Of a stretch of DNA of 64,000 nucleotides, positions 1-64,000 are shown piece by piece. The notes under the pieces were generated by a model. That model made no database searches, was not told the DNA's origin, and worked only from the letters and a program-made list of their open reading frames with translations. Origin of the DNA: Psococerastis gibbosa (lineage: Eukaryota > Arthropoda > Insecta > Psocodea > Psocidae); contig OZ020490.1 of NCBI GenBank assembly GCA_963971405.1, forward strand, positions 4,249,897-4,313,896. Reading direction: 5' to 3'. Position numbers and translations under genes: made by a program. How positions within the stretch are numbered: position 1 is the stretch's first letter; each line of letters begins with the position of its first letter.

Positions 1-78
1 GCGGATGACGTCACAGCTCAAAGTCTTTGTTGCTAGGTAACCTGATCCCCCAAGTGACTATAGTTTTTTTTTTTTTAA

Positions 79-466
79 TAAAGCGCCCATTCCACCGACC
101 GGCTAGGGCTATTTACAAAAACGGTGAAGTGGTAGCAGACATTCAAGACTTAGTCGGGGTTTCCATCGACCTCGCATTGCAGAATGCTAATGACATTGAC
201 GGAAATTAGAATTTTTCTTTTTATAGAAATCTATTAAAATGTTTGTACTTAACATATCCCATGACGCCATTTTTTAATTTTAGTTTGTTTGTTTGTAATT
301 TTACTGTATGATCATTGATCAATTTTAACTATGGCATAGAGGAAAATAAACATTTCCGTCAATTCTGCAATGCGAGGTCGGTGGAAACCCCGCCTGTCTT
401 GAATGTCTGCTACCACGTCACCGTTTTTGTAAATAGCCCTAGCCGGTCGGTGGAATGGTCGCCTAA
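79..466. mobile_element. PIF/Harbinger-like MITE, copy 1 (foldback, TAA duplication)
   Basis: Roughly 380-bp element with long inverted ends (GCGCCCATTCCACCGACCGG at left, its complement at 436-459) and flanking TAA on both sides (79-81 and 464-466). The inner arms contain the motif GTGGTAGCAGACATTC. A near-identical copy lies at 60609-60987. No coding capacity. The 3-bp TWA duplication is the hallmark of PIF/Harbinger elements; that assignment is inference. Confidence 0.75.
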
Positions 467-767
467 CGGACTGATCGTTAAAAGTTTCTAATTGAATATT
501 TGAATACCGTACTAAAATTAGTAAGTTTTAAAAAAGTTAAAAAATGTTCTCTCACTCCAATTAATTAATTAATTACGGTAACTAAACAAAACTTGAAAAT
601 AATATGTTCGCGCCTCTAAAAGCAGATTACCAGTGTGTGACGTCATTTTATGTTGGTCCCTCAGAAATTCTAACATGGCGTGTCTAGAGTATTATATGGT
701 CTAAGGGAAGTCCCTTACTTATAGCCTACGTTCCTGCATAGTCATAATAATAAATTTTGTTTTTTAG
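467..767. other. AT-rich stretch upstream of the PMP22-like exon
   Basis: Presumably intron of the plus-strand gene that continues at 768. No exon, repeat family or RNA gene recognised. It ends in a pyrimidine-rich tract and AG at 766-767, which serves as the splice acceptor. Confidence 0.5.
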
Positions 768-905
768 ATTACAATAGGACCGAAGGAGTATCTTCCGGCA
801 TTACTCTACTGATGATGGTCCTCGGATTTATATTCTCGTGCTATTGCTTTAAGAACCCTCGATACATGTTCAAGAGAACTGCAGGAGGGCTACATTTCCT
901 ATCCA
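768..905 (+). CDS. PMP22/EMP/claudin-like tetraspan protein, penultimate coding exon
   Basis: Exon bounded by a T-rich tract plus AG (766-767) and a GTGAGT donor at 906. It enters with two bases of a split codon and leaves with one base. It reads YNRTEGVSSGITLLMMVLGF..., giving a hydrophobic membrane segment (GITLLMMVLGFIFSCYCF) and then a basic turn (KNPRYMFKRTAGG) leading into the next membrane segment. The TM, basic turn, AGGL pattern is typical of TM2-TM3 in the PMP22/EMP/claudin superfamily, four-pass proteins of cell junctions and plasma membrane. Upstream exons (TM1, first extracellular loop with the W-GLW-C-C signature) are not in the window, so the exact family member cannot be named. 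Confidence 0.75.
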
Positions 906-931
906 GTGAGTATACCATCTACAAATTGGTC

Positions 932-956
932 GTAGTAGTAGTAGTAGTAGTAGTAG
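932..956. repeat. (GTA)n microsatellite
   Basis: About eight GTA units just inside the intron, 26 bp after the splice donor. Confidence 0.95.
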
Positions 957-1365
957 AAGTTGTTGAAGGCTTCGTGAACGTCCGCGATTTGCCAAGCCAC
1001 AAGCCTTTCATGGGAATGACAAGGCGCGACTTATTTACAAGCCAAGGCAAGCCTGTACAGACCAACAATGGCGCGAAGTTCGTGACGAAACTCGGCGTGC
1101 CACGCACTGTTGGAACTTGGAACATATCGTGTAGCTTAAGATGGATCGATCGCGGGCTGAACAGGGTGGGACCTTATCCGAAATGAGCGTCAGTGACAAG
1201 ATCGACTAGTGAAATCGGTAGAAAAAGCACTGGAAACCGATTAGCTAGTAGCTAGTAGTCCGGCAACGCCCAAAGAATAGGAGTAAAAGTAATAAGTAAT
1301 AAAAGTAAAAAATCACGCAGAGGCTGACCGAGGCGTTTTTACGAAATTGCTGTCGGTCTGTTGAT

Positions 1366-1735
1366 ATATACAATTACAGAGGCTTTTACGGCCGAGTTAC
1401 GTGACGTAGCAGTAGAATCCGGTAAGATATGTTTCGTCAACTTCTGTGGACTACAACTTCTGTGGTCATCCTCCGGAAATCAGATTAAGGTAGTAGGGAG
1501 GCAATCAGGTCTGAGGAAGACTCCGCCTCTACCCCCACCATCCCACAGCTTGGTATAAATATCAGTGCACATCCCCTTGCCCAAACAGTTGCTCCTGAGC
1601 CTCCGAGACAATCTTAGAAGTTTACGTAGTTCCACTGAAGATGTAAACCGCAAATGTTGACGAAACGTTTGCAAGTACGCTTTCAGATCGACCATGGCTT
1701 ATCATCCCAGATTTTACTGCTTCGTCATGTCTGTT
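1366..1735. repeat. foldback element, family F1
   Basis: The left end carries GCAGTAGAATCCGG and the right end a diverged complement. The centre contains the motif GATGT(A/C)(A/G)ACCGCA(A/G)ATGTTGACGAAACGTTTG. The same arms occur at 18803-19060, where the palindrome is better preserved. Non-coding. Confidence 0.6.
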
Positions 1736-1801
1736 GATCTATATCTGTTTGTCTGTCTTATCCAAAAGAGCATATAAAAAGAGGATTTAGAAGGCACTAT
1801 C

Positions 1802-1872
1802 GGGCTTGTGGTCCAGCGGTAAGACGATGCCCCAGTTGGGTGTCGATCATGTGTTCGAATCCCACCAAGTCC
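1802..1872 (+). other. tRNA-like sequence (pseudogene or SINE head)
   Basis: The 5' GGGCTTG and 3' CAAGTCC ends pair over seven positions. An A-box-like GTGGTCCAGCGG and a B-box-like TGTTCGAATCC are present, so it is of tRNA origin. The T-stem and anticodon stem do not pair canonically, so I do not call a functional tRNA. Confidence 0.5.
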
Positions 1873-1998
1873 AGTTTTTTCTTAACCCTCTAATTTCAGT
1901 TATAATGAGGAGGTTAGGCTACCTCTTCAACCAAAATTTAGTTTAATGTCAGTGTACGGGTTTTCTCTTACCAGTTCTTGTAGTCCTGAAGTAAATGC

Positions 1999-2205
1999 TT
2001 AGGCGGCTATTCCACCGACGTCCTTTTTCAATGTGAATGTGCATGACGTGGTAGCAGACATCATTAATAAGTCTCTGCCATCTATTTGGAGACTACAATG
2101 TTGATACTTAACTTATCTATTATAAATTAAGTTATAATATGGTTGAGACTTATTAATGATGTCTGCTACCACGTCATGCACATTCACATTGAATAACGAC
2201 GTCTT
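1999..2205. mobile_element. PIF/Harbinger-like MITE
   Basis: TTA then GGCGGCTATTCCACCGACG at left. A GACGTGGTAGCAGACATC arm is matched by its complement GATGTCTGCTACCACGTC at about 2158-2175. The centre carries ACTTAACTTATCTATTATAA, shared with copies at 19.6, 38.9 and 57.0 kb. The right terminus has decayed. Confidence 0.7.
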
Positions 2206-2250
2206 TATGAATCTGGCTGGCTGTTAATTTATGTATTTATTATTTTCCAG

Positions 2251-2501
2251 TGGGAGCCTCCTTGACAGTCATTGAAGTCCTCATTAGCAGTGTCGAGTAC
2301 GAAAGGCTGAACCTTCCTTTCGTCTACCCCGAGGGCGCCAAGGCTTCCTACGGCTACAGTTTTGTCCTCGCCTGGCTCGTTTTCATCTGTAACCTTGTCT
2401 CAGGAGTTATGTTTATGGTATATTCGAGAAAGAGGAAGGGCAAGAAAGCCCCTACGGAAGAAATGGGTCTCGCAGATGAGCCCACCATTATTGGCCGGTG
2501 A
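2251..2501 (+). CDS. PMP22/EMP/claudin-like tetraspan protein, last coding exon
   Basis: Acceptor TTATTTTCCAG ends at 2250; the frame joins the exon ending at 905 through a split ATG codon (A|TG). The exon finishes TM3 (LTVIEVLISSVEYE), has a short extracellular loop ending EGAKASYGYS, then TM4 (FVLAWLVFICNLVSGVMFMV) followed by a basic stop-transfer run (YSRKRKGKK) and a short acidic tail ending at TGA. The pattern YGYSFVLAWLxF...SGVMF closely resembles the TM4 of PMP22/EMP proteins as I know the family. The combined fragment is about 128 residues, roughly the C-terminal two thirds of a family member. Confidence 0.78.
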
Positions 2502-2825
2502 TTGGCTGAGAACTTTGAAATTTGGTACAAAAGACATTTTTTTACAATTATATTTGTTATATTTGCCATCTCCCCTTCATTCATATTATATCAAGTTCAA
2601 AAACGGCGCCAGTTCCAAAGTTGGACCCAAGCAAAAATCGTGCGAACGGCGGACATTGTTTTACATATGAAGTGAAGAGTCTCTTGACACCCTGAAGGGG
2701 GTGGAAACAAGGTAGATAAAGAAGATTGTATGCCATCGGTCACAGAGCATGTGGAAACACAATGCTTCATGGTGAACTCTTAGAGGAAGTCTAAGTGTGC
2801 GGAGGAAAAACTGTTCATAAAATTA

Positions 2826-2905
2826 ACCCGTGTAGTGTAGCGTAAGGGCACTAAGTCTGACCCGAGATTGATGGTTCGAATCACGTTTGTGGCTAAATAT
2901 TTCAT
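2826..2905 (+). repeat. tRNA-derived SINE head
   Basis: A-box-like TAGTGTAGCGTAAGGGC and B-box-like GGTTCGAATCA with pol III-promoter spacing. No cloverleaf could be folded confidently. Confidence 0.45.
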
Positions 2906-3210
2906 GTTCATGCTTGGGAGAATTTTTTCCATTTTATGTCTGAAGCCCCATGTTCTGAAAAGAAAATATTAAATAATCTACGTCAGTGGTTCCCAAAGTG
3001 TGGGCCATGGCCCTCTGGTGGGCCCAAGGGTCTTTTTCCTTTCAACTGGTTGGGGGGGGGGGCGTAAAATTGGCTTCTTTAAAAGTGGGCCACAGCCAGT
3101 GGCGAACACAGAGGGGGGGGTCACGGGGGTCATGACCCCCTCCAAAAATTTGAAACAGGCGGCAAAATTTCATCTTAATTTTTTTTAAACATGAAATATG
3201 AACAGTGTTA

Positions 3211-3565
3211 TTGTAATGAGGTTCCGTAGGGACAGTTTTGGTCACCAGGTTCACTGACGACAAACCGATATCCATATTATTCAAAATGGCCGCCGTTTGC
3301 ATATGTGAAAACTATAAGCTCTTGGCATCTAATTAATTCTTTTTAATATTTTTTATAATATTTTTACTATGCCTGGACCTTATTTCGCTGCATATAATTT
3401 AATATATACATATATTCTCCATGATTTATAGAAAAATATCACTTTAAAATAATACATAAATAAAATAATTTTAAAATATTATTGAGGCTTACGGAAAATC
3501 AACGCTTTGATATCTTAGCAACTGGTGCTGCCATCTGTAAAATGACGTCACAAATGAACCTCATA
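3211..3565. repeat. dispersed repeat R1 (copy at 26619-26945)
   Basis: About 350 bp shared almost line for line with 26619-26945, including GAGGTTCYGTAGGG, GACGACAAACCGATATCCAT and CTATGCCTGGACCTTATTTC. The AT-rich body has no coding capacity. Class unknown. Confidence 0.8.
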
Positions 3566-4675
3566 CATATACATATACATATTCTCAGTTTATACCTGAG
3601 GCGGCAAAAAGAAAAAGCTGTGTCGGCCACTGGCCATATCCCTAAAAGTTTGGGAATATCTGGCCTTCGTGATTCGAAGTTCTTGTTCTCCTACAATTTT
3701 GTGACTATGCTATTCTTAATAACCTGTCAAAGATGGGATAAATAAAATACATCTTCTCAATTGCTGTAATTTTCACTTTATCCGTTGCCAGTGAAACAGC
3801 CAAAGGTGCTGAGTGAAGGCAGGCTAGGAAAATGGCCATCCACAGCTCAGGCAGACAACGATACCGCGGTTGTTTCCCATTGTAAGTGGGTGGTTCTCGC
3901 TATAAGTCCAATACACTTAAATAAAGCTATCAAGATGACTGAAGCAATCAATGATTCCTACAGAGTTGTAACACAATGGCCAAATCACTTCTGTTGTCAT
4001 TTTTGCTTTCTCGAGCAGAAGAACATTCACATCTAAGAATTCCTCCACGATGATTTGACAAATGCCACCTACCTGTACTTTTGCTCACTATCGACAATAG
4101 CCTACTTATAATAATAATCTTCTTCTTCTTCGGCCGGTACTCCCTTGCGCCGAAGGAATATATTAAATAAATGTAATCAATTAATTATGCCCTTGCAATA
4201 CAAAAAACCTGTGGGCCCCCAACAAGTTTATTAACATTTTAACATAAAGATTCTCCCTTTCTATGAAATTTAAAAAAAAATTAATAAAATAGAACGTTGC
4301 GCAGTTGCATAGTTTTAAAAATGCAGGATTCTTTTCAAAGTATCCCATTTGTGGAGATTTTCCCCCTTTCTTTATTTTTAAGTTATCTATAAATTACCTA
4401 GGTGTACAGCATTTGAAAGAGTTCACGCTACAGAAAGACTAGAACAACATAAAGAGCAATAAAAAAATGTTAAGTGGTAATAAATTCTCCTGGCAAGCTA
4501 GCCATGCATGAAGGAATGCAAATAATATTGTAAAACATCGACAGCTCAGCTGCCGTCAAAGTTTTATTTGCTTCAACTCATTTTTTTATTGCACAACGAT
4601 TATTGTCTCAGCGACTGATTGGCCATAACTAAATGCCGCCGCATCTCTACCTCTTCTTGCAATTCTTACAAAATC

Positions 4676-5215
4676 TACTGTTGAAGATTGACGATCATCA
4701 TGGCCGATGGCGTAACAGAAGGGTAGCAAATTACGCAAGGCATAAGGGCCCCCGGCCAAAGGGAGCCCCCGCAGACAGGGAAGTCATCGTAATTTTTGGG
4801 GGATTTTCGGAAAAAATACTTAAAAAATGTTTTTAAAAAAGCTATTTAAAAAAAAAAAGTTAAAAAACAAAAACTGATTTCGCGCCAGAAAGTTATTTGA
4901 TGTACATGATTGAAAAAATGTGTAGAGGGGCCCCACTGCTCTCTGCCTTGCGTAAGGGCCCCCAAAATGTGTTACGCCACTGATCATGGCAATTGTAGTC
5001 ATGATGACTGTACTAGGTGATTGTAAAGGAGTGGTCTCCCTTTGCCGTCTTCATCGTTATGCCATTGACACTTCATTGAATTCCCAGCCCCAAGACAAAA
5101 GAGTGCCCTGCACTGAAAAAGATTGTGTTTTTCACGTCTTCACCTCGGAAACCATAAGGCATTACTCAGAAGCTCGGTTTTTTTTAAAGACATCTCTACA
5201 GTACAGAATAAAAGC
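4676..5215 (+). repeat. dispersed repeat G, interrupted by a hAT MITE
   Basis: Repeat G carries ATTGTAGTCATGATGAC, GAGTGCCCTGCACTGAAAA and GCATTACTCAGAAGCTC. Uninterrupted relatives occur at 22676-22990 and, inverted and interrupted, at 35165-35890. This copy is split by the element at 4705-4982. Confidence 0.75.
4705..4982. mobile_element. hAT-like MITE with perfect 8-bp duplication
   Basis: Terminal repeats CGATGGCGTAAC / CAGTGGCGTAAC (right end read as complement), with longer inverted arms containing GCAAGGCATAAGGGCCCCC. The 8-bp ATCATGGC occurs directly on both sides (4697-4704 and 4983-4990). The empty site is visible in the related repeat at about 22690-22700. 278 bp, no transposase. 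The hAT assignment rests on 8-bp duplication plus CAGTGGCG-type ends. Confidence 0.85.
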
Positions 5216-7644
<2,429 letters not shown>

Positions 7645-8037
7645 GTATTATTAATGTATAAGTATTTAGTTTATTTGCTGCTTTAGGCTAGAGCCTTTAA
7701 AGGTGCCGTACACTGCAAAAGTGTACTGTTTTTTTTTTATTAGATTTGAGCGGAGCAGGTCACAAGTTAGAGTATTTAGAAATTGTGTAAATTCTCGAAG
7801 ATTTGGGAGTCACTTCGTTAAAATCTTAGATTGAAGTACAGATGAATGTATGATCGACATTAGAGGATCTAGAAATATCTAGACTTGGGGGGGGGGGGGG
7901 GGATTCAAGCTAAAGATCAATGCTATGCCTTCAACATAAGTTAGTTTAATGTCAGTATTAAAATATACACCATAAAATGCTACCGTATAATGAATGTTTC
8001 ATGACCAAACACCAGATCCTCTCATCTATGTAGTTTG
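7645..8037. other. 3' flank of AHCYL
   Basis: AT-rich flank with a T run at about 7731-7738 and a long G tract at about 7887-7902. No canonical AATAAA close to the stop, no poly-A tract directly after the gene and no obvious target duplication around it, so a retrocopy origin is not proven from the flanks. Confidence 0.5.
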
Positions 8038-8345
8038 TAGACCACCTGCTTTACATGCCCTCCAAAGTATGGCCTAAAATGTAGCAAGTCTTCTTCTTCT
8101 TCTTCTCGTGCCCCTTCAACGTTGAAGATTGGCGATCATTTGAGCGATTTGCACCTTAGACACGGCTGCGCGGAAGAGGCCTGTCGTGCTCCTCCCGAAC
8201 CAACCCCTAAGGTTGGCCAGCCAGGACGTCCGTCTTCTACCTGCGGTTCTTCTCCCCTCAATGCGCCCATGTATGATGAGTTGGAGAAGGTGATAGTAGT
8301 GATGTAGCAAGTGTGGGACTCCAACCAACAATCTTTCGGGTGAAA
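8038..8345 (-). repeat. SINE1 (tRNA-derived), interrupted
   Basis: Minus-strand copy recognisable by its complement of GGAGGGCATGTAAAGCAGG and of the B-box region. It is split after ATGTAGCAAGT (8079-8089) by a LINE tail and resumes at 8302 with the same 11 bases. Confidence 0.75.
8090..8301 (-). mobile_element. 5'-truncated non-LTR retrotransposon tail inserted in SINE1
   Basis: On the minus strand it reads ...GRRTAGRRRTSWLANLRGWFG...VSKVQIAQMIANLQR and a stop, then an (AAG)n tail (8090-8106). The GRR-x-RRRxSWLxNLRxWFG...IAxMIANLR pattern is the C-terminus of a LINE ORF2. The flanking 11-bp ATGTAGCAAGT duplication proves target-primed insertion into the SINE. Confidence 0.85.
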
Positions 8346-8460
8346 CTACTCACTACTAAATTTCTAATTTCTCTAAAACATCCTAACTCTACAAATTTTC
8401 TAATTTCGTTTTTTGGCATTTTTCTATTTCTATGAGGTAGACACGTTTCCATATCACCAG

Positions 8461-8725
8461 TGGCCGGGCATACTATGGCGATTATTTTTAATATTAATCT
8501 GGGATTAAAAATGTAAACATTTTACAACGGGCAGTGGTATTCATAATTATTGTTTTGTTTACATTTTTAACCCCAGCCGGCATACTATGGCGTAATCAGT
8601 ATTACCTTATTTCTGGGGTTAAAAACGTAAACAGAACAATTTTGAATAGCACTTATAAAATTAACTTGTTTACATTTTTAATCCCAAGTTACGGTTAGTA
8701 ATAATCGCCATAGTAGGAATAAGTA
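8461..8725. repeat. foldback element, family M (TATGGCGATT core)
   Basis: The left end CATACTATGGCGATTATT is mirrored at the right end (AATAATCGCCATAGTA). Inner arms carry GGGATTAAAAATGTAAAC and its complement. A second internal terminus at about 8579 (CATACTATGGCG) suggests one copy inside another. Related ends occur at 13.4-14.3 and 54.4-54.8 kb. Confidence 0.7.
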
Positions 8726-8962
8726 ATACTAAACGGCATAGTAGACCCGCAGAAGGCCATAAATAAATTTTTTTCCTGAGATATTTGATTTGTGTTTTGA
8801 ATTTGAGATGGTTGACGTTCAAAAAGACCCTGTGTAACAAAAACAACGCTATAACACTCCATGTTGTTCTAAGCCGGGAGTACGCTGCGGCGTTCGGGTG
8901 CGTACTTAGGGCCTTATTTCCCATATTCAGCTTGGAGTTAGGGCGTCTGTCCCTACTTTATT

Positions 8963-9075
8963 TTTAAGGTTAATTGCAAACAAACAATTAAATGAATGTA
9001 TCCGATTGACCTCTTCAATCGCCTCTGTAGGTAATAACCTATTACCCGTGTTGAGTTACAACACCAAATTATATT
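8963..9075 (-). repeat. SINE2-like repeat, 3' part
   Basis: Complement of the conserved tail CGGATACATTCATTTAATTG plus the ACTCAACACGGGT segment, as in the fuller copies at 15742-15935 and 20638-20995. Confidence 0.7.
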
Positions 9076-9288
9076 AGGCCATTACTTGTCGAGAGTTAGG
9101 GTGTTTAGCCCATATTGCACAGCAGAAAATTGCACAGAAATCAGTTAACCCATTAAGACCGGCACTTTTTTTTTCGTCCGATTTGAATGAAATTTGCATA
9201 ACAGAGTCTTTTTAACTCTAGAAACACGAGAAAAATACGAAAAAAAATTTTTGGCTTGTGGTTGCTGAAAAATGCTGCCGGCTCGTAT

Positions 9289-9308
9289 GGGGACATTAGG
9301 TCTATATG
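9289..9308 (+). repeat. piggyBac subterminal inverted repeat, left
   Basis: GGGGACATTAGGTCTATATG, the exact reverse complement of 11268-11287. The core GGGGACATTAGG occurs a third time at 11643-11654 beside the right terminus, suggesting a transposase-binding motif. Confidence 0.9.
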
Positions 9309-9365
9309 TACTTAACAGGTGGACACATGGAAAACTCATTAATATTCATAAGAACCTGGTTTCTT

Positions 9366-11213
9366 TTATTGCATGTGATGTTTTTTGAAGCAGTCACGCT
9401 CAATACAAAGGGTGATGCGACAATACTCGCATTGCCAACGACATTTGGCATGACAGATGCGGCAGCGCTGTTGACTCAGGAGTTTTTTCGGCCAGTGTCC
9501 TAGAGCTGGCTGATCCCGAGGGTTTAGTGGCAGCGCTTCTCTTTTACCCTTTACTTTGTGGAATACAGCAGCATCCCTCAGGTAACTTCTGACTATGCTC
9601 CTCCGGAATCCTAATTCGTCCATATTCCCGTCAGCAATTTTGTGCAGCCGCCAAGCATTGTATACAGCAAGGTCTAGAAAATATGTGAAGATAACGAAGT
9701 ACCATCTTTTACTTCGCAGACCAACTCGGTAAGCGTTGACGCCTTGATCAACTAAGTCAACCCCACCCATGTGACTGTTATAAGTCTTGAACAGGCGGGG
9801 TTGGGGCACGCTCACTTTGGCCAACACCTTACGGTCCCACCTTTTCACCGCTCCTTTTGGCTCCACGGAATCAAAATTTGTAGCCATCGTCACTAAGCTA
9901 TTGTCCATCCAACGAACGGCTAGTATTCCATTTTTTTTGTCCAAGAAAGAAAAAGAAGTTCCTCTGGCTAACTTCTTCGGTTTCTTCTTTATCACGGCCG
10001 ATTTCTTTGGAAGTTTCGCTCCCTTTTTTATATCTTTTTTCTTTTTTTCGAGAGGCATCCGATCTTCCCGAACAGTGCCGGTACCTCGTATCCCCATTTC
10101 CCTCAAAGTTACGAGTAGAGGGTAGTTCGTAAAAAAATTATCGAATAAAACTACTCTTTGCTCAGGATGGGGTATTTTGGAAACAAAATCTAAAACCACT
10201 TGCGCTCCTAACCCCATATTCTTATCAGTAGCTGTGGTCCTCCCCTGGTATACATCGAAATCGTAACAATAGCCATTGGAGCTAGCAAGCATCCAATTTT
10301 TGTAGCCAAAGCGAATAGGCTTGTTGCGTATAAATTGCTTGCAGCTATGTTTACCGAAGTATTTTATCATTGATTCGTCAACTGAGAAGTAGTTGTCAAA
10401 ATAACCCCATTGCTGAAAGTTAGTTCTGAGGCGGTCTATGAATGGTCGAACTTTATACATCTTGTCTTTGGTATCCGAGGTTATAAGACTGTTGTCGGCT
10501 ATGTGAAAGTATTTCTTGATCTCAAGAAATCGGTCACGGCTCATAGCTTCATATACAATTTTCTGCCCCAAATCTTCATCGACAGACCAATAATATCTAG
10601 CACGAGGTAGGGTATGGTACCCTGAAAACAATAAAATTGCCATAAAAGTGCGGAGCTCAGTTGGAGTTAACAGAAAATTCTGATTGTTTTTTTGTCCCGC
10701 ATACAATTCACTTTGTTGGGCTAAATATTGTATATCACTTTCAGTGATCATAATCTCAAATATTTCCCGAGGAGACTTGCCACCAATAGAGTTGCGAACA
10801 TCGTCTATAGTGTGGCCATATTTAGCATGGTCTGATGGGGCGTCCAAGTCAAGATCTTTTCGCCATTTTGGAGGCACCTTACTCTTTTTGTAAATGTCCC
10901 TCACACTTTCTGAAACCACATTATTTTCAAGAGCTCCTGGGTCATCTTGATCGGTTTCTTTGGTAACGTCCGCTTCATAATGCCCAATATTAATTTCAAT
11001 AGTTCCTGGAACATCATTGGGCAAGTTATTGCATGTCATCAGATCTTCGTCGTCAAAATTTTCGTCATCGGTTAAAGGGTCGACATCAGGAGGTACAATA
11101 TTTATGTCGATTTCATTCTCAGAGAGGAATTCATCATCATCAAAAATCGCTTCAATCGCTTCCTCTAACCCTTTAAAATTGTTTCTACCACTAAAAACCA
11201 GTCGACGTGACAT
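9366..11213 (-). CDS. piggyBac transposase (DDD), apparently intact
   Basis: 615-residue protein from the ATG at 11213 (MSRRLVFSG). An in-frame ATG 19 codons earlier lies inside the inverted repeat and is less likely. It cuts and pastes the element at TTAA sites. The N-terminus (20-95) is acidic, as usual for the family. The catalytic core has the DDD positions: D279 in FSVDESM, D358 in LFDNFFTNYPL, and D486/D489 in HMGGVDLVDQ. A lysine-rich insertion (about 388-415) lies between the second and third aspartates. The C-terminus is a cysteine-rich zinc domain (CRIC at 584-587, CEYC at 595-598, then C603, C608, H612/H613). No frameshift or stop. The stop codon overlaps an AATAAA polyadenylation signal (9365-9370 on the complementary strand), so the transcript could end inside the element. 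By sequence alone it looks potentially autonomous. Confidence 0.95.
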   Translation of the reverse strand: MSRRLVFSGRNNFKGLEEAIEAIFDDDEFLSENEIDINIVPPDVDPLTDDENFDDEDLMTCNNLPNDVPGTIEINIGHYEADVTKETDQDDPGALENNVVSESVRDIYKKSKVPPKWRKDLDLDAPSDHAKYGHTIDDVRNSIGGKSPREIFEIMITESDIQYLAQQSELYAGQKNNQNFLLTPTELRTFMAILLFSGYHTLPRARYYWSVDEDLGQKIVYEAMSRDRFLEIKKYFHIADNSLITSDTKDKMYKVRPFIDRLRTNFQQWGYFDNYFSVDESMIKYFGKHSCKQFIRNKPIRFGYKNWMLASSNGYCYDFDVYQGRTTATDKNMGLGAQVVLDFVSKIPHPEQRVVLFDNFFTNYPLLVTLREMGIRGTGTVREDRMPLEKKKKDIKKGAKLPKKSAVIKKKPKKLARGTSFSFLDKKNGILAVRWMDNSLVTMATNFDSVEPKGAVKRWDRKVLAKVSVPQPRLFKTYNSHMGGVDLVDQGVNAYRVGLRSKRWYFVIFTYFLDLAVYNAWRLHKIADGNMDELGFRRSIVRSYLRDAAVFHKVKGKREALPLNPRDQPALGHWPKKLLSQQRCRICHAKCRWQCEYCRITLCIERDCFKKHHMQ

Positions 11214-11267
11214 TTTTATATCTGTAATAAAATAAAAACAATAAACATAAGATGAAACGTGTGATAT

Positions 11268-11287
11268 CATATAGACCTAATGTCCCC
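11268..11287 (-). repeat. piggyBac subterminal inverted repeat, right
   Basis: Exact complement of the left copy. It contains an upstream in-frame ATG (11270), so the transcription start probably falls between here and the chosen start, or just outside. Confidence 0.9.
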
Positions 11288-11668
11288 AAACGAGGACAGT
11301 CAACTTTTCAAGACAGTAGAATAATAATTATTGGCTTTTTAGTAATAATGCTTACCTTATATATGTAACTGAAGACTTTTTAGCATAAAACTTATAAAAT
11401 TCGAAGAATATACTAAAAACAACTATGTATAAATAATAATTTCCGCGCTATCAGCAACTGAAAATAAATCAATTAAAATTGGAAGGACACAATTTCAAAA
11501 CAATGCAGCAGACGCCATTTTGTTCGTGGCAGAAGGCGTGGCCCAAGTTTAAACAACACGAAAAACTACAATTTCCCTCTAAAATTCAAATATTTTTTGA
11601 AAAAATCCCAAATTATTGTCGGCTTGTTTTTTGTCCCCATATGGGGACATTAGGATCAAATGGGTTAA

Positions 11669-13413
11669 AATGCCCTAACTCCATTTTCTGCTCAAAAAGT
11701 CATTTTATATTATGTATTGATGTAAAAAAAAAAGTTAATGAAGAAAAACTATTGTGACACATCAAACGTCCTCTCAAGTCTCAAAACCTTGATACAATGA
11801 AAAATTACTTTTTTTGTAGTTAGGGTGCTTTAGTCTAACACGACAGAATAAATTGTGGCCGTCAGAGGGGAAATCCTTACAAGTGTAAAATTCGTAAAGC
11901 CGTTAATGAGGTGTCATAAATTGGAAGAAATGTGCCTCTACATTTTGACACCGTCACTGTCATCAATCGGCCATAGTTGTTGAACTTGATGTGTGAACAT
12001 TAACGTACACCAGGCCCGTAACCAGGATTTTATTTCGGGCAGGGCTGCGGTCCTATAGTAGGCAGTTAAATGTCGCACCTCTGGAGCCCAGTTCTTGAAC
12101 TCGACCGGTCGGACGCTAACGCCTTGGGCTCGGCCATTGCTTTCCCTCTTGCTCCGGTGAGTTGTTCAATTCTTTCCTCAGAGTTTTCCTCGGTCTGCCG
12201 ATGGGCTTCCTTTCCGCCAACCTCCGAGTGGTCCTATTCTTGTGTATCCTTCGGACGTGGCTAACCTAATGTTCAATTCTATCTAGTGTAAAGTCAAACA
12301 ATTTCCTCCCCATGCCCTGGTTCAGTGGCGCCGCTGCCCCCCCCCCCTCCCGAAAGTTTCTCCGGCCCCCCTGGGCCCCCCCACTTTTGAGATATTTTAC
12401 ATGTTATATAGCAGAATTGGTATTAGTATCGGGTACATACTATATATAAAAATGTAGAAGAGAATTTTATCTTAATCTTATCTTATATTTTATGACATCT
12501 CATTTATGGCTATATGCACTTACTGTAAAATTGGAATTTAATAGTTAAAAAAAAAAACTGACCGTCGGGGTGTTCTCTTTATCTGTGCCTTGTCATCTTA
12601 CGCTCATTCCAATAATATAAATTCCAGATATTAACAGTTGGAAGTTGCCATAAGTAATGGGACTTGTGCTCTCTCAAACTTCTATTTTCGAATTTGTCAC
12701 AACTATTTTTGCATTTTGGTTGTTCAAATGGCGTTGAATTGGCTCTTGGAAGTTGTCCAGGCCACTTGCAACAAGGCGGTCTCTTTAAAAAAATATAATT
12801 TGAATTTTTATTTTTATTACTTCTGATCTTGCCTAGGAATTCTAAATTCTCTTCAGCCCACATCCAAGTTTGACTTTCCTTATCAACTGAGATGTTCAGT
12901 CGATTAATTTTATTCGAGTTGTTTAGAATTAGATTTCACATGCAATAGGGCTACCAAGTTAAAAGAAATGTTCCTGGACATTTTGGCAAATAGAATGTGG
13001 CCGTCGCTGACACTGTTTGGCCAGTTCATCTATAACTGTGGCCATAATGGTGTTATAAATGAATAAATACGTATTGCTGTTACATTACACAAGAACTAAT
13101 CAGCAAGAGAGTAACGGGGAAAATCGTCAAAATTAGGTAGTTATGTCATTGTGCTAGTGCCTCAGTGACAGTGTAGAAAGCTTTCTCTAAGAGATGGTCT
13201 CTAAGCAATTTAGGGAAGTTAGTAGGATTTCTCGCCGCTCTCAGTTCACTGGGGGAGTTTTCTATGGTAGGCGAATCCTTGTGGTATAGGATACAGTCGC
13301 TCACACTTGGCTGTGAGGGGAGCCGGCCTTACAAGGTCTCCCCTGGAGACTGGACTCCTGGAGAATGTCACTTCTTCCACCGCCGGGCAAAATATTAATT
13401 TTTAACATATTTT
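11669..13413. other. repeat-rich intergenic stretch
   Basis: No host gene seen. 11870-11970, 12940-13060 and 50250-50425 share a dispersed motif (TGTGGCCGTC/CGG... with CCTCTACATTTTGA). A hAT-type terminus CAGTGGCG plus a C tract lies at about 12324-12350. A LINE remnant lies at 12128-12277. The rest is unassigned AT-rich sequence. Confidence 0.5.
12128..12277 (-). pseudogene. non-LTR retrotransposon ORF2 C-terminus
   Basis: The minus strand reads VSHVRRIHKNRTTRRLAE, then RKPIGRPRKTLRKELNN, ending in a stop about 15 residues later. The HVRR...GRPRxTLRKEL pattern is typical of the basic C-terminal tail of LINE reverse transcriptases. Short and isolated, therefore a 5'-truncated relic. Confidence 0.65.
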
Positions 13414-14300
13414 AATTAATAGTATTGCAGTATTTATTGCTGCAGCAGGCCTATTATGGCGATTTGGGATTAACGATACACCGGGGCTTATTCAATTGTT
13501 TTAAAGAAATGAGTGCGAAATAATTAATAGTATTGCAGTATTTATTGCTGCAGCAGGCCTATTATCCTATTATGGCGATTTGGGATTAACGTAACCCCGG
13601 GTCTTATTCAATTGTTTTAAAGAAATGAGTGCGAAATAATTAATAGTATTGCAGTATTTATTGCTGCAGCAGGCCTATTATGGCGATTTGGGATTAGCGT
13701 AACACCGGGGCTTATTCAATTGTTTTAAAGAAATGAGTGCGAAATGCGCGGGAAAGTCTAATTGATAAATTAATCATCGGCAATACAATACAATACAAAA
13801 ATTAGAGTCCCTGACCAGCCAGAGCCGGATCGACCGTGTCAAACAAAAATAGCCACCCGAGAGGGTTTTGTACGAAAGAAGGAGGAGGTACTTAAATAGT
13901 CCAGCTCCTGGGGTCGTACTCATCCAAATTATATAGTGAGGCGTCAATAAGTCTGCTCTTAATGTATGTTCTGAAACAAGCTGGATCCAACCGACTTACT
14001 AAAAATGGTAGCTTATAGGCTATATTTTTGGTGAGTTTTCAATTTTTTCTCCCTTAGATTTAGACACATTAATTAACATTTTAATTACAGTATATATTTC
14101 AAAACTCTACCTGTGCATTTTAATGTTTATTAGCATTTCTTTCAATTACAAAACAATGCAACCATTCTCTTGTATTCTAATAATTTATTAATTTGAATTT
14201 CCCGCGCATATTTTAACACCGTCACGTGACACCTTACTAATGCGGTATTAAAAAATAAACCCCGGTGTTACGTTAATCCCAAATCGCCTTAATAGGACTG
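13414..14300. repeat. family M foldback with triplicated left arm
   Basis: Three tandem units of about 107-116 bp (starts 13414, 13521, 13637), each with TAATAGTATTGCAGTATTTA, CCTATTATGGCGATTTGGG and a CACCGGGGCTTATT segment (first unit slightly changed). The second unit has an extra TATTATCC slippage. The single right arm at about 14205-14300 is the complement (ACCCCGGTGTTACGTTAATC...AATCGCCTTAATAGG). No coding sequence. Confidence 0.8.
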
Positions 14301-15198
14301 CAAAAGTACTTACAAATCCCATAAGCCATGGTAAAATGGTAAAATCAGTAATATTATTAAAAATAGCATTTGGCATGTAAATAAATAAACTAAAGCTCGA
14401 TTGCATATTTTGTATTCTTGTTTATTTATTTACATTTCTTAGCGGTGCCATGCAGTATTTCTTACCAGCCTAAGTGTAACTGACTGAATTTACTGTGAAG
14501 TGTCCATCGATCTCACTTTGATTTTCATATCTGTTTGCCCCCTTAAATGTTCATGTTTTCGTGTCTCCTAAAAGGCGGTGATTTCAGTTTTACATGAGAA
14601 CACTGGTTTCCACCGAAGTTATCAGAGTTTTGTTGTTTTTTATCAGCTGTATTTTAATTATTTCACAGCCAGAGTTATATATACGAGGAATGGGTTTTGT
14701 GCTCCGCAGTGCAAAAAGATTGGGGCTACTGCTCTATTGAATTGCTAATAGAGGCCCTAGACCCTTCTACATAGAATGATTCGATTTGGCAACTGTAGCC
14801 TCTACAAAACTGATCTAACAAGTATAACTACAACATTGTGTGATGTAGATAATGTAGTCTACATGATAACCTAATGGCTGGTTATGGTTTATTGACCTTG
14901 CATTGTGGGAAAAAATACAGAATTAAGACCGAGCCGAATGTAGGCTATTCCTGTTAAACCATATAGGCCAAATCCTGGATGTGATATTGACTGAGCTTAA
15001 AAAAATGTGTGAGAAAACAAGATGTCTCTGCAATGGAGAACATTCCTATAGAATAATCCAAAATGGCGGGCCTCTCTGTTATTGGCGCGAAGTGTTCCCA
15101 GGAATTAATTACTTTCTCAATCCATGGCTACAAACATCAAACATCTAAGAGAAGTCTTTTGAATTAAGACTTCATAAAAAATTCACCATACCTTGTCA
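14301..15198. other. unassigned intergenic sequence
   Basis: A short palindrome around 14375-14440 (GTAAATAAATAAAC / GTTTATTTATTTAC). Otherwise no gene or repeat recognised. Confidence 0.4.
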
Positions 15199-15416
15199 GG
15201 ACATGTAGCGTAGTGGTACGGGCTCTGACTTTCACTCGAAAGGTTGTTGGTTCGAGTCCCACACTGGCTACATTTTCTGGCCATGCTTCGGAGGGCATGT
15301 AAAGCAGGTGGTCCCGGGCCTTCCTAGTTGACTGTAAGAGAGGGCTTTATGGCCCTAACTCCACTAGGTTGGCTTAGTAATAGAAACAATAAAAAGTCCT
15401 TATTTATTTATTTATA
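15199..15416 (+). repeat. SINE1, tRNA-derived, reference-quality copy
   Basis: A box TAGCGTAGTGGTACGGGC and a perfect B box GGTTCGAGTCC at pol III spacing, then a unique body (GGAGGGCATGTAAAGCAGG, CTAACTCCACTAGGTTGGC) and a (TTTA)n tail. Copies at 8.0, 23.4, 25.2, 25.4, 27.7, 38.0, 38.2 and 59.4 kb. Confidence 0.9.
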
Positions 15417-15741
15417 CCTTGACTATTTACCCCTCGGAGGTACTGTTATTCTATACAATCAAAATAAATGCTTTATCGTGTTTTCTAGAGTAATTATTCA
15501 TGTGATCGAAGCAAATTTTCTGCGAAAGCTTGTATTTTTATTTTATTTATATTTATTTTTTATATTATTATAAATGTATTATTAATTTCTTTGTGGCTGT
15601 GGGTCGAGAAATAAATTAATTTCACCATGAAATCCCGTCCGCCGTTTGTTTATTAAAAATTTGGCATACTTTACCTTCAATTACTATCTGAAATCGCCTC
15701 CTACCGTAAAAATGGGTGAATAAGGATTTCTCTTGTAGATA

Positions 15742-15935
15742 AAGGCCAAAATACAGTTCGGCGACTTCAGTAGCAAGATGGTAGCGTGCTTGTACTTCTG
15801 CAAGTATCTTCACATCTTGCGATCGGAGACGTGTCGTAACTCGACACAAGTACCTATTAGGTGACTTAGCGAGGCGATTGAAGAGGTTAATCGGATACAT
15901 TCATTAAATTGTTTGTATGCGATTAACCTTAAAAT
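15742..15935 (+). repeat. SINE2-like repeat
   Basis: Starts near GGCGACTTCAGTAGCAAGATGGTAGCGTGCTTGTACTT (A-box-like GCAAGATGGTAGCG). The body contains GATCGGAGACGTGTCGTAAC and it ends CGGATACATTCATTAAATTG, ATGCGATTAACC. Same family as 20.6, 29.6 and 35.4 kb. No clean B box seen, so the pol III origin is tentative. Confidence 0.7.
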
Positions 15936-17149
15936 ATAATTAAAAAAAAAACATGTCCCGATTGATCCATGCGTCCCTAATCGCACGTTTTTACGGTAAT
16001 TAAATTAAGCCCACATTTACTTGTAACCTGCAGTAATTTCAATTTGTGTTATGTAACCTTGTAACCTGTAAATGTATTCAATTAGAAGTAGTGTCGTTGA
16101 TATGTATTAAATATAGTACTAAAATCAGGTTTAAATAATTTTTAACTGTCACGCATAAGTGTAAACAATGAACATGCTAGCAATATACTAATACAGTACA
16201 ACTCCGCTGTTACTAACAAGCTCGGGCTAAACTAGAAGTTCTCTATCGAGGAGAATCTTTCTCATTGTTAAGAAACAACATGGCTAATTAATTAAGAGTG
16301 TACGGAAATAGGTACCCCAAAATCCGCTGTTTTTACAGATTTCTTATTTTTTATTTAATTAACAAAGTGTGATATTAAAGATTTGGCCCATTTAAGTTAC
16401 GTAGAAGACTACCTACTTCATGCATCATATAAAAGGGTATTTTTAATTGTTGGTACCTTAGCTTTTTCATGAAAATGAGAAAGGGCTAACGTTTGGATAC
16501 CATGAAAAAAATACACAACCAAAAATTAATATTTTATTATTAATTATTAATATAACACCTTATTATATGATGCCTAAAGTAGTCTTCTATAACTTAAATG
16601 AACCAATATTTTAATAAATTTTTTAGTTAATGTTTTAAAAAACGTATTCAATTTCGGGCTGCAAATTTCCTAATGTACAGTCTTAATATCTCATTTCAAG
16701 GTCCCTACAATGGTAAAAATGTTATTTAAAGGCCTACTAAAATATATAAGCTGTGATAATACACCAGTGGCGTATATAAAATAAATAAATAAATAAATAA
16801 TCGTTTATTTGCAAACAATGTCCAATAATATGCAAATTATATATACAGTATTTGGGGAGGGGGAAAGACCAGATCGTCTCTAGCTAGCTATCAACTTCTT
16901 ACCGCGGGCAGAAGTCCGAAACGACAAATTGTACCTAGCAAATCGCATACCGCCCACTGCTGACCCGAACATCTATTAGATCTGGCAAAATATGCATTGT
17001 AACAACTCACATTAGTTAATTTTGTCTTACATATTCTAATTTCGGGGTGATTATTCTTTTACATCAAATTCAGCATATTGGTGCTCTCTTTTATTGCAAT
17101 TTTGTTATTATTATTATTTTTTTACTTGTGATTAGGTAGCCGATATTTA
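15936..17149. other. unassigned sequence with a family C foldback
   Basis: Contains the foldback at 16289-16630 and an (AAAT)n run at about 16780-16800. Otherwise AT-rich with no gene seen. Confidence 0.5.
16289..16630. repeat. foldback element, family C
   Basis: The left end ATTAAGAGTGTACGGAAATAGGTACCCCAAAATC is matched across the element: arms GTAGAAGACTACCTACTTCATGCATCATATAA and TTATATGATGCCTAAAGTAGTCTTCTA, and GGTACC...GAAAAATGAG inner arms. Relatives at 39.8, 56.6 and 61.0 kb. Confidence 0.7.
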
Positions 17150-17400
17150 AAGTATCATTGCTGAATTCACATACTCTTGCAAGAGCTGACCAAGGCTCCC
17201 ATTTGGCACCCTTGTTTTTTTACCTTGAGGTTCCTTTTGCTGCGCCTTATCCTCGGATGTACGACAGCAGCGTTTCCACACTGTCCTGTTCTGTACATCC
17301 TCGGTGGAGGGCCCCAAACTTGTCATATCTTTCTTCCCAGTGTAGCTTTCGGCCTCCCTGGTGGTCTTCTTCCTTGTATCTCCCAGTTCATTACTCATTT
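17150..17400 (-). pseudogene. non-LTR retrotransposon ORF2 C-terminus, frameshifted
   Basis: The minus strand reads IQGRRPPGRPKATLGRKI then a stop, while a shifted frame continues GPSTEDVQNRTVWKRC. Together they match the GRR..GPPKxTLxRKI...GLTxEDxQDRxVWK end seen at 30570-30760. Decayed relic. Confidence 0.65.
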
Positions 17401-17715
17401 GACTAGGTGGTTTTCGTCTCTACGTAGTACGTGTCCCCCATCAGTTCAGCCTCTCAGTTTCTCCTTTACGTCCTTTTGCTGTTGTTTTAATTAATTGACA
17501 GTTATTATTTTTATTTTATGGCCCTTTCGTGTAACGTTGCAATGCGGGATAATAATATGAGACACGCCCTTATTCATTTGACCTTTTGCTTGGTATTTCA
17601 AACACAAAATAAATCAAGTCAGAATTTCTGTTTCTAGCAATAAAACAAGTTGGTTCGGCTGCAAAGGGACTTATTACATGAAACAAATGGCTTCTTAAAA
17701 AAATCCAAAAATCCG
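17401..17715. other. unassigned sequence
   Basis: No feature recognised between the LINE relic and the nested foldback. Confidence 0.4.
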
Positions 17716-18554
17716 TAAGAGGAAGCTGGCCGTACACATTGGCCACCCCTGGATCTAGGGTTGTCAACTTTCTTTTCTCGAAATGAACTACATCTGACTT
17801 TTGAGAAGGAATATAAAGAGTACAGTATTTAAAAAAAGAGCACTTAGTATATTTTACTGTTAAATGGGTCAAAATTACGCCGAAAATACACTTGAACATT
17901 GTATTGTAAATCAGGGGGGTTCGAATTACGAGCTATTTGCAATTTAAAACAATATTGTTTTGAGGTTTTCGCAAAAGCCTCTTCACACTGCAAATATAAA
18001 TTTATGTAAATAAATAGCTCATTTCTAATTAAATCTATAAAAATCATAAAAAAATATTTTGCTTCTTACAAGTTTCAGAAAAAGAGTATTTTTGCGTACT
18101 CTAAATGACCTTCAGTTTGTAGAGTACACATGCACGAAAAAGAGTGCAATACTCTGAAATAGAGTATGTTGGCAACCCTACCTGGATCACAACAAAATAG
18201 ATTGGTTTTTATTTTTTATTTAACGTTTTTATTCATTTTATAGAAATTTGGTATATTCAATTGGTAGAGGACTATTTCATGCATAGCTCCACGAAGGAGT
18301 TTTTTGTTTTGGTGCAGGAGTTTTTCCATAAAAATTGATGATAGACAGAATTTTACCGAATTATCCAATTCATGGAGAAATTATAGCATTAAAAGTGAAA
18401 AAACACGTTATAATAGGGTGTATGAAATAGTTCTCTACCCATTAAATATACCAAGTTTCTATAAAATAAATAAAAAATGTTAAATAAAAAATAAAAACCA
18501 ACTTAATTTGTTGTGATCCTGGGGTGGCCAATGTGTTCGGCCAGCATCCTCTTA
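17716..18554. mobile_element. foldback element A with a hAT MITE nested inside
   Basis: Ends TAAGAGGAAGCTGGCCGTAC and (complement) TAAGAGGATGCTGGCCGAAC. Without the 17756-18180 insertion the arms continue in step for well over 100 bp (CACATTGGCCACCCC, GGATCACAACAAA, TTGGTTTTTATTTTTTATTT). A lone terminus of the same family lies at 46325-46380. No clear target duplication. Confidence 0.8.
17756..18180. mobile_element. hAT-like element B with perfect 8-bp duplication
   Basis: TAGGGTTGTCAAC... at left and ...GTTGGCAACCCTA at right; CCTGGATC duplicated at 17748-17755 and 18181-18188. TAGGGTTG-type ends and an 8-bp duplication fit the hAT superfamily. A larger copy lies at 43106-44361. No transposase. 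Confidence 0.88.
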
Positions 18555-18802
18555 AGAGGGATTCTGAGGGGTAAAACCTGACACAGAAAATATAAATTGT
18601 AAAGCCATAAATGGGATGTCATATAGCATAATTAGTGTACATTTTGTGGCCGTCAAACCGTTGTACCGCTGTTTTTTTAGCCCTGGTACACGTACGATTC
18701 TCCCATTCGGGATTTGCCGGTGTCTTTTACATTGTACCCTTGGAACTAGCAAAAACTTTTAACGATTTCGAAAGTGCCCTATGTCATTCTATTTTCCCTT
18801 GG

Positions 18803-19060
18803 CCGTTCTGAAAGCGTACTTCCAACGTTTCGTCAACATCTGCGGTCGACATCTTCAGTGGAACTTGAGATTGTATCTCGGAGGCTCAGCAGCAACTTCT
18901 GCGATACATTCATAGAAATCTACGCAGTTCCATTGAAGATGTCGACCGCAGATGTTGACGAAACGTTTGGAAGCACGCTTTTAGAACGACTACAGCCTAT
19001 CATCCCGGATTCTACTGCTTTACCACGTAACTCCGGCCGTGAAAGTCTTTGTAATTATAA
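18803..19060. repeat. foldback element F1
   Basis: Arms CCAACGTTTCGTCAACATCT, GCGGTCGACATCTTCAGTGG and their complements (about 18930-18985) enclose a loop of about 60 bp. The outer flank GGCCGTGAAAGTCTTTGTAA matches the left end of the copy at 1366-1735. Confidence 0.75.
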
Positions 19061-19607
19061 CATTTCTTTTATGGGTTAATTGTAAGAGTGGGCCGAAAGG
19101 CCCAAAATTCGCTCATGTGGACAATAAAGACAATTTTCTTTCTTTCTTTCTTTTAATTTGTTATAACTCATTTTTGGTCCTGTTATCGATAGTTTCCGTG
19201 AAATTGGGCTCAATCGTTGCAATCGTCTCCTATTGTAGTAATAGATGTACCTTATGCGTGATGGACTGCAGTAGAAAAGGCAATATATTAAGCCTATATG
19301 ATATTTTGCCTCCAAGTACAATTGCCTTGACAGTTACAGAACGAACGTTATAATATTAAAACACATTGCATTGTTTTTGACTTGTTGTGCAAAATAGTTC
19401 GTTTTATTATTATTAAATTATTTTTCGGATACTGAAGTTGTTTCATTTTACCTAATTTTAAGGTTTGTTCGAATATCCCGCTCTTATAAGAATCTGGGCC
19501 GTTTATAGTATTAAACCTATTCCTGTTAAAAATGTAAGCAAAACAATTTTGAATAGCACTTTACATTGTTAATTATTATCTTGTTTACACTTTTAATCCC
19601 AGGTTAA
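19061..19607. other. unassigned sequence
   Basis: CTTT microsatellite at about 19135-19155; 19515-19605 shares AAAACAATTTTGAATAGCAC with the family M element at 8.6 kb. No gene. Confidence 0.45.
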
Positions 19608-19877
19608 GGCGTGTATTCCACTTGTCATATTTTCTTAATGTGTGCATTAAAAAATGATGAGATTTTTGTTTTAAGGAGACTATTATGTAGATACTTAACT
19701 TATCAATTATAAATTAAGTTATAATATGGTATCAGACATCAATAATAAGTCTCTACCATATTATAAGTTAATTTATAATAGATTATAAGTTAAGTAGGCT
19801 ATGTCTCCTTAAAACAAAAATCTCATCATTTTTTAATGCACACATGAAGAAAAATGACAAGGGAAATAACCGCCTAA
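19605..19877. mobile_element. PIF/Harbinger-like MITE, TAA duplication
   Basis: TAA | GGCGTGTATTCCACTTGTC ... ATAACCGCC | TAA. Arms share GATGAGATTTTTGTTTTAAG and the central ACTTAACTTATCAATTATAA motif. Nearly a perfect hairpin, 267 bp between the duplications. Confidence 0.85.
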
Positions 19878-20637
19878 GGTTAATTTCAAAATATTTTGTA
19901 AACAATGAATGTGTTCTGAACGAAACTAATAGTTCCCTCGTTCCACAGCCGCAAAGATGTGAAAGTGGTCCGATAAAATAGTCATAGAAAATACACAAGC
20001 GATCACAGGAATTTTTTCACTTTTGCTGCCCTGAAATATTATTACCATACAATAAATATTTACTATTATTACTTTAAAAACACCGTTAAAGTGTATAGGC
20101 TATAATATTTTGTACAGTAGTAATAAATCAGCCGGGGAAATATGTTTTTTTTTTTTAGAAAGCTTGAATGTTTTAACGAATTTTCATATATATTTGCAGT
20201 TGTGGCACGAGGAGTTAATTAATTTTCAAAATGACCAGGCCTAGATTGCTTACAAAATATTTGGAAATCTCCGCCTACAATTTTTCTTGACCACTAATAT
20301 CTCCTCAGGGCCATAGGTTTTTCCTAGTTGTCCAATGGGCCATTAGATTTAGAAGCTCTATATGGAATAATGGCCAAAAGAAGAAGGGAAAATCCGAATG
20401 TAAACGGAAGAAAAGAAGAGAAGTAAATAGATTTAAAGAGTCTCGGTTAGCGCCGATATGATTGACCTACTTTTCAAATAGCTCCGACAACTTATTCAAC
20501 TCGGTCTCCACAACACCAATAATTCAACTTCTTATTCCCTTCCGCGTTTCGTCCACTCGACGTTTCAAACGCCTGGCCCCACCATAGCTTCAAAATAAAT
20601 AAATAGATTATATTTGTACCATCAACAGATTTAAGTT
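19878..20637. other. unassigned sequence
   Basis: Around 19880-20010 it resembles 26275-26400 (AATGTATTTTGTAAACAATG, AGTTCCTCG...CACAGCCGCAAA), a low-copy dispersed repeat. No gene. Confidence 0.45.
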
Positions 20638-20996
20638 TATCGACTTCGATGGCAAGATGGTAGCGCGCTTGTACTTGTGGAAGTCTCTACGTGCCATGTG
20701 ATGATCGGAGGCGTGTCGTAACTCAACACGGGTGCTAACCTACAGAGGCGACTGAAGAGGTGAATCGGATACATTATTTTTTTTTTTTTTTTAAATAAAA
20801 TGTTAATCGCATACAAACAATTTAATGAATGTATCCAATTGACCTCTTCAGTCGCCTCACTAAGTTACCTAATAGGTACTTGTGTCGAGTAACGACACGT
20901 CTCCGATCGCATGGCGTGTAGAGACTCGCACAAGTACAAGCACGCTACCACCTGGCCATCGAAGTCGATTTAATTGTCTGTATGCGATTAACCTTT

Positions 20997-21031
<35 letters not shown>
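20638..21031. repeat. SINE2 inverted pair with long poly-A
   Basis: A plus-strand copy (20638-20790) abuts a minus-strand copy (about 20800-20990), each with GATCGGAG-CGTGTCG and GGATACAT tails. The second is followed by about 31 consecutive A. The tail-to-tail arrangement makes a foldback of about 350 bp. Confidence 0.75.
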
Positions 21032-21035
<4 letters not shown>

Positions 21036-21277
21036 ACTTACAGCAAAGTCACATGATACAGTAGCATAATTGTATATAAAATAAATTAAGACACTAAGTC
21101 GAAGGACCATTTACAGTTTCTTCTAAAACTGCTGATTTGAACATGTGCAGGCTCAGTGCAAGTGGATCGATCGGTAAGATTAGTAATAGTGGTACTAACC
21201 ATTCTACGAAGAGGTGCCTTGTAGTTTTGATTGACACTGAACAAGGTTTTTTTATCTTGTGTTCCTGGTTCTAACCC

Positions 21278-22214
21278 TTAGGCGCTTATTTCTCCTAAGT
21301 CAATAGTAAATATGGTATTGACTTGATAGCAGACATTTTTAGACTGTCTTTAATGTCTCCTACTGCCTGTCTTTTCCTGCTGTAACCATACCATTGGTCA
21401 TGGCTTCATGGACATGGCAAAATCAAACCACATGAGAATTTTTCTCTGAATAATCCAAATTATGGCTACATTCAGAAGCCCGTATTCTCTAACATGATGC
21501 TGTCCCACTGCAGCAATGGAGATAGTACTGGACTTCCCACCCCTCCATGTTGCAGTGGAAACTTCAGCAGAAATGGCATTACTAGGAGTGGAAGGGCAAT
21601 TAAGAGAGACTCAGCCTCTCTGACTACGTCTGACCACTGCCTGGATATGCCAAGCGATAGAATCCATCCAAAATACATACTGTTTTAGGAGGGAATTCGA
21701 AACTATGTTAGGGACAATGAAAGAATGCTGCGAATCAGCAGGAATTCTCAATAGTCACACAATCAAGTGGTATACTGATGGCTCTAGGCTAGGAAGTACC
21801 AAACCAAGAACAGGCCTTGGCGTCTTTGGTCCTGGGGTTAAATATCTGGAGTCTCTTAGGGAGACAACTATAGTCTTGCAGATTCTGCAATGAAGGTGCG
21901 GAGGACCTGCGATGCGATGCGATGCAATCGCACGAAGAAGAGCAGCATGCTCGGAAAGCTTGCAGTTACATGTAAAAGACCTACCACTTCTGAATCCCCT
22001 CAAGATCCTGGCTCTCGTGAGGGAGATAGGCCTCGAGAAAGTGATATAGAAGTGATGTAGATACTTTATTGTAGGGGGCACAATAGGCCAATAGGCTTAA
22101 GTGCACACAGGTAACACATGTACCCCAATTTATATAAAAAAAAAAAAAATGTCTGCTACCACGTCAATACCACATTTACTATTGACTATTGACGTAGGTG
22201 GAATAAGCGCCTTA
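21278..22214. mobile_element. PIF/Harbinger-like MITE split by a LINE
   Basis: TTA | GGCGCTTATT ... GGAATAAGCGCC | TTA. The short element (intact relative at 61465-61600) was opened near AATGTCTSCTAC by the LINE at 21366-22149. Confidence 0.85.
21366..22149 (+). pseudogene. 5'-truncated non-LTR retrotransposon with RNase H remnant
   Basis: One frame reads DFPPLHVAVETSAEMALLG, a later one IKWYTDGSRLGSTKPRTGLG VFGP: the connector and the first catalytic strand (YTDGS) of a LINE RNase H domain. Several frameshifts and stops. It ends in about 14 A, and AATGTCTSCTAC is repeated on both sides with one mismatch. A dead copy inserted in a MITE. Confidence 0.82.
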
Positions 22215-22675
22215 GATGGACTCTCTCGAGTATAGAATGGCAGTCTAGATGACTGTTTATCAACTTTTAGAAGAATATACGCAGCCTGCACCCGCACCCT
22301 TCTGGCTTCTACACTCCAGAGAGTTCATCTGAAACTCCACTTGCAGTTGAGCCGTCCTAACTGGATGGTCTCTGTAGTGCGGATAAGTCCCGTGACGTCT
22401 GAAATATATATAACGTATAAAAATTCCCAACGTAAGAAGTACCTGTAAAGAATACTCGATGCCATCGCCGTCTACCAATGTTAGACGGTGTCGTACAGTA
22501 TTCTTTACCTAGCGAGACTTTTGAAACGATGCGATGATGGGACCGTCCTAATGCGATAATAAGTGGTGCCGTTGCCAGACGCGCCTTTTTCAAGTTTTAC
22601 ATTTTTTCCGGAGACCCAAAAAACCGTTTCGCTCCCTTCCAATAGTGCTTTGAATTATTCTTCAAATGGCTCTTC
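22215..22675. other. unassigned sequence
   Basis: A short foldback at about 22430-22520 (AAGAATACTSKATGCCATCG..CGTCTACCAATGTTAGACGGTG). No coding sequence. Confidence 0.45.
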
Positions 22676-22990
22676 TATCGAAGATTAGGGATCATCATGG
22701 TAATTGTAGTCATGATGACTTCACTTGGGGATTGTAATGTAGTGGTTTCCCCGTTGCCTTCTGCATCCTTATGCCGTTGACTCTTCATTGAGTTCCTCCG
22801 CCTTGGGGGCCAGTTTGACAAAAGAGTGCCCTGCACTGAAAAGGCTGCGGTTTTCACTAATCCGGGCTCAAACTAGGTCCCCTATCTGTTCGGTCTTCCA
22901 TCTTCACCACAAGGAAGTACAAACTAGGGATTTTCGCGTATTTGCCTGTGAGAACATATTGCATTACTCAGAAGCTCAGCTACGTTGAAA
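22676..22990 (+). repeat. dispersed repeat G, uninterrupted copy
   Basis: Matches 4983-5215 and the inverted 35.2-35.9 kb copy. It carries the empty site for the hAT MITE at 4705-4982 and for the LINE tail at 35622-35841. Confidence 0.8.
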
Positions 22991-23397
22991 ACTGTTTTGA
23001 ATGCAACAGCCCTGTTGGTTATTGGTTGTAGTGTCACGTGGCCCAGAATGGGCATCACCTATTGGCAGCGTAGAGTAGACATGTTGAGCTGGGCCAGGAC
23101 ACGTGGCAAAGACGAGGTTCGCTGTGATTCACGTTTTTTTTTATATTTGATTTACACGGGATCGGATTCGTTTTGATGCAACGTGACGTTCTTAGTGGAT
23201 TCGAATGGTATATTTTACTCAATTTCGATTAAAAGTGGAGGTGAGGTAACCTCAGTATATTTAAGACTCCATTCTATCTCGCAGAGCCATAGAGGAGTAT
23301 TTCTCTTCCACTCTCATAAGTTATGGATCTATTATCAATAGGTACTTCATGAGAAATTCTACTTTATTTATTTAAAAAAGGCATAGGCATAGGACAT
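22991..23397. other. unassigned sequence
   Basis: No gene or repeat recognised. Confidence 0.4.
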
Positions 23398-23622
23398 ATA
23401 AAATAAATAAATAAATATTGGCTTTTTTTGTTCTAGGCTATTACTAAGCCAACCTAGCGAAGTTAGGGCTATAAAAAGCCCTCTCTTACACTCAAAGGAA
23501 AGCTCGGGACCGCCTGCATTACATGCTCTCCGAAGCATGGCCAGAAAATGTAGCAAGTGTGGGACTCAAACCAACAACCTTTCGGGTCAAAGTCGGAGTC
23601 TTTACCACTAACCTACATGTCC
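23398..23622 (-). repeat. SINE1
   Basis: Complete minus-strand copy: (AAAT)n at its 3' end, the complement of the conserved body, and B/A boxes at 23565-23615. Confidence 0.88.
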
Positions 23623-25235
23623 AATTTGCTCTTAACATGTCTGCTTGGAATAATACTATTTATAGTCAACCGCGGGTGTATTCTACAGGTTGCAAAGTAT
23701 ATAAAAAAAACGCCGAGATTGTTTGAAATCCGTTGCCAAAGAGACTGCAGTTAAGTGTAGGAAGCACTTGAGACAAAACTTTACAGCTGCGGCGTTCTTT
23801 GTATCAGATAGCGCCGGATCTCTTGTTCAAACAGCACCTTGGATATCAGTGACTGTAAATTTAACTGCTAGACCTACACTAGTACTCTTGGCACGCGGAC
23901 CTTTTGTTTAGACAGAATAAAAAGGGCAAAAGTTATAATACATTCTTGAAGTGAAAAACAAAAGGTATATTGCCGAATACGATGGAGACCAGGGACGGAT
24001 TCAGCCCCCATTCGGTGGGGGGGGAGGTAGTTGTGGGTCAAACTATAGAAGAAACATATGTAGCATTAACTAAATTAGAGCGTAATAAAAAAAAAAAAAT
24101 TCAATAGATTTACTAAATTTGAGGCCGCACCACCCTGTATCCGTCAATATGATGAAGACGGCGTTCTTTTGTGCAGGGTGTGATCAGAGACCTTCCTTTC
24201 TATCTTATCATCTTTTTTATCTTTTCATATCTGCCCTGGAGTCAAGAGCAGATCCAGCACAAAATTTAGGGGGGGAGGTGTCATAAGTTTTTTTATGTAA
24301 CTTTAAAAAGTAATGGTTTTGTTGAAAAGTTGAGTTTTATTACATTTTTTTTAGTAATACAGTTACTATGGTACTTATCTAGGGTTTCCTATTCTTTTTC
24401 GAAGGGCATATAGTCTTGCTTCGTTGGTCTTTCCTGAAGTGGTAGTCTACTTTTATAAAAGGCTACCACATACATTTAATGACATTCAACAGCAGAGTTA
24501 TTCTATAAGTAAGCTAAACATAATTAGGTACGTTAATATTTACAGTAATATAATATAATATTTGGACCCGGTCCAAATGCCCATTGTACCAGTGCCGCCT
24601 AGTGGTACATGTCGGCAACAAAAAGACTCCCGAAGATGACCAAATTCCATATGTGTACAATATCAACAAAATACAAGTAACTTATTCTAAAACAAATGAC
24701 AATGGATCCCCCCCCCCCAGCATATATTTTATCCTTCTTTTTTCCACTCTTCGTCTCTTGTTTCTTTTCTTCTCTATTTAATTTTGCATTTATCAATAAT
24801 ACAATATTTTTGTTTTTTAGGGTTAGCATGAAAACAAAACTTTATAGACCCTAGTCTTATTGTTTTATACTTTTATAGACTTTATATGCTTATTTATCGT
24901 AAAGTCGTAATTCAATTCAACTACGACTCCGAGTGCTGGCGGCAATTATTGAAGCATCGTTGCGCTTTTCAACAAAGCATTGAAATCCAGCAACTTAATT
25001 AAGCTTCCTCCAAATCAATTGACCTTATTAGCCTGTAAAAATATAAATAGTCCCTTTGACTTGAGTTCCAGCTGAATCCAGTTTCGGGAGCCCAACATGT
25101 ATAGCCTAAATGGAGAATTATGGGGCTATGAATTAACCCAGATTTTATTGAAGCAGACTTAGTCAAGGTAAAATTAAGGCGTCAATTTAATTACTTTTAC
25201 ATTATTTTGCATTTCGTTTTGGCGTGTACACATCA
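23623..25235. other. unassigned sequence
   Basis: Poly-G and poly-C tracts at about 24018-24026 and 24710-24719 in GGGGGGG contexts (remnants of the D-type hAT termini, e.g. AGGGACGGATTCAGCCCCC). No coding sequence. Confidence 0.45.
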
Positions 25236-25560
25236 GGACATATAGAGTAGTGGTACAGGCTCCAGCTTTCACCCGAAGGTTGTTGGTTCAAGTCCCACAC
25301 TTGCTACATTTTCTGACCATGCTTTGGAGGGCATGTAATGCAGGTGGTCCCGAGCTTCCCTAGTCGAGTGTAAGAGAGGGCTTTATAAATAAATAAATAT
25401 TTACTTTTTTATTCTATTAATAAACCAACCTAGCGGAATTAGGGTTAAAAAGCCCTCTCTTACACTCAACTAGGATAGCCTGGGGCCGCCTGCTTTACAT
25501 GCCCTCCGAAGCGTGGCCAGAAAAGGTAGGTGTGAAATTCCACTATTCTACATGCCCTGA
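25236..25560. repeat. two SINE1 copies joined tail to tail
   Basis: Plus copy 25236 to about 25400 and minus copy about 25401-25560 share one (AAAT)n tail near 25385-25400, giving a head-to-head hairpin of about 320 bp. Confidence 0.85.
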
Positions 25561-25594
25561 CTTTATGGGCCTATTTATTTATTTATAAGCCATG

Positions 25595-25765
25595 TGGCCG
25601 TGCCCAAGGGGGTGGTCCATGGGGTCCCCCCCCCCCCGAAATAAATACATTGTATGTAAACCTGTATGGTTTGAAGAATTTATCCATTAAATTAATAAAT
25701 TACAGGTTTAAAAAAATGGACAACCCCCCCCCCCTCCCGAAATCAAAACCTGGGCACGGCCTTGC
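25595..25765. mobile_element. hAT-like MITE, D type
   Basis: Inverted ends GGCCGTGCCCAAGG and (complement) AAGGCCGTGCCCAGG with C tracts inside. No clear 8-bp duplication; ends resemble 51436-51592. Confidence 0.6.
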
Positions 25766-25794
25766 GTGCGACCTACTGTCAGGGGTTTGCCGGC

Positions 25795-25955
25795 CATAAG
25801 GGACGAGTTCTCCTGCGTCCTAGCTCAAAAACCGCAATGGTACCTTTCATAAGACAGACGTTTTTGTCTGTTTTGTGTTTCTGGGGGACCTCAAAACGTG
25901 TAAATCCACTGAAATCGCGAAATCGAAAATGTAGGCCATCACAAAGCTTCCCTTA
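25795..25955 (-). repeat. dispersed repeat F
   Basis: Complement of the TTTGTGATGG...ATTTACACGTTTTGAGG...GACAGACAAAAACGT block also found at 42825-42967 (minus) and 43200-43420 (plus). Confidence 0.65.
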
Positions 25956-26618
25956 AACTACGAATAAATAATAAACCAATATTTGTCCCTATTCACCCCT
26001 TTTTTTACTGTTAACACTTGCTTAACCAAGCAGCAACCAAAGAGCCTATTCAGTTACGTAAAAAATAACGAACTGATTAAGCAATCGTAGTTTTGTTAGC
26101 ATTCAAGCACGAAAAAATACCATGATGTAGTTACGTCACACTAACCCTGCGAAATGAAAGGGGTGATTACGTAAACCCAATTAATTTCTGCGTCGCATTT
26201 GTAGAAACAATATTATTACGTAATTTATCGGCTATTTGGTAAACCAATAACAAAGTCCGAGCAAATCTGTTTAAAAAAGGTAATTTCAAAATAATTTGTA
26301 AACAATGGAAGCTTGGGTAAATTAATTAATTCCTCGTGCCATAGCCGCAAATGTATCAAAATGGTCTTATGAATAACTTCTAAGAAATTCAATTTTCGCA
26401 GTAAATTTTCGCATTTGCACGTGATATATTGTACATATATCATTACCCTAGAAAAACAAACGATTGTAAATCAGTCGGGTGAATAGCCTGGTCTTTTTAA
26501 GAAAATACAACATTTAAAGATGTTTACAATGGATAAGACCATGTTTATACTATATATTGCATGTGCAACGAGGAATAAATTATTTCGGCCAAAAATAGCA
26601 CGTGGAACGAATGTCAGA
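25956..26618. other. unassigned sequence
   Basis: 26275-26400 resembles 19880-20010. No gene seen. Confidence 0.4.
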
Positions 26619-26945
26619 CAATGAGGTTCTGTAGGGGCAGTTTCGGTCACTAGGTTCGCTGACGACAAACCGATATCCATATTATTCAAAATGGCCACCG
26701 TTCGCATGCGAAAACTAAGCTCTTTTAATATTTTTTATAATACTTTTACTATGCCTGGACCTTATTTCGCTGCATATAATTTAATATATATATTCTCCAT
26801 GATTTATAGAAAAATATCACTTAAAAATAATACGTAAATAAAAATCATTTTAAAATAGTATTGAGGCTTATGGAAAAATCAACGCTTTGATATCATTGCA
26901 ACTGGTGCTGCCATCTACAAAATGACGCCACAAATGAACCCCATA
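26619..26945. repeat. dispersed repeat R1, second copy
   Basis: Near-identical to 3211-3565 and ending at the same point (CACAAATGAACC), where a LINE tail starts immediately. Confidence 0.8.
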
Positions 26946-27125
26946 GGGCAACAAGAGCAGCCCCACACAAGGTGCCCCAAGGGAGAAGACGAGTGGGACA
27001 GCCTGACGACGTCGAGGTGGATCTGGCGAGCCTTGGCGTCGATAACTGGCGAAGGAGGTCCGCGCAGGCTGGCGCGATTTGGCTGAGCTGGCTAAGGCCC
27101 CTCACAAAAATATTTCTAATAGGCA
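26946..27125 (+). pseudogene. non-LTR retrotransposon ORF2 C-terminus
   Basis: Reads RQQEQPHTRCPKGRRRVG, QPDDVEVDLASLGVDNWRRR and SAQAGAIWLSWLRPL. The same peptide (DDVEVDLATLGVDDW) occurs at 53900-53965, so both belong to one LINE family. 5'-truncated. Confidence 0.75.
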
Positions 27126-27304
27126 AATAAGTTAGTTAGGCAACAAGAATTGATAGTTAAGTCAGTTTTAATTTAATAGAAAAGATAGTATCCTGCGTAC
27201 AACTGGACTGCAAATTAATACAATATTAATTAATTTACATAAAATTTCACCATATCCGTAACTAAGTTTATAACAACATTCGTGATGCTTATAAAGTATG
27301 CTAC
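27126..27304. other. short unassigned spacer
   Basis: GGCAACAAGAATT at about 27138 recurs at about 36505. Otherwise nothing. Confidence 0.35.
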
Positions 27305-27446
27305 GGCGGCTATTCCACTTGTTAATATTCCGTCATTTGTGCATCAATAATAATTGATGAGATTTTTGCTTTTATACAGAGTAAAAAAAATCTCATCAAT
27401 TATTGAAGCACAAATGACGGATTATTGACAAGTGGGAGTGGCCGCC
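27305..27446. mobile_element. PIF/Harbinger-like MITE, minimal hairpin
   Basis: GGCGGCTATTCCACTTGTTA ... AGTGGGAGTGGCCGCC with arms CCGTCATTTGTGC and GATGAGATTTTT mirrored around a loop of about 20 bp. Flanks TAC and TAA, so the duplication is imperfect. Confidence 0.8.
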
Positions 27447-27579
27447 TAACAAAACAGAAACGCATACAATACCTACAAACCATAGACTCACAATTTCAAG
27501 ATGGACGTCGAGATCGCATGGTACAAAAGGGGACATAACAAACAATCGAACGAGCAGCACGGGCCATTAGCGATCTAGA

Positions 27580-28303
27580 TTTAAGGCGGTTCCCACCATC
27601 GCTTGAAAAGTTTCGGTAAGGAATACTGCACGGCAATGGAGGTCTATACACGAGAGATGCAGCATTTCAGCGCGCCAAAAATATTTTTTTTAAAATATTG
27701 ACTTTTTTCTATTACTAAGACAACCTAGCGGTGTTAGGACTATAAAGCCTTCTCTTGCACTCAACTAGGAAGGCACGTGACAGCCTGCTTTACATGCCCT
27801 CCGAAGCGTGGCCAGAAAATGTAGTAAGTGTGGGACTCAAACGAACAACCTTTCGGGTGAAAGTTGGAGTCTGTACCACCACTCTACATGTCTTGAATTT
27901 TTTTTAAGTAAGGTACCTACAGGATGGAACACCAGGTCTGTGGTCGAAATCTCTCTAGTCAGACACTATCAGAACCTCAAAGCAGCATTTAACAAAGGGT
28001 TGGTTAGACTTACATTGCCTGCTGTGTTTATAGTCATTAAAGGCATGGGCCTCGTAGTCATCGAACAAATAGGGCGGAGCCTACATCCATTCCTCGATAC
28101 ATTTAAAGAATGGGCCCATGTTACGCCATTTCATATTGATTCCTCCATATGGATGGAATTTTCAAAAAATATCTTTGGCACGAAAATATGTCCCATCTCT
28201 CATTATATAGAACTCCACACAACACCACCATGCATTTCAGGATGACGGTGCCGTTTAGTGTTTATTAAGAACACTTGTCAAGCGACGGTGGGACCGAGCC
28301 TTA
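27580..28303. mobile_element. foldback element with nested SINE1
   Basis: Outer ends TTAAGGCGGTTCCCACCATCGCTTG and (complement) TTAAGGCTCGGTCCCACCGTCGCTTG. Inner arms AGGTCTATACACGAGAGATG and complement (near 28190-28215). It carries a SINE1 at 27695-27893 and, at 27960-28075, the repeat that is the target of the Penelope-like insertion elsewhere. A 145-codon open frame here has no family features. Confidence 0.7.
27695..27893 (-). repeat. SINE1
   Basis: Minus-strand copy with intact complement of the body and of the B box (27825-27850). Confidence 0.85.
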
Positions 28304-29187
28304 AAATAATGTTTCTATGGTAACAGGCAACAGTCCAGATATAGCAATATAAGCATGTACTGTAGGTAATTTTTTCAACATACAAAAGCACCTTGCAGTT
28401 ACAGTAAATAGCATTTTCTTTTCGGCGAGCTAGCAAATTACATGTTTTGCTCAGACTGAATTACAAATAAGACACCTGTTCACATTACGAACACTCCAGC
28501 GAGCCAACCTAATGTAATGTTTTCTCAAACTTCAGCGTAAAGGGAAGCTTATATTGTGGTAGCTTATACAGGAGGTTTTAATAGTTCTGACTTAGTGCAG
28601 TAAACAAGTATGGCTATTAAAAATATATAAATCTAGCAGGCCGATAAAGGTTTGCTGAAAGTAGTCCTTGAAACATGGAATAAGAGATTTAAAAATTAAA
28701 AAACCATGACCGTTAGTAACACATTTTCGTGAACTTAGCGTTTCAGCTATAGGCTATAATACACTCAGCTGGCAGCATCAATATAATTTTTCATTCTCAT
28801 CATAAAAAGATAACTCAATAGATTAAAATGTTGAGCCAAAATTAACATGTAAGTAATAAACACATACCAATTATAATAAGACTATATAATAATTATAGCC
28901 GTACATAGATATGACACAACCAAACCAATTTTACCATAGAACGGGATTATCTAGACAACCGCGAAATATGCAAACAGGTACTAATCGATAATAAAATAGA
29001 ATAGGTCGCACCTCACAATAAGCTAAATATTGCCGAAAGCGGGCAAACATAGGGGGAAATGTCTAAGGAAACGTGATCAAGTTGTAGAATTGCAAACATA
29101 AAACACGAAAATTCCGGGAAGTTAAAAAAAAATCAATTTAACAGGCAGGTCTGACAACAGAATCGCTTTCGCAGGTTCTGCACACTT
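28304..29187. other. unassigned sequence leading into the satellite
   Basis: 28985-29187 matches 35980-36210 (ATTGCCG...GCGGGC, CGTGA-CAAG-TGT, CAACAGAAT). Otherwise AT-rich; no gene. Confidence 0.5.
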
Positions 29188-29490
29188 GACATGCCCCAGG
29201 TGGCATTCTTAATAGCTTAATTTTCACAATATACGACTTATGGCGAGAACCACCCGCTTAGGCTGGGTCACAACTGCGGAATCTATGACATGCCCCAGTT
29301 GGGTGCCACTCTTAATAGCTTAATTTTCACTATATACGACTTATGGCGAGAATCACCCGCTTAGACTGGGTCGTAACTGCGGAATCTATGACTTGCCCCT
29401 GTTAGGTGGCATTCATAATAACTCAATTTTGACTATATTTGACTTATGGCGAGAACCACCCGCTTACGCTGGGTCCCAACTGCGGAATCA
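29188..29490. repeat. tandem array, about 100-bp unit, three copies
   Basis: Units start GACATGCCCC at 29188, 29287 and (GACTTGCCCC) 29390. Each has TACGACTTATGGCGAGAA or a one-base variant, ACCCGCTTA and AACTGCGGAATC. A diverged inverted unit fragment lies near 3888-3912. Confidence 0.88.
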
Positions 29491-29597
29491 TTGGTTGACT
29501 GAGCCGCAGATGGCCATCTTGCTTGCCTGTGCGTATTTTGTTCAAAATAAAATTTTACGAGAAATATTGATCATAGAGATAGATATAGGAGAAATGT

Positions 29598-29770
29598 TCC
29601 ACTTCGGTGGCAAGGTGGTAGTGTGCTTGTACTTGTGCGAGTCTCTAAACGCCATGCGATCGGAGACGTGTCCTAACTCGCCACAATTACCTATTAGGTG
29701 ACTCAGTGAGGCGATTCAAGAGGTTAATCGGATACATTCATTAAATTGTCTGTATGCGATTTAACCTTTT
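29598..29770 (+). repeat. SINE2-like repeat
   Basis: CACTTCGGTGGCAAGGTGGTAGTGTGCTTG start, GATCGGAGACGTGTCCTAAC body and ATCGGATACATTCATTAAAT tail. Confidence 0.75.
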
Positions 29771-30259
29771 TAAATATTTAAAAAATATATAAAATGTTGA
29801 GGTTTAGTATGTGATTAGCGTGATTGGCCACCGTTAAGGAATAGGAAGCGAATAGGCCTATAGATACTAAATATGTGCGCTTTCACGCCTTTAAAAACAG
29901 TAACCAATCCGTATTGGTTACGGACTTACAGTCACATACACTATATATCAAATTATAACATTTCTTCTACCCCATACGTATTCAATTAAAGTTCTAGGAT
30001 CAATATTTCCACTGAAATTGCATTTTTAATATACTTTATATATTATACTGTACCATATACCGTATGTAATTATACGGCATATACAGTATATAATTATACG
30101 GTATATATTTTGATAATACGGTATGGAGATAATCCCTTTCTATGAACCTTACACATACAATACACTTACAACATAAGCAACAATACACCGAAACAAAATT
30201 TAAAAAAAATCAGTGCACAATATTTATATGGAGCGTAGATATTAAGCACAATTCAGGTT
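29771..30259. other. unassigned AT-rich sequence
   Basis: An imperfect ATACGGTATAT / TATACCGTATG palindromic run at about 30040-30125. No gene. Confidence 0.45.
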
Positions 30260-30857
30260 TGCCGTCTATTCCACTTGTTAATATTCCGTCAATAATTGAT
30301 GCGATTTTTTCTTTACTCTATGTCACTGTCCATTTTAACTTCCGGAAACAATAACAAGCTAAAATTAAACAATGGTGTCGTCTGGAGATGATAAATAATT
30401 GTAATTCATTTCTTGAGAACAAACGAATTATTTCATAATTTAAATCATACAATTTCTTGTAGATTATAAAATTAAAAGAAAGAGGCAGGCAAACTTACAA
30501 AATTGGAAATAATTGAAAGCAAAAATCGTCAATTATTGAAGACAAGTGGAGTGAGGTGTAAAAATATAAATGTAACATTGAGAGATGCAACATTGGGAGA
30601 GACGATGGTACCTGGACGCCGAGCACGTGGGCCCCCAAAGCTCACCCTGGAGAGGAAAATTGTAAGCGACCTGCAAGAAACCGGGCTCACAAGGGAGGAC
30701 AAGCAAGACAGAAACGTCTGGAAACGCCGCAGCTCTGCCGCCGACCCTCCATGAGGAAATGGCGCGGAAAAAGAAAAGTAAAGTAAGCATTGATAATATT
30801 TCTGTCAATGACATTATAAAAATTGAAGAAAAATTGACAAGTGGAATAGCCGCCTTA
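30260..30857. mobile_element. PIF/Harbinger-like MITE opened by other sequence
   Basis: Left GCCGTCTATTCCACTTGTTA and right AAAATTGACAAGTGGAATAGCCGCC | TTA. The core was split by about 450 bp that includes the LINE tail at 30570-30760. Confidence 0.7.
30570..30760 (+). pseudogene. non-LTR retrotransposon ORF2 C-terminus
   Basis: Reads GRRARGPPKLTLERKIVSD, LQETGLTREDKQDRNVWKRR and SSAADPP. The GRR-RG-P-TL-RKI-DL-E-GLT-ED-DR-WK end followed by ADP is a classic LINE RT tail. No upstream RT. Confidence 0.8.
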
Positions 30858-31236
30858 GCCATTAACTGAGATATTCACCGTGGCGAATAGTCCCAGTTTT
30901 AGGCTTCGTTAAGCCTGGATCAACCCCTGTATCTACTCAAAAAATGTTAATTAATTAACTATGCAAGTTAATAATAATTTAGTGATTTGTCTATTTAAGT
31001 CGTTCATTGTTAAAAAAAATAACTTAGTACAGTTTTTAACAATGAGTGACAACAAGTTTTACAAAGTTACTAAGGAGACTATTATGTTTATTCAAGTCGA
31101 AGAGGATATTTCATACTTAATTTCACATGGTATTTTTGATTTTGGTTGTTGTAATTTTTAAATCAATTACGTGAAATTTTAGTGCCCCATAATTCGTATG
31201 AAATAATTATAACGCCAAAAATTACAAATCTCTTAT
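30858..31236. other. unassigned sequence
   Basis: AT-rich; no feature recognised. Confidence 0.4.
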
Positions 31237-31632
31237 GATGTCGCTCATGCACGAGAAAAGTGACACATTTCTAAATACTGACTTTTGAGATAATTCAAAT
31301 TTTAGTTCTGACCATTTTTTAGTTTTTGCTTGTAGTACTATCGAGGCACTTAATACTTTTGAGATGTGACAGCTTACTTGAAAGAGAAGTGTAATTACCA
31401 CGTCAACGCCTCCAGGGAGCACATTCCGAATTATGTCAGTATTGCCAAACCCGAAGTAGTCAAACTTGACAATGGATCCGTGACAAAACGCAATCTCATG
31501 GAAACAAATTAAACTAGATATGTGACACTACATTCATAAAACTCGCTATATTTTCCTCGACATTTTTGTATAATTAACTCAAATTTGCAATTTTTTGAAA
31601 TGTGTCACTTTTCTCGTGCATGAGCGATGTGT
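31237..31632. repeat. foldback element with 30-bp inverted ends
   Basis: TCGCTCATGCACGAGAAAAGTGACACATTT at left is mirrored at 31599-31630. The interior is unique in this window. Confidence 0.8.
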
Positions 31633-32829
31633 CTGAAAGTCTTCTACAACTTGATCCTTAAAAAATTAAATAAAAAATTAACAATGCCAGATTTTCTACG
31701 GTCCATATCCACTTAAGTGGAATCTTTCCAAATTTCCAAAACATGGCGTGAGAGGTAATTAATTCAATTCTCGTTTCACAGTGGCAAAATCCCTCTTCCA
31801 GCACCTCCCAAAATATATAAATTTGATAATACACAATACCTTTGTTTATATAAACTATTCATTAATCTATAAAATAAAATAATCTATTAATCAAAACCAC
31901 ATACCCTGACAAATTTAATTGGGGACAAACATCAGCCGGCCATAGCAACATTAAACTTTCTCATCAAGACTGGAGTCATGAATACCTATAGACAAATACA
32001 AGTAGTTGTAGTAGTTCGTCGGGTTAATAACGACTTAGGCCTCATTTGGGCCCATAGAGCGACCCCGACTGGACTGTCCTATGCCAGCCCATAGGACAGT
32101 GGACCTCCTGATTATAGTGGATTCCGAACCACTTGGGAAACAAAGTCAAGTCACACGATTAGTTCGGAGGTGACCAGGACAAGTCCTACCATGTTCCCTA
32201 CCGGCACTGTTCAGCTTTGAACCTGCTCTGGTCCGCTGGATTCAACTTGTTAACGCGGCCGGTTAGACAAATACCAGAGAACCGTTCCAAATGGAAACAA
32301 CCAACAATAACCAAATAAGTTAACAACTCCGCACAAGCACACCGACCGGCGCAAATACTCGGGAGTCCCGCGCCAAAAATTAAAAAAAAAATAATAATAA
32401 TAATCTAAAAGAAAGACGCAGACGACTCTTTCCCAAAATAGGACTTTAACGATTTTCATAGATTAACTTTAGTTCACAAAACGAAATCTATTGTTTATTA
32501 TTTTGTTTTGTTATTTTATATTGTGTATGCGTATTTTAGGAGGTGTTCAAAGAGATCGGTCAATATAAGTGCTCTGGATTGAGAAATTCATGAATTAGCT
32601 CTCAACCTATGATGTGGTTAAAAATGTAGAAAGACTACACTTCAAACTTGACGTTTATAAATCAAAAATCTCCAAGTCGACATCAACCACTGATAAAACT
32701 CAAAATACTGTGCAGTCTCTAGGACCATTTATTGAGCGTGATTTATTTTATTACAAAGATACAATTAATAGACCATACTCACTATCCGCAATTGGAGTTC
32801 TTCTCTATTGGTAAAGGTTTATGGCAATG
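31633..32829. other. unassigned sequence with a family E fragment
   Basis: 32075-32290 is a minus-strand piece of dispersed repeat E. Nothing else recognised; no exon candidates. Confidence 0.45.
32075..32290 (-). repeat. dispersed repeat E fragment
   Basis: GACCTCCTGATTATAGTGGATTCCGAACCACTTGGG plus TCGGAGGTGACCAGGAC, as in fuller copies at 37.2, 41.8, 45.5 and 59.6 kb. Confidence 0.75.
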
Positions 32830-32912
32830 GCGTAATATTATTTAACAAAGGATTAGTTGGACTCACATTGCCTGTTGTGTCAATACTCATTAGAGGCAAA
32901 TGCCTCAGTCAT

Positions 32913-33520
32913 AAACAAAAAATAACAAAAACTTAGAGTTTTAGAAAAACTTGTTATAACAACCCGAATTAGTAAAACCCAAATAATCGTTAAGAAATTA
33001 ACTTTGTCTAAGAAACCCACTTGTGTTAGTATAAAACCCTGAGCGCTTTCGGCAAGAACTGCCATCTACAGAGGGAAACCCACTAGCACAGTTACACCTT
33101 ATCTGCGATTTGAGACTTGCTCAACTCGAGGAGAAGATGCAAATGTGACTAGGGAGAGGAAACCTTGGTTTATATAGGACTGGGAGCGGGGGTGGGAGGG
33201 GGCGTGGCTGGTTACCTATTCCTAACCTACTAGCTAGATCTATTAGAGGGGATGATTGTGTGAATGTTATGTCGTTTGTTAATTTTTCCCTATTGTGTAA
33301 AGCTCTTTTGATTTCAACATTTTCAAAAAAATTTAAAGTGTAACTTTTCTTTATTTTGTGTAGGGCTGTCCAATTGTGAGGATCGAATGTGTGGTTTTCC
33401 GAGTTAAGGTGTTTCGCGAAAGTGCTGTTGGTGTTGGTGTCTCCTATACCTGTTATATGTTCTCTGACCCTAGTTTTAAAGCTTCTGCCTGTTTGGCCTA
33501 TGTAAATTGCGTTACAATCG
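32913..33520 (-). repeat. left inverted arm of the Penelope-like element
   Basis: Complement of 33979 to about 34580, including the GIY-YIG-coding part. The right arm lacks about 18 bp present here (AAACCCAAATAATC region). Identity is otherwise very high, implying a single event. Confidence 0.9.
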
Positions 33521-34339
33521 ATATTTCGTAAAGAAACCCATAGCGATAATATAATCCCTGTTGATTCTTCTCACCCATTCCAGCACAAACACGCAGCATT
33601 CCATAGTATGACTTTTCGACTCCTTAACATCCCTATGAATCAAACCAACTATAATAATGAATTAAATACAATAAAACAAATTGCCCAAAATAACAATTTC
33701 AATCTCAACCTAATAGACAGAATCCTACGACATCACAAAATCAAACACAACCTCAAACTAATTTACCCCCCAGGGAGCTTAAACCCGGTAACCAATAAAT
33801 CATATTTCAGGATACAATACATAGAAAAAATCACAGAAAAAATTAGTAACCTCATTTCTTCTACAACAGACAAAACACCAGCCCCGTACAATCGCAACAA
33901 TTTGGCCAATAAACTCATGAACTGCAAAACCAAACCAGAAAAAGAAAAAGGCAATGGAGTTTACCGTCTAAATTGTAACGATTGTAACGCAATTTACATA
34001 GGCCAAACAGGCAGAAGCTTTAAAACTAGGGTCAGAGAACATATAACAGGTATAGGAGACACCAACACCAACAGCACTTTCGCGAAACACCTTAACTCGG
34101 AAAACCACACATTCGATCCTCACAATTGGACAGCCCTACACAAAATAAAGAAAAGTTACACTTTAAATTTTTTTGAAAATGTTGAAATCAAAAGAGCTTT
34201 ACACAATAGGGAAAAATTAACAAACGACATAACATTCACACAATCATCCCCTCTAATAGATCTAGCTAGTAGGTTAGGAATAGGTAACCAGCCACGCCCC
34301 CTCCCACCCCCTCCTCCCCCCGCTCCCAGTCCTATATAA
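33521..34339 (+). pseudogene. Penelope-like element ORF, 3' part (thumb remnant + GIY-YIG endonuclease)
   Basis: Open frame of 272 codons running in from the junction at 33521: IFRKETHSDNIIPVDSSHPF, then QHKHAAFHSM, the end of the PLE reverse-transcriptase core and start of the linker. The C-terminal GIY-YIG nuclease follows: GVYRLNCNDC...AIYIGQTGRSFKTRVREHI, with its GxY and YIG signature and the catalytic arginine in SFKTRVREH. It ends in a proline-rich tail. The frame is intact within this segment, but the catalytic YADD part of the RT lies upstream of the truncation, so this copy cannot retrotranspose alone. Confidence 0.88.
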
Positions 34340-34690
34340 ACCAAGGTTTCCTCTCCCTAGTCACATTTGCATCTTCTCCTCGAGTTGAGCAAGTCTCAAA
34401 TCGCAGATAAGGTGTAACTGTGCTAGTGGGTTTCCCTCTGTAGATGGCAGTTCTTGCCGAAAGCGCTCAGGGTTTTATACTAACACAAGTGGGTTTCTTA
34501 GACAAAGTTAATTTCTTAACGATTCGGGTTGTTATAACAAGTTTTTCTAAAACTCTAAGTTTTTGTTATTTTTTGTTTATTAAAATGAAATACCACGAAG
34601 TCACGAGTAATCTAATTATTTATGCCTCAGTCATCGAACAATGTCAGTGGAGTATACGAGTAGCCCCCTTCCCTTGACAATCGGCTCTTC

Positions 34691-35164
34691 CCTAATTCTT
34701 CGATGACTGTGAGGCCCCTGGCTCTAATTACTATTAACCATGTACTGTAATGTAAGCTCAGCTAACTTGTTAAATTGAGTTCTACTGTATTTAATTCAGA
34801 TAAACAAAATTCCCATTGTATATTTTATAATTTTCATTCCCACCCCTATAATTTCCCAAAGGATAGTGAGCATGCCCATGTGATGTTAGTGTGTTTTAAT
34901 ATTAGGTACTGTACAATAATTTATTACAATGATAGTATACTGAGACAACGGCACTTTATATATTCTCGAAACAGTATATACTTTCCATTAATCCGTCGTT
35001 AATATACTGTACCCGAAATTGCAATAGGTACCAGTTATTTAGGGGATGTACCTACTACCTGATTTTTTTTTACAAAATCAAATTTCACAGGAAACAATAC
35101 AGTCATACAAGTGTATACTAAAATAACTTGGTTTTAGTCAGTTTCGAAGAAGCGGCAAAAATGC
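34691..35164. other. unassigned sequence
   Basis: No gene or repeat recognised. Confidence 0.4.
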
Positions 35165-35366
35165 GCCTGATATTTTGTTGAAAAATGCTGAACTTCTGAG
35201 TAATGCCTTATGTTCTCAGAGGCGAAGACGCAAATCCCTACTCTGCCCCTCTTCGTGGTGAAGATGGAAGCGTGTAATGGCGACTGAACAGATCGGGGAC
35301 CGAGTTTGAGCCGGGATAAGCGAAAAATAGTATTTTATGTGCACTGTTTAGTCCTGGGGTCGGGAA

Positions 35367-35535
35367 ACTGAACTTCGATGGAATAGTGGTAGCTTGTTCG
35401 TACTTGTGCGAGTCTGTGCGATCGGTGACCTGTCGTATCTCAACACAGGTATTACCTATAGCGGCGACGGAAGAGGTTATTCGGATACATTCATTGAATT
35501 GTACGTATGCGAATAATCTTTTAACATAAACAAAT
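35367..35535 (+). repeat. SINE2-like repeat
   Basis: AACTTCGATGGAATAGTGGTAGCTTG start, GATCGGTGACCTGTCGTATC body, TCGGATACATTCATTGAATT tail. Confidence 0.75.
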
Positions 35536-35621
35536 CAAAACAATGAAGTGTCAACGGCATAAGGATGGACAAGGCAACGGGAAACCACTGCATTACAATT
35601 CCCTAGTATAACCATCATGAC

Positions 35622-35841
35622 GGTCTAGCTAATGAAACACTAGAGCACATACTCCTGCAGTGCTCGGCCCCATGCACACTACGGGACAAACTACGGGATC
35701 AGGTTGGACAAAAGGAGGGCGGACATCAAAAGATCCTGTGCACGCCGAACATGTGGGCACTAGCGTCAAGGGCATTTCTGAGACATCAGGCAGTCGGCAT
35801 CACCTGAGCTGGAAGCCCTGTACTAAGAAGTAAGAAGTAAG
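35622..35841 (+). mobile_element. 5'-truncated non-LTR retrotransposon tail
   Basis: The frame 35634-35807 reads ETLEHILLQCSAPCTLRDKL, the ETxxHxLxxC zinc knuckle at the end of LINE ORF2, running to a stop 57 codons later. The tail is TAAGAAGTAAGAAGTAAG rather than poly-A. TAACCATCATGAC is duplicated exactly at 35609-35621 and 35842-35854. Confidence 0.88.
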
Positions 35842-35890
35842 TAACCATCATGACTACAATTGCCAATCTTCGATAAAAGAGACATTTGAA

Positions 35891-36840
35891 GAAGAATTTC
35901 TCATTAGATTGCAAACAGATTTTTGAAAAACTATGAGGTCAGTGAATAAACATTTATTGTAGAATTTATGGGTAGCAAAAAACGATAATAAAATAGAATA
36001 TACGCCAAACGATAAGAGCTAAGTATTGCCGATGGCGGGCACACGTAGAGTGAAATATCAAAGACGTGACCAAGCTGTGGAATTAAAAAAAACAAAAAAC
36101 AGAAAATGAAAAACAAATTAATTGTTCAACGGGCAGGACTGACAACAGAATTGCAGGCGCAGAATTTCTGCGCACATTACCTCGAGCCACAACGGGAACC
36201 GATGACATGCCGGAGTTGTGCAGGAACACGTTCTACATCTCAACCTACACCGGCCACAAGCAATGATGGACCAGTTGACGAATGCTCACTTATCAGTGTA
36301 TTAATGGCTCTAAAATCAATACTCGTATTTCCTATAAAATTTAATTTTGTACAGAAAACCGATAATAGTGTCAGTTTTTCGCAGAAGCTGATTAATCTAT
36401 TACAAGTAGTAACACAATATTCTGTCAGAAAAGACATTCATTAAGTATGTTTCTAGAGGAGTTCACTAAACATGCTACAATTTATAAGCTACCTACTTTT
36501 CTTAGGCAACAAGAATTAAAAGTCAACAAAACTTAAAATGGCCGTTTTAAATCTAAGCCGTTATACAGGACTCGAGGAAACTGTTACAATAGGATTCGGA
36601 GTAAATGTGGAGAGCACTTGTTTTCATTTACCAACTTTCTTTTAATCTGTTAAGATAAGATGATTAGGAGATCTCTAGATTTAAATACAGATACCATCCA
36701 CATAGTACACTGAACCCCCATAATCTAAGCGTAGAGTAATTATAGTATTAGAGGCAAGTAGTATCAAAGAAGATATTAAGGCAGTAAAGCTAAACATAAG
36801 ATATTCTTATGGACTAATATCTCAAACCATGAAAGAAACC
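35891..36840. other. unassigned sequence
   Basis: 35980-36210 matches 28985-29187. Otherwise no gene recognised. Confidence 0.45.
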
Positions 36841-37127
36841 ATTTAAAACAGTGGTTCCCAACCAGCAGTCCGCGAGACCTTGGCTAATGGTCCGCCAGAA
36901 TGCCTGCAGTGACTTAATTAAAAGTTGCTATTAACAAGAACATTAATGAATGAATTGTAAAAAACATGCGTGCCCAAGTTTCACATCAATTTTTTCGTAC
37001 CTTAAAATGTAAGCTAAATATAGGGATATCCTTGACAGCTTTCTAATTCTAAAAAAAAAAAAATAATAATAATAGATGTAAGGGGTGGTCTGCAGACCTT
37101 CCCTGGTTGGGAAGCACTGATTTAAAA
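36841..37127. mobile_element. hAT-like MITE with perfect 8-bp duplication
   Basis: ATTTAAAA at 36841-36848 and 37120-37127. Ends CAGTGGTTCCCAACCAG and (complement) CAGTGCTTCCCAACCAGG with GTCCGCGAGACC / GGTCTGCAGACC arms. CAGTGGTTCCCAA is a common hAT terminus. 271 bp. Confidence 0.88.
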
Positions 37128-37239
37128 GTGTAGAATTTGCAGACATTTAGCAATACGCAATATACAATAATGTTATAGAATACTCTATGGGCACACAATA
37201 GCCAATATTATTCACTACAGGGGACATGATAACGTGCTG

Positions 37240-37505
37240 AGACTATACTAGTCAGTCTGAGTGCGTGTCAAGTCCTGGTCACCTCCGAATTATTCGTGTG
37301 ACTTTACTATGTTCCTCAAGTGGTTCGGAATCCACTATAATCAGGAGGTCCTCCCTGTCAGCCAACTCCCCTTTTCCCCGAGGTGTAAGGAGTCTGCCCT
37401 TAGGGTGTCTCATGTTAATAAACAGACTCACTCTTCCCGCCAGGCTGATAGGGTTGCTTACAACAAAAATGCTGAAAGCAGGCGTTGGAAAACAAACAAA
37501 CAATA
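37240..37505 (+). repeat. dispersed repeat E
   Basis: TCCTGGTCACCTCCGA, CACTATAATCAGGAGGTCC, AGGAGTCTGCCCTTAGGGTG and GCTGAAAGCAGGCGTTGGAA. At least six copies in the window; class unknown. Confidence 0.8.
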
Positions 37506-37744
37506 TTCTTCAATATGCTACACACAAATACAATGGATTTCTTTCCTGGTTAAAGGTATAGCCTTAAGAACGGGGCCCGTACGACTTAACTGCGATAAAC
37601 CTTCAAGTAAGTTAACTGTCAGTTACAAACCACCAGCATCCATCCATCGCCAACACAAAATCAGCCAATTAACTCACCTGACGTTTACCCCCACCCCAAC
37701 ACAATAATTAAAGCTAAAAGCTAAACAAATCGTAAGAAACAAAT

Positions 37745-37830
37745 TTATACACTATCGGATCCATAAGATCTAGCTTCACCTAATTCTGAGTCCATCGGGA
37801 CTTCATTGAAATACATACTGAACCATGCTA
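37745..37830 (-). pseudogene. duplicate of the C-terminal coding segment of the two-TM protein gene
   Basis: Minus strand reads WFSMYFNEVPMDSELGEARS then YGSDSV and a stop at 37745. The terminal exon (38462-38545) reads WSSVYFNDDPMDSELDEARS then YGSDTV and a stop: 20 of 26 positions identical, same stop. Changes are mostly substitutions. It could be a fossil duplicate or an alternative last exon. Confidence 0.75.
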
Positions 37831-38004
37831 TAGTCCAGTGAAATAGGGGTCAACCTCGGAATTGGTGTTTCTTATCACAGAAATGTTCCTCATGGCATTC
37901 TCTAACGAAAAGTCCACAGGTCTAAGAAACTCGGACAGGAGCGTCATTAGTTATTCAAGGCTAAAGGACATCAACGTCTCTTTTTTCCAAAATTATTGTG
38001 GTTC

Positions 38005-38178
38005 CTCCCAAATAATAAACCTAGCGGAGTTAGGGCTAAAAGGCCGTCTCTTACATACCATTAGGAAGGCCCGGGACCACCTACTTTACATGCTCTCCCG
38101 TCTCCAGCATCGCCAGAAACTGTAGTGTTTGATTTAAACCACCAACCTATTGGGTGAAAGCCACCCACTACTCAACAT
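38005..38178 (-). repeat. SINE1
   Basis: Minus copy with the complement of CTAACTCCGCTAGG and of the box region. It abuts a plus copy at 38188. Confidence 0.8.
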
Positions 38179-38187
38179 GGCTTGGCT

Positions 38188-38325
38188 CAACATTCTGCTT
38201 CGAAGGGCATGTAAAGCAGGCGGTTCCGGGTCTTCCTAGTTGAGTGTAAGAGAGGACTTTTAAGCCCTAACTCCACTAGGTTGGCTTAGTAATAAAACTA
38301 AAGGTCATTATTTATCTATTTAACG
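38188..38325 (+). repeat. SINE1, 5'-truncated
   Basis: Begins at GCTTCGAAGGGCATGTAAAG, lacks the tRNA head and ends with a TTTA-rich tail. With the preceding copy it forms a head-to-head pair. Confidence 0.8.
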
Positions 38326-38461
38326 CACGAGCCAATTTCACTCCTCTAGACTTTTGGTTAGAGAATGCCATGAGGCTTATTTATGGGAAAAAACCGCGAG
38401 TTAGAACCAATTCCGAGGTTGACCCCTATTTGACCGGTCTATAAACATATCTTAAACAGAT

Positions 38462-38852
38462 TTACACGGTATCAGATCCATAAGATCTAGCCTCATCCAA
38501 TTCTGAATCCATCGGGTCGTCATTGAAATACACACTGGACCAGGAGGAGCGGAGAGACGGCGTCATTTCATCACCAGCCGCCAGGGGCGCGCGTTTCGAC
38601 CTCACAGAAGCCTTACGCATAATAGACGCCTTCCACGTGGTCGGCTTTCTCATTGGCTCGCAAGGTGAATTATCTGCTGTGATTGGCTGGCTCGGGGAGT
38701 TGTCTGTTGTGATTGGCTCGGGCGCAAGGTTGGCAGCGGAGAGCGGGCCTGTGATTGGCGGATAACCCCGTAGGCGGCGTGGTGCTGGGCTGTCTTGCGG
38801 CTCGAAACGGTCTTGGTTTAGACTAATGACGCTGTTGCTTTCCTTTAATATG
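38462..38852 (-). CDS. terminal exon of the two-TM protein gene
   Basis: Acceptor TTTATTTTTCAG at 38853-38864. Reads ILKESNSVISLNQDRFEPQD..., includes a short internal repeat (PITTDNSP / PITADNSP) and ends ...ARSYGSDTV, a possible class III PDZ ligand. 129 residues in this exon. Confidence 0.72.
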
Positions 38853-41800
38853 CTGAAAAATAAATGGAAATTATTTAGTATGCTACTCTTTGAACGCCGT
38901 AGATTTCATTTGGGCCTACTTGTCATTTCTTCTTCATTTAGGCGGCTATTCCAATTGTCAATATTCAGTCATTTGTGCATCAATAATTGATGAGATTTTT
39001 GTTTTAATGAGACTTTTATGTAGATAGGTACTTAACTTATTTATTATAAATTAAGTTATAATATGGTATAGACTTATTATTGATGCATAAATGGCAATAT
39101 ATTGACAAGTGGAATAGCCTCCTTAGCCCATTTTTACCTACATCAAACAGAAAAAATGTAGAAATCATATAGTATACCTATACGAAACTCAACTACAGAT
39201 TAATTGATAAAATATCAATTTCATTAGTACCTATGGGTCTGGGTCCATAAAAAGTCTTTAAAAATATTGCAAACCATAGCCAGAAAGGGATTTTTTTTAT
39301 TTCCTTTTTCCACACTAGATAACCCTTTGTAGGTCTAATAATTAATTATATGTAGTGTTGTTTGGGTTTTTTGACAACTCAATCACGGTTCCATCCACGT
39401 CGAGTTGTCTAGTGCCACCTAAATTTTAGACATGATTAGCAATAGTTAGCTTATGGGCTCACTCAATCTCTATTCTAATATATTGTATTATCCTGTTTTC
39501 TTACCTCCTTCACTGTCCTGAGATTCCTCAACTTTACTGAGCGGACGTAACACTATCCTCGGATCTTTGTCCAGCATTCGCTCGCTGTCGTCGCTACTGC
39601 TGCGCATGCGCGGACAACACAAAACGCATAATTAGTCATCAAGGCAACATCCTATATACAGCTCATGTTAGAAGCACGTCGCATGCCAAACAATCAACGA
39701 CCTCTGACAGAATGGTAAAAAACAATTCGATTTAGTATAAAATTTAGCGTTATCTTTTAGAATACATGTAGAAAATTAGCACCCCAAAATTTGTTGTTTT
39801 TATTGACTTTTTATTTTTTGATGAATTAACAAAGCAAGTTATTAAAGATTTGGCTCATGTAAAGTGTAGAGGAATACCTCATGCATCATATAATAGGAAA
39901 TAATATTACATTTTTGGTACCTTAGTCCATTCATAAAAACCAGTGGGGACTAACATTTCGCGTAATCTGGGAGTTTTGGAAAAACGACAAAACCGAAAAG
40001 TAAAAATACCCAATTATATAATGCACGAAGTAGTCTTCTACAACTTAAATGAGCCATATTTTTAATAACTTGCTGAGTTAATGAAATAAAAAATAAAGAG
40101 TAGTGAATTTTGGGGTGCCTATCCTCTTCATGGTATGAGAATATTTAAAAAAAAAAGGTAAACTTCTATTAAAAAAGAGGAAATCAAAAATTGTAACTCC
40201 TTAATTTTTTATAGCCATAAAAAATATAGGTCTAATTCACTTCAGATGTAGATAATTTATTTCTCTTAGGGCAGATTTCAGAATATTTTGTAAACAAAAC
40301 ATGGCCAAGCCATTCTTATGAAATCAACTTTCACATTTATATTATTTAACCTTAACTATTATAGTATTGCTCTACTCTAAAAGAACACGATGTACGTGAA
40401 TTATTCAGATTTTATAGATTAGTAGTAAATCAGTCGAGTAGTCTGCTTTTTTTTAACTTTTTTATTTTAATAATGATTTTTTATTAATTTTTCATCCCTG
40501 GCCCCTTCACTAGATCTTCACGGCTTGGAACCCCAAAATAAGTATATCGTGCTTAGTTAGCAAAACAATTGGAAACCTCTGTCTTAAGTGCACAAAAATT
40601 CAATATATTCTGCCAGATACCTTAATTGTAAGGTTAGTATTTTCACTTTATCCACAGACAAGCATTCAAAGTGAAATTTTTGCTAAGAATTGCAAGAAAG
40701 AGCAATTGAATATTCACTGTACTTAAATAAAGTAACTAAGAAACCCTGAATGCTTGACCTTCTACGTTATTATTAAAAATTGGAAAAATTGCAGAGCCTA
40801 GATCTTATTAGAGCGCAAAATTTTGTTTTTGGATATTTTGAATTAAGCATAGACAGTTACAGAATTATCAATGGCATGCAAACATTTTAAATAGTGAATT
40901 AAATGGAAAAATGCACAGAAAGTAGTTTCGATATAAATAAGCGAAAGAAGTGCATTTTACAAACTTTCTGACTGACTCTTACTGAGTTCTCAAAAATATT
41001 ACACTTCATTACAAAGTATGGCTTTTATTACAACAAATTGGCGAGCATATATTATCCAGCGGACATGTTGAGGAAATTATGCACGCGTGACGTCAGCAAC
41101 AAAATGGGTTCGATTTTATAATTTTTTTATAAATAAACTTTAAAGCTTTGGATATTAGTGTACATTTTAATATTTTCCTCTATTTTTCATATAGAATTGT
41201 TTAATGCAATAAGCTGGAATACATTTCCAAAAGTTAGAACTATTTTGCATTGTTTTTATTTCCAATGCACAATTATTATTAATTTCAGTGTGAAGTTTCC
41301 ATTAGCGGTCAGTATAAGTGCAGTAACACGTGACTAGAATCATAAACTATACACTACTACTTACCAATCCTTATTGTCGCTACCCATCAACTTCCTCGTT
41401 TCCTCCTCCTCCGACAGCGCTGGCGGCTGATAGGCTATTTCAGAGACAGGGGCGTACTGTGCGGCTACCAGCAGGTCCGTACTGGGGTTCATGCCCTGGC
41501 CGTTCACACTCTGGGGCGATCGCAGCGCTCTCGCCATCCGCTGCTCTTTGGTCATGAAGCAAGGACAGCCTCTGCGTCGGAATGTTACTCTGAAACCACA
41601 TGATAGTTTTTAGGCAACAGCCAAGTTGAATCCATGAGAACAGAGCCTGTTAAAAACGGCAGCGAACATGGTCGTGTTCACCAAGTTGGCGGGGGAACGT
41701 GGTGGGACATGACAACGCACTGAGACTACCAGTCAGTCAAAGTGCGGGCCGAGTTCTGGTCATCTCCGCATTAATCGTGTGATATTACCAAGTTCCCCAA

Positions 41801-44800
41801 GTGTTGTTGTTGTTACCAACGCCTGCTTTCAGCATTTCTGCTTTAAGCAACCCTGTCAGCCTGGCGGGGGGAGTGAGTCTGTTTGTTAACTTGAGGCACC
41901 CTAAGGGCAGACTCCTTCACCTCGGGGAAGGGGGAGTTGTCTAACAGGGTGGACCTCCTGATTATAGTGGATTCCGAACCACTTGGGGAAAATGGTAAAG
42001 TCACACGATTAAATCGGAGGTGACCAGGACTCGACCTATACTGCCTGAGCGAGTTATCATGTCCCACCAGGTTCCCCTGCCAACGCTGTGCACACTACCA
42101 AGTTGCCGCAGTTTGAAACATGCTCTGCTCTAATGGAATCAACATGGTAAGGCCGTTGGTTCCCCAAGTGATTCGGAATCCACTATAATCAGGAATTCCA
42201 ACCTTATCAGTCAACTCCCCTTCTCCCTGAGGTGAAGGAGTCTGTACCTAGGGTGTTTCAAGTTAATAAAACCGTCACACTCCACCCGCCCGGCTGACGG
42301 GGTGGCTTAAAAAAAAAAAAAAAAAAAAAACAGAAATGCTCAAAGCAGGCGTTGGAAAACTAACTCCTTCAGTTTTTAGGGTATTTATGGGTCAATTGTT
42401 CCGAAGTAGCGATATATTCTTTAAGCCATATATGCTTTCTTTAAACTAATATATTCATTTATATTTTAAATGTATACTTACACAAGGTAGAATGCGAGGA
42501 GGGCGAGACCGATGAACAAAAGCAGCACCCCTATTACAATAACCGCTACATCCGAATTATTTCTATTTTCTTCGTCTGTGGTAGGACCTCCCACCTCCGA
42601 GTCATGTTGCCGCGTGTCCGAGATGTCTGCGCCGCCTTCGGCTATCATTATAATTCCAGCGGTAATTCCTTAAAACAGGGTAACGACTTTTATTTCCAAT
42701 AGCTACTATAAATATTTAAATAATAATTATTAAATTCAAATTAGATCCGCACTTAAAAATAAAAAGACAGTAACAGAAATAGTGGGCCACACATCACCAC
42801 GTCGTTCCCATTCATCATTAAAATCCGTCGAGTCGTTTGCCGATAAATCGAAGAACAGACAGACAGGCATTTCGTAAAAAACCGTTTTTGGGGGTTTCTG
42901 GGACTTCAAATCGTGTCAATCCACTGAATTACTCGAAATGGAAAATTTCGACCATCACAAAGCTACAATACAATCATCATCATCTTCTTCTTCTTCTGGC
43001 TCTACAGCCCTTGATGAGCTTTGGCCTGCTCGACAACACTCCTCCGGTCATCTCGGTTTTGTACAACGCTCCACCATCCACGGACTCCCAACTATACAAT
43101 ACAATTAGGGTTGCCACCCTTACTCTATTTCAGAGTATTTTAATCATTTTCTGAAACATGTAAGAAGCAAAATATATTCTTATTATTTTTGCTTTCCAAT
43201 TTATACGTAGTATAAGGAAAGCTTTGTGATGGTCGAAATGTTCGATTCCGAGATTTCAACGGATTTACACGTCTTGAGGTCCCAGGAACCCAAAGAAGTG
43301 GTTTTTACGAAATGTCTGTCTGTCTGTCGGTTGGTCTGTTCATCGATTTCCGGGCAAACTACTCGGTGGATTTGGGTGGAATTTGGCATGTAGGTTCACA
43401 AAAATCATACCTCGGGACCATTTTTTTTTTTTTATTTGGGGCTAACTCAATTTGGGGGGGTTTTATTCTCAAAAAACTCCAAAAAAACGTCAAAAAAAAA
43501 AATATTTCTCAAAAACCGCTCCAACGATTTCTTTTAAATTCTCATATATTATAGTCGTTATTAATGTTGACAAAATGCGGGGGGTCGCTTGCCCCTTGAT
43601 AGTTTGCTTCTGGGGGTAAAAAAATAAAAATAACTACATTTTAATGAAAAATGACAAAAAAATAATTTTTCTGCGAAACCTTTCGATCGATGATTTCTAC
43701 CTTCAGGCATGTTTTAGGTGTTAAATTGAGTAACGAACCGAATAGGTTGCTTTCCCAAAAAAATATTTGGTTTTGCACAAAAAATTATTTTTTAAAAAAA
43801 TGATTCGCGCTTAAATGCATTGCGTGCCCTGGCGTTATTGCTGTGTGGTAATTAATGTGTTTGTCTGACGTATCTAGAATTTACCTCACTTCCAGTGACG
43901 TCAGGTGGACAACCCCCCCCCCCCCCCTCTCCCCCAAATTTCGGAAATTTAACCACTGGAAAATTATTTACCATGAAATTACTCATATTCTCTATCTACT
44001 AATGTTGATAAATTGGAAAGCATGTTCGAGTAAACTCGGACCGGTTCTTATCAATTTAATTAGAAATTAGCTATTTATTTACATAAATTTAGATTTGCAG
44101 TGTGAAGAGGATTTTAGTAGCTTTCAAAAAAACAAGGATTCTGTGAAAACCTCAAAAAAATATTGTAAGTATTATAAGTAAATAGCTCGTAATTCGAACC
44201 CCCCTGATGAACAATACAATGTTAAAGTTTATTTTCGGCGTAATTTTGACTCATTTAACAGTAAAAATATAAGCAATATTTTCTTTAAATACTGTACTCT
44301 TTATTTTCCTTCTCAAAAGTCAGATGTGCTTTATTTCGAGAAAAAAAAATTGGCAACCCTAAATACAATAAAGAGATAGGAAAATACATAAGCGGAAACG
44401 GTAGTCTAATATTAAACGTGATATCCTAAACGCCTAAAAACGCGTTGGAATGCCATATTTAAAAACAGCTTCCCGGAATTAAAGACACAGTAACAGTAGC
44501 TCGGGCATTGTCCAAGGTCAATACAGTAAAAACACACCGCAGACTACTGGTGCGACTTGATAGCACGGACATTAGCATTGATGATACGTGTGGAGGTAAG
44601 GAGTTGATGACCCATTATCCAACATACACGCCTCCAGCTAATTTATAATCCCCTGATATGATACCGCCATTTGTAATCTACGCATGTCTTGCAGGCCTAC
44701 ACCGTACCCAATAGTAATAGCCCACTGGATCGATTGACCTTCAAAAACAATAATTGTCCCGCTTTATAGTTATCGCATACAGCTTAACTTATAAGACATT

Positions 44801-46176
44801 GTATGGAATATCATCGTGATTTTCATCAGAAGTCAGAACAGCTTAACTTATAAGACAGTGTAAGTAACTTTCATCATGATTGTCATAAGAGCAGCTTAAC
44901 TTATAAGACAGTGGAGGTAACTTTCATCATGATTGTCATCAGAACAGCTTAACTTATAAGACATTGTATGAAACTTTCATCATGATCGTCATCAGAGCAG
45001 CTTAACTTATAAGACAGTGTAGGGAACTTTCAGCATGATCGTCATCAGAGCAGCTTAACTTATAAGACAGTGTAGGGAACTTTCAGCATGATCGTCATCA
45101 GCTACAGTTGCCTTGGTGTCATACATGATCCTCCTCCACTCCTTCCTCTCTCTCCACTTCTGTTTATGATGACGCAGATGATGACAACTGCCCCCTGTGT
45201 CATGCAGGAAGAATGGACGCTAACCACCTTCACCACTGTGCCCAACTCCAAGCAACACCGAAGAACATCATCAGTCTATACTGGGAGGCTCGACGTCGAA
45301 TGGCAGAACTGCCACGGACGGGCGTTAGATAAAGTAAAGTAAGTACTTCTGTTTATTCAACACTTCCTCTGGTACCAGTCGCACTCTCCTGACATGGTCC
45401 TCTTCTTCGTCTTACACTAACTACGTCAACACTTCCTTTCAATCACAGTCCCACTCTCGTTTGTTTGTTTGTTTCCTTTCCAATGCCTGTTTTCAGCATT
45501 TCTGCTTTAAGCAACCCTGTCAGCATGGCGGGGGGAGTGAGTCTGTTTTTTAACTTGTAGCACCCTATGGGCAGACTCCTACCCCTCGGGGAGAAGGGGG
45601 GTTGACTGACAGGGTGGACCTCCTGATTATAGTGGATTCCGAACCACTTGGCGAACTTTCTCACTCACGTGATATCGTCCTCAATCTAGTTTCTGTATTT
45701 CTTCCTTTGTCTTCCCCCCACCCCCAATGATTTAACGAGTTAACACTAGAAAGACTAGGGTTTTCTTTAATGAATTTACACAATATAAAAAAGTGCGAAT
45801 ATTTTAACCAGATATAATGAACAAGATTTTATTGTTTATTTTCCAAAAGATTTCAAACAAACCCGAAAAAAACACCAATCGATTTAATCGAACTTGTGCA
45901 CCTGTCCCCTCTCAGGCAGGATCCAATCCTAGTTACGCCCATTCTGCCTTCTGGTACCTAATGATGTGCTGAATCATCAGAAGTGGCTGATATGTTGGAT
46001 AGAAAAATACGTACCACCTAATCCTAAAATCAATGCCATCCATTGAATGACTTTTGATCTTGTGAAATTTGCATGCTGATTTAAATAGCCCGCTGGACCA
46101 GCCCATTGGTTTTGATCGTCGTAGCTGGCTGTTGTAGGCTGATATACCGGACCTCCTCCAGGCATTTTAATAATTT
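38462..46176 (-). CDS. unrecognised two-transmembrane protein gene (five or more exons)
   Basis: Exons on the minus strand: 46176-46015 (ATG at 46165), 42668-42482, 41589-41365, 39599-39505 and terminal 38852-38462. The first four join in phase: G|GA, GT|A and TG|C split codons, giving 219 residues. N-terminus MPGGGPVYQPTTASYDDQNQ; TM1 about 39-60 (VIQWMALILGLGGITAGIIM, split by the first intron); acidic loop with an N87NS sequon; TM2 about 91-114 (VAVIVIGVLLLFIGLALLAF); a cytoplasmic RRRGCPCF motif (palmitoylation candidate C121/C123); then an acidic tail. TM51-like topology, but I do not recognise the family. Exon four ends with one base of a codon while the terminal exon needs two, so a further exon, an alternative site or an indel is missing (see 39376-39418). 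Confidence 0.7.
38938..39125. mobile_element. PIF/Harbinger-like MITE in the last intron
   Basis: TTA | GGCGGCTATTCCAATTGTCA ... TGACAAGTGGAATAGCCTCC | TTA, 182 bp between perfect TTA duplications. The centre has ACTTAACTTATTTATTATAA. Confidence 0.9.
39376..39418 (-). CDS. candidate 43-nt exon bridging the reading frame
   Basis: Acceptor TCTAAAATTTAG at 39419-39430. Read after exon four it gives GGTRQLDVDGTVIE, in frame, and 43 nt would restore phase to the terminal exon. The donor (GAGTT|GTCAAA) is weak, so this is a hypothesis. Confidence 0.3.
39505..39599 (-). CDS. exon four of the two-TM protein gene
   Basis: Reads SSDDSERMLDKDPRIVLRPL then SKVEESQDSEG; donor GGAG|GTAAGA. The acceptor after GCGCATGCGCAG has a weak pyrimidine tract; CAGCAG allows a one-codon alternative. 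Confidence 0.7.
39757..40131. repeat. foldback element, family C
   Basis: Ends ATGTAGAAAATTAGCACCCCAAAATT and (complement) GATAGGCACCCCAAAATTC. Arms with GTAGTCTTCTACAACTTAAATGAGCC mirrored. Intronic in the two-TM gene. Confidence 0.75.
40132..41364. other. intron, no repeat recognised
   Basis: AT-rich intron between exons three and four of the two-TM gene. No further exon candidate seen on either strand. Confidence 0.45.
41365..41589 (-). CDS. exon three of the two-TM protein gene
   Basis: Acceptor TGTGGTTTCAG, donor GGATTG|GTAAGTAG. Encodes VTFRRRGCPCFMTKEQRMAR and an acidic segment ending ALSEEEETRKLMGSDNKD. Confidence 0.82.
41640..42110. repeat. dispersed repeat E as a foldback
   Basis: A plus-strand partial copy (to about 41810) faces a minus-strand copy (41817-42110). 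The arms include GGAACGTGGTGGGACATGA and its complement. Confidence 0.75.
42135..42360 (+). repeat. dispersed repeat E with poly-A
   Basis: GGAATCCACTATAATCAGGA..., interrupted by about 22 A at 42309-42330. Confidence 0.75.
42482..42668 (-). CDS. exon two of the two-TM protein gene
   Basis: Acceptor CCCTGTTTTAAG, donor CTTGT|GTAAGT. Encodes the second half of TM1, the extracellular-type loop (GGADISDTRQHDSEVGGPTT...) and TM2. Confidence 0.82.
42825..42967 (-). repeat. dispersed repeat F
   Basis: Complement of CTTTGTGATGGTCGAAATTT...GACACGATTTGAAGTCCCAG...CTGTCTGTCTG, as at 43200-43420. Confidence 0.7.
42970..43085 (-). pseudogene. non-LTR retrotransposon 3' end
   Basis: Minus strand: AAAGCTCATCAAGGGCTGTAGAGCC then (AGA)n and (TGA)n, the same 3' end as the plus-strand LINE at 58045-58375 (CACCAAGGGCTGTACAGCC, (AGA)n). 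Confidence 0.7.
43098..44369. mobile_element. hAT-like element B, long copy with 8-bp duplication
   Basis: AATACAAT at 43098-43105 and 44362-44369. TAGGGTTGCCACC... and ...TTGGCAACCCTA ends shared with 17756-18180. It has expanded to 1256 bp, partly by repeat F (43200-43420) and a C tract (about 43913-43927). No transposase domain recognised. Confidence 0.88.
44783..45105. repeat. tandem array, about 53-bp unit, six copies
   Basis: Each unit starts GCTTAACTTATAAGACA and contains a TTTCATCATGATYGTCATCAG-like segment. The last two are nearly identical, suggesting recent expansion at that end. Confidence 0.92.
45460..45680 (-). repeat. dispersed repeat E
   Basis: CCAATGCCTGTTTTCAGCATTTCTGCTTTAAG ... 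GATTCCGAACCACTTGG, minus strand. Confidence 0.78.
46015..46176 (-). CDS. first coding exon of the two-TM protein gene
   Basis: Acceptor AGTTCTGTTGCAG implies an upstream non-coding exon; ATG at 46165 (AAAATGCC). Encodes 50 residues up to ILGLG; donor TTAGGTG|GTACGT. Confidence 0.8.
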
Positions 46177-48944
46177 CTGCAACAGAACTTTTTGTACATT
46201 GTAAATGACTAGATCTTGCTTTGGTAAGTAAGGTTTTAAAGAACAAAGAGACAGTTAGCACTTGACATGTCTAATGGATATCACTTTGATTCCCTATTGC
46301 TCGCTAAGGCATCTTCCTTCTTTCCCTTTAAGGGAAGCTGGCCAATGACATTGACTGGCTGTCCCTGGATCACCCTTAATTGAAATTGAAAAACGACTTT
46401 ATTGAAAAAATAAAAAGGCAAACAATTAGACTATAAAGTCTTGTTTTCATGCTAACACGATGACGAACACGATGACGAACACGTTGACGAAACACCAGCA
46501 TGTAAAGGAATATATTTTAACACGATATGAGACAATCGAACACCCTGACAGTCCGTTATCAAATTTTACAGGAAATATTTATCGTAGGCCTACAGTTATA
46601 AATGAGACGTAACAAAGCATAAGAAAATTTCCTCTACGCCTTGATGTATATTCTATAACCATCACTAACTCCAGTATTGGCCACAATTTTAGAACTCCTT
46701 CGATTTGACATCTACGAGTATAGTATAGTCTCCGCTGTTTTTACTGTGCCCGATCCGGCCATCGGTGTTATAAACGGTCATAAAATTCACACAAAATGTA
46801 GAGGAATGTTTCTTCTACTTCATGTGATATCCTTTATGGTTCTACTATCTATATTTTCGGTGAATCTTTCATTTTTACAGCTATTCGATTCTTCCCCCTC
46901 TGGTTTTCTATTTATAGAAACGTGGTTGGCCTTGAATTTTCATGGGTTTATCTAACGTTAAACTGCCCTAGATAGAATGTCACAACGTTTCATTAATATA
47001 CAATGGCGTCTGATAGTTTTTTTTTGCAATTGTATGAGAGAAGTATGTCGAACGAGAAAATTTCTTTCCTGGAACGTAACTTTAAACAAAAATTAACATG
47101 CAAATGGAACTTTTCCTCCTTCTAGCGTAGCCTTCATACAGCCACATAGTATAGAGCTTTATCTTTAGCCTACTGTGCAAAAACAACATTATATAATTCG
47201 GCAACACTTAACTGATAATGAGCCTTTTTTCCGCTCTCAACTCTCATTAGTCGTAGCAAAAACCTTATTTTCAATTAGACTTCAAAGCAACTTATTCCGC
47301 ATGCAAAACTAAACTCTAAATATCACAGCCTAAAAGCTGCCAGGACGTGCTCCCACCTATCGAGGCAATTATTATAAAGGTCACGCCGCGCTTCAATGCC
47401 TTGACAACGCAATGCTAACCCGCCCAAGTGTCAAATGAGCAACCATTTTTTACACGGATGGAATGACGTTTCCTAGCCAAACTCTACCATAACGTACCTT
47501 AACTGTGCGCGTGCTATCCTGATATACAGCAGAGCCTAGTTCCTTAATTCATTCACATTCAATGAGTCATAGAACGCATTCCCCGAGGTGTATGTTATTA
47601 TAACGTTGCCATAACAATGCCTGCCGCTTCAGTCCTTTTATGGAAAAATGTTAAGTTGGATGAAATTATAATTATTTTCAACTTACCTATAACAACGCAA
47701 CACTAAAGAATAAACAATACTGCTAGTTTCCGTGTAATTCGATATAGTTTTTTCTATCCAACAAGTTTTTTATTGCTCTTGAAATACCACAAAGCGGCCA
47801 TGTTGTTTATTATAACTGGTTCTGGAAATGAACCCAGGAATATTCTTAAGAATATAAAAGTGTTTTCCTTAATATTATCAAGATATAATCGTAAAATTTT
47901 TAATAATATTTATTTTAAATATTCAATCATTAAAAATTTAGTAACTTCTATTTATACATTTAGGAAAACACTTTTAAAGCATATTTGAGCGGGAACTCAC
48001 TTTTTTTTAAATTTTGGGTAAGTTATGGAATAACTTTTCAAGTAGTAATTTGATTTTTAATCTTCAACTCTTTCCTTTTGTCATCCCTCCCTTCAGTATT
48101 CTATCGCTGACCAATATAGTGCTGACCTTAGAGATATGCTTCGGTGCCACATTCTGTGAACTCACGGCTCACCTCCATACCTAAAGTCCTCAATCTGACC
48201 TGCTTACTTGGAGTATAATTGGAGACTAGCATTACAGGAACAGTTTTTGTATAGGCCTAATGACTAGCCCATTAGTAAAAATAATTCTCTCCATCCTCGC
48301 CCAAAATGTCTCAAATAAATAAGTCAAAGAAAATTAAGAATCTCGTCACGTTAGAATTCAAATGTTTTCTTTTTAAAAAGATAGAACCTGCTATATAAAA
48401 TGATGCGTGTTTTTTTTAAAACTTAAATAAATGTTTTCAAGTATTACACTCGCAATTATCCTACGCTCCGCCACTGGATGGTGGTCAGTGTACTGATACT
48501 TTTCAGGCGATGGTGTCTTAATAGACATAGGTATAGCAAAGCCTCCCCGGGCGGCTTTCTTTTTAGTAATAGTGTGTATTCAGGAGGCAATCTAATTGAA
48601 ACGGCAAGCGAAGTTTTTTACTGAGGAAATTATTTATTTCCCACAACTGATTATTAGTAATATTATAGGAAAGTGAATTTAATCAATAACCGCCAAAAAA
48701 TATTACTCAAGTAGCCTAACCTGCGTTCTAACATTAGCCTACCTAGGCTATAACATTTTTATTGTAGTGACAGATTGACAACAAAATTTGTTGGTATAGG
48801 ATACAAGAAACTTTATAAAACCCCGACTGCCGTATGTAATCAAATGGCCAAAATAACTGCTTAAAATATAGCAAATGAAATATTGACTATATTTCCCAAT
48901 TGGTACTTTCAATAGGTAAAACTATAGACTTCTATATGGGAGAG
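46177..48944. other. intergenic or 5' UTR intron
   Basis: A lone family A terminus (46325-46380; GGGAAGCTGGCCAATGACATTG). An imperfect inverted pair of AAGTGTTTTCCT / AGGAAAACACTTTT at 47857-47976. No coding exon recognised. Confidence 0.45.
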
Positions 48945-49170
48945 ATGCGACATTCATTCCCGTCAAAGGATATTTTTTAATTGCTACGTCTTTTTTTGAC
49001 CCATCACACCACACCTTTGGATTCATTCAAACAACAACAAATCACGTCATGGCTGCAAGGCGTGCACTCATTGGTCAAAATAAGACAGGTCAGTCGGCCG
49101 AAGCTCTGAAGTGTTTGAAAAATCTCTTGGCGGGAACGAATGTTCCTTCTCTCCTATGATAGAACTTTAC
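48945..49170. repeat. foldback element with about 50-bp arms
   Basis: TATATGGGAGAGATGCGACATTCATTCCCGTCAAAGGATATTTTTTA is mirrored by AAAATCTCTTGGCGGGAACGAATGTTCCTTCTCTCCTATGATAG. Related inner arms lie at 27.6/28.2 and about 51.0 kb. Confidence 0.75.
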
Positions 49171-49174
49171 GTGA

Positions 49175-49695
49175 TACTCGGTGACAAACTAACTTTGCAC
49201 CGAAGGTAGGTTTATAAGAAGACCTAGTCATTGGTAGCTACTAAGCAGTACAGTGAATTCAATTGACCGATCAAGCTCGGGGATTGCATATAAGATCATA
49301 AGGAGACCATGGAAATTGGTAACCGCTAAACAATGTAGCCAATTCAATTTAAGGACAAAGCTCGGGGAGTGCATAGCATCATAAGAAGACCATGCGTTGG
49401 TAACGAATAAGTACAGTAGTGACTTCAATTTACGTGAGTGATTCCATAATGTTATAAGACCAAGTCATTGGTAAATTTACTGAGCACTGTAGCCAATTCA
49501 ATTTACAACCTTGGTATTTCATAACATTGTAAGAAGACCATGCCATGTGCAATCACTAAGCACTGTAGCAAAGTCAACATGCGCATCGAGTGTGTGGCAT
49601 ATTCTAGGTCCGTAAGTTGCGGTTACCGTCGTGCTATTGGTTATCCGCAATGTGGTCTTGTTATAACACACCTTCGGTGCAAAGGAAACTTTTCA
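49175..49695. repeat. foldback enclosing a tandem array of about 80-bp units
   Basis: About four or five units containing AAGAAGACCATGC-TTGGTAA and ACTGTAGCCAATTCAATTTA between inverted ends CTTTGCACCGAAGG and CCTTCGGTGCAAAGG. Degenerate related units lie at 50610-50970. Confidence 0.78.
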
Positions 49696-51399
49696 ATGAG
49701 TATAGATAGGCTACAGTTTCTCATAATTAGACTAGTTCCATGAACCAAATAGCTACACTCTACAAAATAGATTTCTGTAATATCTCTATACAATATTGCA
49801 CCAAAAAAGTAAGTACGGTATCCACAATTAGCATCTTTTAGAAGTTCTTACATAACAAATGAAAAGAAAATGGGAAGTCTTGTAAGTACAAAACAATAAA
49901 AACAATCGAGAAGTAGATTTAGTTTAAGGAAATTTAAAATCTAAACTTAATACTGTAGGCCTATGGCTAGGTACCGTGAATGTTGGTGAATCGGGTCAAA
50001 ACTTACATTTTGCATTTGTTTGGCTCAAAGCCCCAAGGCCGTACCCAGAAATTCTGAGAGGGGGGGGGGGGTAGTTGAAATTACTTTAAGTTCATTTTCA
50101 TGTTAGTATTGGTTGTTGAGTGCTATACCCTCGCACGCCTCAGTTTTGATGACCCAATTCACCACTATATTCACGCTAATCGTGAATTACCCGTGGGTAA
50201 CAGTTACTGTGCCGTAATACTTAATAGTAAAAAAATTTCATATATTTTCTCGTAGAAAATTTTCATTATGAGACAATGGAAGGGGAAACATTTTCACAGT
50301 AAATATCAATCGTACATTAGGTAGGTCACGTCCCATAGAAGAAATTAATGTTCCTCTACATTTTGATATAAAGTGTGTGGCGGATCCCATCACGAACACA
50401 GTTTGGCCACAGTTACTGAACTTGTAACCCACAAAAACCTACATGTTCCTTGTAGTTGTACATACTACTGACATGAAAAAACAATGATTCACTAAAAAAT
50501 ATCACATAAACAAAAGAGAGCTTTGATTGTAACATACATGAGATGTTAAGGCATAAAATGAGGTAGGTTACCTATCTCAATTAATTTCACTTCTCCTAGA
50601 TTAAAGTGGACACCTTCGCTAGGTATACTCGGAGGTACCTATTACATTGCACAGAAGTTAGACTAATTTATAAGCAGACCATGTCTTGGACAACCGCTAA
50701 CCACTGCAGCGAATTCAATTTAAAATCCAAGTGCGGTGGTTCAGGACAACCATTCCGTGTCCTACTGGCTACTTTGCACAGATGTTAGGCTTGTTCATAA
50801 GAAGACCATATCGTAGAAAAACACTAAATACAAATAGCTCAATCAATTTACAAACTAAATGCGGTGAATTAGAGGACTGTAAGTTTTCGTTACTGTAGTG
50901 CATACCTATTGGTTATACGAGACAGGTCTTTTTATAATACACCTTCGCTCGGTGCAGACGAGTTAACACATTATTGCACTTCCAAGTAATTCGTAGGTTA
51001 CACCACAAGTTAAAAAAAAACCTTTGGCAGAAGCGAATGTCCCATCTCTCCTATATAGAGCTCTACCGAGAATTAACCATTAGAGGAGCATTGAGTGTCA
51101 TACAAGGAAAGTTAAGTTCACTTTCGATCCACCCCTATAACAAGGGGAATGGCGCTAGTGTAGCTAGCACGCAATTAAAAAACATCACCCAGTATGTGCT
51201 AAAATATTTCTCTTTTTTACAAGACTAGATTTTGATTGGAACTTTAGAAAACTTACTAAAAAGGGCGGATTTCAGTATAGTGTTTATTAATACAGCCGCC
51301 ATTTTATCTAACAATGTTGCATGGCACATGGAGAATAGAGTGACAGACTCGTTCTCGAAGTCCTACGAGTACCTGTATGTATTCTAAGTGTAATTAGTA
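49696..51399. other. mostly unassigned, with relatives of neighbouring repeats
   Basis: hAT D-type terminus AAGGCCGTACCCAG plus a G tract at 50038-50070; 50250-50425 matches 11870-11970; 50610-50970 is a decayed copy of the 49.2-kb array. No gene. Confidence 0.5.
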
Positions 51400-51690
51400 C
51401 ATGGAGTGTTTTATTATACGGACCTGGACTGTAGCCAAGGCCGTAGCCAAGGGGGGTTCACCCCCCCCCCCCTCCAAAATGAAATGACTTGATACTAGAT
51501 AGAATCGGATTTTGAGAGGAAAAATAAAAACCACTATTTAATACCCAATGAAATATGTTCTACACCGAAAAAAAATCCTGGCTGCGGCCTTGACTGTAGC
51601 AGATAAGGAACTGAAGAGGCTAGAAGCGTTTGAAATGTGGTGTTACAGATAGACGCTTCGGATCAGTTGACGAATGAAATAGTGCAAAAA
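51400..51690 (+). pseudogene. non-LTR retrotransposon fragment split by a hAT MITE
   Basis: After removing 51436-51592 and one duplication the frame reads TWTVADKELKRLEAFEMWCY, the LINE RT C-terminal AFEMWCYRR...LRIS motif, then breaks. A sister fragment lies at 54180-54300. Confidence 0.75.
51428..51600. mobile_element. hAT-like MITE, D type, perfect 8-bp duplication
   Basis: ACTGTAGC at 51428-51435 and 51593-51600 flanks a 157-bp element with CAAGGCCGTAGCCAAGG / CAAGGCCGCAGCCAGG ends and a C tract. Confidence 0.88.
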
Positions 51691-52920
51691 ACAGTGATGT
51701 ATTTCCGAATTGGACTACGCGCACGCCTATGGCGGCAATATTTTGGGGATAACAATTTTAAAAATAAAATGATTAGCATGAAAACAAGACTTTATAGTCT
51801 TATTGTTCGCCTTTTGTTTATTTGCAATAATGTCGTTTTTCACTTCATTTCATTTCATTGCATTATGCATTGCGCAGATCCAATCAGAAGTCAGAATCGC
51901 GTTGGGCGTGAGTCTGTAGAGAAGGGTCCTGGAATATATTGGATTGAATATTGCTCTAGCAGGTAAGAAACGTAAACAAACAAACTCGCCTTTTGCATGT
52001 TATTTAATCCAAGGGAAGATAAAAAGGACTGAGGGCTCCCGGCATAAGGAGAAACCTAAAGCAGTGGTTTGGCAAGAGAACGAGCAGCCGTCTCCAAGGT
52101 CCGAACTGCCATCATCATCGCCACAATCTTTACTTGAAGAGGCATATAAAGAAGGAGAAATAAGTAGAACCCTATTTCCGTAGCGTGCGCAAACCAACCT
52201 CGGGTTTCTCAACGATTTATAAAAAATATAAAAAATGACGTGAGATTAAGCCAAAACAAGTTCCCTATACACTTCATAACGTTACAGAATTCTTCAAGAA
52301 TGAAATAAGATACCTGAAGAATATTTTACCGGATAAATTTTCAATTCCACCCTAATTAACTACAACTAAGTTATTGCACTGCTTATAAAATACAAATCTT
52401 TGGTTTTAACGGAAAAATAAATACCAAATAAGATTAGCTTAACATTTGAGCAATTTTGAATGATATCCATTAATGCGGATTATGGCGGAAACTCCAAAGT
52501 TTTCCACAGAGAATATTAATAGTAGAGCCATTAAAGAAATACTTTAGACTTTTAATAAAAGTAACTGCGGCCAAATATTGTTACTGTTACTACATACTAC
52601 TCGTATTGTATATTTAAAAATGTAGAGGATCATGTCGTCTTCTGATTTAAAACAGTTAATTGACGGCTCAGTTATCAATATTTCTAGTGAAAATCGACTT
52701 CGTGTACGGATGAGCACCCATGAAACTGCTACGCTTCCGCATAAATGAAATATGCATTACAAAATCCCTGCGAACAGTATAAAAAACTGCCTAATACTGT
52801 AAATATGACTCAACTCATTTATAGCTGGCATTAGAAATTCAAATGGTTCTTCTAGAACATTTTGAGTTCAAACCGGTACATAAATACGACAATAAAATTC
52901 ACATACGGTTACGAGACTGG
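51691..52920. other. unassigned sequence
   Basis: No gene or repeat recognised. A short frame at 51944-52183 is serine and proline rich but has no supporting splice or family evidence. Confidence 0.4.
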
Positions 52921-53250
52921 TTTAATTAAAAATTTCTGATGTTCTGATTGGCCTGTACTTTGTCTGCACCGGGAAGTACAAGTGAAGTAAATTTTACTTC
53001 TGTTGCTGTTGCCTTGAAGAAGAAGCTGCAATATTGGTCATTGGACAATACAGTAAAATACATGCGGCTGAAATGAAGTTCATCAAAATAAGGGATAAGG
53101 TTAGATATGAAGGTCAAGAAGAGGTTTCGGGGAAGAGGAACCATTGGTGGAGAAGAAAGTGAGGAGGCGAACTGAAATGGTTCGGGCAAGTAAAGCGGAT
53201 GGATAACAGAAGGTGCGCGAGGAAATGGCTGCAGGAAGAACTAAGTGGCA
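52921..53250 (+). pseudogene. non-LTR retrotransposon C-terminal relic
   Basis: 53158-53250 reads GGELKWFGQVKRMDNRRCAR then KWLQEELSGR, the xxRLKWFGHVKRMD LINE tail. Upstream part decayed. Confidence 0.65.
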
Positions 53251-53435
53251 GGGCGGATCCTTGGGGGGGGGGTCGCCCCTCCGAAAGAAATAGCTTTATA
53301 CTAGATAGAACGGACTTTTGAAGGAAATTAAAAAAAATTATTACTCAAGTAAAAGAATCGCGATATTTTTCAGGCCACCGCCCCCCCCCCCAAAAAAAAC
53401 TTTTTCTGCTGAAACCGTCCCTGCTAGGTGGAACA
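53248..53435. mobile_element. hAT-like MITE, D type, decayed
   Basis: GGATCCTTGGGGGGGGGTCGCCCCTCCGAAA ... CCCCCCCCAAAAAAA, with the internal ATACTAGATAGAA motif shared with 51436-51592. Confidence 0.6.
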
Positions 53436-53689
53436 TGAAGAAGACGAAGATCAAGGAAGAGATACAGAAACCAAATTGAAGACAATCGCAGAAGTGTTGA
53501 GTAATCACAAGTGTTGCGGCAGGAGGAAGTGTTGAATAATTACAAGTGTTGCACAGGAGAAGAGTGCAGTGGCTCGCGAATGACCGTATCACACTCAAGC
53601 TGGATCATATTGTATATCGATTATGATAGTAGCTGTATTGACACTGCCGTATACTTTCCTGTAATCAACGTAGAGTTGGTGCACTGGTA

Positions 53690-54370
53690 TGTCGTAGCCG
53701 AAGTCCAGAGAGCCCGCATCAAGTGGCTGGGGCACGTGGAACGATAGCCAGATAATAGGGTAAAAAGAGAAGCCTTACACAAGGTGGCCCAAGAGAGAGC
53801 CCGCATCAGGTGGCTAGGTCATGTGGAACGAATGCCGGTCGATAGGGGAAGAAAGCAGTCTTACAGAAGGTGCCTCAAGGGAGACGATGAGTGGGACGTC
53901 TACAATATGCGATGGCTGGACGACGTCGAGGTAGATTTGGCGACTCTTGGCGTCGATGACTGGTGAAGGAGAGCGCAGGCTGGCGCAATGTGGGAGAGAA
54001 CACCTAGGACCTTCACGGGCTGTAGCGCCAAAGAGTAGTAGATAATGAAGCTTATAGGTTAACAGTGGCTAGGGCACGTGGAACGAATGCCAGATAATAG
54101 GGCAACAAGAGAAGGTGCCCCAGGGGAGACGATGATTGGGAGTTCCTTAAAACCTGCGTATAGAGTGTTTTATCATAAGGAGTGAAACCTGGACTATAGC
54201 AGAAAAGGAACTGAAGAGGTTGAAGCGTTTAAAGTGTAGTGTTACAAAAAGATGCTACAAATCAGCTGTTGGGACCACGTGACAAATCAAAGTGCTACAA
54301 TGTGGCAGAGCAGGCCAAGGACCTATACCAGCCATAGCTCCAAGGAGTAAGTAAGTAGATGTATTATTAA
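53690..54370 (+). pseudogene. three clustered copies of a LINE ORF2 C-terminus
   Basis: RARIKWLGHVER (about 53710), RARIRWLGHVERMPVDRGRK (about 53795-53860) with DDVEVDLATLGVDDW, and WLGHVERMPDNRATREGAP (about 54068). A further ETWTIAEKELKRLKRF segment lies at 54187. Each piece is truncated, and the first two are almost tandem. Confidence 0.75.
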
Positions 54371-54441
54371 TTTTAAGCAATAATTGATGACATCATAGTG
54401 ACACTTTCCTTCCACATTATTCTGTAAGAAGACCAACAGCC

Positions 54442-54778
54442 CGATCATGGCGATTTTAATACCGGAGTTAATATAATACCATGTCACGTGATGGTATTAA
54501 TTCAATTGTTTAAAATAAATGAACAGTAAGAATTTTTTTATTTTTAATGTTGGTAATTGTCGCAAGAGTGCTCAGCGCGGAAAATTCAAATTGTGTCTAT
54601 TTAAACAATTGAATGAACTTCGGTAGCGTCGCGTCAGTTCAATTATTAAGTACTGCCAACATTACAATTTAAAAAATTCTGAAATTTACTGTTCGTTAAT
54701 TTTAAACAATTGAATTAATGCCATCAGGTGACATGGTATTATATTAACCCCGGTATTAAAATCGCCATGATCGGGAGA
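54442..54778. repeat. foldback element, family M, almost perfect palindrome
   Basis: CCCGATCATGGCGATTTTAA, CAATTGTTTAAAAT-type and TACCATGTCACGTGATGG arms are mirrored to the right end (TTAAAATCGCCATGATCGGG). Confidence 0.85.
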
Positions 54779-54866
54779 TAAGAACGTCAGATTTTGTGAA
54801 CCAAACTAGGTTCGCATGGCCGTATGAATAAAATTCCAGAGTTAGTAAAAATTAGTACAAAGTTTT
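54779..54866. other. 3' flank of the minus-strand terminal exon
   Basis: Immediately downstream of the stop at 54867-54869; no clear polyadenylation signal chosen. Confidence 0.4.
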
Positions 54867-56378
54867 TTAGACACTACTCTCGCCCTTCCCTACGGGCAAA
54901 ATAGAAAAACTATACTTCCGTTTCCGTTGCGAAGAAGGCTCGGGATTTAAACTGGACAAAAGTGGCAAAGCTTCGACTGACCTACTACCATACGGAACTC
55001 TAGTAGAAAAATTATCACTACCCCCGCTCGTGCATGATTTCGGAGATACATCCTTCTTCCGTAAACACTCCTCAATGCTATCCTCGTCTCTAAAACACGA
55101 ATCCTGAGTTTGTAAACTTTTACACGTATTCGCAAATAATAAAGAATTCTCAGATTCATTTTGCGAGTCCAACAATTTCGAACTTTCCGTCTCGATATCA
55201 AACTCATAGTCCTGATCAAATGAGACGCCATGTTGGAATTTCGCTTTTGTTTTCTTCTCTAATTTTTTACTATTGGTGTTTATTAAATTGAGCTCAGGAT
55301 CAGAAACGGAGAAATCCGTTTCTAAATACGGGTAACTATCAGGCCCGTGATCAAATGGGAATTTATCATCGTCTGGTAAGATTACCAAAGTTGGTTTATG
55401 ATAATTCAAAAATGTCGCATCATTGCAATCGTAAAACCTCTCTTGTCGCAACGTTACAGACTCTCCACTGCTACTTTTCGCACTAGCATACTGCTCCGTT
55501 TCATGACTTTGCGCCGAAGTAAAACTATTCGTTTCATTCGACGCACAATCGTGAAAATCGACAGATTTCATCATAGCCTCAAACCTTAAATTGCTCGTAA
55601 CATCCTGATCAGCATCCGATAAACCATTAGAAAATTTCAAAGTCCGTCTTATTACCCTCGGGGAAAACTGACATACAATTTCCGGTTCAGGTGATTCCCT
55701 TTTACAATCCTGCGACAAAACGCCCTTGAATTTATCCAACGTGGGAGGCCTTAACAAATCGCCATTTTCAACTTTAGATTTCTCACACAAACCCGTATCT
55801 ACTTCCTTTCGAAACCCGTTAGAATTAATTCTTTTATGCCTAGTTTTTTCACAGTGCATAATCATACTACTAGCTCTAGAACTAATACTGCTAACTTCGG
55901 ACAAACTTTCAGGTGTAGCTAACGGTGCCAAGCCAAACCATTCATCATGAATCAGGTCTATTTTTTGGCTGTCAGGTTTAGAATTAGACGAATTATCTTT
56001 CTGATCTTCTAACAACGACTGATACTCCCAGGGTATGAAATTTGTAACATGCGGTGACGTCACTTCCGGCTTTTTCAAGCTATCCGTCTTCAGAAGAGAC
56101 GACGTGATCGTATTGCTATTGGAGCTGTGACTTCCGAAGCTCTGGAGGGAAAGTTTATGCGTTTTCTCCCCCGGAGACAGAAGACTAGTGAAGCTGGTCT
56201 CCAGCTGAAGTTTGTGAGGTGGTGTGTGAGTGCTTGGTGACCCAGGAGAGACCATTAGTGCTTCTGGTGCTACCTGAGAGTCCAGGAGATAGGAGAGCTC
56301 GTTCTCAGGGCCCAGAGACTCGTTAGGGACGGCCAGACTTTTACGCTGCGGCTTGCGAGGCCCCACGGTTGTTATAAC
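54867..56378 (-). CDS. terminal coding exon of an unrecognised gene (503 residues)
   Basis: Acceptor ATACATTTTTTTAG at 56379-56391; the exon starts in phase 0 (VITTVGPRKPQRKS) and ends ...GKGESSV with TAA. No TM segment or catalytic motif. Strongly serine/aspartate/glutamate rich with short ordered islands (NFIPWEYQSLL, HDEWFGLAPLATPESLSEVS, CQFSPRVIRRTLKF, RKRKYSFSILPVGKG). This composition suits a regulatory or scaffold tail. The last residues (S-S-V) fit a class I PDZ ligand. Upstream exons would lie above 56391, but none was found up to 64000, so they may be short, distant or outside the window. The same orientation as the two-TM gene 8.7 kb downstream proves no relation. Confidence 0.78.
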   Translation of the reverse strand, partial: VITTVGPRKPQRKSLAVPNESLGPENELSYLLDSQVAPEALMVSPGSPSTHTPPHKLQLETSFTSLLSPGEKTHKLSLQSFGSHSSNSNTITSSLLKTDSLKKPEVTSPHVTNFIPWEYQSLLEDQKDNSSNSKPDSQKIDLIHDEWFGLAPLATPESLSEVSSISSRASSMIMHCEKTRHKRINSNGFRKEVDTGLCEKSKVENGDLLRPPTLDKFKGVLSQDCKRESPEPEIVCQFSPRVIRRTLKFSNGLSDADQDVTSNLRFEAMMKSVDFHDCASNETNSFTSAQSHETEQYASAKSSSGESVTLRQERFYDCNDATFLNYHKPTLVILPDDDKFPFDHGPDSYPYLETDFSVSDPELNLINTNSKKLEKKTKAKFQHGVSFDQDYEFDIETESSKLLDSQNESENSLLFANTCKSLQTQDSCFRDEDSIEECLRKKDVSPKSCTSGGSDNFSTRVPYGSRSVEALPLLSSLNPEPSSQRKRKYSFSILPVGKGESSV

Positions 56379-56579
56379 CTAAAAAAATGTATTTTTATTT
56401 TAATCAAATTAATAAATTAGAAAGGCGGGTTTAAAGCTGCACTAAATTATAATTTAAATGGACTATATTTAAAAAAAGGGGGGGATCGTACACTGATAGG
56501 TGATAGACTGACAGCTGAAGTGGAAATAGCTAATTCAGTGGGCCTACAATATCGATTAGGCTATTTTTAATGTTATCCT

Positions 56580-56977
56580 TTAAGAGGATATGTCACGTAG
56601 AAAATTGGCACCCCAACATAAAATACTTTTCATTTTTTTATTTAATTAACTCAGCAAGTTATTAAAAATTTGGCTCATGGAAGTTGTAGAAGACTACTTC
56701 GTGCATAATCGGGTATTTTTACTTTTCGGTTTTGTAGTCCTTCCAAAAATCCCAGAATACGCGAAATTTTAGTCCTGTCCTGCATGTTCTGGTACTTATG
56801 GAAGAACTAAGGTACCAAAAATTTAATAATTCCTATTAGGTGATGCGTGAAGCAGTCTTCTAAAATTTCCATGGGCCAAATCTTTAATGACTGGCTTTGT
56901 TAATTAAATAAAAAAATGAAGTCCATAAAAACAACAAATTTTGAGGTGCTCATTTTCTACGTAGCATGTCCTCTTAA
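56580..56977. repeat. foldback element, family C, best-preserved ends
   Basis: TTAAGAGGATATGTCACGTAGAAAATTGGCACCCC and (complement) TTAAGAGGACATGCTACGTAGAAAATGAGCACCTC. 398 bp, defines the family termini. Confidence 0.85.
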
Positions 56978-57012
56978 TGTAAACAATACAATTTTAAAAT
57001 AGAAAGTGCTAT

Positions 57013-57285
57013 GGCGGCAATTGCACCGACGATTTTACTTCATTTGTGATTTGAGATTTTTGTTTGTTTTGTTCCAAGGAGACAATTATGTAGATACTTA
57101 ACTTATCTATTATACATTAAGTTATAATATGGTAGCAGACATCATTATTATTTAATAAGTCTCTACCATATTATAACTTAATTTATAATAGATAATTTAC
57201 CTAAGTACCTACATAATAATCTCCTTAAAACAAAACAAACAAAAAATCTCGATTCACAAATGAATTAAATCGCCGGTGGAATTGC
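57013..57285. mobile_element. PIF/Harbinger-like MITE
   Basis: GGCGGCAATTGCACCGACG ... CCGGTGGAATTGCC with GTAGATACTTAACTTATCTA central arms; long near-perfect hairpin. Duplication not visible. Confidence 0.75.
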
Positions 57286-57375
57286 CACATATTCGAAATT
57301 GTTTTGTTTACTTTTTTAACCACAAGAATAAGTTAATACCTACTAAGCTACTAATAGTGAATGACTACCCAGTAC

Positions 57376-57745
57376 AAAGTTAGGGCACAAAAAAATCGCA
57401 TTAGTTATGCTAAAGCATAGGGCGTTATGAACAAAATCCACTTGCTGAGACATTATCTAAGCCGACTAAAACAGAGATCAATGCAATAGAAAAAGGTTCA
57501 GCAATGTTCATGAAAATGCTAAGACTAGTACAAATGCTTCCTTCTCTTTCTTGCCGAAATTGAAATAAATTTTACCTGATGTCATCTTACAGCAGCTGAG
57601 ATTTATTTCACGAAGATAGCTTTTTAATCGGTTTAGTATTTTCATGAACATTATTACATTATATTGATGCTGTTTTTGTCGGCCTATATAACAAGGTGAC
57701 CCTAGGGGCGCCCTATGCTTTACCATAAGTTTTTTGTGCCCAAAA
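57376..57745. repeat. foldback element
   Basis: AGGGCACAAAAAAATCGCATTAGTTATGCTAAAGCATAGGGCG is mirrored by CGCCCTATGCTTTACCATAAGTTTTTTGTGCCC. Inner arms ATGTTCATGAAAATGCTAA / TTAGTATTTTCATGAACATT. Confidence 0.75.
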
Positions 57746-58044
57746 GGCAGAGCCCAATCTTAAATCAACATAACCTTCCGCAACAATTCATCCTTTTTGC
57801 ATTATCAAACTACGCAAATTTCAATAGATTCAGATTTTCTACTGTTGCAGCTGACTAAAAATACTTAAACTACCATTCACCTATACACAAAATATTTCAG
57901 GCATCCCATACCAACCCGTGTGAAAAGAAAGCAATGATGATGATGATAAAGCGTTACATTTCTGCCAAATCAATTGCTTCCACTTTTGCAGTAGACCTAA
58001 GTGCCGGTAATTAGAAACCTAAGCCTGTTTACTATAATAACCCA

Positions 58045-58375
58045 ATGAGGAGGGGAAGCACGGAATTAATGCCAGAAAGAAACAACTCCAAAATAGACGC
58101 AATATTAATAATGGAGAAGCCGTACAGAATGCTCTTTATAAAAGCGCAGCGTCTAAGATGGGTGGGACACGTCGTCAGAACGTCAGAGGACCGCATGCCC
58201 AACAAAGTATACAAAACAAGCATGACGGGAAGAAGACTGCAGGGTCGTCTTCGAAACAGCTGGAAAGACGAATTAGAAGCGTGCGTTGGGAGTTGTGTAA
58301 AACTCAGAAGACTGGAGGAGTGCTGTTGAGCAGGCCAAAACCCACCAAGGGCTGTACAGCCAGAAGAAGAAGAAG
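58045..58375 (+). pseudogene. 5'-truncated non-LTR retrotransposon tail
   Basis: Reads AQRLRWVGHVVRTSEDRMPN, then TGRRLQGRLRNSWKDELEA and a stop; (AGA)n tail to about 58378. Classic LINE ORF2 end, intact over about 90 codons. Confidence 0.82.
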
Positions 58376-59418
58376 AAGATGACTGCTTGCCTCAATTCCT
58401 TTTCAGAATTGTCCGATACCATAGAACGTAGGAAAACTTGTCGCCTTTGAAATGGAGTAAACTCCCCAGGAGCGCTGCAGAATATATGTCCTATTCGATT
58501 GTTGGCTGGAACGCTGGATGTAACCTGTCGTATGATTCCCCAGATTCAGAGGGTGAATCTAAAACCAAAATCTGCTATATAAAAGGAATATGCGATTTAC
58601 TCTAAAGGAGAAGACGAGAGAATTCTACGTGATATGTTTTGAAACGGCAGGCGCAGCCCAAAATCTTCCCCCTTCCGATTTCCTTGGTCCCTCCAAGCCT
58701 GGTTTTGTCTCTTCGCCTCTAACTCCAGCTATACAATGCTACCAACTAGGCTCTCATTGTCAGCGGTCGTCAGCAGGTCCAACGCACCAGGCCCAAAGCC
58801 ATCCAGAGGCGTACCTCTGCTAATTGGGGTACACTTCATACCAACATCGATATCACATCTTTTTAGTTATTTATTTACACTACGAAACTATCAAGAAACC
58901 GTATTTTTTGTAATATTGCCTACAACTGCGATTTCGTTCCGTGCTTCCAAACTCCGACCACTCCTTCAGCGACTTACCTCGTGTCCTGCGGGGCAACCAT
59001 CACCGGCATATCCTGCGCTTGCCTTCTTACATAAAACCGCTCACAGAACTCCAGGAGCACGGCTCCGTCCACCAGGTGGCGCGGACTAGCGGCCACGGTG
59101 GGAGGCTTGGAGCAGGGGAGGACTTCGTGAAAGTCGCGCAGTACCTACGGCAGCATGCATATCTACGTCTGACACTGGTAAAACACTACGCTAAACAGGA
59201 GGTGTCTTAGAGTGCTCGACACGGCTGGTTATAAGGAGCTGTAACGTATCTATATATTCATCCCAGGGGCGGCCCGAGGCAGGTCCAAGAGGTGCGACGC
59301 ACCTGTCGTGAAGTGACAAGGGCGCTACAAGGGCTCAAAATAAAAATTAATTACTTAATGACCGAGTTAGGAATCTAAATGAGGCTCTCTATGATACTAT
59401 GCTAATATTGCTAGTGAC
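58376..59418. other. unassigned sequence
   Basis: 58930-59210 is GC-richer with overlapping short open frames but no family motif or splice support. Confidence 0.4.
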
Positions 59419-59540
59419 CACCTGCTACCCATGTCCCCGAAGCATGGCCAGAAAATGAAGTAAGTGTGGGACTCGAACCAACAACCTTTTCGCTGTCAGT
59501 ATACTAAACGATACGACATAACCGTTTGCCCACGGCCTTA
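59419..59540 (-). repeat. SINE1, tail-less
   Basis: Minus copy containing the complement of the box region (GGGACTCGAACCAACAACC); ends in the tRNA-like head. Confidence 0.78.
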
Positions 59541-59544
59541 CCAT

Positions 59545-59905
59545 GTTGAATCTATGAGAGCAGAGCAGAGCATGTTTCAAACTGCGGCAAACTTGGTAGT
59601 GTGCACAGCGTTGGCAGGGGAACATGGTGGGACATGATAACATGCTGAGACTGTAACAGTCAGTCTACGTGCGTGTCGAGTCCTGGTCACCTCCGATTTA
59701 ATCGTGATTTTGACATGTTCCCCAAGTGGTTCGAAATCCACTATAATGAGGAGGTCCACCCTGTCAGTCAACTCCTGTTTCCCCCGAGGTGAAAGAGTCT
59801 GCCCTTAGGGTGCCTCACGTTAACAAACAGACTCACTCCCCCCGCCAGGCTCACAGGGTTGCTTAAAGCAGAAATGCTGAAAGCAGGCGTTGGAAACAGA
59901 CAAAC
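59545..59905 (+). repeat. dispersed repeat E, long copy
   Basis: Starts GAATCTATGAGAGCAGAGCAG, includes GTGTCGAGTCCTGGTCACCT and ends GCTGAAAGCAGGCGTTGGAA. Confidence 0.82.
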
Positions 59906-60605
59906 ATACCCTAACGTCACAGATCCAAAATTCATGATACCGTGCGTAGCACTCTCGCAAGAATACCGTATTACAACTACACGAACACAAGCCAAACAAT
60001 GTGCAAGTCTACGCCATTCCCAAAAAAGGGGTCACTCGAAAACAATCTGAAAAATCGGATAAAAATTAAGGAATCGTCCGAATAGCCTGCAGGAACCATG
60101 TCAGATAAACAGCTTGGTTAAATAAATAATTATTTATGTCGTTTGAGTTTGAATATTTTGGGGACTTCATTGCCTGCATATAGTAGCCCATTGAATGTTG
60201 TCCTGCCAACGATCCCATTGGGTTTCTGTCAGTATTGACATTGTTTCCGTACACATTTTGGCCGCTGCAAAACTGATACACGTCCTCGATGTCAATCCAC
60301 ACTGACTATATGAGACATGCTTGTCATTGACATTGTGACAGACGTGAGCCAGTCTCGACCAAGTTCTTGAACCATGAACGAGTATGTGTGGCCTAGACTC
60401 GTTCACAAACTCGGTAAAGTCGAGCCAACGGCCAAAATTCTACACAATACAACAATACTAATAATATCACAAAAACAGATAGTAATACAATCATAATAAT
60501 AATAAACGTCTTATATTTACGGGGCAAGACTTAAGACTAGCAAGTCTTTTTCTGCCTAACAATACAATTTCCAAAATACAAAAAACACTTAAGAGTGTAC
60601 GTCCC
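59906..60605. other. unassigned sequence
   Basis: 60160-60410 is moderately GC-rich with short minus-strand frames; I see no motif that supports a gene. Confidence 0.4.
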
Positions 60606-60987
60606 TTAGGCGCCCATTCCACCGACCGGCTAGGGCTATTTACAAAAACGGTGACGTGGTAGCAGACACTCAAGACTTAGGTTGCGTTTCCACTGATCTC
60701 GCATTGCAAAATGCAAATGACATTGACGGAAATTAGAATTTTTCTTTTTATAGAAATCTATTAAAATGTTTGTACTTAACATATCCCATGACGCCATTTT
60801 TTAATTTTAGTTTGTTTGTTAGTGATTTTACTGTATGATCATTGATCAATTTTAACTATGGCATAGAGGAAAATAAACATTTCCGTCAATTCTGCAATGC
60901 GAAGTCGGTGGAAACCCCGCCTAAGTCTTGAATGTCTGCTACCACGTCACTGTTTTTGTAAATAGCCCTAGCCGGTCGGTGGAATGG
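60606..60987. mobile_element. PIF/Harbinger-like MITE, copy 2 of the 380-bp type
   Basis: TTA | GGCGCCCATTCCACCGACCG ..., near-identical to 79-466 throughout. The extreme right end (last few bases and duplication) is missing. Confidence 0.82.
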
Positions 60988-60999
60988 AAATTGGCAGTT

Positions 61000-61365
61000 T
61001 GAAATTTAATACTTCTTGTCTTTTTATTTAATTAATTATGCTTGTTATTATAATATTGGTTCGTTACAGTCGTAGAAGATGCATAATGTAATAGGGCATT
61101 ATTAATTTTTGGTTTTATAGTTTTTTCATGGTATGGATTATACGTGACATTATAGCCACATAATATTATAATCATTTCTATGAAAAAGCTACGGTAGGCT
61201 ACCAAAAATTGAAAAAATCCTATTATACGGTATGATGCACAAAGTAGTCTTCTACAACTTAAATGAACCAAATCGTTAATAACTTGCTTAGTTAATGAAA
61301 TAAAAATACATAAGTCTGTAAAAATAGCGGATTTTAGAGCGCCTATTTCCTACGGTAAGTATACT
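61000..61365. repeat. foldback element, family C
   Basis: Arms GTCTTTTTATTTAATTAATTATGCTTG / CTTGCTTAGTTAATGAAATAAAAA and GTCGTAGAAGATGCATAATG / GCACAAAGTAGTCTTCTAC. Confidence 0.72.
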
Positions 61366-61464
61366 CCAGGGCTGCCAAATGACTTCTGCCGTATTCCTCG
61401 GAAATTGTTAAATAGTTCCTCAGAATACCCCGGAATTTTTTTTAAATGTTGGTCCCCTTCAGAT

Positions 61465-61603
61465 GCATATTCCACCGACGTCAATAGTGATAGTAAATGT
61501 AGTATTGACGTGGTAGCAGACATTTTTAGACTGTCTTAATGTCTGCTACCACGTCAATACCACATTTACTATCACTATTGACGTTGGTCGAATAAGCGCC
61601 TTA
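61465..61603. mobile_element. PIF/Harbinger-like MITE, intact hairpin of the 21.3-kb type
   Basis: TATTCCACCGACGTCAATAG, GTAGTATTGACGTGGTAGCA and complement; right end AATAAGCGCC | TTA. Left end slightly decayed. Confidence 0.82.
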
Positions 61604-62028
61604 TATATGATTTTTTTCATTCACCAAGGATGTTACAAATTAAACTGGATATAAAGTTTGTTTTCATGTAGTATGCTAAGCATAGGCGGATTTTTATTAT
61701 TTTTGAGAGTATCGACTGCCGTACGTCACCATGCCTACTTCACCAGTTTTCATCTTTTAATCTTGCTAATTATCAGAAGCTAGAGCAGTATAGTCTAAGG
61801 CTCCTAAGCTACACCCACGGATACCATAAGTAGGTACCTTTAATTGTGGCAAATTCAAAATTGGCAGTTGACAATTAAAAATACTTGGAGCGCTGAGAAA
61901 AGCATTATAGGGGGCTGCGTAACCTTCTGGAGACTGGAGGGGGGGGGGGCTAGGTTGTTTGGGTTGTCATTATCAGATCTAAGCTGTTCCCCGTGAATCC
62001 AAGCCATTAATGTTATGGTAAACCTGAA
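61604..62028. other. unassigned sequence
   Basis: G tract at about 61940-61950; otherwise no feature. Confidence 0.4.
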
Positions 62029-62400
62029 TTAGTGAGGTTTTACACATTTTATCCCCTGGAGAAGGGGGCGCAGCAGTCTCCCCTGCAGAAAAACAATGAT
62101 AAATGGGCCCAAATTAATGAGGTTTTTCGCATTTTATACCCTGGTGATAGGTGGGCCCGGGGGTCTCCTCCGTAGAAAAAATTGATAAATAGGCCCAAAT
62201 TAGTGAGGTTTTACGCATATTAAACCCTGGAGAATGGGGGGCCGGGGGTTTCCCCCGGAGAAGGAAAATTGATGTATATAGGTCCAAATTAGTGAGGTTT
62301 TACGAATTTTGCAAGCAGTACAGTTGAGATTGTACCGACAAATAAACCTACCACTGAGGGGGCCCGGGGGTCTCCCCCAAAGAAATAGCTTGAAAAAATA
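62029..62400. repeat. GC-rich tandem array, about 84-89-bp unit, four copies
   Basis: AAATTAGTGAGGTTTTACGC starts at about 62028, 62112, 62199 and 62288. Each unit has a GGGGGCCCGGGGGTCTCCCC-like palindromic segment. Confidence 0.85.
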
Positions 62401-63079
62401 GGTCTGAAATAGGCCTATTGGGATCTTAAGCATTTTGAGTAATATATTTGTGTGAAAATAAGTCAATGTGTTGATTTTTTCATGATGTCTTTCATGTAAA
62501 ATAAGCATACCAGTATCAAGAATTAATTTCCCTTTCGTTATTGTGGATACTATGCCTTTCGCCTCCATAACGTCTTTGTCACCAGAAATCCTGGGGGGGG
62601 GGGGCCTGCGGGCTTAGCCTCCCCCCCCCCCATAGACAACAGATAACTAGACTCGTCACCGGGATAGGGATTCAGTTCGCGATAGCAGCGCCACGCCGCG
62701 CAGCGGAAATTTTTTCTCCGTCCACTTTCCTTGAACAACAGAGCTCAAGTTAAATTCTTTTGTAAATATTTAAATGTCAAATTAAATATTCATGGGAATA
62801 AAATGTATTTTAAAAATTGTAATGATTTTTTTACAAATTCTGAAACTATCACTAAAATCTCAATTTGAAACATATTTTCAAAAAGATAGTCCAAAATCAA
62901 GGACTGAAGGACGCACTCCATCCAGCCTCCAGCCTACCAGCCATTACTGACATTGTTTTGTTTACATTTTCAACTGGGCACTATTATATTTTAGATTTGA
63001 GTTTTAGTAGAAAAATGCCGAGAGCTAGCAATATAAGAGTCCGATATTGCTCGGTTGTGGGCTGTTTCAATTCAATTAA
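62401..63079. other. unassigned sequence
   Basis: G and C tracts at 62592-62603 and 62622-62631. CGCGCAGCGGAAATTTTTTCTCCGTCCACTT (62698-62728) recurs at 63832-63863. A 35-codon frame from 63016 begins MPRASNIRVRYCSVVGC, but only one CxxxC pair is visible. Confidence 0.4.
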
Positions 63080-63540
63080 TATGCCAGTCAAAAGGGTGAT
63101 AAATCCTAGGGAGAAGGAATAGGTAGTAGTGGGACGACCACGGATGCAATGGCTACAAGGCATCGGGGTTAGGGTCATTCGGGGTAGCTGTGGCTTGCCT
63201 AGTAGACCAAGGTCGTTCATGGGTTTCAGTTTTGACTTGGTAAAGGGTCATTCATACGACTATGTACATTTTGTCCATGTTGAGCATGGCTCATTCTCTC
63301 ATCGTGTCCATTATCCCTCGTATAGTAGATAGCATAAGTTGACATCGAAGACGTTTAACGGATTGCTAATGGAAAAAAAAATCAATTTTGGTCGTTGGTA
63401 TGAGGCATTCGACATAGGACGAATGAGTTACCTACTAATAATAATCTAGAGTAATAAACAATGTGCTACGTACGGGCTATGAAAAAGTTTTTTAGGACAT
63501 TACGGGCTCTAGACTGTAGCGCCAAAGAGTAAAAATAAAC
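63080..63540 (+). pseudogene. degenerate non-LTR retrotransposon 3' end
   Basis: GRPRMQWLQGI peptide at about 63130 and a 3' tail GGGCTCTAGACTGTAGCGCCAAAGAGTAA at 63506-63534 that matches the tails at about 54020 and 54350. Confidence 0.55.
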
Positions 63541-64000
63541 TACCGTATTAATGGGAATGTTCAGTACAGTATAAAAGTATATGAATAAAATTGAAATGTG
63601 GAAATTTAACGTTTGAACTGCAATTGACTAACGCTGCCTACTGTATTACCGATACTTATCATACGTAAGCTTATTAGACTTTACACTGCCAATGGCACAT
63701 TACATAATATAAGCGTTGAAATACAGTCAACTGTCATTATAATGGAATATAAAAAAAATTGGAAGAATTGGAATATGGCAACTAAAATGTTACAGACCAA
63801 AATTTGAATTTAAGCGGGAACGCTGCAAGCGCCGCGGTGCGGAAAAAATAATCTCCGTCCACTTAGCAGAAGACGGTTCTTAGTGGAAGAAGGGCAAAAT
63901 TCCATTTTATACAGCGTTGACAGCCCCCTGCTCCCCCCCAGGACCCCCCTATTTACGCCAATGCATGTATGTATAAACTTACAAACCTTTCTTGAAATAG
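63541..64000. other. unassigned sequence at window end
   Basis: No gene or repeat other than the 63832-63863 match noted at 62.7 kb. Confidence 0.4.

Follow-up and report, generated by a model that had tools for sequence, protein, structure and literature searches.

Inverted pairs of a Penelope-like element in Psococerastis gibbosa carry one tailed and one tailless end

Introduction

A family of Penelope-like elements (PLEs) in the genome of Psococerastis gibbosa occurs, at the majority of the loci that we have parsed, as inverted head-to-head pairs of copies, and in all 27 clear pairs whose outer ends are both standard (27/27) these ends are mixed: one arm carries a tail of about 42 nt at its 3' end (here called end T) and the other arm lacks it (end N). 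The two arms of a pair come from the same source copy, or from copies alike, though not necessarily from the same RNA molecule. We consider it probable that such pairs arise in one insertion, in which both target strands are cut and extended from RNA of one source copy and the resulting cDNAs are joined end to end.

PLEs are relatives of telomerase, and a tail of 30–40 bp at one end is an optional trait of the group. Two routes have been proposed for their integration, as set out in the excerpts of the papers used here: PMC3846280 favours self-priming, whereas PMC11167929 describes target-primed synthesis on both strands. According to the second, the purified protein of Poseidon from Anolis carolinensis (PAc) cleaves and extends both strands, and reverse transcription starts from two neighbouring internal sites, which mark the limits of the tail; in vitro, no difference in start site was seen between the strands, nor any homology of the start site to the cut DNA (PMC11167929). 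In the Penelope elements of Adineta vaga (Pen2a_Av and others), as described in the excerpt used here, an inverted pLTR completes the insert, target duplications measure 8–10 bp, a 31-bp tail is optionally present on one inverted pLTR, and partial tandems occur (PMC3846280).

Results

The stretch of DNA analysed (the window) comprises 64,000 nucleotides of contig OZ020490.1, and its positions 32913-34621 are an inverted head-to-head pair of 5'-truncated PLE copies lying within a perfect 13-bp duplication (Table 1). The original prediction, made from the letters alone, had recognised here a Penelope-like element, a 13-bp duplication on both sides and an inner junction at 33520/33521, and all three are borne out: the window frame encodes a GIY-YIG domain and a relative at locus L012 has both reverse transcriptase (RT) and GIY-YIG; the two copies of the duplication match perfectly; and the junction is correctly placed because the arms meet at 33520 with an overlap of 1 bp, the left arm fitting up to this base and the right arm from it. 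Some letters of the duplication, one at the left edge and three at the right, can also be read as element. The same prediction had the left arm as the complement of the right 3' portion. The inverted match is real, and was found independently in three segments (33188-33523/33976-34311, 32985-33202/34307-34524 and 32911-32969/34522-34580), but the left arm stops short of the final 42 bases present in the right one; this difference between the outer ends, which had been overlooked, is an important detail. Compared site by site, the window arms differ by one substitution, which lies at the alignment edge by the junction and is an extension artefact, and by two indels, 10 bp absent from a C-rich tract of the left arm and 18 bp absent from the right arm, which speak against the origin that we prefer below.

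Table 1. Features of the insertion and of a target relative within the window.
Feature	Positions	Strand	Basis or remark
Target-site duplication (TSD), left copy, ATGCCTCAGTCAT	32900..32912	.	direct reading and computed TSD, 13 bp
Target-site duplication, right copy	34622..34634	.	direct reading and computed TSD
Left arm, 5'-truncated PLE copy, 608 bp	32913..33520	-	tailless; 3' end at left flank, at site N (unit ~2872)
Right arm, 5'-truncated PLE copy, 1101 bp	33521..34621	+	unit ~1796 to 39 of next unit, ends at site T at right flank
Tail, 42 nt, right arm only	34580..34621	+	between sites N and T
Head-to-head inner junction	33520..33521	.	1-bp overlap (G at 33520)
PLE C-terminal frame, 272 aa plus 5 codons from left arm	33506..34339	+	tblastn 99.6% to L012 aa 652-923
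Left-arm remnant of the same C-terminal frame, shorter	33121..33570	-	PF01541 E=0.0024, below cut-off
Hammerhead-like motif (putative) around start codon, right arm	34434..34472	+	
Hammerhead-like motif (putative), left arm	33037..33075	-	
Diverged uninterrupted target-repeat relative	27987..28068	+	83%; passes insertion point by 7 bases

The window copy holds the C-terminal PLE part with GIY-YIG only. The forward frame had been predicted to be single and to carry this domain; the domain is there, at about 33953-34111 (PF01541, E=3.3e-5, above the cut-off), but the frame is not single, a minus-strand frame of the left arm holding the same C-terminal part. A complete unit is found at L012, where the tandem period is 2876 bp and an uninterrupted 923-aa frame (5458-8226) carries RVT_1 (E=2.1e-13, aa 429-617) followed by GIY-YIG (E=4.9e-5, aa 796-845). 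Judged from these predicted domains, the element is of the EN+ Penelope/Poseidon type, with RT and GIY-YIG in one frame in that order. The frame starts in the pLTR and continues through the tail. At L009, L010, L012 and L015 full-length units are preceded by a tailed partial copy, in tandem or partly tandem arrangements with pseudo-LTRs, and the arms at these four loci are longer than one unit, so that a template can hold more than one unit.

The family is young and was presumably active recently. Querying the genome with the full window insertion returned at least 40 matches (the best 40 of 1200 candidates), the non-self ones being 96–98% identical over the right arm, and a query with the pLTR and tail of L012 gave 99–100% identity in the best 40 of 608 candidates. 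Near-identical copies in this genome number in the dozens and may reach hundreds. At the start codon lies a hammerhead-like motif, picked by eye, with a putative cut 25 nt after the ATG and identical in 53 of 56 occurrences. The hammerhead core has the consensus CUGANGA; the core seen here, CUGUAGA, is one position off, and its layout and place are right for a pLTR ribozyme. Searches with the Rfam models found no hammerhead on the stretch of the insertion, on L012 2000-9000 or on the whole window, and we keep the motif as putative only. No special fold was seen around the start sites either, a 401-nt stretch giving a z of 0.65, with 75 of 100 shuffles folding at least as well.

Other coding traces were noticed beside those of the family. 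Locus L019 contains, at 297-551, traces of a PLE-like GIY-YIG frame that has diverged to 34% identity, a candidate for a second PLE family in the same genome, and near it, at 738-861, a near-perfect palindrome of two 62-nt arms (95%) with no spacer. In the window itself, an uninterrupted 548-aa frame at 5998-7644 (plus strand) matches S-adenosylhomocysteine hydrolase (PF05221, PF00670) and has an N-terminal extension that makes it look AHCYL-like to us; as it is free of introns here, it is perhaps a retrocopy or an intron-poor gene. A second uninterrupted frame, of 636 aa at 9366-11276 (minus strand), matches DDE_Tnp_1_7 (E=1.2e-74), which we take to be a piggyBac-type transposase.

Relatives of the target repeat are numerous in the genome: in the best 40 of 1764 candidates, the 39 non-self rows are 86–92% identical. 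Six of these relatives (L043-L048) were taken from the 17 non-self rows, among the matches listed, that reach the insertion edge; all six continue across the insertion point for 8 to 69 bases and hold a single counterpart, not always identical, of the duplicated stretch. An uninterrupted relative had been predicted near 28010-28066 within the window; uninterrupted it is, but with its identity of 83% and its 7 bases past the insertion point it is a diverged paralogue and not an empty allele. The prediction that one insertion produced two head-to-head 3' ends is supported by the one enclosing duplication together with the uninterrupted target relatives. The target (32801-32912, 34635-34775; 27987-28081) is a repeat of high copy number, and its right part can be aligned with its left part in inverted orientation, a self-alignment seen in all seven target relatives compared, with six secondary inverted matches among the genome matches listed; from its letters it looks like a foldback or MITE-like repeat.

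Neither these matching duplications nor the uninterrupted relatives would come from misassembly, and the window contains no N. We accordingly give hardly any credence to an assembly artefact as the origin of the inverted structure, although exactly 200 N stand within 4 of the 27 inverted pairs (L014, L015, L027 and L036), as if the assembly broke at inverted PLE pairs or a stretch was withheld, and such inverted sequence seems hard to assemble.

The inner junction of the window pair did not recur among the matches listed. A 100-bp probe across it (33471-33570) matches whole at this place only, the other 39 listed places matching one half (best 40 of 935 candidates), which is what the original prediction expected of an event at this site. 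The inverted layout, real in the window, is no peculiarity of the site, because it is common in the family with a different inner junction each time: 30 of the 42 parsed loci are inverted pairs (31 counting L031), the majority form, each with other inner breakpoints and arm lengths. That prevalence is what one would see if the inverted structure were itself the mobile unit, a fixed foldback element copied whole; however, a junction found whole only in the window, among the best 40 of 935 candidates, and arm lengths and inner breakpoints that vary among the parsed pairs make this scarcely tenable. Among 24 inner junctions, the 22 resolved comprise seven with overlaps of 1–2 bp, one blunt join and 14 with filler, two of the last being assembly gaps, and the inner ends of paired arms lie at unequal unit positions.

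Two observations concern short arms. The short tailed arms of L025, L026, L041 and L051 (n=4) all stop within unit 2782-2807, perhaps at a strong reverse-transcriptase stop. The tailed arm of L034 (2036-2074) comprises just the 39 bp of the tail and breaks off at site N; two enzymes may have met here on a single RNA.

The outer ends were classed by script at the 42 parsed loci. Of these, 35 (L001 and L009-L042; sample 1, with 24 clear pairs) cover every place with a right-arm match in the best 40 of 1200 candidates, the window included, so that only best-scoring candidates were sampled; four (L049-L052) were taken in list order from the matches of the junction probe, and three (L053-L055) were picked because the listings showed an inverted neighbour. 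The script returned 28 N/T loci, six single tailed and four single tailless ones, three with one non-standard end (unit 2836 in L023, 2641 in L051 and 2680 in L052, one end in each of three pairs) and one incomplete locus (L049). L031, which the script classed as T/N and counts among the 28, was set aside: its 56-bp tailed piece lies 1.46 kb away and has no duplication. No N/N or T/T pair was found among the 42 loci. The mixed arrangement holds for 23 of 23 gap-free pairs, for 24 of 24 pairs of sample 1 and for 20 of 20 of its gap-free pairs; were the ends independent, its chance would be at most 0.5^27 = 7e-9, or 1e-7 for the 23 gap-free pairs. In sample 1, with positions fitted by a 12-base anchor, N ends fall at unit 2869-2875 in 18 of the 24 pairs, and in 13 of the 24 the T ends fall at 35-42. 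Such anchors were used because three N-end fits at -15 proved to be misplacements in a T-rich tract or, in L019, a poor fit.

An exact duplication of 8–16 bp, most commonly of 12 and 11 bp, encloses both arms in 21 of the 24 sample-1 pairs, and outside this sample duplications of 11 bp (L053) and 12 bp (L055) were seen; no convincing one was found at L012, L040, L042, L054, L031 or L051. Ten of the 42 loci are one-armed, and a second arm is thus not obligatory. L050, a single tailless arm with a 9-bp duplication, shows that one-armed insertions with duplication also occur; L017 is a single tailed arm with 11 bp. We make no claim on how the lengths of N and T arms relate, the loci having been chosen for at least one long arm. 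A side-specific target motif was likewise set aside: with the tail turned to the right, C precedes the duplication in 12 of 21 pairs and G follows it in 7 of 21, too few to carry it.

The arms of one pair differ at only 9 of 304 comparable cells (50 SNP sites in the 24 sample-1 pairs, gapped ones included), whereas shuffling the partners gave a mean mismatch of 17.5%, and none of 5000 shuffles was as low. Without the diverged pairs L038, L040 and L041 the figures are 5 of 279 against 7.6% when shuffled, again with 0 of 5000 as low. In the window, both arms have the variant T at unit 2354, which occurs in 4 of 47 arms in all, these two included. Tandem and clustered copies do exist (L012, L010, L015) and could lend themselves to the joining of arms by two separate insertions or by later inversion or recombination between copies. 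Against this, (i) one duplication surrounds both arms in 21 of the 24 sample-1 pairs, (ii) the arms of a pair have their source in common, and (iii) independent events should also yield N/N and T/T pairs, and we regard an origin in two events as very improbable.

Self-priming, in which one cDNA or antisense transcript folds back and copies itself into an inverted pair, has been put forward for Penelope elements of rotifers on the evidence of palindromes where the inverted copies join, in the excerpt of the source used here (PMC3846280). The window taken alone would allow it, the shorter left arm lying within the range of the right arm. In L033, L034, L035 and L041, however, each arm has sequence that the other lacks, the tail in one and a longer 5' part in the other, and for this reason neither arm can have been copied from its partner. 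In addition, both outer ends stand at narrow start sites at the edges of the duplication, and the inner ends meet at unequal unit positions through overlaps, blunt joins or filler. We therefore judge self-priming to be an improbable source of these pairs.

The target DNA at the priming ends matches the RNA for longer than expected: 1.5 nt at T against 0.53 nt when shuffled (0 of 5000 as high; 21 pairs) and 1.0 nt at N against 0.43 nt (1 of 5000 as high; 21 pairs), a statistic possibly slightly inflated, since length and closeness to where the alignment ended decided which boundary of the duplication was used. These longer matches are a modest sign of base-paired priming.

Discussion

The one-tail/no-tail pairing, the shared source of the arms and the arms that are not nested in one another favour coordinated synthesis on both strands, and the single insertion that we prefer could proceed as follows: (i) the endonuclease of the element would cut both target strands, most often about 11–13 nt apart, leaving 3' overhangs, which would give rise to the target duplication; (ii) the 3' end of each target strand, that of the top strand at the duplication's right edge and that of the bottom strand at its left edge, would prime reverse transcription on sense RNA, with a single source copy supplying the RNA for both; (iii) one strand would start at the inner site N, leaving no tail, and the other about 43 nt further downstream at T, giving the tail; and (iv) both cDNAs would stop early and then join head to head by end joining, in the window through an overlap of 1 bp. 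A staggered cut with 3' overhangs is suggested because both outer ends are element 3' ends at the edges of the duplication, and the two starts are apparently allotted one per strand, since the pairs examined use one N and one T. Such a course agrees with the published activities of purified PLE protein, which cuts and extends both strands and uses two internal starts next to each other (PMC11167929). That N and T would be start sites of reverse transcription is read by comparison with PAc; the order of cutting and priming, the geometry of the overhangs, a dimeric complex and the pathway of end joining are likewise what we infer.

Inverted parts within one target duplication are also known from L1 twin priming, where two primers act at one target. 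There, however, the segment that is turned round comes from further upstream in one RNA, and neither segment duplicates the other, whereas here both arms contain the 3' end and, in the window, the 3' part of the right arm is present again in the left arm.

The likeness to PAc is closer: as far as the excerpt of that paper describes it, both elements combine RT and C-terminal GIY-YIG in one frame, form tandem units with a pLTR, and have an optional tail that lies within the frame between two start sites of reverse transcription (PMC11167929). The PAc hammerhead cuts 26 nt after the start codon (PMC11167929); for the hammerhead-like motif here the putative cut lies 25 nt after the ATG. Unlike PAc in vitro, on the same partial account, the 27 clear pairs use one start of each kind and show longer matches at the priming ends (PMC11167929). 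The in-vitro assay saw no difference between strands in the start, and the pairing must therefore stem from something that it missed. With Pen2a of A. vaga, as given in the excerpt of that source, the element has in common a frame that opens in the pLTR and extends across the tail; the A. vaga elements, in contrast, are low in copy number and have palindromes at their junctions, whereas the arms here meet at unequal unit positions (PMC3846280). The layout and the optional tail were thus already published, and the strict N/T pairing and the shared source of the arms are what we add. In the excerpts of PMC11167929, PMC3846280, PMC6431247, PMC3136932 and PMC12910113 used here we found neither a count of tails per inverted pair nor a statement that exactly one arm carries the tail; an earlier description in older Penelope papers is possible.

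As a more tentative proposal, to which we give slightly less than even odds, the division of labour may be obligatory: one complex would make the staggered cut and, if both strands are extended, their synthesis would start at two fixed sites about 43 nt apart on RNA of the same source. If this is true, the tail would be the signature of the other strand's start and not an optional extra, and the tail-only arm of L034 would show where one enzyme ran up against the start used by the other on the same RNA molecule. A young family of near-identical copies is a record of many single insertion events, and the N/T pairing read from it gives a simple prediction for the existing biochemical assay.
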